From contig JAJQAO010000001.1 in assembly GCA_021203775.1 (NCBI GenBank), forward strand, positions 1-52,490: a stretch of 52,490 nt of DNA, given 5' to 3'. This document shows positions 1 to 52,490 of the stretch, piece after piece. This stretch comes from Phascolarctobacterium sp. (GTDB lineage Bacteria; Bacillota; Negativicutes; Acidaminococcales; Acidaminococcaceae). Position 1 is the first letter of the stretch. The number at the start of each line of letters is the position of its first letter. Below the pieces are notes generated by a model. It was not told where the DNA came from. It did not search any database and worked only from the letters and a program-made list of their open reading frames with translations. The position numbers and the translations under genes were made by a program.

Positions 1-53
1 GTATTATAAACAAGACTTTCAGAAAGAAATGCAGTACTTCTTTTTATTTTAGA

Positions 54-2246
54 CTATATACTGTATCTCAGGCGACTTACATTAAGAAAGATTCCAACCC
101 AACTTAACAAGAAGACAGTCGTAAGTATCAGTGGTACTACAAGTGATTCATTCCATAGTACGCCTGTAGTAATAATTACCGCTATATACAAAATATTAAA
201 GAAAAACGCGAGAAATAAATTCTGTTTTATAATCAACACCGTCTGCCTGCTCAAGTTCATTGCCTTCCACAGCCATTTTAGATCCTTATTAGGCAACAGA
301 AGTCTTGCTGAAGCTGCTTCTGCACTTTTTAAAGTAGTAACGCCAATACAAGACGCTGCCAGCGCCGGAGCATCGCTTATACCTCCTCCAACCATAGCCG
401 TGAACTCCCCACTCCTGCGCAAATATCCTAACAGTTCTGCTTTGTCCTTAGGTGCCAATTCCGCTGCCACCTGGCTTATTCCAATGATATTGCCGACATT
501 TACAGAGGCATTTTTCCCATCGCCCGTAATTATTATAAATCGTAAAGCATTTCCCACTGAATTACCCATCTCATCTAGGACTCTGGGACGCACAACATCA
601 GAAAGAACAAAAATACTGCACCATTTTCCGTCCACCGATAAATAAAACACTGCACTACCCTTATTCTCAAACTCCTTAACTTGCTTTTTTAATTCTTCGG
701 GTATTGCACACATCTTTTTTATGTAATTATAATCTCCAATGGCAATCTTCGATCCTCTGTACCAAGCACTCACGCCGCTGCCAGGGACATAATCGCTTAT
801 CTCACATTCAAATATATCTTTTCCATAAGCTGTCTTTTTTAGTGATTCCCCTAGCGGATGCTTACTTTCTTTGGTCAAAACAGCAGCTAACTTCATAACG
901 GTATTTTTTATATCTTCTTCCCTTGGAACAACACATTCCAATCTCATTTTTCCTTCTGTCAAAAGTCCTGTTTTAGCAAGCGCCACCATTGATACCTTAT
1001 GCAACTGCTCCAAGACTGCTGTGTTTTTAAATAAAACTCCTTTTTTCTCCGCCTCAGATATCGCTTTATATAACGCGGAAAGAATGCTCATCCCTAAGGC
1101 CCCAGGACATGCGGCAAGTAAAAGTACGGTAAGCACATTCCAGCTTATGACGCTGTCGCCGCTATAAAAATACCAGCTTAATGCTACTATAACGCACAAG
1201 CTTAAAACTGCCGGCAAAAATATTATCGCTAGATTTTCCGTTGCAAAAATAGTCTCCAACGGTTCTTCAGGTATATCTTCCGCTAGATTTTCCAACTGTC
1301 TTATATATGTTTTATCCCCCGCATGTGATACTCGGAAGATTATTTTCCCACTCAAAATTATGCTGCCTGCAAAAACCTTATCTCCCTTTCCTTTGTTTAC
1401 CGGCATAGTAACATCAGTAAGGGCACTTTCATCAATGGCTGCCCGTCCCTGTATTATTGTGCCGTCTGCGACGATGGTCTCGCCACTTTCTGCAATTACC
1501 AGATCTTTTGGAAAAACATCTTCGCCTGAAACTTTATATTCTTGGTTTCTCAGAAGAATTCTGCAAACAAAAGTATCTCTCGTGTGATTTTTATTCGACG
1601 CGTAATCATCTTCCAGCATACTAATCCTTACTGCATAATATTCATCTACCATAAGTAATAGCAGTAGAGCTGTGGCCGGAGCAAAATAAATAGTTCGGAC
1701 ACTGTCAAAGCCCTGTATAATTCTTACTGTTCTCCAAACACTGAAAAAAAAAGCCACACTGCAGGCCAAAGACGCTAAAGAATCCATGGACGGTACTCCT
1801 GCCACAAGCTTAGAAAGTCCCCTTCGCAGAAGAAAGTACCCCTGCCATAGGGCCAAGGACCCAAAAAGTACCTCTGCAACTGCCATCATCCCGAGAAATG
1901 AAATGGATACTCTGCCGTTGCCAATAAAGCAAGCAAGTTCCAATACTATAAGTACTGCAAGACATCCTCCTATATGGCGAATGCGTTTTTTTATGTTAAC
2001 ATCTGCATCATTTCTTATTTCCTGCCCGTTTTTATCAGATAGTATAACCTTAAAGCCACAACTTGCCACGGCTTCATATAAAATTTCCTGTGTCACTGGA
2101 CCGTCCGTAAAACGTATTCTTGCTTCTTCTTTTTCTATATCGACAAGCACCGAATCCACTCCTGGCACCTGGCTGAGAGCTCTCTCTACCGTTGCAGCAC
2201 ATACAGTACTCCGCATTCCAGCTATTTTTATTTTTATCGTATCCAA
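54..2246 (-). CDS. Degenerate P1B-type heavy-metal ATPase homologue (likely catalytically dead)
   Basis: The 730 residues have the full layout of a copper-type P1B ATPase: an N-terminal HMA domain (about 3-70), eight probable membrane helices (about 92-210, 338-395 and 668-725), an actuator loop and a P/N domain. The key motifs are altered. The HMA motif has Ser13 for the first Cys (Cys16 is kept), TGES is TDVT (277-280), CPC is CPG (380-382), the phosphorylated Asp of DKTGTLT is Ala424, and GDGxND reads GGGISD (620-625). HP (463-464), TGD (574-576) and the QNL...N of helix 7 remain. The frame is open throughout. The start is uncertain: the TTG used here has poor ribosome-site spacing, while GGAGG (2271-2275) lies 9 nt before an in-frame CTG at 2261. 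It follows the uridine kinase-like gene by 50 nt, probably as one unit. ATP-driven transport is unlikely; a metal-binding or regulatory membrane role is inference. Confidence 0.85.
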   Translation of the reverse strand: MDTIKIKIAGMRSTVCAATVERALSQVPGVDSVLVDIEKEEARIRFTDGPVTQEILYEAVASCGFKVILSDKNGQEIRNDADVNIKKRIRHIGGCLAVLIVLELACFIGNGRVSISFLGMMAVAEVLFGSLALWQGYFLLRRGLSKLVAGVPSMDSLASLACSVAFFFSVWRTVRIIQGFDSVRTIYFAPATALLLLLMVDEYYAVRISMLEDDYASNKNHTRDTFVCRILLRNQEYKVSGEDVFPKDLVIAESGETIVADGTIIQGRAAIDESALTDVTMPVNKGKGDKVFAGSIILSGKIIFRVSHAGDKTYIRQLENLAEDIPEEPLETIFATENLAIIFLPAVLSLCVIVALSWYFYSGDSVISWNVLTVLLLAACPGALGMSILSALYKAISEAEKKGVLFKNTAVLEQLHKVSMVALAKTGLLTEGKMRLECVVPREEDIKNTVMKLAAVLTKESKHPLGESLKKTAYGKDIFECEISDYVPGSGVSAWYRGSKIAIGDYNYIKKMCAIPEELKKQVKEFENKGSAVFYLSVDGKWCSIFVLSDVVRPRVLDEMGNSVGNALRFIIITGDGKNASVNVGNIIGISQVAAELAPKDKAELLGYLRRSGEFTAMVGGGISDAPALAASCIGVTTLKSAEAASARLLLPNKDLKWLWKAMNLSRQTVLIIKQNLFLAFFFNILYIAVIITTGVLWNESLVVPLILTTVFLLSWVGIFLNVSRLRYSI

Positions 2247-2296
2247 CTTCCGCGTTTCCAGAACAGGATACCTCCATCCATATGTATTATATAATC

Positions 2297-3961
2297 TTAT
2301 AGGGCATCCTTAAATACGGATCCGCCGATAAATTCACGCAGAATAGAGTTATTCGGTATTACATCGTCGCTGATTTCTTTGACATGGGCTAGAAGCCTCA
2401 GCAACCTACGAGCTGAGAAATATGCCTTTTCCTTATCCCTAGTTACTGCTTCTAGTCTTGGCTGAGCATACTTTTTCAGCACGGCAAATTCATATATCAG
2501 TGTAGTATTGAAAACAACATCGGCACTATTCTGATAGGGGAAAATATATTGTTCTTCCCCGTAGCGCACATCATCCCATATTTCAAGTGTTCCTGCCGCA
2601 TCATGGGAACGGAATTGTGAATCGCGGACAATACGACGCAAAAGTCGCATATCCGTAGTCTGAATGCGTGTATGCTCATCTAAGGACATGGGTGTAAGTG
2701 CACTTACGTAAATCTTCATTTTATTGGCGGCAGGAATCATTGATGTTAATCTCTCGTTAAGCCCATGAATACCTTCCACAACCAATACATTTCCTCCATT
2801 CAGTTTAATCTCTCGTCCTCGATATTCCCTCATGCCACTGCGAAAATTATATTTAGGAAGCTTTACCGTTTCTCCTTTTAAGAGCCTGAAAAGGTGGTCA
2901 TTGAATAATTTTAAATCTATTGCTTCCACGGTTTCAAAATCATAACTTCCATCTGGCTTACGTGGTGTATCCGCTCTGTTTAAGTAATAATCATCCATAG
3001 AAATCGGAATAGGAAAAATTCCGTTAACCGCGAGCTGAATACTGAGTCTCTGGGCAAATGAAGTCTTCCCTGAAGAAGAAGGACCTGCAATCAAGATAAT
3101 CTTCAGCACATCTTTTTTTGATGCTATTTCATCAGCAATGGCTGCAACTTTCTTTTCATGAAGCGCTTCCGCCAACTGAATAATTTTGTCAGCATAGCCA
3201 AGATCTATAATCTGATTCAGTCTGCCTACTGTATTACATTTAATCATCTCTGCCCAGATCTCTGCCTCGCGAAAAGCTTCATTTAAACATGGTAAATCCT
3301 TAAATGGCGGCAGTACTTCCCAGTTGCCTGTATCAGGATAATTTATGACAACGCCTTCATCATCATATTTTATTAATTCGAAATTAGGCACATAACCTAC
3401 GTCAGGACACATATGACCGAAAAAGTATCCTTCTGCTTCACAAAGATAATAGACTGAAATCATAGCCTTATCATCTAGGGCTTTTAGCAACTCCACGCAG
3501 TCATCACTGCCTACTGGCATGTTTTTCATGGCTTCCTGTTTTGAGAAACGGCGTAAAATTATTTTTTCCTTATTTTGCACCATTTTATGCATTTCCGCTT
3601 CTATTTTCTTTAAATCATCCGCATTTAGCTTTTTTTCGCTTTTATCAATGCAATAAAGAGCGCTGCCAAGGGTATTGCGCACTTCAATATCCACAAAAGG
3701 ATACAACCGTTTAGCCGCTACAAGAAATAAAAACAGCAGGGTTCGCACATATATACGCATCCCCTCTTCCGAGTTCATTTCTACAAAATCCACGGTGCCA
3801 TCAGTAGTCAGAGGCCTCTGCAGATCCCATCCTTCTCCGTTGTAAATACCTTCAACTATAGGTGATCCGAAATACGTAGCATAAGCTCCAGCAAGTTCCA
3901 GCAACATACTTCCTTCCTTTACTTCTTGCTGCTTCCCGCCAGGCAATGTAAGTAACAGCAT
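2297..3961 (-). CDS. TGS-domain uridine kinase-like nucleoside kinase
   Basis: This 554-residue protein fuses a TGS domain (about 1-60) and a region resembling the second additional domain of threonyl-tRNA synthetase (about 61-230, with the stretch FGHMCPDVGYVPNF) to a uridine kinase/phosphoribulokinase-type domain from about 285. The P-loop GPSSSGKT is at 293-300, followed by SMDDYY and VVEGIHGLN as in Udk. The fusion is a recognised bacterial family, annotated as nucleoside kinase, whose substrate is not settled. Phosphorylation of uridine or cytidine is inferred from the kinase half. The ATG is preceded by AAGGAGGTG at good spacing. It lies just downstream of the aminotransferase terminator and upstream of the P-type ATPase-like gene. 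Confidence 0.9.
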   Translation of the reverse strand: MLLLTLPGGKQQEVKEGSMLLELAGAYATYFGSPIVEGIYNGEGWDLQRPLTTDGTVDFVEMNSEEGMRIYVRTLLFLFLVAAKRLYPFVDIEVRNTLGSALYCIDKSEKKLNADDLKKIEAEMHKMVQNKEKIILRRFSKQEAMKNMPVGSDDCVELLKALDDKAMISVYYLCEAEGYFFGHMCPDVGYVPNFELIKYDDEGVVINYPDTGNWEVLPPFKDLPCLNEAFREAEIWAEMIKCNTVGRLNQIIDLGYADKIIQLAEALHEKKVAAIADEIASKKDVLKIILIAGPSSSGKTSFAQRLSIQLAVNGIFPIPISMDDYYLNRADTPRKPDGSYDFETVEAIDLKLFNDHLFRLLKGETVKLPKYNFRSGMREYRGREIKLNGGNVLVVEGIHGLNERLTSMIPAANKMKIYVSALTPMSLDEHTRIQTTDMRLLRRIVRDSQFRSHDAAGTLEIWDDVRYGEEQYIFPYQNSADVVFNTTLIYEFAVLKKYAQPRLEAVTRDKEKAYFSARRLLRLLAHVKEISDDVIPNNSILREFIGGSVFKDAL

Positions 3962-3980
3962 AAAACACCTCCTTTGGGTT

Positions 3981-4018
3981 ATTATAAAAAAGCCGGAAGC
4001 TAATACAGTTCCGGCTTT
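3981..4018 (-). terminator. Intrinsic terminator of the aminotransferase gene
   Basis: A perfect 10-bp stem (3989-3998 with 4009-4018, arms AAAGCCGGAA/TTCCGGCTTT) and a 10-nt loop are followed on the minus strand by a T-rich run. It starts 13 nt after the aminotransferase stop codon. The TATAAT directly after the T-run (3981-3986) could be a -10 box for the next gene. Confidence 0.85.
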
Positions 4019-4030
4019 ATGGTTAACGGT

Positions 4031-5275
4031 TTATTTTGCCACTTCCTGCATAGCTTTGTTAATTTTTGCAGCCATACCGCCAATTTTTTTAAGTGGCACG
4101 GCACATACAGCCACACGGACCCCTGCTGCCAGTGGTACAGGGAAAATATTATCCTCATGCAGTTTATTGCATACGGCATCAGAGTCATCTGCGGGAATTG
4201 ACAAGAAAAATCCTGCCATATACGGCAACATCGGTAAGGAGCAGGCTTTAGCTTCCTCGGTAAATAAATCCGCCCGAGATTTAATCATTTTATAATAATG
4301 CTCTCGTTCCTCTTCTGTTGCCTTAAGCAACAATGGATCGCTATAAATAATCTCCAGCGTCCGCATTGCTGGACGGTTAATATTAGACCAAGTAGCGCGG
4401 CTAGAATGTTGGTTAATAGCTACAAATTCCTCAATTATTTTCTTACTTGAAGAAACGCCTATCATAGCTCCAGTACGCTGCCCGTATAAGGTGAATCCCT
4501 TAGACATGCTGTAACCGATTATCGTTAGAATGTTTGCTGGCAATCCAGATAATTTTTTAAATATTGTTCTTACTTTTTCCTTTTCACCTGCATAGTCAAG
4601 ATAAGCGACGTCTAGAAATAATATTACATTTTTATCAGTTCCCGCAGCCTCCTTCAAAACTTTGAGAACGCCATCCATATCCTCCTCCGTAAGACTGTAT
4701 CCTGTCGGGTTGTGGGCAGGCGTATTCAGCAAATAGAGAAGATTATCTTGTACAGCCAGCAGCTCCTTCACCTTCTCTTCCAATGCAGTAAGATTAAACT
4801 TGTTATTTTCATCAAGCATTTTGTAGGTGGTAAATTTGCGCCCCATATCGGTACATAAAACTTTATAGGCACCCCAATACCAGTCAGAACAAAGAGCCGT
4901 ATCCCCAGCCTCCATATAATTCCAGATAGCATGATGAATGGCGCCGGTGCCACCTGCAGTAGCAACAGCTGCCGTATATGCTTCGGGCCGTGACGCTCCA
5001 AATGTAGCATCCTGAACTTTTTTAAGGAAGTCAGGAAGCCCAGAAATAGGTGCATATTGGATAAGATCATCTGTCGTAAGGCTGCGGTAAACTTTTTCCA
5101 CAGTTGGCAGACAGGCCAATTTTTCATCTTCATCTAAAATAGCGCCAATAGTGGCATTAACAACGTTTTCATTACCGTATTTTAACGCAGCAGCTACTGC
5201 TGCCGCGCTAGCTCCAAAAATTTTATCCTGCGCAAATTTCCCTTTTGCATGACTAGCTGCAACACTTGTAGTCAT
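4031..5275 (-). CDS. Class I PLP-dependent aminotransferase (aspartate/aromatic type)
   Basis: At 414 residues it is a fold-type I aminotransferase. Visible active-site elements are AHNPTG (187-192), the LDVAYLDY segment with Asp222 and Tyr225 for the pyridoxal ring, and SMSKGFTLYGQR with Lys259 as the Schiff-base lysine, followed by the phosphate-binding Arg. The SxSKxFxLYGxRxGA pattern is closest to the AspC/TyrB group (COG1448), so the likely reaction is transamination between an aspartate or aromatic amino acid and 2-oxoglutarate. The exact substrate cannot be read from sequence. The ATG has a strong AAGGGGG ribosome site. It appears monocistronic, with an extended -10 promoter upstream and a terminator downstream. 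Confidence 0.88.
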   Translation of the reverse strand: MTTSVAASHAKGKFAQDKIFGASAAAVAAALKYGNENVVNATIGAILDEDEKLACLPTVEKVYRSLTTDDLIQYAPISGLPDFLKKVQDATFGASRPEAYTAAVATAGGTGAIHHAIWNYMEAGDTALCSDWYWGAYKVLCTDMGRKFTTYKMLDENNKFNLTALEEKVKELLAVQDNLLYLLNTPAHNPTGYSLTEEDMDGVLKVLKEAAGTDKNVILFLDVAYLDYAGEKEKVRTIFKKLSGLPANILTIIGYSMSKGFTLYGQRTGAMIGVSSSKKIIEEFVAINQHSSRATWSNINRPAMRTLEIIYSDPLLLKATEEEREHYYKMIKSRADLFTEEAKACSLPMLPYMAGFFLSIPADDSDAVCNKLHEDNIFPVPLAAGVRVAVCAVPLKKIGGMAAKINKAMQEVAK

Positions 5276-5329
5276 TTTAAACCCCCTTCATATTTCCCTT
5301 AAACTATACAATTTTTATTTTACTTTTTT

Positions 5330-5338
5330 ATTATAACA
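5330..5338 (-). promoter_or_regulatory. Extended -10 promoter for the aminotransferase gene
   Basis: The minus strand reads TGTTATAAT, an extended -10 (TGnTATAAT), about 55 nt before the aminotransferase ATG. No good -35 is visible at 17 nt, as is usual for extended -10 promoters. Confidence 0.5.
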
Positions 5339-5364
5339 CAATTCTCTCTATTACGTCTCCTCCC

Positions 5365-7728
5365 TTAAAGGTCTATAACCGTCACTCCGCTGCCGCCAGC
5401 TTCAATAGGTGCAAGATTTATATTTTTCACAAAACTGTTATTTTTGAGATATTCTGTGAGGCCAGCTCTTAATGCGCCAGTACCTTTTCCATGTATAAGG
5501 CGTAACTGCATTATACCGCTTAAAAACGCATCATCAATAGCCTTATCAACAGCAGGAATAGCCTCATCCAAGGTCATCCCTCTGAGATCAACTTCCTGCC
5601 TTGCGTTGATTGCTTTATTCATAAAATACAGGCTATCGCTTGTTTTTTTATGTTTCTTCATAATTTTAAGTTCGGTACTTGCAGATTGCATCTTGGTCAC
5701 CAAGCACTCATTGAACGGCACATTCATTTTTAAAATACCTGCCTGCACGGTAACTTCATGGTCATCAATTTCGCTAATAATACCACTTTTTCCTAATGAT
5801 TTCACAAAAACTTTAAGGCCCTTTTTTGCCGTATCCGCAGATAAAAGTACTCCATTCGGTAACTCTTCACCGCTACTCAGCTGCCGGCTAAGCTTCTTAC
5901 GTGCTTCTTCAGCCACATGTTCCAGTTTTTTTACATCAATATTATTTTTCAAGGAACGCAGTTCCTTTAAAACAGCTTCAGATTCCCTGCGACTACGTCT
6001 GTATATATCATCAGCCTGCTCTCTAGCGCGCCGCAACATTTCGTTTTTCTTTCGCTCGAATTCCTGCTTGGAAAATGCCAGCTCATTGTGCATCCGCTCA
6101 TATTCTCTCCTCAGATCTTCAATCTCCCGGCTACTACTTTCATAGCGGCGTCTTTCACCTTCTAGTTCTTGCAGCATCGTTTCCATATGCAAATGCTCCT
6201 GATTTAAAAGTTTTCTGGCCTCTTCTATAATTCCCCTGTCCAACCCTAACCGATTGCTAATACTAAATGCATTACTGCTACCCGGCACTCCCATAAGCAA
6301 TCTATAAAGAGGTCTTAGGGTCACTGAATCAAATTCAACGCTGGCGTTTTCCATACCCTCATGGCTGTAAGCAAAAGTCTTCAGTTCACTGTAATGGGTT
6401 GTAACCATGGTTAGTACGGAATTTTTATGGAGATGTTCCAGTATACCCATGGCTAGTGCTGCACCTTCATTAGGGTCTGTCCCAGCGCAAATCTCATCAA
6501 TCAGTACTAAATCTCCAGATTGTACTTCATGAAGAATGGAGATTAAATTATTCATATGTCCTGAAAAAGTGCTCAGGCTCTGCTCAATACTCTGTTCATC
6601 ACCAATATCTGCGTAAATTGCTCTGAAAACTGGAAGATATGCATTGTTTGCTGGAATAAAAAGTCCTGCTTGGGACATCATAGCAAACAATCCAACTGCC
6701 TTTAGAGCTACAGTCTTACCTCCAGTATTGGGACCTGTTATCATAAGTACATTAAATTTTTCGCCAAGTTCTACATCAATCGGCACTACTACTTCTTTAT
6801 CAAGCAGAGGATGCCGTCCCTTTTCAATTTTTAAACCACCGTTTTCTACAAGCTGTGGTCTTACCGCATGCTGTTCCTGAGCCAAATATGCCTTGGCACA
6901 GATGACATCAATTTCCGTTATCTTATCAAGGGAATGCAACAGGGCATCCGCCTCGCTGCCAACATTTGCAGAAAGCTGTCTTAAAATGCGCTCTATCTCT
7001 TCCTTTTCTTCAGATTGATAGCGTCTTATGTCATTATTTAAATTTACAATTTCCATTGGTTCAATAAAAAGCGTTGCCCCACTGCCAGACTGGTCATGCA
7101 CTAATCCCGGGAAATTCATTCTATATTCCTGTTTAACGGGAATAACATAGCGATCTTCTCGCATGGTTATCAGTGTTTCCTGAAAATATTTCTGGTTTGC
7201 CGAATTATGCAGAATATCGTCAAGTTTTTCCCGAACTCTGTTTCTGGCAATCTGAATAGCGCTACGCAAACCGCTAAGTCTAGGCGATGCACTATCTTTT
7301 ATCTCCCCATGTTCATCTACGGTATTTTCTATCTGCCTTTCAAGGCGAGGAAAACTATCCAAAGACAAGGCAATTGTGTTTAAAACAGGGCATCTATATT
7401 CATCCGCCAGAAATATTTTTATCTGCCGCATGGCTGCAGCTGTAGTCATAATTTTAAGTAAGTCAGCAGCTTCCAGAACTCCTCCAATTTCAGCCTTTTT
7501 TACGTCAGCTGTAATGTCATATGCACCGCCGAAAGGAAATCTTTTCCCCTCATCCAGAAGAAATAATGCTTCTCCAGTCTCTTCATGCAGGCGTTGTACC
7601 ACCGCAATGTTACTTTCAATGCGAAGCGAAGCGATAGCCTGACGCCCTAGGAACGTAGTTGTTTTCCTGGCTAAAATATCTTTGACTTTATCAAATTCCA
7701 AAGTTTTTATCGCAAAACGGCTCATCAT
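5365..7728 (-). CDS. mutS2: MutS2 family ATPase/nuclease
   Basis: The 787 residues match MutS2 length and order: clamp/core region, MutS-type ATPase with Walker A GPNTGGKT (332-339) and Walker B LIDEICAGTDP, a long charged coiled coil (about 510-620), a KOW-like segment, and a C-terminal Smr domain with DLRGMTLDEA and HGKGTGALR. MutS2 suppresses recombination in some bacteria and rescues collided ribosomes in Bacillus; it lacks the mismatch-recognition domain of MutS. The start has tandem ATGs (7728 and 7725); the second is better spaced from AAGGAG. It follows the U32 gene by 9 nt, so the two are probably cotranscribed. Confidence 0.95.
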   Translation of the reverse strand: MMSRFAIKTLEFDKVKDILARKTTTFLGRQAIASLRIESNIAVVQRLHEETGEALFLLDEGKRFPFGGAYDITADVKKAEIGGVLEAADLLKIMTTAAAMRQIKIFLADEYRCPVLNTIALSLDSFPRLERQIENTVDEHGEIKDSASPRLSGLRSAIQIARNRVREKLDDILHNSANQKYFQETLITMREDRYVIPVKQEYRMNFPGLVHDQSGSGATLFIEPMEIVNLNNDIRRYQSEEKEEIERILRQLSANVGSEADALLHSLDKITEIDVICAKAYLAQEQHAVRPQLVENGGLKIEKGRHPLLDKEVVVPIDVELGEKFNVLMITGPNTGGKTVALKAVGLFAMMSQAGLFIPANNAYLPVFRAIYADIGDEQSIEQSLSTFSGHMNNLISILHEVQSGDLVLIDEICAGTDPNEGAALAMGILEHLHKNSVLTMVTTHYSELKTFAYSHEGMENASVEFDSVTLRPLYRLLMGVPGSSNAFSISNRLGLDRGIIEEARKLLNQEHLHMETMLQELEGERRRYESSSREIEDLRREYERMHNELAFSKQEFERKKNEMLRRAREQADDIYRRSRRESEAVLKELRSLKNNIDVKKLEHVAEEARKKLSRQLSSGEELPNGVLLSADTAKKGLKVFVKSLGKSGIISEIDDHEVTVQAGILKMNVPFNECLVTKMQSASTELKIMKKHKKTSDSLYFMNKAINARQEVDLRGMTLDEAIPAVDKAIDDAFLSGIMQLRLIHGKGTGALRAGLTEYLKNNSFVKNINLAPIEAGGSGVTVIDL

Positions 7729-7737
7729 TGCTCCTTT

Positions 7738-10200
7738 TTAGATGACTCCACGGAAATAGTGGCCTCGCGTGGTTCCTGGCAGATTATTTGAAAATTCTCT
7801 TTCGCCCTGCAAAATCTCCTTATACATCCTTGTAAATTTTCCCACCTCAGCTGCAGCATAACTACGTGCGTCTATGCGCATGCTGTGTATGCCAATATCT
7901 TTCATATACCTAACATTTGCTGCAAGGGAAAGTTCATCAGCATTTAAAATATGCATTTTGCAATACTGATCAGTAGCTATCGGGAATTTAATCTCCTTCC
8001 TGTCGCTTAAAAAGAGCGGCTCACGACATTTAAAAGTGCATGCACCATTGTGCAGATTGCCCAGAAAACTTCCTGCCACGCAGTATTCAGAAACCATCAT
8101 TTCTAGCCGTCCCTGAACTATGCATTCCAACATCACAGGTGTCTTTCGCGCTAAATTCTCAATCTGGGCCATAGTAAGCTCGGCAGAAAGGACCGCCCCT
8201 TTTGCTCCTGCTTCTGCCCAAAATGCCAGTGATTGGCTGTTGTATGTGTTAATGGAAAGACCAGTCCATAATTTAAGCTTAGGACATTTTTTCGCCATGG
8301 GCCAAAGGCCAATATTACTGATATATACATAATCTGGTTCCAGTTCATTCCATTGAGAAAATAGTTTTTTAAAATAAAAAAGCTGTTTTTCCTTAACAAT
8401 CCTAGGTGTGGCAAATGCTATTTCTTTTCCCGCTTTACGCGCTTTATCAATTACTTTTCGATAATCATATGATGAATATACTTCTCTTGAAAAATTGTCA
8501 CCGCCAAAAATTATCCGATCTGCACCTGCATTTATGGCTACTTCTACCTTCTCAATCGTATCACAGTGAACCGTTATAATACTACCAGTATGCTTGCATT
8601 TTACTTTAGGCAGTGGTATTTCATTGATACCTTCTACATACTTCCTTTTATAAGAAAAAGCTGCTATCCTAACGCTGTTTAATTCTTCAACAGCCTGACG
8701 ACGAGCTTCGTTGATCTCGCTTACGGGAACCATAATATTTTTATCATGTTTAAAAACTAGATTTTCAAGAAAATACTCCGTGGTTCCAAGACGATCTACC
8801 TGCTTTTTTACAGTATTTTCATCAAGTGGCCTATTTCTGGCTATTTCCGTTATAAATGCCGTTTCGCCGTGCCCCGTATTCCCTTCATCATCCGTAAATA
8901 TAATCCTCAAAGGCTTTCCAAGATATGCCTCAACACAGCCCTTTATCATTATGCACTTTTTTACGTTAGGACCAAAAAAATTACCTGCATACTCCATTAG
9001 ATTGCTGTCGAAAATCCTAAAAATACGGTCATTCACCCTTACTCCACCTGGTACGTCAATAGTTACCTGTTCACCTGTGCGAGCGGTACTAACGTACGAA
9101 CCGTCCAGTTTAATGCTGTTTACTGTAATCCCGACGCGTCCCCCAACACTTACCCAAAATTCCAATCCGTCACCTATATGAAGATCCCTTTCCAGTTTGA
9201 CAAGTGCATTGCTACGACCCTTTTCCAATTTGATTACACGTCCAACTAATATACCACGGTTATTGGGACGGCTATCACTCATCATTTCCCTTCCTGGCCT
9301 GCCTGTTAAATAAGCCGTGGTAAAATCACGGTTAAATATCTGTTCTATATTCTCGAGATCCTGTCTAGATACGTGGTAATTTCCTGCAAAAAAGCTGTCA
9401 ATAGCGCGCCTATAAATATCTACTACCACGGCAACGTATTCCGGTCGCTTCATACGTCCTTCTATCTTATAGGATACTACTCCAGTTTCAATAAGCTGCG
9501 GCAAGATACTTAAGGTATTCATGTCCCGGGGGCTTAAAAGATAATGTCCCACATTTTTTCCTTCCAGCATATCCCTGGCTTCTTTATCTAAAAGTTTATA
9601 CGGTAGCCGACAGGGCTGCGCACAACGCCCTCTGTTACCGCTGCGTCCGCCAATTAAACTGCTCATAAGACACTGTCCAGAATAGCATATGCATAAAGCA
9701 CCATGGATAAATACTTCAATTTCCGTATTTTCTGCACATGCACTCTTAATTTCTGCCAGACTAAGTTCTCTTGCCAGAACTGTACGCTCCATACCAGATG
9801 CCGCTGCAAAAGCTACCCCGCTACTATTAGTAATTGTCATCTGGGTACTGGCATGCAATGGTAAATTAGGCGCTACAAGCTTTGACAGGCGTACTACACC
9901 GAGATCCTGTACAATAATACCGTCAATGCCTATATTGCTCAAAAAAACCAGGTAATCAGCTACTTCATACATTTCGCTGTCATCAATCAGAATATTTACG
10001 GTAACATATATTCGTACCCTGTGCAAATGAGCGAAAGAAACCGCCCGCACCATTTCATCACGGTTAAAATTATTAGCATATTGTCTAGCACCGAATGCCT
10101 TGCCTCCAAGATATACGGCATCAGCTCCAGCGTTTACTGCCGCTTCAAGGGCCTCCCATGTCCCAGCGGGTGCAAGCAGTTCTATCTTTTGTTGTCCCAT
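7738..10200 (-). CDS. U32 family peptidase-like protein with duplicated U32 domain
   Basis: The 820-residue protein opens with a U32 domain (ELLAPAGTWEALEAAVNAGA, about 5-25) that has the conserved cysteine set Cys170, Cys177, Cys193 and Cys197 (spacing x6, x15, x3). In U32 proteins such as UbiU/UbiV and TrhP/RlhA these cysteines hold a 4Fe-4S cluster or serve RNA hydroxylation. The C-terminal half (from about 545) contains a second, diverged barrel that repeats the VEVAINAGADRIIFGG pattern. U32 members named collagenase are mostly RNA- or quinone-modifying enzymes; RlhA-like 23S rRNA cytidine hydroxylation is a reasonable inference given the long two-domain layout. The ribosome site GGAG is 10 nt before the ATG. 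It shares a transcript with mutS2. Confidence 0.88.
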   Translation of the reverse strand: MGQQKIELLAPAGTWEALEAAVNAGADAVYLGGKAFGARQYANNFNRDEMVRAVSFAHLHRVRIYVTVNILIDDSEMYEVADYLVFLSNIGIDGIIVQDLGVVRLSKLVAPNLPLHASTQMTITNSSGVAFAAASGMERTVLARELSLAEIKSACAENTEIEVFIHGALCICYSGQCLMSSLIGGRSGNRGRCAQPCRLPYKLLDKEARDMLEGKNVGHYLLSPRDMNTLSILPQLIETGVVSYKIEGRMKRPEYVAVVVDIYRRAIDSFFAGNYHVSRQDLENIEQIFNRDFTTAYLTGRPGREMMSDSRPNNRGILVGRVIKLEKGRSNALVKLERDLHIGDGLEFWVSVGGRVGITVNSIKLDGSYVSTARTGEQVTIDVPGGVRVNDRIFRIFDSNLMEYAGNFFGPNVKKCIMIKGCVEAYLGKPLRIIFTDDEGNTGHGETAFITEIARNRPLDENTVKKQVDRLGTTEYFLENLVFKHDKNIMVPVSEINEARRQAVEELNSVRIAAFSYKRKYVEGINEIPLPKVKCKHTGSIITVHCDTIEKVEVAINAGADRIIFGGDNFSREVYSSYDYRKVIDKARKAGKEIAFATPRIVKEKQLFYFKKLFSQWNELEPDYVYISNIGLWPMAKKCPKLKLWTGLSINTYNSQSLAFWAEAGAKGAVLSAELTMAQIENLARKTPVMLECIVQGRLEMMVSEYCVAGSFLGNLHNGACTFKCREPLFLSDRKEIKFPIATDQYCKMHILNADELSLAANVRYMKDIGIHSMRIDARSYAAAEVGKFTRMYKEILQGEREFSNNLPGTTRGHYFRGVI

Positions 10201-10230
10201 CTTAAAGAATCTCCTCTGTTTTTCTTAACA

Positions 10231-10249
10231 ACATAAAACTATTTTATGT
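10231..10249. repeat. 8-bp inverted repeat upstream of the U32 gene
   Basis: ACATAAAA, a 3-nt spacer, then TTTTATGT form a perfect inverted repeat about 30 nt before the U32 start codon. It could be a repressor operator or a weak RNA hairpin; no flanking promoter is convincing. Confidence 0.5.
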
Positions 10250-10268
10250 CTGCATTCCCGTAATGACA

Positions 10269-10306
10269 CATACATCTTCCTCAGAACATTCTGAAGAAGA
10301 TGTATG
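10269..10306. repeat. Long hairpin between the chagasin-domain gene and the U32 gene
   Basis: An 11-bp perfect stem (10269-10279 with 10296-10306) continues past one mismatch into a further 4 bp with a 6-nt loop. It lies 50 nt after the chagasin-domain gene and about 70 nt before the U32 start. No U-run follows on either strand, so it is a poor intrinsic terminator. It could be an mRNA 3'-end stabiliser or part of the U32 leader. Confidence 0.6.
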
Positions 10307-10356
10307 CAGAAATTAATCTAAATTATATATTTTGCAAAAAAATTTTCTTTTCCATA

Positions 10357-11211
10357 CTACTCCGTAATAATTACCGTAAATGAAAAACTTTTAAGTGGTA
10401 GTCTTTCCCATGGCCTTTTATATTCCATTGTTACCTTACAGGTACCAGACTCTTCAGCTGCCAGCATAAGTACTTCACTACCTGGAACTCCTACACGCTG
10501 ATCGCTTGATTTTGGCATTATAAAGGAGCTACCTACTTTTACAATCTTTTTTTCATCAGCCTTTTCAAGTTTCATTTCCCAGCGGAATCCAGTTGAAGTA
10601 TTAGTATCAAGTTTTATAGCCATCAGATTTCCCTTTTTTATAAACAGGGTCTTCCCTTCAGCATTTTCTGTAAGTCTGGCTATCTGCAGCAATCTACCTG
10701 CCTCTCCTATGCGCATTGATGTGAGTAGACTACTGTAGGTAACAACATTTGTATAATTACCTCTGCCACCACTACGAGTACAGATACCTTTTTCGGTAAA
10801 AAGTACGTCACTGTAATCCCCAAGGGCTGCTTTAACTGTATCATTATTTATAAAAAAATCCGTAACTGTAAATTCCTTGCCGGTAGTCAGATCAACATTC
10901 AACCCTTTAACAATATTATTGCTGTTATTGGAGACTTTAAGCAATACCCCTATAAGACTCGGCCTGTTAAGTACCACTTCATAACTGATGCTGCCGTAGC
11001 CTCCTGCATCCTTTACCATATCTTTTATGATACTATGCATTAAACTGTTGGCCTGCCTTTCCATATCGGTATCTGTACTGCCGTCAATGAATGGTAGTCT
11101 TCCTTCGGCCTTATCAATTGTAACCTGCTCGAAAAGTACCGTCGTCTGCTGATCAGCAAAGGCAGGAAAACAGAACAAAAGGCATAATAATGCAATAAGA
11201 AAAATCCTCAT
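10357..11211 (-). CDS. Secreted protein with C-terminal chagasin-type (I42) domain
   Basis: The 284-residue protein starts with a signal peptide (1-19, cut after AFA). Residues about 25-180 resemble the DUF3298/PdaC-like region (SISYEVV, then LNVDLTTGKEFTVTDFF). Residues about 190-284 carry the three loop signatures of chagasin-type cysteine-peptidase inhibitors: NTSTGFRW (204-211), the Gly-rich loop GVPGS (241-245) and RPW (266-268). Chagasins block papain-like peptidases with these loops. An inhibitor of host or own cysteine peptidases outside the cytoplasm is the inferred role. Its ATG overlaps the gltX stop (ATGA), so it is translationally coupled to gltX. The domain pairing is unusual to me. 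Confidence 0.82.
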   Translation of the reverse strand: MRIFLIALLCLLFCFPAFADQQTTVLFEQVTIDKAEGRLPFIDGSTDTDMERQANSLMHSIIKDMVKDAGGYGSISYEVVLNRPSLIGVLLKVSNNSNNIVKGLNVDLTTGKEFTVTDFFINNDTVKAALGDYSDVLFTEKGICTRSGGRGNYTNVVTYSSLLTSMRIGEAGRLLQIARLTENAEGKTLFIKKGNLMAIKLDTNTSTGFRWEMKLEKADEKKIVKVGSSFIMPKSSDQRVGVPGSEVLMLAAEESGTCKVTMEYKRPWERLPLKSFSFTVIITE

Positions 11212-12674
11212 ATTCCCTCCCTGATATAAGTTATAGCTCGACTCATCCTCTCAATCGTCTTTTCCTTACCAAGAAGGTACATTACATCAAAAAGACCTGG
11301 ACTTACGGTTCTACCTGTAAGCGCAAGTCTAGTGGGATGAACAATCTTCCCTAACGTCAAACCGTTTTCTTCGGCAATCCTACTATATATATCTTCAAGG
11401 CTCTTTAGGCTATATTCGTTGTCCTCAGTTATAGCTGCCCGACATTTTTCCAAAATTTCCGCAGCCTCAAGATTGAAATATTTAGCCTTTCCTTTTTCAT
11501 CATAGTCTGCAAAATCCTTAAAGAAATATTCCGAAGCATCCGCCACTTCCTGCAATGTCTTAACCCGCACTCGCACAACATCCACTAATTTAGCGAAAAA
11601 TTCACCGTTTTTCTTAAGCCATGCTTCCGTTATTAGATTATTTTTGATAAAGAATTGTTCTGCCTCGTGTAACACCTTTTCTAACGGCAAATCTGATAAA
11701 TACTGCCCGTTCATCCAAGTAAGTTTTTTTGTATCATATACGGCAGCTTTTTTTGACATCTGTTCCAGCTCAAATAGTTCGACAGTTTCTTCAAGGCTTA
11801 TAATTTCACGCTCATCTCCTGGTCCCCATCCTAAAAGGGTAAGGTAATTCACAATAGCTTCTGAAAGATATCCATTATCACGGAATTCCTCAACTGATGT
11901 TGCCCCATGGCGTTTACTGAGCTTGGAGCGATCAGGAGCTAGAATCATCGGCATATGTCCGAAAGCCGGCGGTTCAAATCCTAGGGCCTCATAAATAAGC
12001 AATTGCTTCGGCGTATTTGACAGATGTTCCTCTGCGCGCAGCACATGGGTCATGGCCATCGTATGGTCATCTACGACTACAGCAAAGTTATATGTAGGCA
12101 TGCCATTACTTTTTACGATGACGAAATCATCCAGCTGATCTAAATTAAAAGTTACATCACCATGAATCAGATCATGCACTGTTATAGTACCAGATTGGGG
12201 AATTTTAATTCTTATAGAATATGTCTCTCCCCTTGCTATGCGCTCTTCTGCATCTTTACTAGACATCTCTCTGCAGATTCGTCCGTAGCGGAATGGTTGC
12301 CTTGCAAGCCGCTGTTTTTCCCGTGCTTTTTCCAAATCGGCAGACGTACAGAAACACCGGTAAGCCTTTCCTTCTTCAAGAAGCCTAGCTGCATATTTTC
12401 CATATATCTCGCGTCGTTCAGACTGGTAATATGGTCCGTATCCGCCTCCTGCCTCCGGCCCCTCATCCCAGTTTAAGCCCAACCATTTAAGGCTTGTAAG
12501 TATCTGACTTACGGAATTCTCTTTCAGTCGCTCCGTATCCGTATCCTCAATGCGCAAAATGAGCTTACCTTTCATTTTGCGTGCAAAGAGCCAATTAAAC
12601 AGTGCCGTCCGCGCACCACCGATATGTAAATACCCTGTAGGGCTGGGAGCAAATCTTACCCTTACTTCAGACAT
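11208..12674 (-). CDS. gltX: Glutamyl-tRNA synthetase
   Basis: This is a 488-residue class I aminoacyl-tRNA synthetase that charges tRNA-Glu (and often tRNA-Gln in Bacillota). The N-terminus has PSPTGYLHIGGARTALF, containing the HIGH motif, and SKLSKRHGA is the KMSKS loop. RIEDTD, AEEHLSN and the C-terminal anticodon-binding helical region are as in GltX. GAAGGGG precedes the ATG. A good promoter lies at 12731-12759. The chagasin-domain gene overlaps its stop codon. Confidence 0.97.
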   Translation of the reverse strand: MSEVRVRFAPSPTGYLHIGGARTALFNWLFARKMKGKLILRIEDTDTERLKENSVSQILTSLKWLGLNWDEGPEAGGGYGPYYQSERREIYGKYAARLLEEGKAYRCFCTSADLEKAREKQRLARQPFRYGRICREMSSKDAEERIARGETYSIRIKIPQSGTITVHDLIHGDVTFNLDQLDDFVIVKSNGMPTYNFAVVVDDHTMAMTHVLRAEEHLSNTPKQLLIYEALGFEPPAFGHMPMILAPDRSKLSKRHGATSVEEFRDNGYLSEAIVNYLTLLGWGPGDEREIISLEETVELFELEQMSKKAAVYDTKKLTWMNGQYLSDLPLEKVLHEAEQFFIKNNLITEAWLKKNGEFFAKLVDVVRVRVKTLQEVADASEYFFKDFADYDEKGKAKYFNLEAAEILEKCRAAITEDNEYSLKSLEDIYSRIAEENGLTLGKIVHPTRLALTGRTVSPGLFDVMYLLGKEKTIERMSRAITYIREGI

Positions 12675-12730
12675 TTTATCGTCCCCTTCAAACTTAAAAA
12701 AGTTAGTATCATAATGTTATACCAGATTAT

Positions 12731-12759
12731 ATTATACTTCTATGGCTACAAAACTGCAA
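12731..12759 (-). promoter_or_regulatory. Sigma-A promoter for gltX
   Basis: On the minus strand TTGCAG (12754-12759) and TATAAT (12731-12736) are separated by exactly 17 nt. The start point would be about 50 nt before the gltX ATG. Confidence 0.75.
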
Positions 12760-12820
12760 CGGTTTCACAGTGCAACAGAAAAGTAAAACTTAAAATAGAA
12801 AATAAGAATTTTGCCATATT

Positions 12821-14068
12821 TTATTTTTTCCTCTGCTGGCGGCGGTTACTGCCTGTTTTAGGTGCCATGCGTTTATTTTTCACGGAACTGCGCCCTCTCT
12901 TTTGAGTTTTTTCCTTTTTGCCATAGGTTGATTTAATGCGCCTAGCAACGATCCTTCCCTCCAAATTTTGCCGTTCTATAACCACTCCGAGCTTATTCTC
13001 TATGTTATGTAACCATCTGACCTCGTCTGCGGTATAGAAAGTAACTGCAATTCCACTCTTGCCTGCACGCCCAGTTCTTCCTATACGATGTACATACCAG
13101 TTTACATCATGAGGTATATCATAATTAATTACATGTGTTACACCTTCAACATCCAGACCGCGTGCTGCCAGATCGCTAGCTGTCAGTATTTGTATTCTAG
13201 CATCGCGAAAGGCCTTCATAACCGTTTTGCGTTTTGTAGCAGACATTTCCCCGTGTAGTACATCCGCATTATATCCTTGCGCGCCAAGCCACTCACCCAG
13301 GTCTTTAGCACGCTCTTTGCTTCTGCAGAATACGAGCATAAGATAAGGATTATAACGATCAATCAAAGTTGATATGGCTCTGTTTTTGTATTCTTCTGTA
13401 GTCTTAATACATATTTGTTTTATGGTATCCACAGTGGCGGCATTGGGATTAATGTCAATGATGGCACAATTCTTCGTTAGTTTCCTACCAAGTTTGCGTA
13501 CCTCTTCCGATAAAGTTGCAGAGCAAAGCATGGTCTGACGATCAGGGGAAGTCATAGAAATAAGTTGTATTGCGTCGTTAATAAAACCCTGTTCCAGCAT
13601 TTCATCTACTTCATCCAGTACCAGATATTTAACACCCCCCAGAGAAGTATTTTTCTGGCGGATATGTTCCAGCAACCGCCCTGGTGTCCCAATCAGCACA
13701 TGGCTTTTCCCGCTCAATTTCCGCTTCTGCAGTTCAAAATCGCGGCCGCCCGTAACTGCCAAAACCTTTACTTCTCTTTCTCCTAAAATTTTTTTCATCT
13801 CTGTTTCAATCTGCTGTGTCAGTTCCCGCGTAGGAGTAATTACCAGTGCTTGCACAAAATGTTTTTCGGCATTTATTTTCTCCGCAAGTGGCACAAGAAA
13901 CGCCAGTGTCTTTCCTGTTCCAGTCTGGGCTCTTGCAATAACATCCTTGCCACTCATTAATGCCGGAATGGCTCTTTCCTGTACTGGCATCGGCACTTTT
14001 ATTCCCATTTTTTTGAGTTGTATCACCGTGTTATTGCAGATATTAAGTTCAGTAAAACTCTTAACCAT
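12821..14068 (-). CDS. DEAD-box family ATP-dependent RNA helicase
   Basis: From the ATG at 14068 the protein is 415 residues. It has the Q motif (FTELNI...PMPVQERAIP), motif I ARAQTGTGKT, PTREL, TPGRLLEH, motif II written DEVD rather than DEAD, motif III SAT, and motif VI HRIGRTGRAG, then a basic tail rich in Lys and Arg. It should unwind short RNA duplexes in ribosome assembly or mRNA decay. The frame is open to a TTG at 14101, but only the ATG has a good ribosome site (GGAAGG). An extended -10 promoter (TGCTATAAT) lies at 14127-14135. Confidence 0.93.
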   Translation of the reverse strand: MVKSFTELNICNNTVIQLKKMGIKVPMPVQERAIPALMSGKDVIARAQTGTGKTLAFLVPLAEKINAEKHFVQALVITPTRELTQQIETEMKKILGEREVKVLAVTGGRDFELQKRKLSGKSHVLIGTPGRLLEHIRQKNTSLGGVKYLVLDEVDEMLEQGFINDAIQLISMTSPDRQTMLCSATLSEEVRKLGRKLTKNCAIIDINPNAATVDTIKQICIKTTEEYKNRAISTLIDRYNPYLMLVFCRSKERAKDLGEWLGAQGYNADVLHGEMSATKRKTVMKAFRDARIQILTASDLAARGLDVEGVTHVINYDIPHDVNWYVHRIGRTGRAGKSGIAVTFYTADEVRWLHNIENKLGVVIERQNLEGRIVARRIKSTYGKKEKTQKRGRSSVKNKRMAPKTGSNRRQQRKK

Positions 14069-14126
14069 TTTTCTTTCCTTCCAGATATCATATTCTGCCA
14101 ATTTATTTATTAGGCACTTTATTTTT

Positions 14127-14135
14127 ATTATAGCA
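14127..14135 (-). promoter_or_regulatory. Extended -10 promoter for the helicase gene
   Basis: The minus strand reads TGCTATAAT, a full extended -10 element, about 60 nt before the helicase ATG. It sits just beyond the tRNA operon terminator. Confidence 0.5.
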
Positions 14136-14154
14136 TATAGTCATTCAGCCTTAT

Positions 14155-14187
14155 AAAAAGAAAAATCCCAATGCAAATAGCACTGAG
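14155..14187 (-). terminator. Terminator of the tRNA operon
   Basis: An 8-bp stem with G-U pairs (14167-14174 with 14180-14187), a 5-nt loop, and then ATTTTTCTTTTT on the minus strand lie 26 nt after the 3' end of tRNA-Leu. Confidence 0.75.
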
Positions 14188-14212
14188 AACATTCCTCTAG
14201 CTGATATGAATT

Positions 14213-14301
14213 TGGTGCCGCGGACCGGAATCGAACCGGTACGGGTATCACTACCCGAGGGATTTTAAGTCCCTTGCGTCTGCCAGTTCCGCCACCGCGG
14301 C
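14213..14301 (-). tRNA. tRNA-Leu (TAA)
   Basis: The cloverleaf has a GCCGCGG acceptor stem pairing with CCGCGGC, a long variable arm, T-loop GGTTCGATTCC, and anticodon loop CTTAAAA giving TAA. The CCA is encoded. It is the last gene of the five-tRNA cluster. Confidence 0.95.
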
Positions 14302-14313
14302 AGACAGAAAAAA

Positions 14314-14387
14314 TGGAGGCGACACCCAGAATCGAACTGGGGATAAAGGTTTTGCAGACCTCTGCCTTACCGCTTGGCTATGTCGCC
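14314..14387 (-). tRNA. tRNA-Cys (GCA)
   Basis: The acceptor GGCGACA pairs with TGTCGCC, the discriminator base is T (U) as expected for Cys, and the anticodon loop CTGCAAA gives GCA. The CCA is encoded. It is the fourth gene of the cluster. Confidence 0.95.
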
Positions 14388-14393
14388 TTATTA

Positions 14394-14468
<75 letters not shown>

Positions 14469-14471
14469 AAA

Positions 14472-14547
<76 letters not shown>

Positions 14548-14552
14548 ATAAT

Positions 14553-14629
14553 TGGCGACCCGGATGGGACTCGAACCCACGACCTCCGCCGTGACAGGGC
14601 GGCATTCTAACCAACTGAACCACCGGGCC
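14553..14629 (-). tRNA. tRNA-Asp (GTC)
   Basis: The acceptor GGCCCGG pairs with CCGGGTC, the discriminator is G, and the anticodon loop CTGTCAC gives GTC. The CCA is encoded. It is the first gene of the cluster, directly behind the promoter. Confidence 0.95.
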
Positions 14630-14646
14630 ATTCAACTACGAAATAT

Positions 14647-14675
14647 ATTATATAGATTTGCCCATGCATTGTCAA
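14647..14675 (-). promoter_or_regulatory. Consensus sigma-A promoter of the tRNA operon
   Basis: On the minus strand TTGACA (14670-14675), a 17-nt spacer and TATAAT (14647-14652) match the consensus at every position. The start point is about 10 nt before tRNA-Asp. The promoter sits immediately after the stop codon of the unknown gene upstream. Confidence 0.92.
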
Positions 14676-14682
14676 CTTTTTT

Positions 14683-15354
14683 TTACTGTCTGGACAGTTC
14701 ACGTAAAGTGGCTTCTAACTGCGTATCCATCAGCTTTTCTAGATCTGAAAGATTCCTGGCATCAAACCTTTCCGTTGTCAACGGTATATGCTTCTTTTTC
14801 AATTCGGCAAATAATTCATCCCGAAAAGTGTTGTACATAAAAACTATTTGATTACCATAATTGAAATCAGTATAATCCAGAAACAATACGGAACCATTAA
14901 TATATTTTACTGGATTATCAGGAGTCAAAAAAAGTTCATATCCTTCGATCCTCTGCGGGAACTTCGTCCAGTATTTCCAACTCGAAAAATCTATACCCAT
15001 CATCTCATAACCCAAAGGATGTTTTTGATTTCTGTCTACGTCTCCAATAATATTAGGAAGATAATGCAGCATCATATCGGCAAATTTCTTTCTATCACGA
15101 CAGAAAAAACGCTCATCAAAAAAATTATGCAATCCAATGGTTTTTACGGGGACATAGTCATCTGTTTCAGCCATATAAATAAGATCTACACGGCTGTGCA
15201 TTGGCTCGTTCACATATGCTGCAATATTCAGCACTTTACCTTTGATACCAGTTCCCTTTATCAGATTGAATCCATTGATATTTCTTGGTAAATATTTTAG
15301 AAAATCCCAATCGTGCATCTTTGCTTCAATTTCTTTAATTCCCAATTGTCCCAT
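14683..15354 (-). CDS. Protein of unknown function (223 aa)
   Basis: I do not recognise this protein. It has no signal peptide, no membrane segment and no motif known to me. Notable features are many aromatic residues (FSSWKYWTKFPQRIEGYELFL and nearby), two long acidic/hydrophobic beta-like stretches (SVLFLDYTDFNYGNQIVFMY), and a Lys/Glu-rich helical C-terminus. The ATG at 15354 is chosen because AGGTG lies 9 nt before it; the frame continues to a GTG at 15366 with no ribosome site. It follows the amidohydrolase by about 40 nt and is probably the last gene of that unit. The length and compact gene spacing make it a real gene. Confidence 0.75.
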   Translation of the reverse strand: MGQLGIKEIEAKMHDWDFLKYLPRNINGFNLIKGTGIKGKVLNIAAYVNEPMHSRVDLIYMAETDDYVPVKTIGLHNFFDERFFCRDRKKFADMMLHYLPNIIGDVDRNQKHPLGYEMMGIDFSSWKYWTKFPQRIEGYELFLTPDNPVKYINGSVLFLDYTDFNYGNQIVFMYNTFRDELFAELKKKHIPLTTERFDARNLSDLEKLMDTQLEATLRELSRQ

Positions 15355-15395
15355 GAAATTTATCACCTATACCGTATCGTCTATGTTTTTTATTT

Positions 15396-16271
15396 TCAAA
15401 GCAATTTATTTATTTTCCAAAAAACACGCAAAGCATTAGTATAAAAAAATTTCTCTTGTTCTTTCTCGGGAATCACATGTTGCATAACCTCAAGATAAAT
15501 TGGGATATTAACCAACGGCCAGTCACTACCATACAAAACTTTATCATATTGCCCCAAATAATTAAGCCAAAGCCTAAGGTACCGAAAATAATCGGCATTT
15601 CTCTCGTATAACTTCAGGGGATCAGTTCTGCCAGCTAAAAGTCCAGACATATCAATACAAACATTCCTGTTCTTAGATGCGACCTCTACAGCATCCACAA
15701 TCCACGGATTACCACAGTGAGCAATTACGAAAGTTACATCAGGAAAAGTCACTGCTGCTTCGTCTACCGTAAGAGGATGAGAATATTTCAGTAGCCCCAT
15801 GCTGTTTGCCGTATCCCCCGTATGGATAACTACAGGTACATGGTAGACTCTTGCCAGTTCAAATAACGGCCAGTGCCTTCTATCATTTACATAAACGGTA
15901 TTGTATCCTGGATATAGTTTAATACCAAGACTTTGCGGCTGCTTTAGGTAAAATTCGAATTCACGGGCAGTTGCTTCCGCATTTTTCTCATTTATCAGTT
16001 CGCTTTGAACACCTAAACAATACCCGATATATGCATCCTGATTGTAGCAGTTTTCATCAAAAGGCTCTTTCAGATTGATTAGACGCGGTGGAATCCCACC
16101 AAATCTGCATGTCGCATCCATAGTGTTTCCCATGGCTATGGAAAAAACTATATTATTCTCTCGGCATATTTCTGCCCAACAATCCGCTGTATTTATATGC
16201 CCTGCTGCTACTGCAGTCTGCCTGAACCCATCTGCGCTACAATAATGCATGTGGGCGTCAATGATTCTCAT
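15396..16271 (-). CDS. Amidohydrolase-2 family metal-dependent hydrolase
   Basis: At 291 residues it is a TIM-barrel amidohydrolase of the Amidohydro_2 (COG2159) type. It has the N-terminal metal motif IDAHMHY, a mid-barrel His in VVIHTGDT, VIAHCGNPW, and the late Asp in LYGSDWPL. This family hydrolyses or decarboxylates small ring or carboxylic substrates; the substrate here is unknown. GAGGT precedes the ATG. It lies between a secreted unknown protein and a cytosolic unknown protein, neither of which hints at a pathway. Confidence 0.85.
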   Translation of the reverse strand: MRIIDAHMHYCSADGFRQTAVAAGHINTADCWAEICRENNIVFSIAMGNTMDATCRFGGIPPRLINLKEPFDENCYNQDAYIGYCLGVQSELINEKNAEATAREFEFYLKQPQSLGIKLYPGYNTVYVNDRRHWPLFELARVYHVPVVIHTGDTANSMGLLKYSHPLTVDEAAVTFPDVTFVIAHCGNPWIVDAVEVASKNRNVCIDMSGLLAGRTDPLKLYERNADYFRYLRLWLNYLGQYDKVLYGSDWPLVNIPIYLEVMQHVIPEKEQEKFFYTNALRVFWKINKLL

Positions 16272-16312
16272 GGATCTACCTCTGTTCTGATACCAACGTT
16301 AATAAATAGCCC

Positions 16313-16879
16313 TTAATTTATTATGGGCCTCCCTTCCATTGTATTGACCAACTTGCTCAGTGCCCAACGGATTGTTTCTTGCGGCCTATCATAATTCCCA
16401 AGATCTTTAATTGCTCGTTCACGTACTTTGCTCTGCAAAAACTTATCACCGTCTTTTTTAAATGCATATAAATCCGCAATAGCCACCACATTTACATAAG
16501 GTCCTGTATTAAACCCTCCCACAGGTGACAGGATGGTTTCATCCATATCATAAAGCACAACAATTACTATTGCATCCATAGAGTTTTGTTTGGCTTGTTC
16601 AGAAAGCGCTTCCTTAGTTATCTTTATATTCCATAAGGCATTACTTATAGAATCCTGAACTTTACCATCTTCACTTAGCTTATAATATGGAAAATGGTAA
16701 GCCCATTTTACTACCTGCCTCCATGCAGTATAAGCGCTATTATCCACTAAACCATCACTTTTATCCATAACTACAAAAGCTACTGGTTTCTCGTCAAAAT
16801 CCGCCCAGACACTCTGAGGATTAGCAATAAAAAATACAGATATTAAAAACAGCGTAAGGCAAATAAATAGCCTTTTCAT
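16313..16879 (-). CDS. Secreted protein of unknown function (188 aa)
   Basis: From the ATG at 16879 the protein begins with a clear signal peptide (MKRLFICLTLFLIS..., cut near SVWA-D), and GGGAGG lies 8 nt before that ATG. The frame is open 19 codons further upstream, but that would bury the signal peptide and overlap deoB. The mature part (about 165 residues) has no motif I know. It contains a VAFVVMDKSDG start, a VIVVLYDMDE stretch and a Lys/Arg-rich end. There is no lipobox. It is probably exported by Sec into the periplasm or outside the cell. It starts 13 nt after deoB, so it is in the same unit. Confidence 0.75.
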   Translation of the reverse strand: MKRLFICLTLFLISVFFIANPQSVWADFDEKPVAFVVMDKSDGLVDNSAYTAWRQVVKWAYHFPYYKLSEDGKVQDSISNALWNIKITKEALSEQAKQNSMDAIVIVVLYDMDETILSPVGGFNTGPYVNVVAIADLYAFKKDGDKFLQSKVRERAIKDLGNYDRPQETIRWALSKLVNTMEGRPIIN

Positions 16880-16892
16880 AAGTGAGCCTCCC

Positions 16893-18116
16893 TTAAAACA
16901 GATCCACTGCAGTACCAGTAAAAGTCTTCTCCGCACCCATATAAGCAGCTATCGTCTGTCCTATATCTGCGAATGTGCCCATGGGCTGCAGATGTTTGTT
17001 TGCTACCTTGCTACCAAAAAATAATACGGGGACTTTTTCCCTCGTATGATCACTACCAATCCAAGTAGGATCATTTCCGTGATCAGCTGTAACGAGTCCT
17101 AAATCACCCTCTTTAAACAAAGAAAAAATTTCCGTAAGTCTGCTGTCAACATACTCCAATGCCTCACCATATCCAAGTATATCGCGCCTATGTCCGAAAG
17201 AAGAGTCAAAATCCACAAAATTGGCAAATACCAGAGTATTATCTGGAGCATCCTTAATGGCCTGCACAGTAGCATCAGATATTTTATCCAGCCCGCCTGC
17301 TGAATAATGTTTTGTAATGCCTCTGTGGGCAAAGATATCTGCAATTTTTCCTATAGCATAAACGTTGCCACCAGCATCAACGATCTTATCTAGCAGTGTT
17401 TTTTCTGGCGCTTGTACTGCGTAATCGTGTCTGTTGATTGTACGGGTAAAATCATTTGCACAACTGCCAATAAAAGGACGTGCGATTACTCTAGCAATCT
17501 TATAAGGCTGCACCAGATTAAAGGCAATTTTACACAAATCGTACAGACGCTCCAGCCCAAATCCTTCCTCATGAGCAGCTATCTGCAATACACTATCAGC
17601 GGATGTATAAACTATAGGCTTTCCAGTGTGTAGATGTTCTTCACCAAGTTCCTTAATTATCTCTGTGCCAGAAGCGTGTTTTTCTCCCAGTACCCCAGGT
17701 AAATTGCCCTTAGAAATAAGATTATCCATCAACTCTTTTGGAAAGCAGTTGGGAATATCAGGAAAATAGCCCCAGTCAAAATCTACCGGAACACCACTTA
17801 TTTCCCAGTGTCCGCTTAAAGTATCTTTACCCCTACTGACTTCCTCAGCGTAGGTATAAGCTCCCCCTTTGTAGTCTGAACCAAGTCCCGCCGCCAAAGG
17901 CTCTTTTCTGCTACTCTCTGCGGCAAGTTGCAATCCTAAAGCTGCAAGATTCGGCAGATAGAGCGGCCTGATGCTTCCCTGTTTATCTTTTCTGTTCTTC
18001 GCAAACCAGCTACAAATATGTCCCAAGGTATCTGCCCCTTTATCACCATATGCCGCAGCATCACGTGCATATCCGATGCCAAATGAATCTAATAATAAAA
18101 TTATTGTCCGTGCCAT
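16893..18116 (-). CDS. deoB: Phosphopentomutase
   Basis: This 407-residue alkaline-phosphatase-superfamily enzyme converts (deoxy)ribose-1-phosphate to (deoxy)ribose-5-phosphate in nucleoside salvage. The N-terminal LLLDSFGIGYARDA carries the metal-binding Asp. GADTLGHI, SGHWE, and the C-terminal TADHGNDPTWIGSDHTRE with the His/Asp metal ligands are all present. The ATG follows the udp stop codon directly with no gap, so the two are translationally coupled. Udp supplies ribose-1-phosphate, the DeoB substrate. Confidence 0.96.
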   Translation of the reverse strand: MARTIILLLDSFGIGYARDAAAYGDKGADTLGHICSWFAKNRKDKQGSIRPLYLPNLAALGLQLAAESSRKEPLAAGLGSDYKGGAYTYAEEVSRGKDTLSGHWEISGVPVDFDWGYFPDIPNCFPKELMDNLISKGNLPGVLGEKHASGTEIIKELGEEHLHTGKPIVYTSADSVLQIAAHEEGFGLERLYDLCKIAFNLVQPYKIARVIARPFIGSCANDFTRTINRHDYAVQAPEKTLLDKIVDAGGNVYAIGKIADIFAHRGITKHYSAGGLDKISDATVQAIKDAPDNTLVFANFVDFDSSFGHRRDILGYGEALEYVDSRLTEIFSLFKEGDLGLVTADHGNDPTWIGSDHTREKVPVLFFGSKVANKHLQPMGTFADIGQTIAAYMGAEKTFTGTAVDLF

Positions 18117-18908
18117 TTACACACCTGCTTTCAATAAAATCTGTAATGCCCGATAAACAACTTTCTGAAAACGTTCTTCCGCTAATTTATATATATCTGC
18201 AGGCGCAACCTGTTCGCTCTCAGTGCGCCTTGCTATAACTCCACAGACTGATCCTGCTTTAATGCCCATACACTGAGCTGCCACAAATAGGGCAGCTGTC
18301 TCCATTTCATAATTTAAAGCTCCCAAAACCTGCCACTCTTTCATGGTTCCCTGAAATGCTTTTCTTACATATCCTGTAAAGCTGTCATAACGTTCCTGCC
18401 CCGGCCAGAAAGTATCTGAAGAAACAGATATGCCTACATGATGTGGTATTTGTAGTTCAAGAGCCGCTTGCATCAGTGCTTCTGTTACGGTAAAGCTAGC
18501 TACTGCTGGGAAAGATTCTGGAGCATAATGGTGAGATGTCCCGTCCAGTCGTACAGCTGCCTTATTAATAATAACGTCACCGAAATTTATTTTTTCCTGA
18601 ATACCTCCCGTCGTGCCTACACGAATAACGCCTTCTATACCCATGCAAGCTAACTCTTCAAGACATATTGCCACAGAAGGCCCACCCATACCTGTTGAAC
18701 ATACCAATACCCGCTCACAGCCTATGCTTGTCAGCCAACTGGTATATTCTCGGTGGCAACCAATGAACTCTGCCTGTCCACAGGCATTGGCCAGCCCTTC
18801 TACCCTGCCTGGGTCTCCAGGCAATAACGCCCATTTAGCTCCCTTCAAAGAAGATGCTGAGAAACCAACATGATATAAAATTTCATCAGGAGCAGTTAGT
18901 TTTTTCAT
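18117..18908 (-). CDS. udp: Uridine phosphorylase
   Basis: The 263-residue enzyme of the NP-1 nucleoside phosphorylase family cleaves uridine with phosphate to uracil and ribose-1-phosphate. It has LLPGDPGR for phosphate, RVGTTGGIQ, SSDTFWPGQERYD and NYEMETAALF with the ribose-binding Met-Glu. The SSDTF(W/Y)PGQERYD block is typical of uridine rather than purine phosphorylases. GAGGTG precedes the ATG. The pairing with deoB and the nearby pyrR make a pyrimidine salvage group: Udp releases uracil, PyrR can convert it to UMP, and DeoB recycles the sugar phosphate. Confidence 0.95.
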   Translation of the reverse strand: MKKLTAPDEILYHVGFSASSLKGAKWALLPGDPGRVEGLANACGQAEFIGCHREYTSWLTSIGCERVLVCSTGMGGPSVAICLEELACMGIEGVIRVGTTGGIQEKINFGDVIINKAAVRLDGTSHHYAPESFPAVASFTVTEALMQAALELQIPHHVGISVSSDTFWPGQERYDSFTGYVRKAFQGTMKEWQVLGALNYEMETAALFVAAQCMGIKAGSVCGVIARRTESEQVAPADIYKLAEERFQKVVYRALQILLKAGV

Positions 18909-18926
18909 TGTGTCACCTCACTCGTG

Positions 18927-19568
18927 TCAATAGCCCAGATTTTCACCTATTAATATAACCTTGATACGCCCTGCCGGCCGACAGCGGCGTGTTAGAACTA
19001 TCTGACAACAAACACTGTCTTCTCCTTGGCAATTGCTACATAGTCCCGTCTTATGGCAAGGAACATTTAAATCAGGAAAACGCTGCACATTAATAGGTGC
19101 TGCAGTATTACGTGCCCTTGTAAGAGCATCTTCAATAGTTTTTGTTATTTTGTTTATACCCGCAAGTACTAATACCTGTCGTGGCCCATATATCAAAGCT
19201 GCACATCGGTTACCCGTACCATCAATATTGACCAGCTGTCCGTCCTCGCTTATACCATTACTACTCATAAGGAAAGTATCGCAAAGTAGTGCCTGACGCA
19301 TCATTTCCGATTTTTCCTCCATGGTAGCCGCTTTATCGCGGTCAATTACCCTATAGATGTTTCTGACCTCTTTCAATAGTCCTATTTCCTGAATAGTAAC
19401 TGATCCTCCCCAAGAAACTACATGATTTTTTGGAATTAGCTTCAGAGCCATTTTCAAAGCCTTCTGTCTATCATTGCAGTAATAGGAATCAAAACCGTTC
19501 TTCCTTAAATTGGCTGCTACTGTTTCTCCAAAGCATTTATTTCTGCGTTCCATAACATTATCTGGCAT
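18927..19568 (-). CDS. LUD-domain protein (DUF162)
   Basis: The 213-residue protein has the LUD fold signature (VVSWGGSVTIQEIGLL, then DTFLMSSNGISEDGQLVNIDGTGNR). LUD proteins include LutC/LutB parts of lactate oxidation, but short stand-alone forms are common in anaerobes and their function is unknown. The C-terminal end holds a cysteine cluster (CHKTGLCSNCQ, then CCQ and RRC), which may bind metal or an iron-sulfur cluster. No lutA or lutB partner is in this window. It lies between pyrR (31 nt upstream) and udp (18 nt downstream), so it is probably cotranscribed with pyrimidine salvage genes. Confidence 0.88.
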   Translation of the reverse strand: MPDNVMERRNKCFGETVAANLRKNGFDSYYCNDRQKALKMALKLIPKNHVVSWGGSVTIQEIGLLKEVRNIYRVIDRDKAATMEEKSEMMRQALLCDTFLMSSNGISEDGQLVNIDGTGNRCAALIYGPRQVLVLAGINKITKTIEDALTRARNTAAPINVQRFPDLNVPCHKTGLCSNCQGEDSVCCQIVLTRRCRPAGRIKVILIGENLGY

Positions 19569-19599
19569 TTTTTCTCACTCCTCATTCTCAAAGCTTCAC

Positions 19600-20151
<552 letters not shown>

Positions 20152-20199
20152 TTAAATCACTCCTATACTTTCCTTACAGACCATATTGTCAAAATACTG

Positions 20200-21147
20200 T
20201 TAAGTAAACTGCCCTAAACGCAGTCTGGTAAATATTTTCTGCATATCAACAGGAAGCGGTGCTTCAAATTTCATGTGTTCCATTGTTTTCGGGTGCACAA
20301 ATGAAAGCTTCTGAGAGTGCAGTGCCTGCCCGTCAATAGTAAAAGGTGTTTTCATAGGCGAATATTTTGGATCACCTACAAGCGGATGTCCAATGTATTC
20401 CATATGTACACGAATCTGATGTGTACGGCCTGTACGCAGACGACAAGTTACAATGGTATAACGTCCAAACCTTTCCAATACCTCATATTCAGTGACTGCA
20501 TCGCGTCCTCCTTCAGTGACTACTGCCATCTTTTTACGATCTTCTCTATCTCTAGCAATCTGTGTTTCTATTATGCCAGAGTCATTCTTAATATTCCCGC
20601 GCACTACCGCCAAATAAGTACGCATTGCCGTTTTATTTTGAATCTGCTCTGATAAAGCCAAATGAGCATTATCATTTTTAGCACAAATAATGATACCTGA
20701 AGTATCCTTGTCGAGACGATGGACAATACCTGGTCTTATTACTCCGTTAATGCCTGATAGATTTTTACAATGATACAGTAACGCATTAACAAGAGTGCCA
20801 CTGTAATTACCTGCTGCCGGATGCACCACCATGCCTCTGGCTTTATTTATTATTATTATATCTTCATCTTCGTAAATAACATCCAAGGGAATGTTTTCTG
20901 CCCGTACATCAAGAGCCCTTAATTCTGGTATACTAACTGTTATAGCATCCCCAGTCTTTACTCTATAATTGGCTTTTAAAACCTTGTTATCTTTTATAAC
21001 CAGCCCTTCATCTAATAATTTTTGAACATTAGACCGACTAAGTTCTAAAAATGATGCTAAAACAATATCTGCCCGTTGTCCCGCTTCTCGTTCTGTTATT
21101 ATTATACATTCCTGCTGTCCGCAAGTTCCGTCTTTATAATGCTCCAT
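20200..21147 (-). CDS. rluD: RluD-type 23S rRNA pseudouridine synthase
   Basis: From the ATG at 21147 it is 315 residues: an S4 RNA-binding domain (REAGQRADIVLASFLELSRS and onward) followed by the RluA-family catalytic domain with GIVHRLDKDTSG, whose Asp is the catalytic nucleophile, and the RTHQIRVHMEYIGHPLVGDPKY block. It isomerises uridines in 23S rRNA. The start overlaps the lspA 3' end by 46 nt; an earlier TTG at 21171 is possible but has no ribosome site. lspA-rluD is a common Bacillota pair. Confidence 0.92.
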   Translation of the reverse strand: MEHYKDGTCGQQECIIITEREAGQRADIVLASFLELSRSNVQKLLDEGLVIKDNKVLKANYRVKTGDAITVSIPELRALDVRAENIPLDVIYEDEDIIIINKARGMVVHPAAGNYSGTLVNALLYHCKNLSGINGVIRPGIVHRLDKDTSGIIICAKNDNAHLALSEQIQNKTAMRTYLAVVRGNIKNDSGIIETQIARDREDRKKMAVVTEGGRDAVTEYEVLERFGRYTIVTCRLRTGRTHQIRVHMEYIGHPLVGDPKYSPMKTPFTIDGQALHSQKLSFVHPKTMEHMKFEAPLPVDMQKIFTRLRLGQFT

Positions 21148-21554
21148 ATAATCAGTCCGATACCTACACAAATCGCAATATCTGCTACATTAAAAACTGG
21201 CCAGATTTTGAAATCAAAAAAATCAATTACCAACCCACTGATCATTCTATCAATCAAATTGCCAATGGCCCCACCAACAAAAAGTGCTGCTCCCATTTGC
21301 AATGTTTTATCTCCAGCTCGAATATCTCGGCGAAAAAACCACATAACACTGATGGTGGCAGCGGTAATTATGATAAATAGACAGCGCCTTCCCTCAAACA
21401 TACCAAAAGCCGCGCCCGAATTCAAAATATATGTCCAGTGAAAAAATCCAGAAATAACGGGAATGCTTTCTCCAACATAAAAATGCCCCGCAACAAAATG
21501 TTTCGTCATCTGGTCAACAATTATCACAAGCAAAGCAATAGTTACTAAATACAT
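21102..21554 (-). CDS. lspA: Lipoprotein signal peptidase II
   Basis: The 150-residue polytopic membrane protein has four hydrophobic segments. Its conserved blocks are NSGAAFG, GNLIDR (first catalytic Asp) and VIDFFDF...FNVADI (second Asp). It cleaves prolipoprotein signal peptides after diacylglyceryl transfer, for example for the TctC lipoprotein in this window. AGGAG precedes the ATG, and an extended -10 promoter (TGTTATAAT) is at 21584-21592. Confidence 0.96.
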   Translation of the reverse strand: MYLVTIALLVIIVDQMTKHFVAGHFYVGESIPVISGFFHWTYILNSGAAFGMFEGRRCLFIIITAATISVMWFFRRDIRAGDKTLQMGAALFVGGAIGNLIDRMISGLVIDFFDFKIWPVFNVADIAICVGIGLIIWSIIKTELADSRNV

Positions 21555-21583
21555 AGGTTTCTCCTGTTTTAAATTATATATTT

Positions 21584-21592
21584 ATTATAACA
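21584..21592 (-). promoter_or_regulatory. Extended -10 promoter for lspA
   Basis: TGTTATAAT on the minus strand is about 30 nt before the lspA ATG. The same nine bases precede the aminotransferase gene. It may drive the whole lspA-to-14683 gene string. Confidence 0.5.
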
Positions 21593-21675
21593 CAAAACTG
21601 GTCGTAATACTGCTGTCACAAAAGTTTCTCACATTTAATTATTTATTATATTTGATCAAGCATTTACTTCTACTA

Positions 21676-21718
21676 AACATAAAACTCCCCTGCCTGGCCT
21701 TGAGTCAGACAGGGGAGT
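21676..21718 (-). terminator. Terminator of the acyl-CoA dehydrogenase gene
   Basis: A 9-bp stem ACTCCCCTG/CAGGGGAGT (21684-21692 with 21710-21718) is extended past a mismatch by CTG/CAG. A T-rich run (TTTTATGTTT) follows on the minus strand. Confidence 0.8.
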
Positions 21719-21733
21719 AAATTCTCTAAAATA

Positions 21734-22873
21734 TTAGTATAAAATTTTGTTAGCAATAACCAGTCTCTGTATCTGGTTTGTTCCTTCGTAAATTTGCATT
21801 ATCTTAGCATCGCGCATCATTTTCTCTACAGGATATTCCTTAGAATAGCCATAACCTCCCATAATCTGAATGGCATCTGTTGTGACCTGCATAGCTACAT
21901 CACCGGCATAACATTTAGACATAGCAGCCTCTTTAGAAAATTCCAGATCGTTATCACGCAACCAACATGCCTTACGGACCATTAAACGCGCAGTTTCAAC
22001 CTTAATAGCCATATCTGCAATCATGCTCTGAACCATCTGGAAAGAAGCTATAGGCTGACCGAACTGGCGACGTTCTTTTGCATATTTTACAGCACAATTT
22101 AACGCTGCCTGCGCCAACCCAACTGAAACAGCCCCAACAAACGGGCGAGCACTGTCAAGAGTATTCATAGCTATGCGGAATCCCTCGCCTTCACGCCCTA
22201 CACGATTAGCTTCAGGAACTACTACATCCTGTAAAATCACTTCACATGTATTAGAAGGACGTATACCCATTTTATCTTCCTTTTTACCTATAGAAAATCC
22301 AGGAGTTCCCTTCTTTACAATAAATGCCGTCAAGCCACGTATACCTCCACTTTGCCTGGTATTGGCAAAAATTAAGAAAATATCAGCAAGACCTGCATTT
22401 GTAATAAAAATCTTACTTCCGTTAAGAGTATAGGTCCCGTTTTCCTTGTCCTTCACGGCCTTAGTAGAAACGCTCCCTGCATCACTTCCTGCTCCAGGTT
22501 CGGTAAGAGCAAAAGCGGCCAATCCACCATTGTTGATAATATCGCAATACATATGCTTCTGTTCTTCAGTCCCTACCATAAGTACAGGATAAGTGGCAAG
22601 AGAATTAGCTGCCATAGATGTAGCTACGCCGGCACAGCCCTTGCCCAGTTCTTCATAAATAACTGCAACAGACAGACTGCTTAATCCCGGCCCATCAAAC
22701 TCTTCTGGAACAATAACATTTAAAAGGCCCATTTCATGGGCTTTTTCGATAAGGCCCTCGCGCATGCAGTTATCCCTATCCATTTCAGCGGCATATGGTG
22801 TGATTTCCTGTTCAACAAATTCTCGCACCATCTCCTGTAATTCAAGTTGTTCTTCGTTTAATGCAAAGTCCAT
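21734..22873 (-). CDS. Acyl-CoA dehydrogenase (short-chain/butyryl-CoA type)
   Basis: From the ATG at 22873 the protein is 379 residues, the usual length for short-chain acyl-CoA dehydrogenases. AGGGAGG lies before this ATG; the open frame extends 26 codons further with no ribosome site. It has ALTEPGAGSDAG and ITNAG for FAD, RRQFGQPI, QIMGGYGYSKEYPVEKMMRDAKI, and the catalytic Glu in IYEGTNQIQ. It oxidises a CoA thioester to the enoyl form, passing electrons to ETF. No etfAB, crt or hbd is nearby. The upstream gene is a hotdog thioesterase 52 nt away. Confidence 0.93.
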   Translation of the reverse strand: MDFALNEEQLELQEMVREFVEQEITPYAAEMDRDNCMREGLIEKAHEMGLLNVIVPEEFDGPGLSSLSVAVIYEELGKGCAGVATSMAANSLATYPVLMVGTEEQKHMYCDIINNGGLAAFALTEPGAGSDAGSVSTKAVKDKENGTYTLNGSKIFITNAGLADIFLIFANTRQSGGIRGLTAFIVKKGTPGFSIGKKEDKMGIRPSNTCEVILQDVVVPEANRVGREGEGFRIAMNTLDSARPFVGAVSVGLAQAALNCAVKYAKERRQFGQPIASFQMVQSMIADMAIKVETARLMVRKACWLRDNDLEFSKEAAMSKCYAGDVAMQVTTDAIQIMGGYGYSKEYPVEKMMRDAKIMQIYEGTNQIQRLVIANKILY

Positions 22874-22925
22874 TTCTTCCTCCCTAAATATGCAGTACAC
22901 CGCTGCTTTTTTAATTGATGAGCAT

Positions 22926-23366
22926 TTACCATTTTTCAGGTATTTCCTCAAATTTATCTACTATAAACATAGTTGCAAGGATAGTTGCCATCAGCGTATG
23001 TTTATCATCATACATTTCGGCTTCTATCACCATAGTAAGATGTCCGTAATGACGAATTTTACTTTTGACATAAAGCATCCCAGCGTTGCGCACACTTTTA
23101 ATAAAATTCATATTAAAGTTCAAAGTAGCTACTGCCGCACCTACGCTAGCCCCTGTTACGCCCGTAACAGCATCTGCCAAAGCCGTTAGTACTCCGCCGT
23201 GACATATACCACGGTGATTAAAGTGCTTAGCAGGATCAATGTCAATACTTACTACAACACTACCACACTTTATTTCATCAATGTTTATGTTAAATTCATT
23301 CATGAAAGAATTATGGCTGTACATTTCCCGTATATAAGATGGAACATCTTGAATCTGCTCTCCCAT
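22926..23366 (-). CDS. PaaI-type hotdog thioesterase
   Basis: The 146-residue form starts at the ATG at 23366. The frame is open to an ATG at 23420, but that one directly follows the -10 box of a good promoter (23421-23426), so it would not be within the transcript; GGGAG lies 10 nt before 23366. The protein carries the hotdog signature NHRGICHGGVLTALADAVTG, with a conserved Gly-Gly and Asp, as in PaaI/YdiI thioesterases. It probably hydrolyses an acyl- or aryl-CoA ester in the cytoplasm. It is followed by the acyl-CoA dehydrogenase, suggesting a shared acyl-CoA role. Confidence 0.85.
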   Translation of the reverse strand: MGEQIQDVPSYIREMYSHNSFMNEFNINIDEIKCGSVVVSIDIDPAKHFNHRGICHGGVLTALADAVTGVTGASVGAAVATLNFNMNFIKSVRNAGMLYVKSKIRHYGHLTMVIEAEMYDDKHTLMATILATMFIVDKFEEIPEKW

Positions 23367-23420
23367 TTCTGTCACACTCCCACTTTTAATGGAAAAATGC
23401 TCACCATCATATTTTTTCAT

Positions 23421-23449
23421 ATTTTACCACAAAATTTTTCTTAACTCAA
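23421..23449 (-). promoter_or_regulatory. Promoter of the thioesterase-acyl-CoA dehydrogenase unit
   Basis: TTGAGT (23444-23449) and TAAAAT (23421-23426) are 17 nt apart on the minus strand. The start point would fall inside the upstream ATG, which argues for the later start at 23366. Confidence 0.65.
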
Positions 23450-23557
23450 CAACGCAGGTGGATATTTTTCAGGTCAAAACATATGGGTTTTATCCGTAAT
23501 AATATTCATGCTGTGTGGAGAATCTATATAATCTGCCTTACTCGCAACAAAATAGAC

Positions 23558-24517
23558 TTATTTAAGCTGTTTTAAGAATTTTTCATACATGATATGATCA
23601 TCCTTCATCATCTTATCGCAGTCATCTCCTATAATAGCTGTCGGATCAATACCTTGTTTAATAAAATATTCTTTCATTTCTTTGGAATTGCATGCCTTTT
23701 TTGCAGCTGTCCGCAGTATTTCTAGTTTATCCTTGGAAATATTCTTTGGGGCCACTAACGCAGCCCATGCGCGTATAGTCATATTATGCCCTAATTCCTT
23801 GAATGTTGGCACATCAGGATAGATTTCACTGCGGCTGTCTGCCATAACTGCTAAAATCTTCAAATTGCCTGCTTCGACCTGACTCTTAAAAACAGAAGGA
23901 TCTGACAACGTCGCATCAATATGTTTACCAGCCAATGCAGCAGCAATATCTGCAGTTCCCTTAGGATAGGGAACATGCTTGAATTTTACACCAAATTCCT
24001 CTTCAAAAGACATTGCTGCTATATGCCAGATAGCACCAGTACCAGAGTTTCCCATTTGAATTTTTCCTGGATTCTCCTTTACATAAGCAACAAATTCATT
24101 TAAATTCTTATAAGGAGCATCACCTGGAACAATCAAAGCAGCCGGTGCTGCAATGGGTGCACAAATAGCGGCAAAATCCGCATAAGTATTTTTGCATTTC
24201 CCCTGATGCGGAAACATTGCCAATTCCACAGTCACCATTCCTAATGTATGTCCATCAGGCTTAGCATTTGCTATCTCTACCATTCCTGTAACGCCACCGC
24301 CGTCAGGTTTGTTTACGGCCACAAAATGACTTCCTGGAAGTTCCTTTTGCATAAATTGCAGCAATCCACGGGCAGAAACATCTGTGCCGCCTCCAGGTGC
24401 TTTAGGAATAATAACGGAAATATCTCCGTCACTAGGATAAACTGCCTTTTTGGTATCTCCACCGCAAGCAGAAATCAGCAGAATCAGAGTCGCCAAAAAT
24501 ATTACTATCTTCTTCAT
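23558..24517 (-). CDS. TctC/Bug-family tripartite carboxylate transporter binding lipoprotein
   Basis: From the ATG at 24517 it is 319 residues with a lipoprotein signal peptide (LILLISAC, lipid-modified Cys). The mature part shows the Bug/TctC pattern: VIIPKAPGGGTDVSARGL, NKPDGGGVTGMVEIANAKPDGHTLGM, and GNSGTGAIWHIAA, which form the ligand-binding loops. Such proteins capture carboxylates (citrate, tartrate, aromatic acids) and deliver them to the TctA/TctB membrane parts. No tctA or tctB is in the window, so it is an orphan here. It follows the sialidase-like gene by 70 nt and probably shares its promoter. Confidence 0.92.
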   Translation of the reverse strand: MKKIVIFLATLILLISACGGDTKKAVYPSDGDISVIIPKAPGGGTDVSARGLLQFMQKELPGSHFVAVNKPDGGGVTGMVEIANAKPDGHTLGMVTVELAMFPHQGKCKNTYADFAAICAPIAAPAALIVPGDAPYKNLNEFVAYVKENPGKIQMGNSGTGAIWHIAAMSFEEEFGVKFKHVPYPKGTADIAAALAGKHIDATLSDPSVFKSQVEAGNLKILAVMADSRSEIYPDVPTFKELGHNMTIRAWAALVAPKNISKDKLEILRTAAKKACNSKEMKEYFIKQGIDPTAIIGDDCDKMMKDDHIMYEKFLKQLK

Positions 24518-24587
24518 AATATAACCATCTCCTCCCAAGTAATATGAATATCTGCAGTTATAATATTTCTGAGATCAATATTTTATC

Positions 24588-25598
24588 CTAGATTAGTTCA
24601 TTTTTACTAAAGCGGCAACATACAATGTTACGGCGTTGCCAGCTATATGTGATAATTAATTCATCTTCTCGACAAATAATGGCTGGGTAGGAAAATTCAC
24701 CATTACCGTCTTCAATATCCATAATTTTTTCCCAGTTGTACCCATTGTCTGAAGACGTTAAGAGCGTTAGAGGTGTTCTCACACCCCAGTTTTCTGACAC
24801 AGGATTGCACACCAGATATAAACGACCATCAAAAGAGGCTTTTACTATATCCAATCCACTGTTGTTATTCGGCATTCTGGTTGCATATGCGGCACACCAG
24901 TTTTTCCCTCCATCATCAGAATCACTGCGATATATCTTTCCTTCACTGCTGCGCAATAGCATATGTATTTTCCCTGGTACACTTTCCCACAGCGCTGGCT
25001 GAATGATTCCCCTTCCATAAAAGGATTGTTGACTTACGGCGATGGGACTATTAGCTGTTTTCTTGCCTTTGCAATAATTTACGTCAATCTTTATGGCATG
25101 TGATTTCTTCCAAGTGATGCAGTCATCTTCGCTTAAATCCGCAAAAGCCGTCCAAAGTCCCCTTTCTATACTCCCGCCGGCAATAATTTTACCGTCAAAT
25201 AGGCGTATTGGTTTCGTGCGTACGGGTCCGCGTCCTCCACTCGTATCTCCTGGTACAACTTCTATCGGGATTCCCCAGTTTTTTCCACCATCACAGGAAC
25301 TTTTCAGCATGGTTTTCCATTCACTTATCTTTTGTCCCTGCTTATAAAAAAGAAGCATTTTTTTACAGTCAACAGAAAAAAGTACTGGATTCCAATTAGC
25401 TTCATATCCATCAGCTATTTTTTCCGATAGACTCCAGTGTAAACCATCATTACGGCTACACCAAATTGCAGTATCTGACGTTCCTTCTTTTTGTCCTCCA
25501 AACCAACAGCATACCATGCTTCCGTCCGAAAGCGCTGCAATGGTCGGGGCATGGCAAAAAGCTGTATATACATTGGCATTAATAAATTCTTTTTGCAT
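24588..25598 (-). CDS. Sialidase-like BNR/Asp-box protein
   Basis: From the ATG at 25598 the protein is 336 residues. It has four Asp-box (SxDxGxxW) repeats: SRNDGLHW, SCDGGKNW, SDDGGKNW and SDNGYNW, spaced as in six-bladed propellers. The N-terminal HAPTIAALSDG...WFGGQKEGTSD matches the Sialidase_2/BNR-like (PF13088) group. There is no signal peptide, so it should be cytosolic. True sialidase activity is uncertain, since this group includes proteins of unknown substrate. The frame is open to 25661, but the promoter at 25642-25671 places transcription start near 25635, so the later ATG is preferred although its ribosome site is weak. Confidence 0.8.
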   Translation of the reverse strand: MQKEFINANVYTAFCHAPTIAALSDGSMVCCWFGGQKEGTSDTAIWCSRNDGLHWSLSEKIADGYEANWNPVLFSVDCKKMLLFYKQGQKISEWKTMLKSSCDGGKNWGIPIEVVPGDTSGGRGPVRTKPIRLFDGKIIAGGSIERGLWTAFADLSEDDCITWKKSHAIKIDVNYCKGKKTANSPIAVSQQSFYGRGIIQPALWESVPGKIHMLLRSSEGKIYRSDSDDGGKNWCAAYATRMPNNNSGLDIVKASFDGRLYLVCNPVSENWGVRTPLTLLTSSDNGYNWEKIMDIEDGNGEFSYPAIICREDELIITYSWQRRNIVCCRFSKNELI

Positions 25599-25641
25599 AA
25601 TGTATCTGCACCAGAGACCTTCAATATTACATAACATTAAT

Positions 25642-25671
25642 ATTGTACCATAATTACACATGAAACGTAAA
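25642..25671 (-). promoter_or_regulatory. Promoter of the sialidase-like/tctC unit
   Basis: TTTACG (25666-25671) and TACAAT (25642-25647) have an 18-nt spacer on the minus strand. It lies between the rpsO terminator and the sialidase-like ATG. Confidence 0.6.
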
Positions 25672-25699
25672 TTGTTTTATGCTACCCTAAGACTTGAAC

Positions 25700-25736
25700 A
25701 AATAATAAAAGGCTTGTCTTCACAGACAAGCCTTTT
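25700..25736 (-). terminator. rpsO terminator
   Basis: A perfect 13-bp stem (25707-25719 with 25724-25736, arms AAAAGGCTTGTCT/AGACAAGCCTTTT) with a 4-nt loop is followed by T-rich sequence on the minus strand. It begins 10 nt after the rpsO stop. Confidence 0.9.
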
Positions 25737-25746
25737 GCTAAACAAG

Positions 25747-26013
25747 TTATTTGCGGATGCCAAGTTTAGCTATAATAGCACGATAACGCTCTATATCTTT
25801 ATCCATCAGATAATTCAGCAGACCACGGCGCTTACCTACCATTTTCAGCAGGCCACGACGAGAATGATGATCTTTTTTGTGTTCCTTTAAGTGCTCGGTC
25901 AGATATCTAATTCTTTCAGTAAGAACCGCTATTTGAACTTCTGGAGATCCAGTATCTCCCTCATGACGAGCGTTGCTTGCAATAATAGATTGTTTTGTTT
26001 CAGTAGTCAACAT
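25747..26013 (-). CDS. rpsO: 30S ribosomal protein S15
   Basis: At 88 residues it has the full S15 sequence: [17 protein letters not shown], the [19 protein letters not shown] 16S-binding helix region and [12 protein letters not shown]. The ATG at 26013 has GGAGG 7 nt before it. An open frame extends about 33 codons upstream, but that sequence is the mRNA leader. It follows ribF with its own promoter and a strong terminator. Confidence 0.98.
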
Positions 26014-26094
26014 AAAAATTCCTCCTACTTTTTCTAATTCCCAAAGCATAGCAGCCGTCGGAGTCATCGTACTTCCAAGCCCTGGTTCAAATGT
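26014..26094 (-). promoter_or_regulatory. rpsO 5' leader, candidate S15-responsive
   Basis: About 80 nt separate the predicted start point from the S15 ATG. The leader contains short complementary segments such as CCA-GGGC-TTGG and CCG-A-CGG. S15 represses its own mRNA in several bacteria through structured leaders, so a similar role is possible. I cannot fold it reliably by eye, and the regulatory role is inference. Confidence 0.4.
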
Positions 26095-26100
26095 GAGATA

Positions 26101-26130
26101 AGTATACCACATTTACAATCAATAAGGCAA
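26101..26130 (-). promoter_or_regulatory. rpsO promoter
   Basis: TTGCCT (26125-26130) and TATACT (26101-26106) are 18 nt apart on the minus strand, just beyond the ribF stop codon. Confidence 0.7.
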
Positions 26131-26140
26131 GTATGTTTTA

Positions 26141-27088
26141 TCAAATTCTATAGTTTTTACTAAAGTTTATAAAGTATTCACGACAAATCTCTTTATCCTG
26201 TTCTATACGCTTCTTTAACATCTCTGCAGAAGGAAATTTTTCTTCGCGGCGCAACAGATGATAAAAAGATATAATTAATTTTCTACCATACAAATCACCA
26301 GCATAGTCAAAAATATTGACTTCAATTGATGTTCTTGTTAAATCACCAAAAGTAGGATTGCGCCCGATATTGGCCATTCCTTCGTATTCTCGTCCATCAA
26401 ATAATACTTTTGCGGCATAAACCCCTACGCCTGGAATAATCACATCTGAATTATCAAGTTCTATATTAGCTGTAGGAAATCCTATCTCTCTCCCTCGCTG
26501 CTTGCCTTTTACTACTATCCCGCATAGAGAATATGCTCTTCCCAACATTTTGTTTGCTGCTTCAATATCTCCGGCGAGAATACGTCGGCGGATTTCCGTA
26601 CTGCTAACTATTGTTCCTTCATCACTGATAAGCGGACGCACTATAAGTTTAAAACCTATTTCCCTTGCCGAACGTTGTAAAGTCCTGCTGTTGCCTTCCC
26701 CGTGAAACCCAAAGCTAAAATTTTCACCGATCACCAAACATCTATAGTCTAAGACTCTCAATGTTGCCAGAAAATCTTCTGGGGTCATTCGTGCCAGATG
26801 CTCATCAAAGACAATGTCTAACAAAACATCTACTCCCATTCTCTTAATGTAGCACTGTTTCTCAAAAGGCGGCAGTAACGCCTCTGGTGCAAGTTCAGGC
26901 TTAATAAGTGACAACGGGTGATTACTGAAAGTAAAAACCACTAGCTTTTGTCCGTGGCTAACGGCATACTCTTTAGCTGTTTTTATCACATCATAATGCC
27001 CTAAGTGTAAACCGTCAAATGTTCCCAAGGCAATGACACAAGGGACGTTAAACCTATGCAATTCTTCTAAAGAATGAATGATTTCCAT
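26141..27088 (-). CDS. ribF: Bifunctional riboflavin kinase/FAD synthetase
   Basis: The 315-residue protein has an N-terminal FAD synthetase domain (ALGTFDGLHLGHYDVI, then SSTEIRR) and a C-terminal riboflavin kinase domain (GKQRGREIGFPTANIEL, GVYAAKV and NIGRNPTF). It makes FMN and FAD, cofactors for the acyl-CoA dehydrogenase and nitroreductase seen elsewhere in the window. It starts 3 nt after truB and is the last gene of the rimP-nusA-infB operon. No FMN riboswitch is present. Confidence 0.97.
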   Translation of the reverse strand: MEIIHSLEELHRFNVPCVIALGTFDGLHLGHYDVIKTAKEYAVSHGQKLVVFTFSNHPLSLIKPELAPEALLPPFEKQCYIKRMGVDVLLDIVFDEHLARMTPEDFLATLRVLDYRCLVIGENFSFGFHGEGNSRTLQRSAREIGFKLIVRPLISDEGTIVSSTEIRRRILAGDIEAANKMLGRAYSLCGIVVKGKQRGREIGFPTANIELDNSDVIIPGVGVYAAKVLFDGREYEGMANIGRNPTFGDLTRTSIEVNIFDYAGDLYGRKLIISFYHLLRREEKFPSAEMLKKRIEQDKEICREYFINFSKNYRI

Positions 27089-27091
27089 ACT

Positions 27092-27967
27092 TTATTCCTC
27101 TTGCAAAATATAGTGCTGAAAGATCTTTTCAGGTTGAATCATACTTTCACTACATATACCCAACCCCAAAAATTCCCCTCCAGGCCCTATCAGAACATAT
27201 CTGCCGTCGCTAGTAGCAGATACAGTGGTCCGTACGCCTTCTGTAATACGCATTGCTTGCTGAGGAAGAAGATTAAGCCGCGGCAATTTGGAAACTGCAG
27301 TAAGTGGCGACTGTATATAAGCTTCAGGCTGGGCAGTAATTTCCTGAAGGGTATGAGCATCATCTATTTTGTAGTTACCCACTCTAGTACGAAGTAGGAA
27401 AGTAACTGTACCACATGTTTCCAACGCATGCGCAATATCTTCCGCTAATACACGCACATAGGTTCCTTTTGAACACTCCACAGCAATAATAAGTTTTTTT
27501 TCTTTCTGAAGTAATAATTCCAATTTGTAAATTTCTATTTCTCGTGGCGAACGATCTACATCTATACCTCTGCGAGCCAGTTTATATAGCTTCTGTCCAT
27601 TAATTTTAACAGCTGAATACATGGGTGGTAGCTGCAGTTGTTTACCAATAAATTTACACAATAACTGTTCTAGTCTCTCTGAACTTATTTCAGGGACAGG
27701 CATACTTTTAATAACTCTGCCGCTGTCATCACCTGTATCAGTCTGCCTCCCCATGGTTATCTCCACTATATAGCTTTTATGTTCATTTGCTGAAAACTCC
27801 AGCAATCTCGTAGCGCTGCCAACGAAAACAGGTAACACACCAGCAGCATCAGGGTCTAACGTGCCACCATGTCCAATTTTTTTCGTATGTAACACTTTTC
27901 TCAAAAAAGCTACTACATCATGAGAAGTCATTCCTGGCGGTTTTAAGACATTAAGAATACCATTCAT
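27092..27967 (-). CDS. truB: tRNA pseudouridine-55 synthase
   Basis: From the ATG at 27967 it is 291 residues. It has the family N-terminus GILNVLKPPGMTSHD and the catalytic block GHGGTLDPDAAGVLPV (Asp nucleophile). It modifies U55 in the tRNA T-loop. The ATG overlaps the nrnA stop codon by one base (TGATG), so translation is coupled. The open frame continues upstream inside nrnA but is not used. Confidence 0.97.
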   Translation of the reverse strand: MNGILNVLKPPGMTSHDVVAFLRKVLHTKKIGHGGTLDPDAAGVLPVFVGSATRLLEFSANEHKSYIVEITMGRQTDTGDDSGRVIKSMPVPEISSERLEQLLCKFIGKQLQLPPMYSAVKINGQKLYKLARRGIDVDRSPREIEIYKLELLLQKEKKLIIAVECSKGTYVRVLAEDIAHALETCGTVTFLLRTRVGNYKIDDAHTLQEITAQPEAYIQSPLTAVSKLPRLNLLPQQAMRITEGVRTTVSATSDGRYVLIGPGGEFLGLGICSESMIQPEKIFQHYILQEE

Positions 27968-28917
27968 CACAGAATTTCTTTTAAAATAGTAAACAACTGC
28001 TGCTTTGCTTCTTCTATCGGAGCATTTATAGTACAACCAGCCGCACGCAGATGCCCTCCTCCTCCAAATTTTGTAGCAATCTCCGATACATCTACATTAC
28101 TAGAACGTAAACTAACACGTGTCACTTCTTGTTCCACAGCCTTAAACATTACAGCAATTTCTACTCCTTCTATATATCTAGGATACGACACGAAACTGTC
28201 TGTCGGAATACTTTTGTCGTACAAATCGTTTGATATAGTAACATAAGCCACTCTACCTGAATATTCAAAAGATAATGTAGCCAAAACTTTAGCCAATAAT
28301 TCTATAGTATTACGAGATTTCATGTCTATGGCATCTGAAATCTCGTTAGGACGTACCCCTGCACTTAATAATTCTGCGGCACGCATCATAGTCTTAGACT
28401 TCGTATTGGAATATTTAAAGAAACCACAGTCCGTGGAAATAGCTGCATAAAAACATGTCGCCGTTTCTAAATCATATTTCCATTTCATTACTTCGAATAA
28501 ATCACACATAATCTCGCCCGTAGCAGCAGCCTCAGTATCTAGATACAAATAATCGGCAAACTTTGCATTCGATATGTGATGGTCAATATTAAGTATAATT
28601 GGAGCTTTTACTACTTTCCCAGCTAGCCCAATTCTATCGAATGTGCTGGAATCAATAACTGCCAAAATATCAGCATATATATTTTCGCTGGCTTGCGGCC
28701 GTATACAACGCTCTATACAAGGCAGAAATTTAAATTCTGTACCAATGTAGTCATCTACCAGTATTACCGTCTTTTTTCCAAGCTGTTCTAGTTTAAGCAT
28801 TAGCCCTAAAGCAGAACCAAGCGTATCGCTATCTGGACTTACATGACATACCAGAGCTATTTTATTTGCAGCCATCAGCATTGCCCCAGTTTCTGCTAAA
28901 GTTATTAGTTTAGCCAT
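27967..28917 (-). CDS. nrnA: NrnA-type oligoribonuclease/PAP phosphatase (DHH family)
   Basis: The 316-residue DHH-DHHA1 protein has motif SPDSDTLGSALGL, the NIDHHISN block (DHH) and the C-terminal GGGHLRAAGC. NrnA degrades nano-RNAs and hydrolyses 3'-phosphoadenosine 5'-phosphate to AMP. It overlaps rbfA by 8 nt and truB by one base. The rbfA-nrnA-truB-ribF order is standard in Bacillota. Confidence 0.95.
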   Translation of the reverse strand: MAKLITLAETGAMLMAANKIALVCHVSPDSDTLGSALGLMLKLEQLGKKTVILVDDYIGTEFKFLPCIERCIRPQASENIYADILAVIDSSTFDRIGLAGKVVKAPIILNIDHHISNAKFADYLYLDTEAAATGEIMCDLFEVMKWKYDLETATCFYAAISTDCGFFKYSNTKSKTMMRAAELLSAGVRPNEISDAIDMKSRNTIELLAKVLATLSFEYSGRVAYVTISNDLYDKSIPTDSFVSYPRYIEGVEIAVMFKAVEQEVTRVSLRSSNVDVSEIATKFGGGGHLRAAGCTINAPIEEAKQQLFTILKEIL

Positions 28918-29269
28918 GGTAGTCTTCCTTTTCTTTTATTTTTTTCAATATACCCTCAATATGAGCACTATATTCCATTGATGTATCTTTAACCAATACT
29001 AGACTGGGTGCAAAGCGCAAACGAATACGTTTGGCAATCTGGGTCCTCATGAAGCCTAAGGCATTGTTCAAAGCCTTCCATGCTTCTTCCTGCTTATCTT
29101 GCGTCCCGTAAACAGTAACATAAATTTTTGCTAAACTCATATCATTAGTAAGGTCTACTCCTGTAACTGTTATTGATTGTATGCGCGGATCTTTTACATC
29201 GTGCAGTAGCATATTACTTATCTCCTGCTTGATTGCTTCCCGCATTTTTTCAACTCTTAGCCTGGCCAT
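28910..29269 (-). CDS. rbfA: Ribosome-binding factor A
   Basis: At 119 residues it shows the RbfA KH-like fold sequence: RVEKMREAIKQEISNML, DPRIQSITVTGVDLTNDMSLAKIYV and RLRFAPSLVLVKDTSMEY. It helps 16S rRNA maturation and late 30S assembly. It starts 14 nt after infB. Confidence 0.97.
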   Translation of the reverse strand: MARLRVEKMREAIKQEISNMLLHDVKDPRIQSITVTGVDLTNDMSLAKIYVTVYGTQDKQEEAWKALNNALGFMRTQIAKRIRLRFAPSLVLVKDTSMEYSAHIEGILKKIKEKEDYHG

Positions 29270-29283
29270 ACTTCTCCTTTCGG

Positions 29284-31860
29284 CTACTCATCCTTTATCT
29301 CCTCTGTATCAAAGATTTCAAATATATCCCCTTCTTTGATATCGCGGAATTTATCTAGGGTAATACCGCATTCATAGCCTTGTGCAACCTCTTTTACATC
29401 ATCCTTGAACCGTCGCAGGGAATCTATACCTCCTTCATGAACTACTATACCGTCCCTTACCACGCGAACTTTTGAACTATTAGTTACCTTCCCTTCTAGT
29501 ACATAACAGCCGGCAATAAGTAGTTTTGATATAGTTATTAACTGCCGCACTTCTACGCGCCCTTGTATAACTTCTTTAAATTTAGGAGCTAACATACCCT
29601 TAATTGCAGCTTCTACATCATTTAGGGCATCATAAATTACACGATAAGTTCGCAAATCAACTTTTTCAGTTTCTGCTGATTTACGAGCATTTGCATCAGG
29701 ACGCACATTAAAACCAATAATCAGAGCATTAGCTGCAGAAGCAAGCATGACATCAGACTCTGTTATAGAGCCTACACCCGCGTGAACAACAACAACCTTT
29801 ACTTCATCATTTTTAATTTTCTGAAGTGAGCCTTCCAACGCCTCAATAGTACCTTGCACATCAGCTTTTACAACAATGTTCAGTTCCTTCAGTTCACCTT
29901 CTTTAATACGTTGAAAAATATCTTCCAGTGACACTTTAGAAGTAGACTGCAGCTCTTCTTCACGTTTTTTTGCAATTCGTTTTTCTGCCACGCTGCGAGC
30001 AATTCTTTCATCAGTAACATCAAGCATGTCACCTGCATTAGGCACATCGCTTAATCCCAAAACTTCTACTGGCATAGATGGAGGAGCAGTTTTTACTTTT
30101 TCTCCGCAATCATTAATCATTGCACGTACTTTACCGTATGCAGTCCCTGCTATAATCGTATCTCCGACGTGTAGTGTACCGCGCTGTATTAGCACGGTAG
30201 CAACAGGGCCACGGCCTTTATCAAGTTGAGCTTCAATAATAGTTCCACGAGCTGGTAGTTCTGGGTTAGCTTTTAAATCCTGCATCTCCGCTACTAATAA
30301 AATCATTTCCAGCAAATCAGTTATACCCGTCTTCTTATGTGCCGATACAGGAACCATAATAGTATCACCGCCCCAATCTTCAGGCACCAGATCATATTCT
30401 GCCAACTGCTGTTTAACGTGTTCTGGATTTGCTTCTGGACGATCTACCTTATTTATTGCAACTATTATTGGAACCTTTGCTGCCCTAGCATGGTTTATAG
30501 CTTCTACAGTCTGAGGCATAACTCCATCGTCAGCAGCTACGACAAGTATTGCTACATCAGTTACTTGCGCCCCACGAGCCCGCATAGCCGTGAATGCTTC
30601 ATGACCAGGTGTATCTAGAAATACAATCTGTTTTCCTTGATAGTTTACTTTATAGGCACCAATATGTTGTGTAATGCCGCCAGCTTCACGGGCAGTAACA
30701 TTAGTTTTTCTAATAGCATCCAACAATGAAGTCTTACCATGATCGACATGTCCCATAACAGTAATTACAGGCGGCCTAGGTAAACGTTTGTCTGGATCAT
30801 CATCAATCTCCGGGATCTCTGTAGGGTCCTGTTCTGGCGCTTTTAAACCAACCTGCACACCAAATTCATCACCAATTAGCTGGGCCGTGTCATAATCAAT
30901 ATCTTGATTGATGGTTACCATGACACCCAACATAAAGAGAGCTTTGATAACTTCATTTACCTCTCGTTTTATTAAGACGGCAAATTCTTTTACATTAATA
31001 CTCCCGCCCATTTCAATATAAGTAGGTCTCTGTATTTCTAGTGGCTGCTGTACTTTAGATATGTTATTAGGCCGTTTAACCACACGATTCATCTGGTGAC
31101 CAGCGCTTCGATTTGGTCTGCTTTCCTTAGTAGCATATGATCCTTTTAGCTGTTGTCTCTCTCTTCTATTCCTATTTCCAGCAAATTTACCGCCCTGCTG
31201 ATTACGCCCTTCACCATGTCTCTGCTCGTTCCGGCCGGTTTCATAACTACTCATCCCTCTATTTCTCTGATTAGTACTCTGAAAACGACTTATTCCCTGA
31301 AAGCCATGTTCAACGCGCTCTTGATTATATTGCCCCGGTTTTTGCCCCTTAGGACCTACAAAAATTCCACCCTGCCGCTGCTGTGGACGTCCTCCTGATC
31401 TTCCGCTACGCTGTACACGACTAGTTTGTTGATGTTCTCCACGTGCTGAATCACTGCCGCGAATCGCCGTTTTATTATATCTATAATCGTTATTACGCGC
31501 TGTACGTACCTGCGGCTGAACTGTTTTTGGTTCATTATGCTCTGATCTTTTTATCTTCTCCTGTTTCGGTATAGCGGTCTGCCTGAGGGCATCAGAATCA
31601 ACCGCAGAATTTTTTTTAACTGCTATTCCCTTTGATTGTAGCTTTTTAACAGCCACTTCACGATTTTTTTCTGGCTCCTCTTTTTTCTTAACCAAAGTAT
31701 CTTTCTTTTGGGCATATGTTTTATTTATAATAGATAGATCATTATCATCTACTGCGCTAAAATTTGTTTTTACAATATTATTTTTTTTCAACAGTTCTAA
31801 TAATTCTCTACTAGATTTGCCCAATTCTTTAGCAATTTCATATATTCTCTTCTTACTCAT
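29284..31860 (-). CDS. infB: Translation initiation factor IF-2
   Basis: The 858-residue GTPase has an IF2-N domain at the start ([22 protein letters not shown]), a low-complexity Arg/Gln/Gly/Asn-rich linker (about 100-270), a second IF2-N-like stretch, then the G domain with [10 protein letters not shown] (G1), DTPGHEAF (G3) and NKVDRPEA (G4), and C-terminal domains II-IV. It delivers initiator tRNA to the 30S subunit. The linker is species-specific in sequence. It follows ylxQ by 22 nt. Confidence 0.98.
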
Positions 31861-31882
31861 TCATCCACCTCCAAACTGGATA

Positions 31883-32179
31883 TCATAAGCTTTTTATCAT
31901 ATCTGCAAAATTATTATCAATAATCGCCACAGCTATCCTTGGTGGTTTGCCTATAGCTATACCAATTTCTTCTCTGCTCAGTATTTCCAAAACGGTAACG
32001 TTGTATGTTTTAGCTATTCGATATAACTCCTTTTTGGAATTATAAGCCGCATCTTTAGCCACAAGTAGCAATTTTACTTTTTTCCTTTTTAATGCATCAC
32101 TAACAGCAAAGTCTCCAGAAAGCGCTTTACCAGCTCTTTGGGCCAACCCTAACGAAGAAATAAGCTTATTGTTCTCCAT
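31883..32179 (-). CDS. ylxQ: YlxQ, L7Ae/L30e-family RNA-binding protein
   Basis: The 98-residue protein has the L7Ae-type pattern LGLAQRAGKALSGDFAVSDALKRKKVKLLLVAKDAAYNSKKEL (in part) and RIAVAIID. It is the usual small kink-turn-binding-like protein between ylxR and infB. Its exact function is unsettled. Its start overlaps ylxR by 14 nt. Confidence 0.93.
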   Translation of the reverse strand: MENNKLISSLGLAQRAGKALSGDFAVSDALKRKKVKLLLVAKDAAYNSKKELYRIAKTYNVTVLEILSREEIGIAIGKPPRIAVAIIDNNFADMIKSL

Positions 32180-32438
32180 AATTTTTTATCTCCAGCAGTT
32201 TCTCATAAATTTCATCACCAATCGGCTTTTCCAGAGCTTTTTCCAGACGTTTTTCTTTCCTAGCTTTTTCAACGCATTCCCTATTAGGACACAAGTATAC
32301 TCCACGCCCATTTTTCTTCCCAGTAAAATCTATATTAATTTCCCCCTCTGGCGAGCGCACAACACGAACTAAACATTTTTTATCCTTCATTTCGTTACAG
32401 CCTACACATTTGCGTTGCGGGATTTTCTTAATTTTCAT
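32166..32438 (-). CDS. rnpM: YlxR (DUF448), RNase P modulator family
   Basis: From the ATG at 32438 the protein is 90 residues with the DUF448 signature PQRKCVGCNEMKDKK, LVRVVRSPEG, and GRGVYLCPNRECVEKA. The family binds RNA, and in Bacillus subtilis it has been linked to RNase P (RnpM). The chosen ATG overlaps nusA by 11 nt and has GGAAGAGG just before it; a start at 32471 is open but lies deeper inside nusA. Confidence 0.92.
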   Translation of the reverse strand: MKIKKIPQRKCVGCNEMKDKKCLVRVVRSPEGEINIDFTGKKNGRGVYLCPNRECVEKARKEKRLEKALEKPIGDEIYEKLLEIKNYGEQ

Positions 32439-33576
32439 CCTCTTCCACGTCCTTAAATTCTTTTTCGCCATTTAAATAATCTTCGCTACTCAAATATTCT
32501 TTACTATTTAAATTTTCATCATCCTCTGTGCCATTATCAGTAGTGGCTTGTGACTCACTTTTAATATCTATCTTCCATCCAGTAAGTTTAGCCGCCAAAC
32601 GTGCATTTTGCCCTTCTTTACCTATTGCAAGGGATAGTTGATAATCAGGCACTACGACCCGACAGATTTTTTCTTCATCATTAATATCCGTGCTTACCAC
32701 TTTTGCAGGACTCAATGCATTGGCAACATATTGAGCTGGATCTTCACTATATTTAACTATGTCAATCTTCTCTCCGCGCAGCTCATTGACAATAGTCTGC
32801 ACGCGCATACCTTTATGACCTACACATGCACCAACGGGATCTATGTTGTCATCATCTGTACATACGGAAATTTTAGATCTCATTCCAGGTTCACGTGCTA
32901 CAGATTTTATTTCAACTACGCCATCATGAATTTCTGGTACTTCAAGCTCAAATAGCCTTTTTAAAAGTCCCGGATGAGTCCTAGAAACCATAATCTGTGG
33001 CCCTTTGTTAGTCCGTTTAACTTCAATGATATATGTCTTCATACGGTCATGATACTGATAAATTTCTCCATTAATCTGTTCATTCGGCGTAAGTATTGCT
33101 TCCACTTTTCCAAGATCAATATACACATTTTTGTTTTCCATGCGTTGAATGACGCCAGTAACTATATCATTTTCTCTACTGGAAAAACGCTCGTAAACCA
33201 TACCACGCTCCGCTTCTCTGATACGCTGTACGACTACTTGCTTTGCATTTTGAGTTGCAATACGCCCAAAATTTTTAGGAGTAGCCTCTACCTCTACAAC
33301 ATCACCAACCTCATAACGATAATCTATAGCCTTTGCTTCGTCTAAAGATATCTCATTGGCAGAAACCGAACTATTATTATCTACTACTAACCGTTGAGCA
33401 AGAACATGTATTTCTCCAGTATCTTTGTTCATATCCACTCTTACATTTTGGGCAGAGCCAAATTTCTTTTTGTAAGCAGTTACTAAGGCTTCTTCAACAG
33501 CCTGAAACAACAACTCCGAGTCAATTCCTTTTTCTTTTCCTAACTCTTGTATTGCTGAAATAAAATCCGCGTTCAA
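32428..33576 (-). CDS. nusA: Transcription termination/antitermination factor NusA
   Basis: The 382 residues have the NusA N-terminal RNA polymerase-binding domain ([19 protein letters not shown]), an S1 domain, and KH domains ([39 protein letters not shown]), followed by an acidic tail. It lacks the C-terminal AR repeats found in Escherichia coli, as is usual in Bacillota. It is the second gene of the operon, 25 nt after rimP. Confidence 0.97.
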
Positions 33577-33601
33577 CTTAGTGCACCTCCTAATATTTTT
33601 T

Positions 33602-34078
33602 TCAAAAATCTATATGTAATCTTATATTAGCAATAAGTTTTCTCTCTATTTTTTCAGAATTTTTGAATTCTTTCCCCTTAATTAGTTTCCTTATCTCCAA
33701 AAAATTTGAATCATGATTCACCAACACCCCCGTCAGAGTTTTCGTGTTCTCCCATGGTGCATAGAACGTAATGTCTATCTTGCTTCCATAAGCTGCCGTA
33801 AGGTCTTCTTCCTTTTTCAATGGCCTATCAATTCCAGGAGATGATACCTCAAGAAAATATCTTTCCTTTATAAGATCTTTTTCATCCAATATTCTCGCAA
33901 GTTTTTCGCTTACTATCTGACAATCATAAATTTCTACTCCACCTAGTTTATCTATAAAAATGCGTAAGTACCAGTCCTTTTCTCGTACATACTCCACATC
34001 TATTAAAAACAAATCTGTTTCAACCAAAATTGGCGTTACTATGTCAGTAATTAATTTCTCTATATCTTTATTATGCAC
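33602..34078 (-). CDS. rimP: Ribosome maturation factor RimP
   Basis: This 158-residue protein has the RimP blocks LIDVEYVREKDWYLRIFIDK, YFLEVSSPGIDRPLKKEED and ITFYAPWENTKTLTGVL. It helps assemble the 30S subunit. It is the first gene of the nine-gene operon that ends with ribF, behind a good promoter at 34184-34212. Confidence 0.96.
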   Translation of the reverse strand: MHNKDIEKLITDIVTPILVETDLFLIDVEYVREKDWYLRIFIDKLGGVEIYDCQIVSEKLARILDEKDLIKERYFLEVSSPGIDRPLKKEEDLTAAYGSKIDITFYAPWENTKTLTGVLVNHDSNFLEIRKLIKGKEFKNSEKIERKLIANIRLHIDF

Positions 34079-34127
34079 ATTGTCACCTCTGTATCACCTG
34101 ACTAATCCATATTTTCTATATTAAGCG

Positions 34128-34156
34128 GAAAGAGCGGGCATCTAACCCACTCTTTC
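34128..34156. repeat. Hairpin in the rimP operon leader
   Basis: A 7-bp stem GAAAGAG/CTCTTTC, one mismatch, and 3 bp of GGG/CCC close a 7-nt loop (34128-34138 with 34146-34156). It lies downstream of the rimP promoter start point and 50 nt before the rimP ATG. No U-run follows. Confidence 0.6.
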
Positions 34157-34183
34157 AGAAAGAACAAATTTACTTCATTTGTT

Positions 34184-34212
34184 ATTGTATCATTATTCGC
34201 ACATAATAGCAA
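34184..34212 (-). promoter_or_regulatory. Promoter of the rimP-nusA-infB operon
   Basis: TTGCTA (34207-34212), a 17-nt spacer and TACAAT (34184-34189) form a strong sigma-A promoter on the minus strand, about 100 nt before the rimP ATG. Confidence 0.8.
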
Positions 34213-34253
34213 TACCTGACCTTTTTTATATATAACTTTTCTGTATTTCTTGA

Positions 34254-34279
34254 TTAGTAAATTATTTTAGTAAATTATT
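34254..34279. repeat. 13-bp tandem direct repeat (two copies)
   Basis: TTAGTAAATTATT occurs twice with no gap (34254-34266 and 34267-34279), in the A+T-rich gap between polC and the rimP promoter. The 258-nt gap holds no gene; otherwise it contains the promoter and leader hairpin listed separately. Confidence 0.85.
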
Positions 34280-34336
34280 ATAAATACTAATTTAATCTAT
34301 CTGACGTTCAAAATCCATAAACTTTAAAGTTTTAAC

Positions 34337-37300
34337 TTAAAACAAACCGATTTGATTTGTTTCTGGTAGATTTTTTAAGACACCTATTTCTGCCAGCCTT
34401 TCAATAACAACTTTGCTAATTTTCGTACGTAACCGTAAATCCTCCTGAGAGATAAATGGATTGTTTCTATCACGCGCAGAAGCAATGCTCATAGCCGCGG
34501 TTGCTCCTACTCCACTTAAAGCAGCTAGCGGCAGTCGCAGTCCATTTTTTGTAATTTTGAATTTGACGGGATCCGATTCATATAAATCAATAGGTTCAAA
34601 GTCTAAACCTCTTTCCATCATTTCATTAGCCAGTTCCAGATATGTAACTGCCGTCTTGTCCTGAGGAGAAGCCTTAATACCCTGTTTATACACGTTTTTA
34701 ATAAAATCTTTAATATATGCTTTGCCTTTAACAATATAGGATGCATCAAATTCAGGGGCACGTACGGTAAAATAAGCTGCATAAAATTCTCTCGGATAAT
34801 GAACCTTACAGTAGGCAATACGATAAGCCATTAGTACATATGCCACTGCATGTGCTTTTGGAAATAAGTATTGTATTTTTTCACAAGAGTTTATGTACCA
34901 GTCTGGAATGCCGGCTTTCTCCATTGCAGTTCGCATATCGCTCTCTAATCCTTTTTTTGCTGCATTACCCTTGCGGACATATTCCATAGTCTTAAAAGCC
35001 ATGCTAGGTTCCACCCCTTTGGCAATTAAATTGGTCATAATATCATCGCGTGTGGAAATAGTTTCACCAACGGACATCCCTTTTCGAATCAGATTCTGAG
35101 CATTATTTAGCCACACATCCGTACCGTGCGAATACCCAGATACTCTCACAATCTCACTAAATTTTTTAGGTTTGACATCATTTATCATATTGCGTACAAA
35201 CTGTGTGCCACATTCTGGAATTCCAAAGGTACCTACTTCACTGCCTATTTGCTCGGGCGTTACACCCAAAGAAGAAGTATCTAGAAAAATTTTCATTGTA
35301 GCTTCGTCACCCACTGGAATGTCTCTAGGATCAAAATCAGGATCAACTTCTTCTTGCAAGTATTTTTCCAGCATCTTTAGTACCATTGGATCATCATGTC
35401 CCAGAATATCCAACTTTACCAACCTGTCGTTAATACTGTGATAATCAAAATGAGTTGTTATAGTTTCTCCTTCAACGTCATCAGCCGGTCGGTTCATGGG
35501 GGAAATATAGTGGATATCCATATTACGTGGCACTACCATTATACCTCCAGGATGCTGCCCTGTAGTACGTTTCACTCCCGTGCAACCAGCTACCAGCCGA
35601 GCAATGTAGGCAGAATGCACCTTTTTATTTTTATTTTCAAAATATTTAAGCACATAGCCTATAGCCGTTTTTACTGCAATAGTTGAAATAGTACCTGCAC
35701 GGCAAACATTATCTCTTCCGAATAGCTCCTCCGTATATTTATGCGCTACTGCCTGATCTGACATATCCCTAACATCATCTGGATCAATACCACCAGCAAA
35801 ATTCAAATCAATATCAGGGACTTTGTCACCATGGAATCCTAAGAAAACAGCGAAAGGAATATCGTGCCCATCCCTCAGCATTTCTTCACCACATATTGGA
35901 CAAGTTTTACTTGGAAGGTCAAATCCCGAATCTACCTCGTTTCTAATAAAAAATTCATTATACTTACATTTCGGGCAACGATAGTGCGGCTGCAAAGGAT
36001 TTACCTCAGTGATTTCCATCAATGTAGCTACAAATGATGATCCTACACTTCCACGTGAACCAACTAAATACCCGCGGTCTAAAGAATGTTTAACTAGCTT
36101 GTGGGCAATAAAATAAAGTACTGAAAATCCATTACCTATAATAGCTTCCAATTCCATTTTTAAACGTTCTTCAACCTCTTGGGGTAATTGTTCTCCGTAC
36201 CACTCATGGGCCTTTTCATAAGATAAATTCTTAACAGCCTCTTCGGCTCCAGGAATATATGGCGAGTACAATTGGTCACGGTCAGGCACTGGCTTAATTT
36301 GTTCAATCATTTCAGCTATTTTATTAGTATTAGTTACACATACCTCATATGCAGCATCTTTTCCTAAGTACTCAAATTCCTGCAACATCTCTTCCGTAGT
36401 ACGGTAATATAGCGGTGGCTGTTCATCAGCATTTTTGTAATTCTGTCCTGTCTGCAGAATAGCCCGCAATTTTTTATCATCAGGATTCAAGAAATGCACG
36501 TCACAAGTAGCTACTGTCAGTTTACCTAGTTTCTTCCCTAACTCATAGATTCGGCGATTGTACCCTTCAATGTCCTTTTCTGTACATAAATTTTCACGTA
36601 CTAGAAACATATTATTGCCAGTAGGCTGTATTTCTAAATAATCATAAAAAGAAACTATTTCCTCCAGCACTTCATCAGAAGCACCAGCCAAAATAGCTCT
36701 ATACAGTTCCCCTGCTTCACATGCCGAACCTAAAAGTAGTCCTTCCCTGTGTTCCTCAATTACAACACGAGGCAATAGAGGCCTTTTATGCATATACCGC
36801 AAATGACTCAAAGTAACAAGTTTATATAAATTGCGCAGACCAGTTTCGTTTTTCGCCAAAATAATAATATGGTTATTGCGTACTTTAGGAGTCCGCCCTT
36901 TTTTTATAGTATCAGTAGGTTCCTGATCAAAATCGACGCCGCTAAGTTTCCTATCACTTAACAAATAGCCTTCCATGCCGAAAATCAATTTTAAATTTTT
37001 GCTTTTTGCCGCCTCATAGCAGGAAGGAAATGCCTGTACTACGCCATGATCTGTAATAGCTAGGGCTTTATGCCCCCATTTAACAGCCTTTTCCACTAAT
37101 TCTTTTATTGGAGTAAGACCATCCATTTTGCTCATTTTAGTATGACAGTGCAGCTCTACGCGTTTAATTTCTGCATTATCCATGCGTTCAGCGAATTCAA
37201 CTTTCATTATGCCAGATGGCGACATAACCATTTCATCAGAAAGAAATCGATCTAAAGCCACATTTCCCATAATACGCAGTTTTATATTACTTCCAATGTC

Positions 37301-38044
37301 TTTGAGCTTCTTTTTAAACTTATCGCACTCTATTCGAGCATTTTTTTCCGCTGTATTATCAAAACGTACTTTTACATAAATACCATTATCGGTATCACAC
37401 ACACTAAAAATAAGCACGATACTACCAGTCTTCAGTTCACGTTCTCTAAAATCTACCAATCGTCCGTCTTCGATACTTTTTACAAATGTCCCCTCAATAA
37501 CCACCCTATTCTCTTCCTCTGAAAGTGAATCCAGTGAACGTACATCTCCTTTAGGCATCTTACCCCACAGTAGGCTGCTCTCCTCTTTTTTCCCATATAA
37601 CTGTTTGCAGGCCAGATCATACTCATCCTGATCTTCCGTGATTTTTGTTTGTATCGTATCATGAGTATAATCAGTAAGTTGATTCTTTAGCTTAGATGAA
37701 ATTGTACCGTTGTCAGCATTTTTATTTCTCAATACTTTCCAATTTTGCTTTTCGTGAAATTCCTGTTCAGATTGTGTTATCTCCTGCATGTTACTGTCAA
37801 AAATAAAATTCACTTTTTCTAAAGAAAAAGCAGCAGTTAACTTTTCAGCTACTGCTCTTACCAAATTATCCGCAAGATTGGTACATTTAAAATGTACTTC
37901 CCAGATATTAGCCGTTTTATTCATATAAATACAGTTAATATTGACTGTTTTCAGCTGTGACAGTTCAATAGGTGAGAAGCGCTGAAGCGCCAAAAAAGCA
38001 AAAAATTTTTCTTTGTCAGGTACAACACAATATTTTACCTGCAT
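34337..38044 (-). CDS. polC: DNA polymerase III PolC without the exonuclease domain
   Basis: At 1235 residues it is about 200 shorter than Bacillus PolC. The order is N-terminal domains, OB fold (about 180-285), PHP domain (VELHCHTKMSKMDG near 297-309, AITDHG near 329-334), zinc module (two CPxC pairs), palm with PDIDLNF, and a C-terminus ending in a clamp-binding-like QIGLF. Bacillus PolC has a DEDD 3'-5' exonuclease inserted in the PHP domain after the GMEGYL-type segment. Here only about 30 residues (362-391) separate GMEGYLL from the HIIILAKNETGL that resumes PHP, and no DxE motif is seen. Proofreading would have to come from the PHP domain or a separate DnaQ-like protein. The ATG has a GGAAGG ribosome site. 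It is downstream of mgtC-like. Confidence 0.95.
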   Translation of the reverse strand: MQVKYCVVPDKEKFFAFLALQRFSPIELSQLKTVNINCIYMNKTANIWEVHFKCTNLADNLVRAVAEKLTAAFSLEKVNFIFDSNMQEITQSEQEFHEKQNWKVLRNKNADNGTISSKLKNQLTDYTHDTIQTKITEDQDEYDLACKQLYGKKEESSLLWGKMPKGDVRSLDSLSEEENRVVIEGTFVKSIEDGRLVDFRERELKTGSIVLIFSVCDTDNGIYVKVRFDNTAEKNARIECDKFKKKLKDIGSNIKLRIMGNVALDRFLSDEMVMSPSGIMKVEFAERMDNAEIKRVELHCHTKMSKMDGLTPIKELVEKAVKWGHKALAITDHGVVQAFPSCYEAAKSKNLKLIFGMEGYLLSDRKLSGVDFDQEPTDTIKKGRTPKVRNNHIIILAKNETGLRNLYKLVTLSHLRYMHKRPLLPRVVIEEHREGLLLGSACEAGELYRAILAGASDEVLEEIVSFYDYLEIQPTGNNMFLVRENLCTEKDIEGYNRRIYELGKKLGKLTVATCDVHFLNPDDKKLRAILQTGQNYKNADEQPPLYYRTTEEMLQEFEYLGKDAAYEVCVTNTNKIAEMIEQIKPVPDRDQLYSPYIPGAEEAVKNLSYEKAHEWYGEQLPQEVEERLKMELEAIIGNGFSVLYFIAHKLVKHSLDRGYLVGSRGSVGSSFVATLMEITEVNPLQPHYRCPKCKYNEFFIRNEVDSGFDLPSKTCPICGEEMLRDGHDIPFAVFLGFHGDKVPDIDLNFAGGIDPDDVRDMSDQAVAHKYTEELFGRDNVCRAGTISTIAVKTAIGYVLKYFENKNKKVHSAYIARLVAGCTGVKRTTGQHPGGIMVVPRNMDIHYISPMNRPADDVEGETITTHFDYHSINDRLVKLDILGHDDPMVLKMLEKYLQEEVDPDFDPRDIPVGDEATMKIFLDTSSLGVTPEQIGSEVGTFGIPECGTQFVRNMINDVKPKKFSEIVRVSGYSHGTDVWLNNAQNLIRKGMSVGETISTRDDIMTNLIAKGVEPSMAFKTMEYVRKGNAAKKGLESDMRTAMEKAGIPDWYINSCEKIQYLFPKAHAVAYVLMAYRIAYCKVHYPREFYAAYFTVRAPEFDASYIVKGKAYIKDFIKNVYKQGIKASPQDKTAVTYLELANEMMERGLDFEPIDLYESDPVKFKITKNGLRLPLAALSGVGATAAMSIASARDRNNPFISQEDLRLRTKISKVVIERLAEIGVLKNLPETNQIGLF

Positions 38045-38068
38045 GGGATATTTCCTTCCTTAAAAATA

Positions 38069-38779
38069 CTATTTAACGTTTTCCAGAGCTATAACACCGC
38101 TTATACCCTGCAGGCCACGAATAATATCAGCAATATTGACATCTTTTTCGACTTTTATGTAAAGCTCTAGAACAAGCCCGTTCTGCTTTTTATCCGTTTT
38201 TACATTCATTGTTTTAACCTTTATTCCGCAATCTGCCAAATACCCAGTAACATCTGTTATCGCACCAGGACGGTTTTTTGTCAGTACTCTTATAAAACGC
38301 CTTTCACTGCGGCTACTGCCTGCAAAACGTTTCTCCCAACTGTGGAATGTAACCAACGTCATCATTGTTACAGCCGTGGCAGCAGCCCCAAGCAAAAACA
38401 TCCCGCTACCTACAGCAAGCCCAATGGCAGAAACCATCCATAAACTAGCAGCTGTCGTAAGGCCTCTTATTGTCACCCCTTCATGCAGAATGGTACCTGC
38501 ACCTAAAAACCCAATACCGCTTACAACCTGGGCAGCAATACGAGAGGAGTCTCTGCGGAATTCTGGATGAGTAAGACTCACACTAAGTTCATCAACACCA
38601 TAAAGTGATACTAACATAAACAGTGCTGAACCTGCGCATACTAGAATATGAGTCCTAAACCCAGCCGGCCTATCACCGCTACCTCTTTCCATACCAACAA
38701 TACCACCAAAAACAACAGCTGCCAATAAACGCAATATCATTGTTATTTCCAGTGTAGATGTCCAAGATAAATCAAACAT
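38069..38779 (-). CDS. MgtC/SapB family membrane protein
   Basis: The 236-residue protein has four to five hydrophobic N-terminal segments with the MgtC core (GGIVGMERGSGDRPAGFRTH, VSGIGFLGAGTILHEG, IRGLTTAASLW) and a cytosolic ACT-like C-terminal domain (GAITDVTGYLADCGIKVK). MgtC relatives affect magnesium stress and, in pathogens, ATP synthase; bacterial house versions are of unknown role. It sits between proS (19 nt) and polC (24 nt), an unusual insertion in an otherwise standard gene order. Confidence 0.92.
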   Translation of the reverse strand: MFDLSWTSTLEITMILRLLAAVVFGGIVGMERGSGDRPAGFRTHILVCAGSALFMLVSLYGVDELSVSLTHPEFRRDSSRIAAQVVSGIGFLGAGTILHEGVTIRGLTTAASLWMVSAIGLAVGSGMFLLGAAATAVTMMTLVTFHSWEKRFAGSSRSERRFIRVLTKNRPGAITDVTGYLADCGIKVKTMNVKTDKKQNGLVLELYIKVEKDVNIADIIRGLQGISGVIALENVK

Positions 38780-38798
38780 ACTATCACCTCCGCTACTT

Positions 38799-40508
38799 TT
38801 ATAATTCTTTCAGCAGAGCTTTAATTTCCTCCACATAACCATCTTTTAGAGCAAGCATACGTATCTCCCCGCTTTTGCGTATCTTAATTTCCAGCTTGTT
38901 TTCATTTATGGTTTTAATCCCCACTACTACACGGAGTGGATAACCTATTAAATCAGCATCCTTAAACTTCACACCAGGGCGTTCATCACGATCATCATAG
39001 GCTGTTTCTATTCCTGCCTTTTGCAACTGTTCATATATTTCCTCTGCTTTTGCAGCCAAAGATTTATCTTTAATATTAACAGGTACTACTAATACTTCGA
39101 ATGGAGCTATAGCAGCTGGCCAAATCATTCCATCTTTATCATTGTTCTGTTCTACAGAAGCTGCCATTGTACGACTTACACCAATTCCGTAACATCCCAT
39201 AAACATTGGCCTTTCCTTCCCGTTTTCATCTAAATAAAATGCATGCATCGGCTCACTGTATTTAGTAAATAGCTTAAATACTTGACCAACTTCAATGCCG
39301 CGAGCTTTTCTGACCGGCTCTCCACAGTGAGGGCACGGATCTCCCTCCTGAATCATGCGTATGTCATTAACATAAGTGGGCACAAAATCACGTTCTGGAT
39401 TTACATTCAGTAGATGAAATCCTTCTTTATTTGCTCCACAACAGAAATTATGCATCTGCATAACGCTACTGTCAACAATAATTATAGCCTTATTGCTGTC
39501 AATACCAACAGGCCCCATATAGCCACCTGTTGTTCCAACCGATTCCAGCATGCTGTCCTCAGCCATTTCCAATTCATTTACGCCAATTGTATTTGCAACT
39601 TTAATCTCATTTACTTCATGGTCTCCTCGTACAAAACACAGTATTAATCCTCTTTCGCAGCTAAAAGCCACTGCTTTTACGGATCTTTCCACTGGTAATT
39701 TCAGATATGCACAGACATCAGAAATAGTTTTGCAGTTTGGAGTTTCCACTTCTTTAGGTGGCAACATGTCTTCCTTATCAGCTGTCATAACGTGCAGTTC
39801 AGCCTTTTCAACATTAGCTGCATAAGAACACTTGTTGCAATAAACAATCTCTGCTTCCCCACTTTCTGCTATGGCCATAAACTCATGACTGCCACTACCG
39901 CCAATAGCACCACTGTCAGCGTCAACTGGACGAAAAGTAAGCCCACAACGTGTGAAAATACGAACATATGCGTCGTACATCCCTTTATATGATACATCCA
40001 ACCCTTCTTCATCACGATCGAAAGTATAGGCATCCTTCATAATAAACTCACGTCCCCGCATTAATCCGAAACGAGGTCGACGTTCATCGCGAAATTTATC
40101 CTGTATCTGATAAACACTAAGAGGAAGCTGACGATAAGAACGTACATCACCACGTATCAAATTAGTCACCATTTCCTCATGAGTAGGCCCTAGGCAAAAA
40201 TCATGCCCATGCCTGTCCTTAAGTCTGAACATCTCTTCACCATATACACCCCACCGGCCACTTTCCTGCCAAATCTCAGCAGGTTGCACGATTGGCATTA
40301 AAATTTCTTGCGACCCCGTGCTATTCATTTCCTCTCGTACAATATTCTCTATTTTTTTTAATACGCGCCAAGCGAGCGGTAAATAATTATACATACCTCC
40401 AGCAGATTTACGCATAAAGCCAGCTCTCAACATTAATTTGTGGCTTATAATCTCTGCCTCTGAAGGAATTTCTCTCAATGTAGGAGCAAACATTTTTGAT
40501 ACTCTCAT
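38799..40508 (-). CDS. proS: Prolyl-tRNA synthetase
   Basis: The 569-residue class II synthetase is of the bacterial type, with motif 2 (FRDERRPRFGLMRGREFIMKDAY in part), the inserted editing (YbaK-like INS) domain at about 220-400, and motif 3 (GCYGIGVSRTMAASVEQ). It charges tRNA-Pro. Its ATG overlaps the ispG stop (ATGA). Confidence 0.97.
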   Translation of the reverse strand: MRVSKMFAPTLREIPSEAEIISHKLMLRAGFMRKSAGGMYNYLPLAWRVLKKIENIVREEMNSTGSQEILMPIVQPAEIWQESGRWGVYGEEMFRLKDRHGHDFCLGPTHEEMVTNLIRGDVRSYRQLPLSVYQIQDKFRDERRPRFGLMRGREFIMKDAYTFDRDEEGLDVSYKGMYDAYVRIFTRCGLTFRPVDADSGAIGGSGSHEFMAIAESGEAEIVYCNKCSYAANVEKAELHVMTADKEDMLPPKEVETPNCKTISDVCAYLKLPVERSVKAVAFSCERGLILCFVRGDHEVNEIKVANTIGVNELEMAEDSMLESVGTTGGYMGPVGIDSNKAIIIVDSSVMQMHNFCCGANKEGFHLLNVNPERDFVPTYVNDIRMIQEGDPCPHCGEPVRKARGIEVGQVFKLFTKYSEPMHAFYLDENGKERPMFMGCYGIGVSRTMAASVEQNNDKDGMIWPAAIAPFEVLVVPVNIKDKSLAAKAEEIYEQLQKAGIETAYDDRDERPGVKFKDADLIGYPLRVVVGIKTINENKLEIKIRKSGEIRMLALKDGYVEEIKALLKEL

Positions 40509-41581
40509 TTATGCAATACCTTCCTCTCAAGTAAAATTTTATCTATCTCGCTAAATAATTCACTTATGAGATGTTCTTCTTTAACTTTTTTTAGCACTTT
40601 TCCTTTACGGAAAATGAGCCCTTCCTTAATTCCTCCTGCGATACCAACATCAGCTTCGCGGGCTTCACCTGGTCCGTTCACCACACAACCCATAACAGCT
40701 ACTGTTATGGGTTCCTTGATACTATTTAGATATTTCTCAACTTCAAGTGCTAAGTGCTCTATATCAATCTGAGTACGACCGCAGGTTGGACACGAAATCA
40801 CTGTAGGCCCATATTCACGCAACCCTAATGCCTTCAAAATATCATACGCAACTTTTACTTCACGCGCAGGATCTCCAGTCAAAGAAACACGTATAGTGTC
40901 ACCGATGCCTTCAGCTAGCAGCGTTCCAATACCAACTGCTGACTTAATTATTCCTCCGTTAACCGTCCCCGCCTCTGTAATACCTACATGCAACGGATAA
41001 TCACATTGTGATGCCAATAAACGATAAGCGGCAATAGTTATGGGCACATCATGTGCTTTCAGTGAAATTTTGATATCTCTATAGCCCATGTCCTCTAAAA
41101 TACGTATATGACGCCATGCGGCTTCTACCATAGCTTCAGGTGTTGGATGCCCATATTGTTCCAGTAGATCACGCGGCAAGGAGCCTGCATTTACACCAAT
41201 TCTGATTGGTATATTACGTTTTTTGGCAGCCGCTACCACCGACTTAACATTATCTTCTCCACCAATATTCCCAGGATTTAAGCGCAACCCGTTGACCCCT
41301 GCTTCTATGGCAGCAAGAGCTAGACGAAAGTCAAAATGAATATCTGCAATAATGGGAAGTTCACTCTCTTTGACAATAAATTTCAGGCCTTTAGCAGCTG
41401 CCATATCAGGAACTGCACAACGTACTATATCACATCCTGCTTCTGCTAATCTATTAATCTGTTCCAATGTAGCAGTAACATTATCTGTACGGGTATTGGT
41501 CATGGACTGTACAGCAACAGGCGCACCATTACCAACCCTTACTTTTCCAATATGAAGTTCACGCGTTTTTCTACGTTTCAT
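40505..41581 (-). CDS. ispG: 4-hydroxy-3-methylbut-2-enyl diphosphate synthase
   Basis: This 358-residue iron-sulfur enzyme catalyses the sixth step of the MEP isoprenoid pathway. It has VGNGAPVAVQSMTNT and a TIM barrel (GVNGLRLNPGNIGG). The C-terminal 4Fe-4S domain has SCPTCGRTQ and AVMGCVVNGPGEAREADVGIAGG, holding the three cluster cysteines. It is in one operon with dxr, also a MEP gene. Confidence 0.97.
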   Translation of the reverse strand: MKRRKTRELHIGKVRVGNGAPVAVQSMTNTRTDNVTATLEQINRLAEAGCDIVRCAVPDMAAAKGLKFIVKESELPIIADIHFDFRLALAAIEAGVNGLRLNPGNIGGEDNVKSVVAAAKKRNIPIRIGVNAGSLPRDLLEQYGHPTPEAMVEAAWRHIRILEDMGYRDIKISLKAHDVPITIAAYRLLASQCDYPLHVGITEAGTVNGGIIKSAVGIGTLLAEGIGDTIRVSLTGDPAREVKVAYDILKALGLREYGPTVISCPTCGRTQIDIEHLALEVEKYLNSIKEPITVAVMGCVVNGPGEAREADVGIAGGIKEGLIFRKGKVLKKVKEEHLISELFSEIDKILLERKVLHK

Positions 41582-41594
41582 AATTAAATTCCTC

Positions 41595-42611
41595 TTAGCG
41601 CGTAATATCCTTAAAAGTAGAGAAAATAGTTAAAGCAAGTATTAGAACTACGCCAATAATTTGGATGTTTTCCATTGCCCGTCGTCCTAATGGTTTGCCA
41701 CGCAAAATTTCTAAAATAAGTAAAATAAAATGTCCGCCATCTAATGCCGGCAGTGGTAATAGGTTGATTATACCAAGATTTATGCTTAAAAAAGCCACAA
41801 AATTTATCAGCGGCAATACACCCTTTTCAGCCACCTCTCCAGCCATCTGAGCCACACCGAGAGGACCAGCAACTTCTGCAGGGGCCTTCCCTGTAATTAT
41901 TTTACGTAACCCGTCAATCATAGCTGTAATAACATATTTGGTATAGCTAACTCCCAATTTAAAAGAACCTATAATGCCCATACGTTCCCTTATAAATTGC
42001 GGAGAAATACCTATAAGTGCTCTTCCCAATTCTTTGTTGTATTCAGGCATCATGGTATATGTCTTTATCTCTTCTGAACTTAATACAGTCAAAGTAACTT
42101 CCTTAGAACCATTTTGCTGCAATGTACGTACCACATCGTTCCAAGTGCTTACTGAAACACCGTTTATGGTAAGGATCTTATCTCCAACTTTCAAACCAGC
42201 ATTAGCGGCAGCCTTATTTTCTGCAACAGTTCCAAGTATCGGCTCATCTATCGGATGTTCAGTTCCCTCAATCATAAAAATACCAGAAAACAAAATAACT
42301 GGAAGCAGGAAATTCATAAGTGCTCCTGAAAGAATTACCAGCATTCTGGCAGCAATGGGTTTTGATTTAAATGAACTTGGACCTTTAGGATCATCAGGGT
42401 CCATACCAGCAATTTTATTGTAACCTCCTAAAGGAATAGCCCTAAGGCTATAGAGAGTATCGCCATCTTTCTGTTGGTAAATTTTAGGGCCGAAACCTAT
42501 AGCAAATTCATCGACGCGCATGCCTGTTAATTTAGCCGTAATAAAATGTCCAAATTCATGTACAGTTACAAGAACTCCAAAAACAAAAATGGCAGATAGA
42601 ATAGTAAGCAA
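41595..42611 (-). CDS. rseP: RseP-type site-2 zinc metalloprotease
   Basis: The 338-residue membrane protease has the HExxH motif in VTVHEFGHFITAKLTG, a PDZ domain (about 115-190, with AAANAGLKVGDKILTINGVSV), and the third ligand region NLLPLPALDGGHFILL. It performs intramembrane cleavage of anti-sigma factors or signal peptides. Conserved between dxr and ispG in many Bacillota. Confidence 0.95.
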   Translation of the reverse strand: MLTILSAIFVFGVLVTVHEFGHFITAKLTGMRVDEFAIGFGPKIYQQKDGDTLYSLRAIPLGGYNKIAGMDPDDPKGPSSFKSKPIAARMLVILSGALMNFLLPVILFSGIFMIEGTEHPIDEPILGTVAENKAAANAGLKVGDKILTINGVSVSTWNDVVRTLQQNGSKEVTLTVLSSEEIKTYTMMPEYNKELGRALIGISPQFIRERMGIIGSFKLGVSYTKYVITAMIDGLRKIITGKAPAEVAGPLGVAQMAGEVAEKGVLPLINFVAFLSINLGIINLLPLPALDGGHFILLILEILRGKPLGRRAMENIQIIGVVLILALTIFSTFKDITR

Positions 42612-42645
42612 GGTTTCACCTCCCTTTCCAAATAAATATGCATAT

Positions 42646-43803
42646 CTATAAAGAAGCTATTAATTTACGCGCTATTTGGCGAGCCTTTTTGTCGGCCATT
42701 TCTATATCTTCAATGCTTGGCATTGTCACGTTTTCATGCATATCCGTAACCCTTCCTATAATATAAGGAATATCCAGATATTTGATTTTATTTTCCAAGA
42801 ATGCATAAACTGCTTCCTCGTTTGCCGCATTAAAGACGCATGGCAATATGCCTCCAGCCTCACCGCAGTCTATCGCTATTTTAAGTGAAGGAAATACCTC
42901 CATATCTGGCTCTTCAAAGGTAAGCGTTCCAGTTTTTACTAAGTCTAGTTGTGTGAAAGTATTTTTATAACGAAAAGGCCAAGACAATGCATACTGTATT
43001 GGAAGACGCATATCCGGCTCTCCTATCTGAGCAATAATGCTGCCATCAGAAAATTCAACAAGTGAATGAACGATACTCTGTGGGTGTACCACAACTTTAA
43101 TTTTCTCATACGGCATATCAAAAAGCCAGTGAGCTTCTATAACCTCCAACCCTTTGTTAGCCATGGTAGATGAATCAATAGTTATTTTCTTTCCCATAGA
43201 CCAATTTGGATGTTTCAAACATTGTCTTATAGTCACGCTTTTTAGATCATTTAAACTATAGCCTCTAAATGGACCACCCGACGCAGTAATTAGCAGACGA
43301 TTTACTTCGTTTGGGTTTCCACACTGCAAAGCCTGGAAAATAGCACTATGCTCACTATCTACTGGAGTTAAGGCAATATTATTCTTGATAACGGCCTTCA
43401 TAACCAAGCTACCTGCAGCCACCAAGGTTTCTTTATTAGCTAAAGCAATATTTTTTCCGCATTCTATAGCTTTCATAGTAGGACGCAATCCAGCGTAACC
43501 AAGCATAGCTGCAAGGACCGTATCTATTTTTTCGTAAGAAGCAGCTGCAAGCAGCCCCTCTTCTCCTGAAAGAATTTCCACAGATCCGTGATATCGTTTA
43601 GTTAATCGTTCAGCAGCATCTTTATCTGCAAGTACAGCAAAATCAGGAGTGAATTTTCTTATTTGTTGTTCAAGTATTTCATCACTGGTATTTGCTGCAA
43701 GAACGCGCACTTTTATCTGCTCAGGATTTGCATCAGCCACTTCTAAGGCCTGTTGTCCGATGGATCCGGTACTGCCCAAAATAGAAATGTTTTTTATAGC
43801 CAT
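42646..43803 (-). CDS. dxr: 1-deoxy-D-xylulose-5-phosphate reductoisomerase
   Basis: The 385-residue enzyme converts DXP to MEP with NADPH. It has the N-terminal dinucleotide motif ILGSTGSIGQQALEV, ALANKETLVAAG, VDSEHSAIFQ (metal-binding Asp and Glu), ASGGPF, and HPNWSMGKKITIDSSTMANKGLEVIEAHWLF in part. Second MEP-pathway enzyme; with ispG and uppS it feeds polyprenol synthesis for the cell wall. Confidence 0.98.
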   Translation of the reverse strand: MAIKNISILGSTGSIGQQALEVADANPEQIKVRVLAANTSDEILEQQIRKFTPDFAVLADKDAAERLTKRYHGSVEILSGEEGLLAAASYEKIDTVLAAMLGYAGLRPTMKAIECGKNIALANKETLVAAGSLVMKAVIKNNIALTPVDSEHSAIFQALQCGNPNEVNRLLITASGGPFRGYSLNDLKSVTIRQCLKHPNWSMGKKITIDSSTMANKGLEVIEAHWLFDMPYEKIKVVVHPQSIVHSLVEFSDGSIIAQIGEPDMRLPIQYALSWPFRYKNTFTQLDLVKTGTLTFEEPDMEVFPSLKIAIDCGEAGGILPCVFNAANEEAVYAFLENKIKYLDIPYIIGRVTDMHENVTMPSIEDIEMADKKARQIARKLIASL

Positions 43804-43840
43804 GACCTATAATCTCCACACTTTCTGCATAAAGCAGTTT

Positions 43841-44716
43841 CTAAAAACCGTAAACTATTATCCTAACCACATAATATGTTACCGGTGCTACAAACAACAA
43901 ACTATCAAATCTGTCTAGAACTCCTCCATGCCCTGGAAATATTTTCCCAGAATCCTTAGCACCAAATGACCGTTTTACAATTGATTCCACCAAATCTCCT
44001 AATGGCGCAAAAACAGCAACGCATAAAGATGGTATAACTGCCTGATACCATGACATTGACAAAAAAGCGTGCATGAGCATAAGTACTACCATTATGCTAC
44101 TTATAAATCCTGCGCCAGCTCCCTCTAGTGTTTTTTTGGGACTAACCCTACAAAAAGGATGTTTTCCAATAGCTCTACCAAAAAAATACGCAAAAGTATC
44201 ACTAGCCCAAGTGCCAAGCAAAACAACCCATAGTAATGTCTCACCGTAATCTATAGTTGTAAATCCCAAATCAACTGATTGATTTTCGCCAAAAGTTCTT
44301 AGAATAATAATATATGAAAATAATATTCCGCAATACAACATACCAAATACGGACAAAGCCGTATTTGCCAGCCACTTTTCTTCATTGCAACAACAGTATC
44401 GTATCAGCGCTTCTAACATCGCCAACAAAAAAAATATTACTGCAACCATTAATAACCAAGAAAACAAATTTGTAATATCAGATCTACCAAAAAAATAGAC
44501 ATAATAAATACCTGCTGATGCTGTCATAAGAACTACTGGCAATCCTGATGTCATATAATAAACATTATATCCTTTGCATGCAGCCAGTTGTTTGAATTCG
44601 TACCACCCTATAATAGATAAAGCTAAAACCGCAATAGAAAACAATTCACCGCCTTTTGTGATTATAAACGCTGCGGCAGAAATTCCTATCACGCCTGTAA
44701 TAATACGTGTCAACAT
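43841..44716 (-). CDS. cdsA: Phosphatidate cytidylyltransferase
   Basis: The 291-residue multi-pass membrane protein ends in the CdsA signature: VSPKKTLEGAGAGF, then KRSFGAKDSGKIFPGHGGVLDRFDSLLF in part. It makes CDP-diacylglycerol for phospholipid synthesis. It lies 33 nt after uppS and 37 nt before dxr. Confidence 0.96.
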   Translation of the reverse strand: MLTRIITGVIGISAAAFIITKGGELFSIAVLALSIIGWYEFKQLAACKGYNVYYMTSGLPVVLMTASAGIYYVYFFGRSDITNLFSWLLMVAVIFFLLAMLEALIRYCCCNEEKWLANTALSVFGMLYCGILFSYIIILRTFGENQSVDLGFTTIDYGETLLWVVLLGTWASDTFAYFFGRAIGKHPFCRVSPKKTLEGAGAGFISSIMVVLMLMHAFLSMSWYQAVIPSLCVAVFAPLGDLVESIVKRSFGAKDSGKIFPGHGGVLDRFDSLLFVAPVTYYVVRIIVYGF

Positions 44717-44749
44717 TATCTTTTGAAGCTCCCGTTATTATTTTTTATC

Positions 44750-45502
44750 CTATAAGCCGCCAAAACGACGTTCCCGACACTGATATGCCTTAATAGCCTC
44801 TATAAAATGTTCCTGCGTAAAATCTGGCCAATAAATGTCCGTAGTCCAAATTTCAGTATACGCTATCTGCCATAACAAAAAATTACTAATACGCATGTCA
44901 CCACCAGGACGTATCAGAAGATCTGGTACCGGCAATCCCTTAGTATACAGATGTTCTTCAAAAATATTAGTATCTATATTATCTACATTCAACTGTCCTG
45001 CTGCTACCTCCGCTGCAATAGTTTTAGCGGCATGTAGTATTTCATTACGGCCTCCGTAGTTTATCGCCAAGTTTAAAATAATGCCTGTATTCCTTTCAGT
45101 TACAGCTACAGCGTAATCCATCTTCCGTAAAATCCAAGTTGGCAATCCCTTCCGCGAACCTATAAACCTCAACTGTACGCCATTTTTATTAAATTCTTCA
45201 ATTTCATTAGTAAGATAACGGCCCAATAAATCCATCAAGAAATCAACTTCACTTGACGGGCGTTTCCAGTTTTCCGTAGAAAAAGCATATGCGGTAATAA
45301 CCTTTACGCCGACACAACTCGCTACTTTTACTATGGTCTTTAAGGTCTCCGCCCCAACCTGATGTCCGAAAGTACGTGCTTTACCCCTAGCCTTAGCCCA
45401 ACGTCCATTGCCATCCATAATAATGGCAACATGCTCTGGTATCTTCCCTAAATCAATATCTGAAATTTTATCGTTGCCAATTGAAAATAAATCTCTTAAC
45501 AC
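44750..45502 (-). CDS. uppS: Isoprenyl transferase (undecaprenyl diphosphate synthase)
   Basis: At 250 residues it has the cis-prenyltransferase motifs HVAIIMDGNGRWAKARGK (catalytic Asp), AFSTENWKRP, and PVPDLLIRPGGDMRISNFLLWQ. It makes the C55 carrier for peptidoglycan. The start is GTG at 45502 with AAGGG about 11 nt upstream. It lies just beyond a terminator that ends the ferredoxin gene. Confidence 0.96.
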   Translation of the reverse strand: MLRDLFSIGNDKISDIDLGKIPEHVAIIMDGNGRWAKARGKARTFGHQVGAETLKTIVKVASCVGVKVITAYAFSTENWKRPSSEVDFLMDLLGRYLTNEIEEFNKNGVQLRFIGSRKGLPTWILRKMDYAVAVTERNTGIILNLAINYGGRNEILHAAKTIAAEVAAGQLNVDNIDTNIFEEHLYTKGLPVPDLLIRPGGDMRISNFLLWQIAYTEIWTTDIYWPDFTQEHFIEAIKAYQCRERRFGGL

Positions 45503-45529
45503 AAATATACAGCCCTTCTAATACCCTTA

Positions 45530-45569
45530 CTTAAAATAAACAGGCAGACCTCCATTTAGGAGGCCGCCT
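45530..45569 (-). terminator. Terminator after the ferredoxin gene
   Basis: An 11-bp stem with one bulge and one G-U pair (45542-45553 with 45559-45569), a 5-nt loop and then TGTTTATTTTAAG on the minus strand. It separates frr-orf68-ferredoxin from uppS, which would need readthrough or its own promoter. Confidence 0.75.
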
Positions 45570-45586
45570 TCTGGATTTTAATTTTG

Positions 45587-45751
45587 CTATTGAATTGCAT
45601 TCATCGGGCATGCAGCTGCACAAGAACCACATTCAACGCATTCATCGCCAATCTCATATTTACCATCAGCTTCTTTGACTGCGCCTACTGGACATGTTGC
45701 TTCACAAGTGCCACAACCTACGCATGCATCCTTATCAATCTTCAAAGCCAT
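45587..45751 (-). CDS. 2[4Fe-4S] ferredoxin (54 aa)
   Basis: This short gene encodes 54 residues with two clostridial-type cluster motifs: CVGCGTCEATCP (Cys10, 13, 16, 20) and CVECGSCAAACP (Cys38, 41, 44, 48). Ferredoxins of this kind carry electrons for pyruvate:ferredoxin oxidoreductase, hydrogenase, or the IspG and Bcd-type enzymes of anaerobes. GGAGG lies 7 nt before the ATG. It starts 20 nt after the small TTG-start ORF and ends before a terminator. Its length is normal for the family. Confidence 0.95.
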   Translation of the reverse strand: MALKIDKDACVGCGTCEATCPVGAVKEADGKYEIGDECVECGSCAAACPMNAIQ

Positions 45752-45771
45752 TCCCTTGCACCTCCTTCCTA

Positions 45772-45978
45772 CTATCTGTAAACAACCGTAAGAGACATTT
45801 TATTATCAGGCAGCATTTGCTGCCTAACTACATATTTACGAACATTTTTCCCTACAAAATTTTCTTTACTACACTTCGGAGGCAACAAAACCTGCACGGT
45901 AAACTGCATTCCTGCTGATTCTAACCGCTTTGCAGCCTCTTCCAAAGGAAGTGCTAAAACGTCAAGGCCATATATCAA
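45772..45978 (-). CDS. Small protein of unknown function, PASTA-like (68 aa)
   Basis: The 68-residue protein has no signal peptide. It begins with an LPLEEAAKRLESAGM helix and ends with YVVRQQMLPDNKMSLTVVY, a pattern like a single PASTA domain (EA..L..AG followed by V..Q and a final strand). I infer only the fold. The start is TTG at 45978, overlapping the frr stop (TTGA), with GAGG 10 nt upstream, so translation is coupled to frr. It precedes the ferredoxin by 20 nt. The tight packing supports a real gene. Confidence 0.7.
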   Translation of the reverse strand: MIYGLDVLALPLEEAAKRLESAGMQFTVQVLLPPKCSKENFVGKNVRKYVVRQQMLPDNKMSLTVVYR

Positions 45979-46538
45979 ATCTCCATTACCTCTTTCTCCT
46001 TAGCTTCTGCAGAGTCATTAATCTCTTTTATGGTTTTATCCGTTAGTTTTTGTACGTTATCAATGCCTTTTTTACTTTCATCCTCGGTTATTTCCTTTGC
46101 TTTTTCAGCTTTCTTAATAGCATCGTTAGCTTCACGGCGCAAATTACGTATAATTACGCGATAATCCTCTGTTTTTTTACGTACTACCTTGACCATTTCT
46201 TTACGGCGCTCCTCCGTCATTTGAGGTATATTTAGCCGGATACATCCGCCGTCAGTATTTGGATTCAATCCTAAATCTGATTTCATGATTGCTTTTTCAA
46301 TTTCCTTTATAAGCTTCTTTTCCCAAGGTTGTATAACGAGTAACCGCGGTTCAGGAACCGTAATAGTAGCTAATTGAGTTACAGGGGTAAGTGCCCCGTA
46401 ATAATCCACCATAACCTTTTCCAAAAGAGCAGGAGTAGCCCTTCCAGAACGCAATGTTGCTAAATCAACTCGCAAGGCATTTACAGACTTTTTCATTCTG
46501 TCTTCAATGCCATCAATTATTTCTTTTACAGTTGCCAT
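45975..46538 (-). CDS. frr: Ribosome recycling factor
   Basis: At 187 residues it has the RRF three-helix bundle and signature blocks DLATLRSGRATPALL, QLATITVPEPRLLVIQPW and IRLNIPQMTEERRKEMVKVV. It splits post-termination ribosomes with EF-G. It starts one base after the pyrH stop region, as in most Bacillota. Confidence 0.98.
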   Translation of the reverse strand: MATVKEIIDGIEDRMKKSVNALRVDLATLRSGRATPALLEKVMVDYYGALTPVTQLATITVPEPRLLVIQPWEKKLIKEIEKAIMKSDLGLNPNTDGGCIRLNIPQMTEERRKEMVKVVRKKTEDYRVIIRNLRREANDAIKKAEKAKEITEDESKKGIDNVQKLTDKTIKEINDSAEAKEKEVMEI

Positions 46539-46539
46539 T

Positions 46540-47268
<729 letters not shown>

Positions 47269-47412
47269 TCAAATTACCTCCTAATGCCTGCAATTCATCT
47301 TGTTATAGTTCTACATAATTTCTATTTTTCCTCTTTTTTACAGGTGAGTTCATTTGCTCTGATAATTTGGTTTATATTTCATACTGATCTATCTTCATAA
47401 AAATAAACTATT

Positions 47413-49212
47413 CTAATTCATTTTCAAAATAGCCATAAAAGCTTCCTGTGGCAGTTCAACACTGCCCACCTGTTTCATTCGTTTCTTACCTTGCTTTTGC
47501 TTCTCTAGCAGTTTGCGTTTTCTAGTGATATCGCCACCATAGCATTTTGCCAATACGTCCTTTCGCAGTGCACGAACATTCTCGCGAGCAATAATTTTAC
47601 TGCCTATGGCCGCTTGTACAGGAATTTCAAACATTTGCCGTGGAATAAGGCTGCGCAGTTTTTCTACAAGTTGCCGTCCACGCGATGTAGCTATTTCTCG
47701 ATGCACAATAACGGAAAGAGCATCTACTATTTCCCCATTTAGCATTATATCTACCTTCACTAAATTCGAAGGCCGATAAGATACCAGTTCATAGTCCAAA
47801 GAAGCATACCCTCTAGTTACAGATTTTAACCGATCAAAATAATCATAAATAATTTCACTCAGCGGCAAGGAATAATGTATCATTACCCGGTTCTCATCAA
47901 GATAGGTCATATTTTCGTATTCCCCACGTTTTTCCTGGCTTAATTCCATAATTGCTCCTACATAATCCTTAGGAGAAATTATAGTAGCATTTACATAGGG
48001 TTCTTCTACATGATCAATAACCGTAGGATCAGGAAATTTTGTTGGATTGTCAACCATTTCTACATCGCCATTAGTTCTGATCACTTCATAAATTACGTTT
48101 GGTGCAGTAGTAATCAAGGTTAGGTTATACTCCCGTTCTAAACGCTCCTTTATTACATCCATATGCAATAATCCAAGAAATCCACATCGAAAGCCAAAAC
48201 CAAGTGCTACTGACGTCTCTGATTCAAAAACAAGTGAAGCATCATTTAATTGGAGTTTCTCCAAGGCATCCCTCAAATTATCATATTCAGAGTTTTCTAC
48301 AGGATATAGACCACAAAACACCATCGGCGTAGCCTTTCGGTAGCCAGGCAAAGCTTTTTCTGCAGGATTAGCAGCATCAGTCACTGTATCCCCTACACGG
48401 GCATCCTTTACGTTTTTGATAGCTGCAGCAAGAAAACCTACTTGCCCAGTCGTTAATAATTCTACATTTATCAGACTAGGTTTGAAATAGCCTGTCTCTG
48501 TGACCTCAAATTCAGCTCCTGTTGCCATCATGCGTATTTTCATGCCTTTTCTGATACAACCGTCAATAATACGCACATATAACACTACTCCCTTATATGA
48601 ATCGAATTTTGAATCAAATACCAATGCTTTTAATGGTCTGCCTTCATTGCCACTTGGAGCTGGTATTCTCTTTACAATAGCTTCCAATACATCTTCAATG
48701 CCTGCGCCAGTCTTTGCACTGCATAATAGTGCATTTGAAGCATCTATGCCAATGACATCTTCAATCTCTTTTTTTACATGCTCGGGGTCAGCACTAGGAA
48801 GGTCAATTTTATTGATAACGGGAATAATTTCCAAATCATTATCCAGGGCAAGGTAAACATTCGCCAGAGTCTGCGCTTCTATTCCTTGAACAGCATCAAT
48901 TAACAGCAATGCTCCCTCACAGGCAGCTAAAGCACGTGATACCTCATAAGTAAAATCCACGTGTCCAGGAGTATCAATAAAATTCAACATATATTCCTCC
49001 CCATTCCTGGCTCGGTAAATACTTCTCACTGCCTGGGCTTTAATAGTTATGCCTCGTTCACGTTCCAAATCCATGGAATCAAGTATCTGATCTTCCATCT
49101 CCCTTTTAGAAAGTGTACCTGTATATTCAATCAGTCTGTCAGCTAATGTTGATTTCCCATGGTCTATATGAGCGATAATGGAAAAATTCCTTATTTTTTT
49201 CTGATCCATCAT
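47413..49212 (-). CDS. lepA: Elongation factor 4 (LepA)
   Basis: The 599-residue GTPase has [16 protein letters not shown] (G1), DTPGHVDF (G3), NKIDLPSA (G4) and the LepA-specific C-terminal domain ([20 protein letters not shown] in part). It acts on stalled or back-translocated ribosomes. Tandem ATGs start the gene (49212 and 49209), behind AAAGGAG. It has its own promoter at 49248-49276. Confidence 0.98.
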
Positions 49213-49247
49213 TAGCTCCTTTATGTATATTTACTACTTTTTTTATT

Positions 49248-49276
49248 ATAATAACATCTGTAACTATTAGTGACAA
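49248..49276 (-). promoter_or_regulatory. lepA promoter
   Basis: TTGTCA (49271-49276), a 17-nt spacer and TATTAT (49248-49253) on the minus strand, about 35 nt before lepA. Confidence 0.6.
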
Positions 49277-49284
49277 GTATAAAC

Positions 49285-49296
49285 AGTAAGCTTACT
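49285..49296. promoter_or_regulatory. 12-bp perfect palindrome between divergent promoters
   Basis: AGTAAGCTTACT is a perfect palindrome located 9 nt beyond the lepA -35 box and about 55 nt before the nitroreductase -35 box. It is a candidate operator; a 9-bp tandem TATATATGC repeat (49300-49317) follows it. Confidence 0.45.
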
Positions 49297-49299
49297 CTA

Positions 49300-49317
49300 T
49301 ATATATGCTATATATGC
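49300..49317. repeat. 9-bp tandem repeat
   Basis: TATATATGC occurs twice without a gap in the lepA/nitroreductase intergenic region, next to the 12-bp palindrome. The A+T bias makes chance possible. Confidence 0.6.
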
Positions 49318-49351
49318 TTATATAAATTTACTTGGTTTTTTATATAAGACA

Positions 49352-49380
49352 TTTACATTAGCCAACTGACAAAGTATAAT
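49352..49380 (+). promoter_or_regulatory. Promoter of the nitroreductase gene
   Basis: TTTACA (49352-49357), a 17-nt spacer and TATAAT (49375-49380) on the plus strand, about 47 nt before the ATG. Confidence 0.75.
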
Positions 49381-49427
49381 TAAAAAAGGAACCATTTGTT
49401 ATTAATTATAAAATATCGGAGGTTAGT

Positions 49428-49970
49428 ATGAATACACTTGATACCTTGGCTACACGCCGTTCAACCCGTAAATTCATGCCGTCTCAGCAAGTAGAAATGG
49501 AAAAACTTGCTACTATTCTTAAAGCAGCATATGCTTCCCCTGTAGGACACAGTGAGTATAAGGGACTGCATATCAGCGTTATACAATGCGCTGCCTTACT
49601 TAAGGAACTTGCTACCTACTGTGGCAAAGCTTTCGGCAATGAAAAATATAATCCATTTTATAACGCTCCTACTTTAATCATAGTTTCTGCTAAACCCAAA
49701 GAAGATGGACAGCTAGTCTATATTGCAAATGTAGGTTGTGTTATGGAAAATATGCAGCTGGCGGCTACTGAATTGGGATTGGGATGTGTTTTCCTCTGGG
49801 CAATGTTAAATCGCATCCCGCAAAGTCCGGCCTTTTTAGAAGCACTGGCTTTGCCTGAAGGTTTCAAACCCATCTCTGCTCTGGCTCTTGGATATCCTCA
49901 AATGCCTCTTCCCAAACGCACCCTACAGGATATACCCGATAATAAAATTGCCACTAATTTCATCCTTTAA
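49428..49970 (+). CDS. Nitroreductase family FMN protein
   Basis: At 180 residues it is a short nitroreductase-like flavoprotein. The N-terminal RRSTRKFMPSQ is the FMN-phosphate-binding Arg cluster, and GCVMENMQLAATELGLG and the LALGYPQMPLPKR tail are typical. It probably reduces a quinone, nitro compound or flavin with NAD(P)H; the substrate is unknown. GGAGG lies 6 nt before the ATG, with its own promoter. It is one of only two plus-strand genes in the window. Confidence 0.92.
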   Translation: MNTLDTLATRRSTRKFMPSQQVEMEKLATILKAAYASPVGHSEYKGLHISVIQCAALLKELATYCGKAFGNEKYNPFYNAPTLIIVSAKPKEDGQLVYIANVGCVMENMQLAATELGLGCVFLWAMLNRIPQSPAFLEALALPEGFKPISALALGYPQMPLPKRTLQDIPDNKIATNFIL

Positions 49971-50001
49971 GTGATATTTTTTATTTTCTATCATAAAATC
50001 C

Positions 50002-50030
50002 TTGCGAAAAAAACTAGTCCGTGATAGAAT
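50002..50030 (+). promoter_or_regulatory. rpsT promoter
   Basis: TTGCGA (50002-50007), a 17-nt spacer and TAGAAT (50025-50030), 36 nt before the rpsT start codon. Confidence 0.75.
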
Positions 50031-50065
50031 AACTCAGCAAAATAAATTTCAGGAGGTGAAATGCG

Positions 50066-50329
50066 TTGCCTAACATTAAATCTTCCATCCGCAGTGTGAA
50101 AACCGATGCTAAACGCCGAGCCATGAATTCTTCTGCAAAAGCATCCTTCCGTAATGCTTCCCGCAAAGTTGTTACTCTTGCCCAATCAGAGAACAAAGAA
50201 GCAGCTCAGGCCACTTTTTCTACCGCTTCCAGTTTGATTGATAAAGCAGCCCGCAAAGGTATTATTCATAAAAATACTGCAGCCCGCAAAAAATCTAGAC
50301 TTGCAAAAAAAATCAACGCCATGGCTTAA
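50066..50329 (+). CDS. rpsT: 30S ribosomal protein S20
   Basis: At 87 residues it has the S20 pattern PNIKSSIRSVKTDAKRRAMNSSAK and GIIHKNTAARKKSRLAKKI. It binds 16S rRNA early in 30S assembly. The start is TTG: AGGAGG lies 9 nt before it, while the ATG seen 5 nt upstream is in another frame and yields only a few codons. A non-ATG start is also used for S20 in some other bacteria. A strong terminator follows. Confidence 0.97.
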   Translation: MPNIKSSIRSVKTDAKRRAMNSSAKASFRNASRKVVTLAQSENKEAAQATFSTASSLIDKAARKGIIHKNTAARKKSRLAKKINAMA

Positions 50330-50341
50330 TTCATCAGAATT

Positions 50342-50372
50342 ACCTGCTCTCTTTTGGAGCAGGTTTTATTTT
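50342..50372 (+). terminator. rpsT terminator
   Basis: An 8-bp stem ACCTGCTC/GAGCAGGT (50342-50349 with 50357-50364) followed by a T-run (TTTTATTTT), 13 nt after the rpsT stop. Confidence 0.88.
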
Positions 50373-50438
50373 ACAACTCTAAATCCCTTTCTGCCGCAAT
50401 ATATGGATATATTAGCAATAAAATATTATTGATAAATT

Positions 50439-50473
50439 AAAACAAGCTCCAGATGAATTATGGAGCTTGTTTT
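50439..50473 (-). terminator. Bidirectional-type terminator after nrdR
   Basis: A 13-bp perfect stem AAAACAAGCTCCA/TGGAGCTTGTTTT (50439-50451 with 50461-50473) with a 9-nt loop and A/T tails on both sides. It stops nrdR transcripts on the minus strand and could also back up rpsT termination. Confidence 0.8.
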
Positions 50474-50539
50474 AATTTATTTATTATTCGCTCTTAAATT
50501 TCAGATATTTAGCGTCTGCATATACCGCATCACGATCTG

Positions 50540-51010
50540 TTATTTTTTATTCTCATCATTATTTTTCATAATGCGTTGCAACTCCTGCATGAAATTATTA
50601 ACATCCGCAAACTGCCTATACACTGAAGCAAAGCGCACGTAGGCAATTTGGTCAAGCTGTTCCAAATTCTTCATAACCAATTCACCGATAACTGTACTTC
50701 CTATTTCAGATTCACCACGCATTCTTAGTTCACGTTCAATATTATCAGCCGTCTCCTGTATCGTCTCATAAGCAACAGGACGCTTTTCAAAAGCCTTCAG
50801 AAGCCCATTTAACAACTTCTTAGTATCAAATGATTCCCTGCGCCCATCCTTCTTCCGTACCATTAACGGCGTTTCCTCATATTTCTCATAAGTTGTGAAA
50901 CGCCTGTTACATTGCGGACATTCGCGACGACGCCTTATGGAATTACCTTCCTCGGCTGAACGACTGTCAATTACTCGGCTATCATGATATGAACAAAACG
51001 GACATTTCAT
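50540..51010 (-). CDS. nrdR: Transcriptional repressor NrdR
   Basis: The 156-residue protein has the N-terminal zinc ribbon MKCPFC...RRRRECPQCNRRFTTYE (two CxxC pairs) and the ATP-cone domain (MVRKKDGRRESFDTKKLLNGL). It represses ribonucleotide reductase genes when dATP is high. No nrd gene is in the window. The ribosome site is AAGGAGTG before the ATG. Confidence 0.97.
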   Translation of the reverse strand: MKCPFCSYHDSRVIDSRSAEEGNSIRRRRECPQCNRRFTTYEKYEETPLMVRKKDGRRESFDTKKLLNGLLKAFEKRPVAYETIQETADNIERELRMRGESEIGSTVIGELVMKNLEQLDQIAYVRFASVYRQFADVNNFMQELQRIMKNNDENKK

Positions 51011-51066
51011 AATTTCACTCCTTAAAATATACCTGCAGTAAAACTTGTATTATTTTATGCAGAGCT

Positions 51067-51091
51067 ATTATATCATATTTCAACATTGAAA
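51067..51091 (-). promoter_or_regulatory. nrdR promoter with palindrome in the spacer
   Basis: TATAAT (51067-51072 on the minus strand) has a poor -35, but the spacer holds the inverted repeat TTTCAA-N2-TTGAAA (51078-51091). A regulator bound there would block the promoter. It does not match the NrdR box I know. Confidence 0.45.
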
Positions 51092-51145
51092 TAAACGCAA
51101 TTACAAGGTTCTAAAATACCTATTTTATATTACTCCACTTCAGAA

Positions 51146-51178
51146 TATGAAAAGACTCCCTTGCAATGCAGGGAGTCT
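51146..51178 (-). terminator. ftsZ terminator
   Basis: A 9-bp stem AGACTCCCT/AGGGAGTCT (51153-51161 with 51170-51178) followed on the minus strand by CTTTTCATATT. It begins 10 nt after the ftsZ stop. Confidence 0.8.
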
Positions 51179-51187
51179 CACATTACA

Positions 51188-52276
51188 TTATCCGCGTAGC
51201 CAAGGCGGAATATCATTGCCACCCTTGCCAGGTAAAGCAGTATTAATAGGACTTGCAGTAGTTGGTTTCTTATCATATGGCTTACGGTTATTATCCTTTT
51301 CTTTTTCTATAAAAGGATTATCTCCATTAAATCCAGTGGCAATAACAGTTACACGAACTTCATCCTCCAGATTTTCGTCAATTACGGCACCAAAAATAAT
51401 ATTAGCATTGGAATCAACTGCTTCAGTAATGATATTTGAGGCTTCAGTAACATCATACAGGGACAAATCCTTACCACCCGTAATATTAAATAAAACTCCT
51501 CTTGCGCCTTCAATAGAAGCTTCTAATAGTGGACTTTTAATAGCTGTCTCAGCCGCTGCACGTGCTCCTCCTTCGCCTTTAGCCGTGCCTATGCCCATTA
51601 AAGCACTGCCGGCATTTGACATAATTGTCTTTACGTCAGCGAAATCAGCATTTATCAGACCAGGTACTGCAATGAGGTCAGAAATCCCCTGTACTCCCTG
51701 CCGCAATACATCATCAGCAATACGAAAAGCTTCTATCATGGATATTCTGCGATCAACAACCTGTAATAAACGGTCATTAGGTATTGTAATTAAAGTGTCA
51801 ACCTTTGCCTTCAAATTTTCAATACCGCTTTCAGCCTGTGCCATGCGCCGCTTGCCTTCAAAATTAAAAGGCTTAGTAACAACACCTACTGTCAGAGCAC
51901 CTGCTTCCTTAGAACATTCGGCTACAATATGTGCTGCGCCAGTTCCAGTACCGCCCCCCATGCCTGCTGTAACAAATACCATATCCGCACCCTTTAGTGC
52001 TTCCGTAATCTGTTCGCGTGATTCTTCAGCTGCCTGTTGACCAATATCCGGATCTGCACCAGCACCCAGCCCTTTAGTCAATTTTTCTCCTATCTGGATA
52101 CGGGTATCCGCTTTGGACATCTGTAATGCTTGAACATCACAATTTACTGAAATAAACTCTACACTTTTAAGGCCTGAGGCAATCATCCTGTTGACTGCGT
52201 TATTTCCACCGCCACCTACACCAATAACCTTAATATTAGCGATATTCTCAATATTAGTTTCGATATCCTCAAACAT
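51188..52276 (-). CDS. ftsZ: Cell division GTPase FtsZ
   Basis: The 362-residue tubulin homologue has [14 protein letters not shown] at the start, the tubulin signature [11 protein letters not shown], the T7-loop region NADFADV, and a short Pro/Gly-rich C-terminal tail ending DIPPWLRG, which is the FtsA/ZipA-type conserved peptide. It polymerises into the Z ring. GGGGGAG lies 8 nt before the ATG. It is followed by a terminator and preceded by a DUF1290 gene, as in many anaerobic Bacillota. Confidence 0.98.
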
Positions 52277-52370
52277 GTTTCACGCTCCCCCTTGAATCAT
52301 GGGTTAAAATTATTGAATTTTATTTATATTCAACACTTAATAAGAAATTTCCTGCTGAATTTCAAAAAAA

Positions 52371-52490
52371 TTATTTTCCCATATATGATCTTCTAATAAG
52401 TGCAAGATTTCGAAATATTCGCATGCCAAAAACCAGCACACCAACCATATAAAGGTCTATTCCTAGCATATTACCAGCATAACATAATAT
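52371..52490 (-). CDS. C-terminal end of DUF1290 small basic protein (partial)
   Basis: The last 39 codons of a gene that enters from the right edge are visible: a hydrophobic stretch NMLGIDLYMVGVLVFGMRI followed by FRNLALIRR and stop. This matches the end of the small basic family protein (DUF1290), a polytopic membrane protein found next to ftsZ in many Bacillota. Most of the protein lies outside the window. Its stop is about 95 nt before ftsZ; that gap holds only an A+T-rich stretch with a weak TTGAAT/ATTCAA inverted repeat (52313-52333). Confidence 0.75.
   Translation of the reverse strand: MLCYAGNMLGIDLYMVGVLVFGMRIFRNLALIRRSYMGK

Follow-up and report, generated by a model that had tools for sequence, protein, structure and literature searches.

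The window analysed here is a stretch of 52,490 nucleotides from a Phascolarctobacterium sp. draft genome (contig C22 of an assembly of 0.81 Mb, 73% complete). Near its first letter, on the minus strand, lies a gene for a homologue of CopA-type P1B ATPases, which follows genes for a U32-type peptidase, a MutS2-type protein, a class I/II aminotransferase and a uridine kinase (Table 1). The frame was read again on this strand and is open for 730 codons, in agreement with the preliminary description. It starts with TTG at position 2246, and no obvious ribosome site precedes this codon. A CTG codon is present in the same frame 15 nt upstream of the TTG, at 2259-2261, with GGAGG 9 nt before it (window 2259-2275), and CTG rather than TTG may be the true start. 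The codon-position GC of the gene (0.49/0.39/0.36) is like that of the neighbouring genes.

Table 1. Features of the P1B homologue gene and of its neighbourhood in the window
Feature	Positions	Strand	Basis
P1B (CopA-type) ATPase homologue gene, predicted catalytically dead	54..2246	-	730 aa, open frame
HMA-like N-terminal domain, residues 1-66	2049..2246	-	Pfam PF00403, E 8e-10
SxxC for HMA CxxC (S13, C16)	2199..2210	-	AGT..TGT codons
TDVT for TGES (dephosphorylation loop)	1407..1418	-	codons and CopA alignment
Actuator (A) domain fold, residues ~223-320	1287..1580	-	Pfam PF00122, E 1e-31; VIA match to 2hc8
CPG for membrane CPC metal motif	1101..1109	-	TGT CCT GGG and CopA alignment
AKTG for DKTG, phosphorylated Asp replaced by Ala424	966..977	-	codon GCT at 975-977 and CopA alignment
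KHPL, HP motif of the N domain, kept	852..863	-	codons and CopA alignment
TGDGK, TGD motif of the P domain, kept	513..527	-	codons and CopA alignment
GGGISD for GDGIND, Mg-binding Asp gone	372..389	-	codons and CopA alignment
Uridine kinase/PRK-family gene (Udk), 50 nt upstream of the P1B gene, shared neighbourhood	2297..3961	-	Pfam PF00485; synteny
Class I/II aminotransferase, shared neighbourhood	4031..5275	-	synteny
MutS2-type gene, shared neighbourhood	5365..7728	-	named from sequence; synteny
U32-type peptidase gene, shared neighbourhood	7738..10200	-	named from sequence; synteny

Motif positions were set by aligning the protein with LpCopA (3rfu, E 3e-72) and with CopA of A. fulgidus (3j09), and each motif change of the window protein falls on a catalytic position in this alignment. 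Of DKTG, K, T and G are still present, the membrane motif has kept CP and lost the second Cys, and the codon standing for the GDG Asp is GGA, which requires two base changes. The reading of Ala424, TDVT, CPG, GGGISD and Ser13 in the preliminary description proved correct in codons and coordinates; so did its points that the GGA codon is two base changes away, not one, and that fold-level features persist, as the HP and TGD motifs and the P1B fold attest. Its wording that every catalytic motif is altered is slightly too strong: DKTG, TGES, CPC and GDGIND are altered, but HP, TGD and the last three residues of DKTG are kept.

Domain searches with Pfam recovered HMA, E1-E2 ATPase and HAD domains. 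The protein scored 332.6 bits against TIGR01525, just below the curated cut-off of 346.25, and passed TIGR01494 with 162 bits for a cut-off of 62.3, so its homology to P1B ATPases is not due to chance. The A domain was matched to the A. fulgidus CopA A-domain structure 2hc8 with a VIA Z of 16.7 (rmsd 2.4, 102 residues aligned). An AlphaFold model was built from a 7-row alignment and had a middling mean pLDDT of 63; confidence was low in the P/N region, and therefore no inference was made on the shape of the dead site. The best match of the model was LpCopA (Foldseek E 9e-29 to 4bbj; VIA Z 25.8 to 3rfu, with 523 residues aligned and an rmsd of 15.2, the domains being shifted), and the membrane helices predicted in the window protein were matched to those of LpCopA. 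P-type/P1B fold and descent are thus indicated by TIGR01494, by VIA and by the tree described below. The order of HMA, membrane, A, P and N parts and the fold are shared with CopA (LpCopA 3rfu, A. fulgidus CopA 3j09, TIGR01511/TIGR01525) at ~25-30% identity, with HP and TGD in common, whereas the phosphorylated Asp of DKTG, the Glu of TGE(S/P), the Asp of GDGxND, CPC and CxxC are missing. Of the features that mark P1B-type ATPases, the window protein has HP, the fold and the descent; these five motifs and a TIGR01525 score above the cut-off it does not have. Without the phosphorylated Asp a P-type ATPase forms no phosphoenzyme, and from this established chemistry the window protein is expected to be unable to pump.

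Relatives were searched in 59 genomes of Acidaminococcaceae, and the matches were read for their motifs. Disabled P1B relatives were found in three other genera (g6, g9 and g18), the carriers in g9 and g18 being Phascolarctobacterium MAGs (L095-L100). The g18 proteins (L095 and L100, two species, 722-723 aa) have GKTG, TG[SN]S and S[SG]CHND and have kept CPC. Those of g9 (L096-L099, four species) are shorter, at 590-593 aa, as well as devoid of the N domain, with SKQN, SRRE, SKPK or SCHK for DKTG, GN[RK]ISD, YPC, and a TGSS-like sequence for TGES. In g6 (five species read: L062, L063 and L112-L114) the proteins measure 530-534 aa, are without HMA and A domains and have lost CPC; at the place of DKTG they read VFDES, VFDEG or VFDEA, the Asp being kept and KTG gone. 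The ORF of this shrunken protein (~532 aa; L062:7063-8667 on the plus strand, L063:7359-8957 on the minus strand) overlaps the final part of a MerR-family gene that lies upstream. The catalytic substitutions thus differ from group to group, each genus having lost catalytic parts in its own way, and the membrane metal ligands vary likewise: the window protein has CPG, g9 has YPC, g18 has CPC and g6 has lost the motif. In their last two helices the disabled proteins have for the most part lost Tyr-Asn and Met-Ser. In contrast, S13 and C16 (SxxC) are invariant in all seven g1, g9 and g18 proteins. The identity of the window protein to its kin is ~30%.

Two further members retain more of the pump. 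The G012 protein (genus g4; L064:6664-8691, plus strand) is half altered, without HMA and with CPS and TGEV, and it keeps DKTG and GDGLND. In the G031 protein (genus g13; L053 7322-9550, minus strand) all motifs are canonical, unlike those of the window protein, and a CopZ-like gene adjoins. A nearby gene for an ECF riboflavin-transporter S component is common to G012 and G031. In the genomes that were read, G031 has an intact and G012 a partly altered member of the lineage, with no other CopA-clade pump seen in either, the other P1B proteins of these two genomes being labelled by motif only. The lineage is disabled where CopA co-occurs, in g6, g9 and g18. Elsewhere in the family, genus g15 has a CopA without N domain (605-613 aa; L058:195-2012, minus; L059:6587-8404, plus; L060:6973-8814, minus) that keeps TGES, CPC, DKTG and GDGVND, with a dN/dS of 0.10 for one pair.

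The search was extended to 380 genomes of the class and to a sample of 398 from the phylum. Outside the family no match in these scored near the seven g1, g9 and g18 proteins; the top matches there reach 480 bits, motifs were read for some of them, and a far-diverged dead P1B protein would not show. A scan of genome contigs with a single sequence gave no match, and a query made from an alignment gave six loci.

The tree was built with the disabled groups, G012, G031 and the CopA and ZntA proteins of the family. The disabled groups, G012 and G031 form one side, apart from CopA, with 100/100 support. As a check on long-branch effects each disabled group was placed alone, and each still joined G031 rather than the CopA of its own genus. 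The branch of the window protein is very long (1.82), its nearest intact relative in the tree is G031 (~30% identity), and its placement on the CopA side was rejected (p-AU 0.001). Descent of the window gene, by decay, from the genus's own CopA is rejected by the tree and the AU test. The node that unites the seven g1, g9 and g18 proteins reaches only 92/83 and the catalytic substitutions are not identical, so inactivation may have occurred more than once on the disabled lineage. The window protein belongs to this lineage by its tree position with G031, its lost motifs, its SxxC HMA and its synteny with g18, where the order MutS2-aminotransferase-Udk-[phosphoesterase]-P1B is that of the window with one extra gene. 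It therefore shares a lineage with g9, g18 and g6, catalytic sites having been lost in all of them, S13/C16 with g9 and g18, and synteny with g18; it differs from g9, which is without the N domain, from g18, which keeps CPC, and from g6, which is without HMA and A domains and retains an Asp where DKTG would stand. When neighbourhoods were compared, no operon partner of the disabled P1B gene was common across genera.

Selection was estimated within g6, g9 and g18 as dN/dS by the method of Nei-Gojobori. The ratio was 0.09-0.18 in g9 and 0.16 in g18, values that are rough since dS is mostly above 1. Three g6 pairs gave 0.14-0.19 at an unsaturated dS of 0.23-0.25, and more distant g6 pairs gave 0.24-0.35. 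The most conserved part is HMA in g9 (pN/pS 0.10-0.15), and M3-M4 with the P domain in g18. To judge from these ratios, the disabled homologues of the three genera are under purifying selection. For the window gene the genomes compared contain no close intact homologue suited to dN/dS, the copy in the sister species being a remnant. In a neutral simulation of its ORF (2193 bases, substitutions only) it took a median of 21 substitutions for the first stop to appear, and in 95% of runs no more than 74. Because stops arrive after so few substitutions, selection has probably acted on the window gene over most of its divergence to ~30% identity with its kin; a recent relaxation is possible.

The only other genome of the genus in the comparison is that of a second species, G001. 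It shares U32-MutS2-aminotransferase-Udk with the window, at 77-91% protein identity. Right after Udk, both ends of the P1B gene region can still be aligned, over ~210 bases each and at ~72% nucleotide identity; the middle is deleted and the remnant carries frameshifts. As this species keeps only a remnant, the gene is dispensable in the genus, its function being optional and already lost in this species. Besides the remnant this genome has a CopA. On the same contig (L061:313-5181), the U32 gene has four in-frame stops and the MutS2 gene one, with all three kinds of stop and no gaps, and erosion seems to extend beyond the P1B gene. In the window assembly, the only other P1B-type pump is ZntA-like by its motifs and, in the tree, groups with the ZntA-type protein of G001. 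No CopA, the partner considered below, was found in this 73% complete assembly, and one could sit in the missing part.

Since only one draft assembly underlies the sequence, the motif losses might be put down to faulty assembly or sequencing of an ordinary CopA gene; this has practically no chance of being right, given that every change lies within an open frame, that the GDG change takes two bases and that parallel losses occur across many independent genomes, which by themselves rule out such an error as the cause of the dead motifs. A more serious proposal is that the window gene has only recently become a pseudogene, in a lineage kept elsewhere, selection having been lifted in this genus and decay being at its start. 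The remnant deleted and frameshifted at the same place in the sister species would agree with it, as would the in-frame stops in U32 and MutS2 of that contig, the long branch of the window protein and its unclear start codon. The ORF is intact, however, with a codon-position GC like that of its neighbours, and the simulation limits free drift to at most ~3% substitutions. Moreover, the Asp is gone in g9 and g18 too, so that dead motifs alone are not signs of recent decay. We regard this proposal as unlikely, at roughly one chance in a few.

It is less probable still that CopA duplicates of separate origin were inactivated genus by genus, independently of each other, and were joined only by long-branch attraction. 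The different replacements at each motif per genus, the long branches and the modest support of the seven-protein node could be read in this way, but the groups placed singly join G031 instead of their own genus's CopA, synteny links the window to g18, the SxxC HMA is common to g1, g9 and g18, and the CopA-side placement of the window protein was rejected. A passive metal channel or facilitator, in which the P1B membrane path is kept and works without ATP, would fit the predicted helices matching LpCopA and the CPC kept in g18; it appears very improbable, as the disabled proteins do not have their membrane metal ligands in common and the Tyr-Asn and Met-Ser pairs are mostly gone.

The reading that we consider likely is that a second CopA-like lineage of Acidaminococcaceae stopped working as a pump in several genera and has been retained as a membrane protein that does not pump. 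The preliminary description had proposed a pseudo-transporter that does not stem from one fresh mutation. The latter point is borne out by the disabled relatives in three other genera, those of g18 in the same neighbourhood; these relatives carry other substitutions than A424, CPG and GGGISD, and g18 keeps CPC. The pseudo-transporter is supported at the level of the lineage, by purifying selection in other genera and synteny in g18; its channel version is unlikely, the membrane metal ligands being too little conserved. Under the favoured reading, a second CopA would lose its pump function in several genera, the disabled protein would be retained in the membrane, and it would probably have a second, non-pumping job, presumably exerted by its HMA-like and actuator domains in contact with other proteins. 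The occurrence of disabled copies beside CopA, in g6, g9 and g18 and as the remnant of G001, suggests that redundancy with CopA released the lineage from pumping, in a small sample and as a pattern noticed post hoc. Our best guess for the job, a tentative one that we would sooner doubt than affirm, is that of assisting or regulating the true CopA, which genera with disabled copies also encode.

Kinases and proteases have dead relatives that are well known as regulators. For P-type ATPases, no report of a conserved dead member was found in the literature searched, most subscription journals lying outside its coverage. That gut Acidaminococcaceae have a pseudo-P-type ATPase lineage which selection has retained for a role other than transport, e.g. 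regulating or partnering a true copper pump, has in our estimate about even chances. The family shows within itself a series that runs from the intact pump of G031 over the half altered one of G012 to the dead full-length proteins of the window and g18, the g9 proteins without the N domain, the g6 proteins without HMA and A domains, and the remnant of G001, and that opens to direct test which roles remain for a pump once pumping stops.
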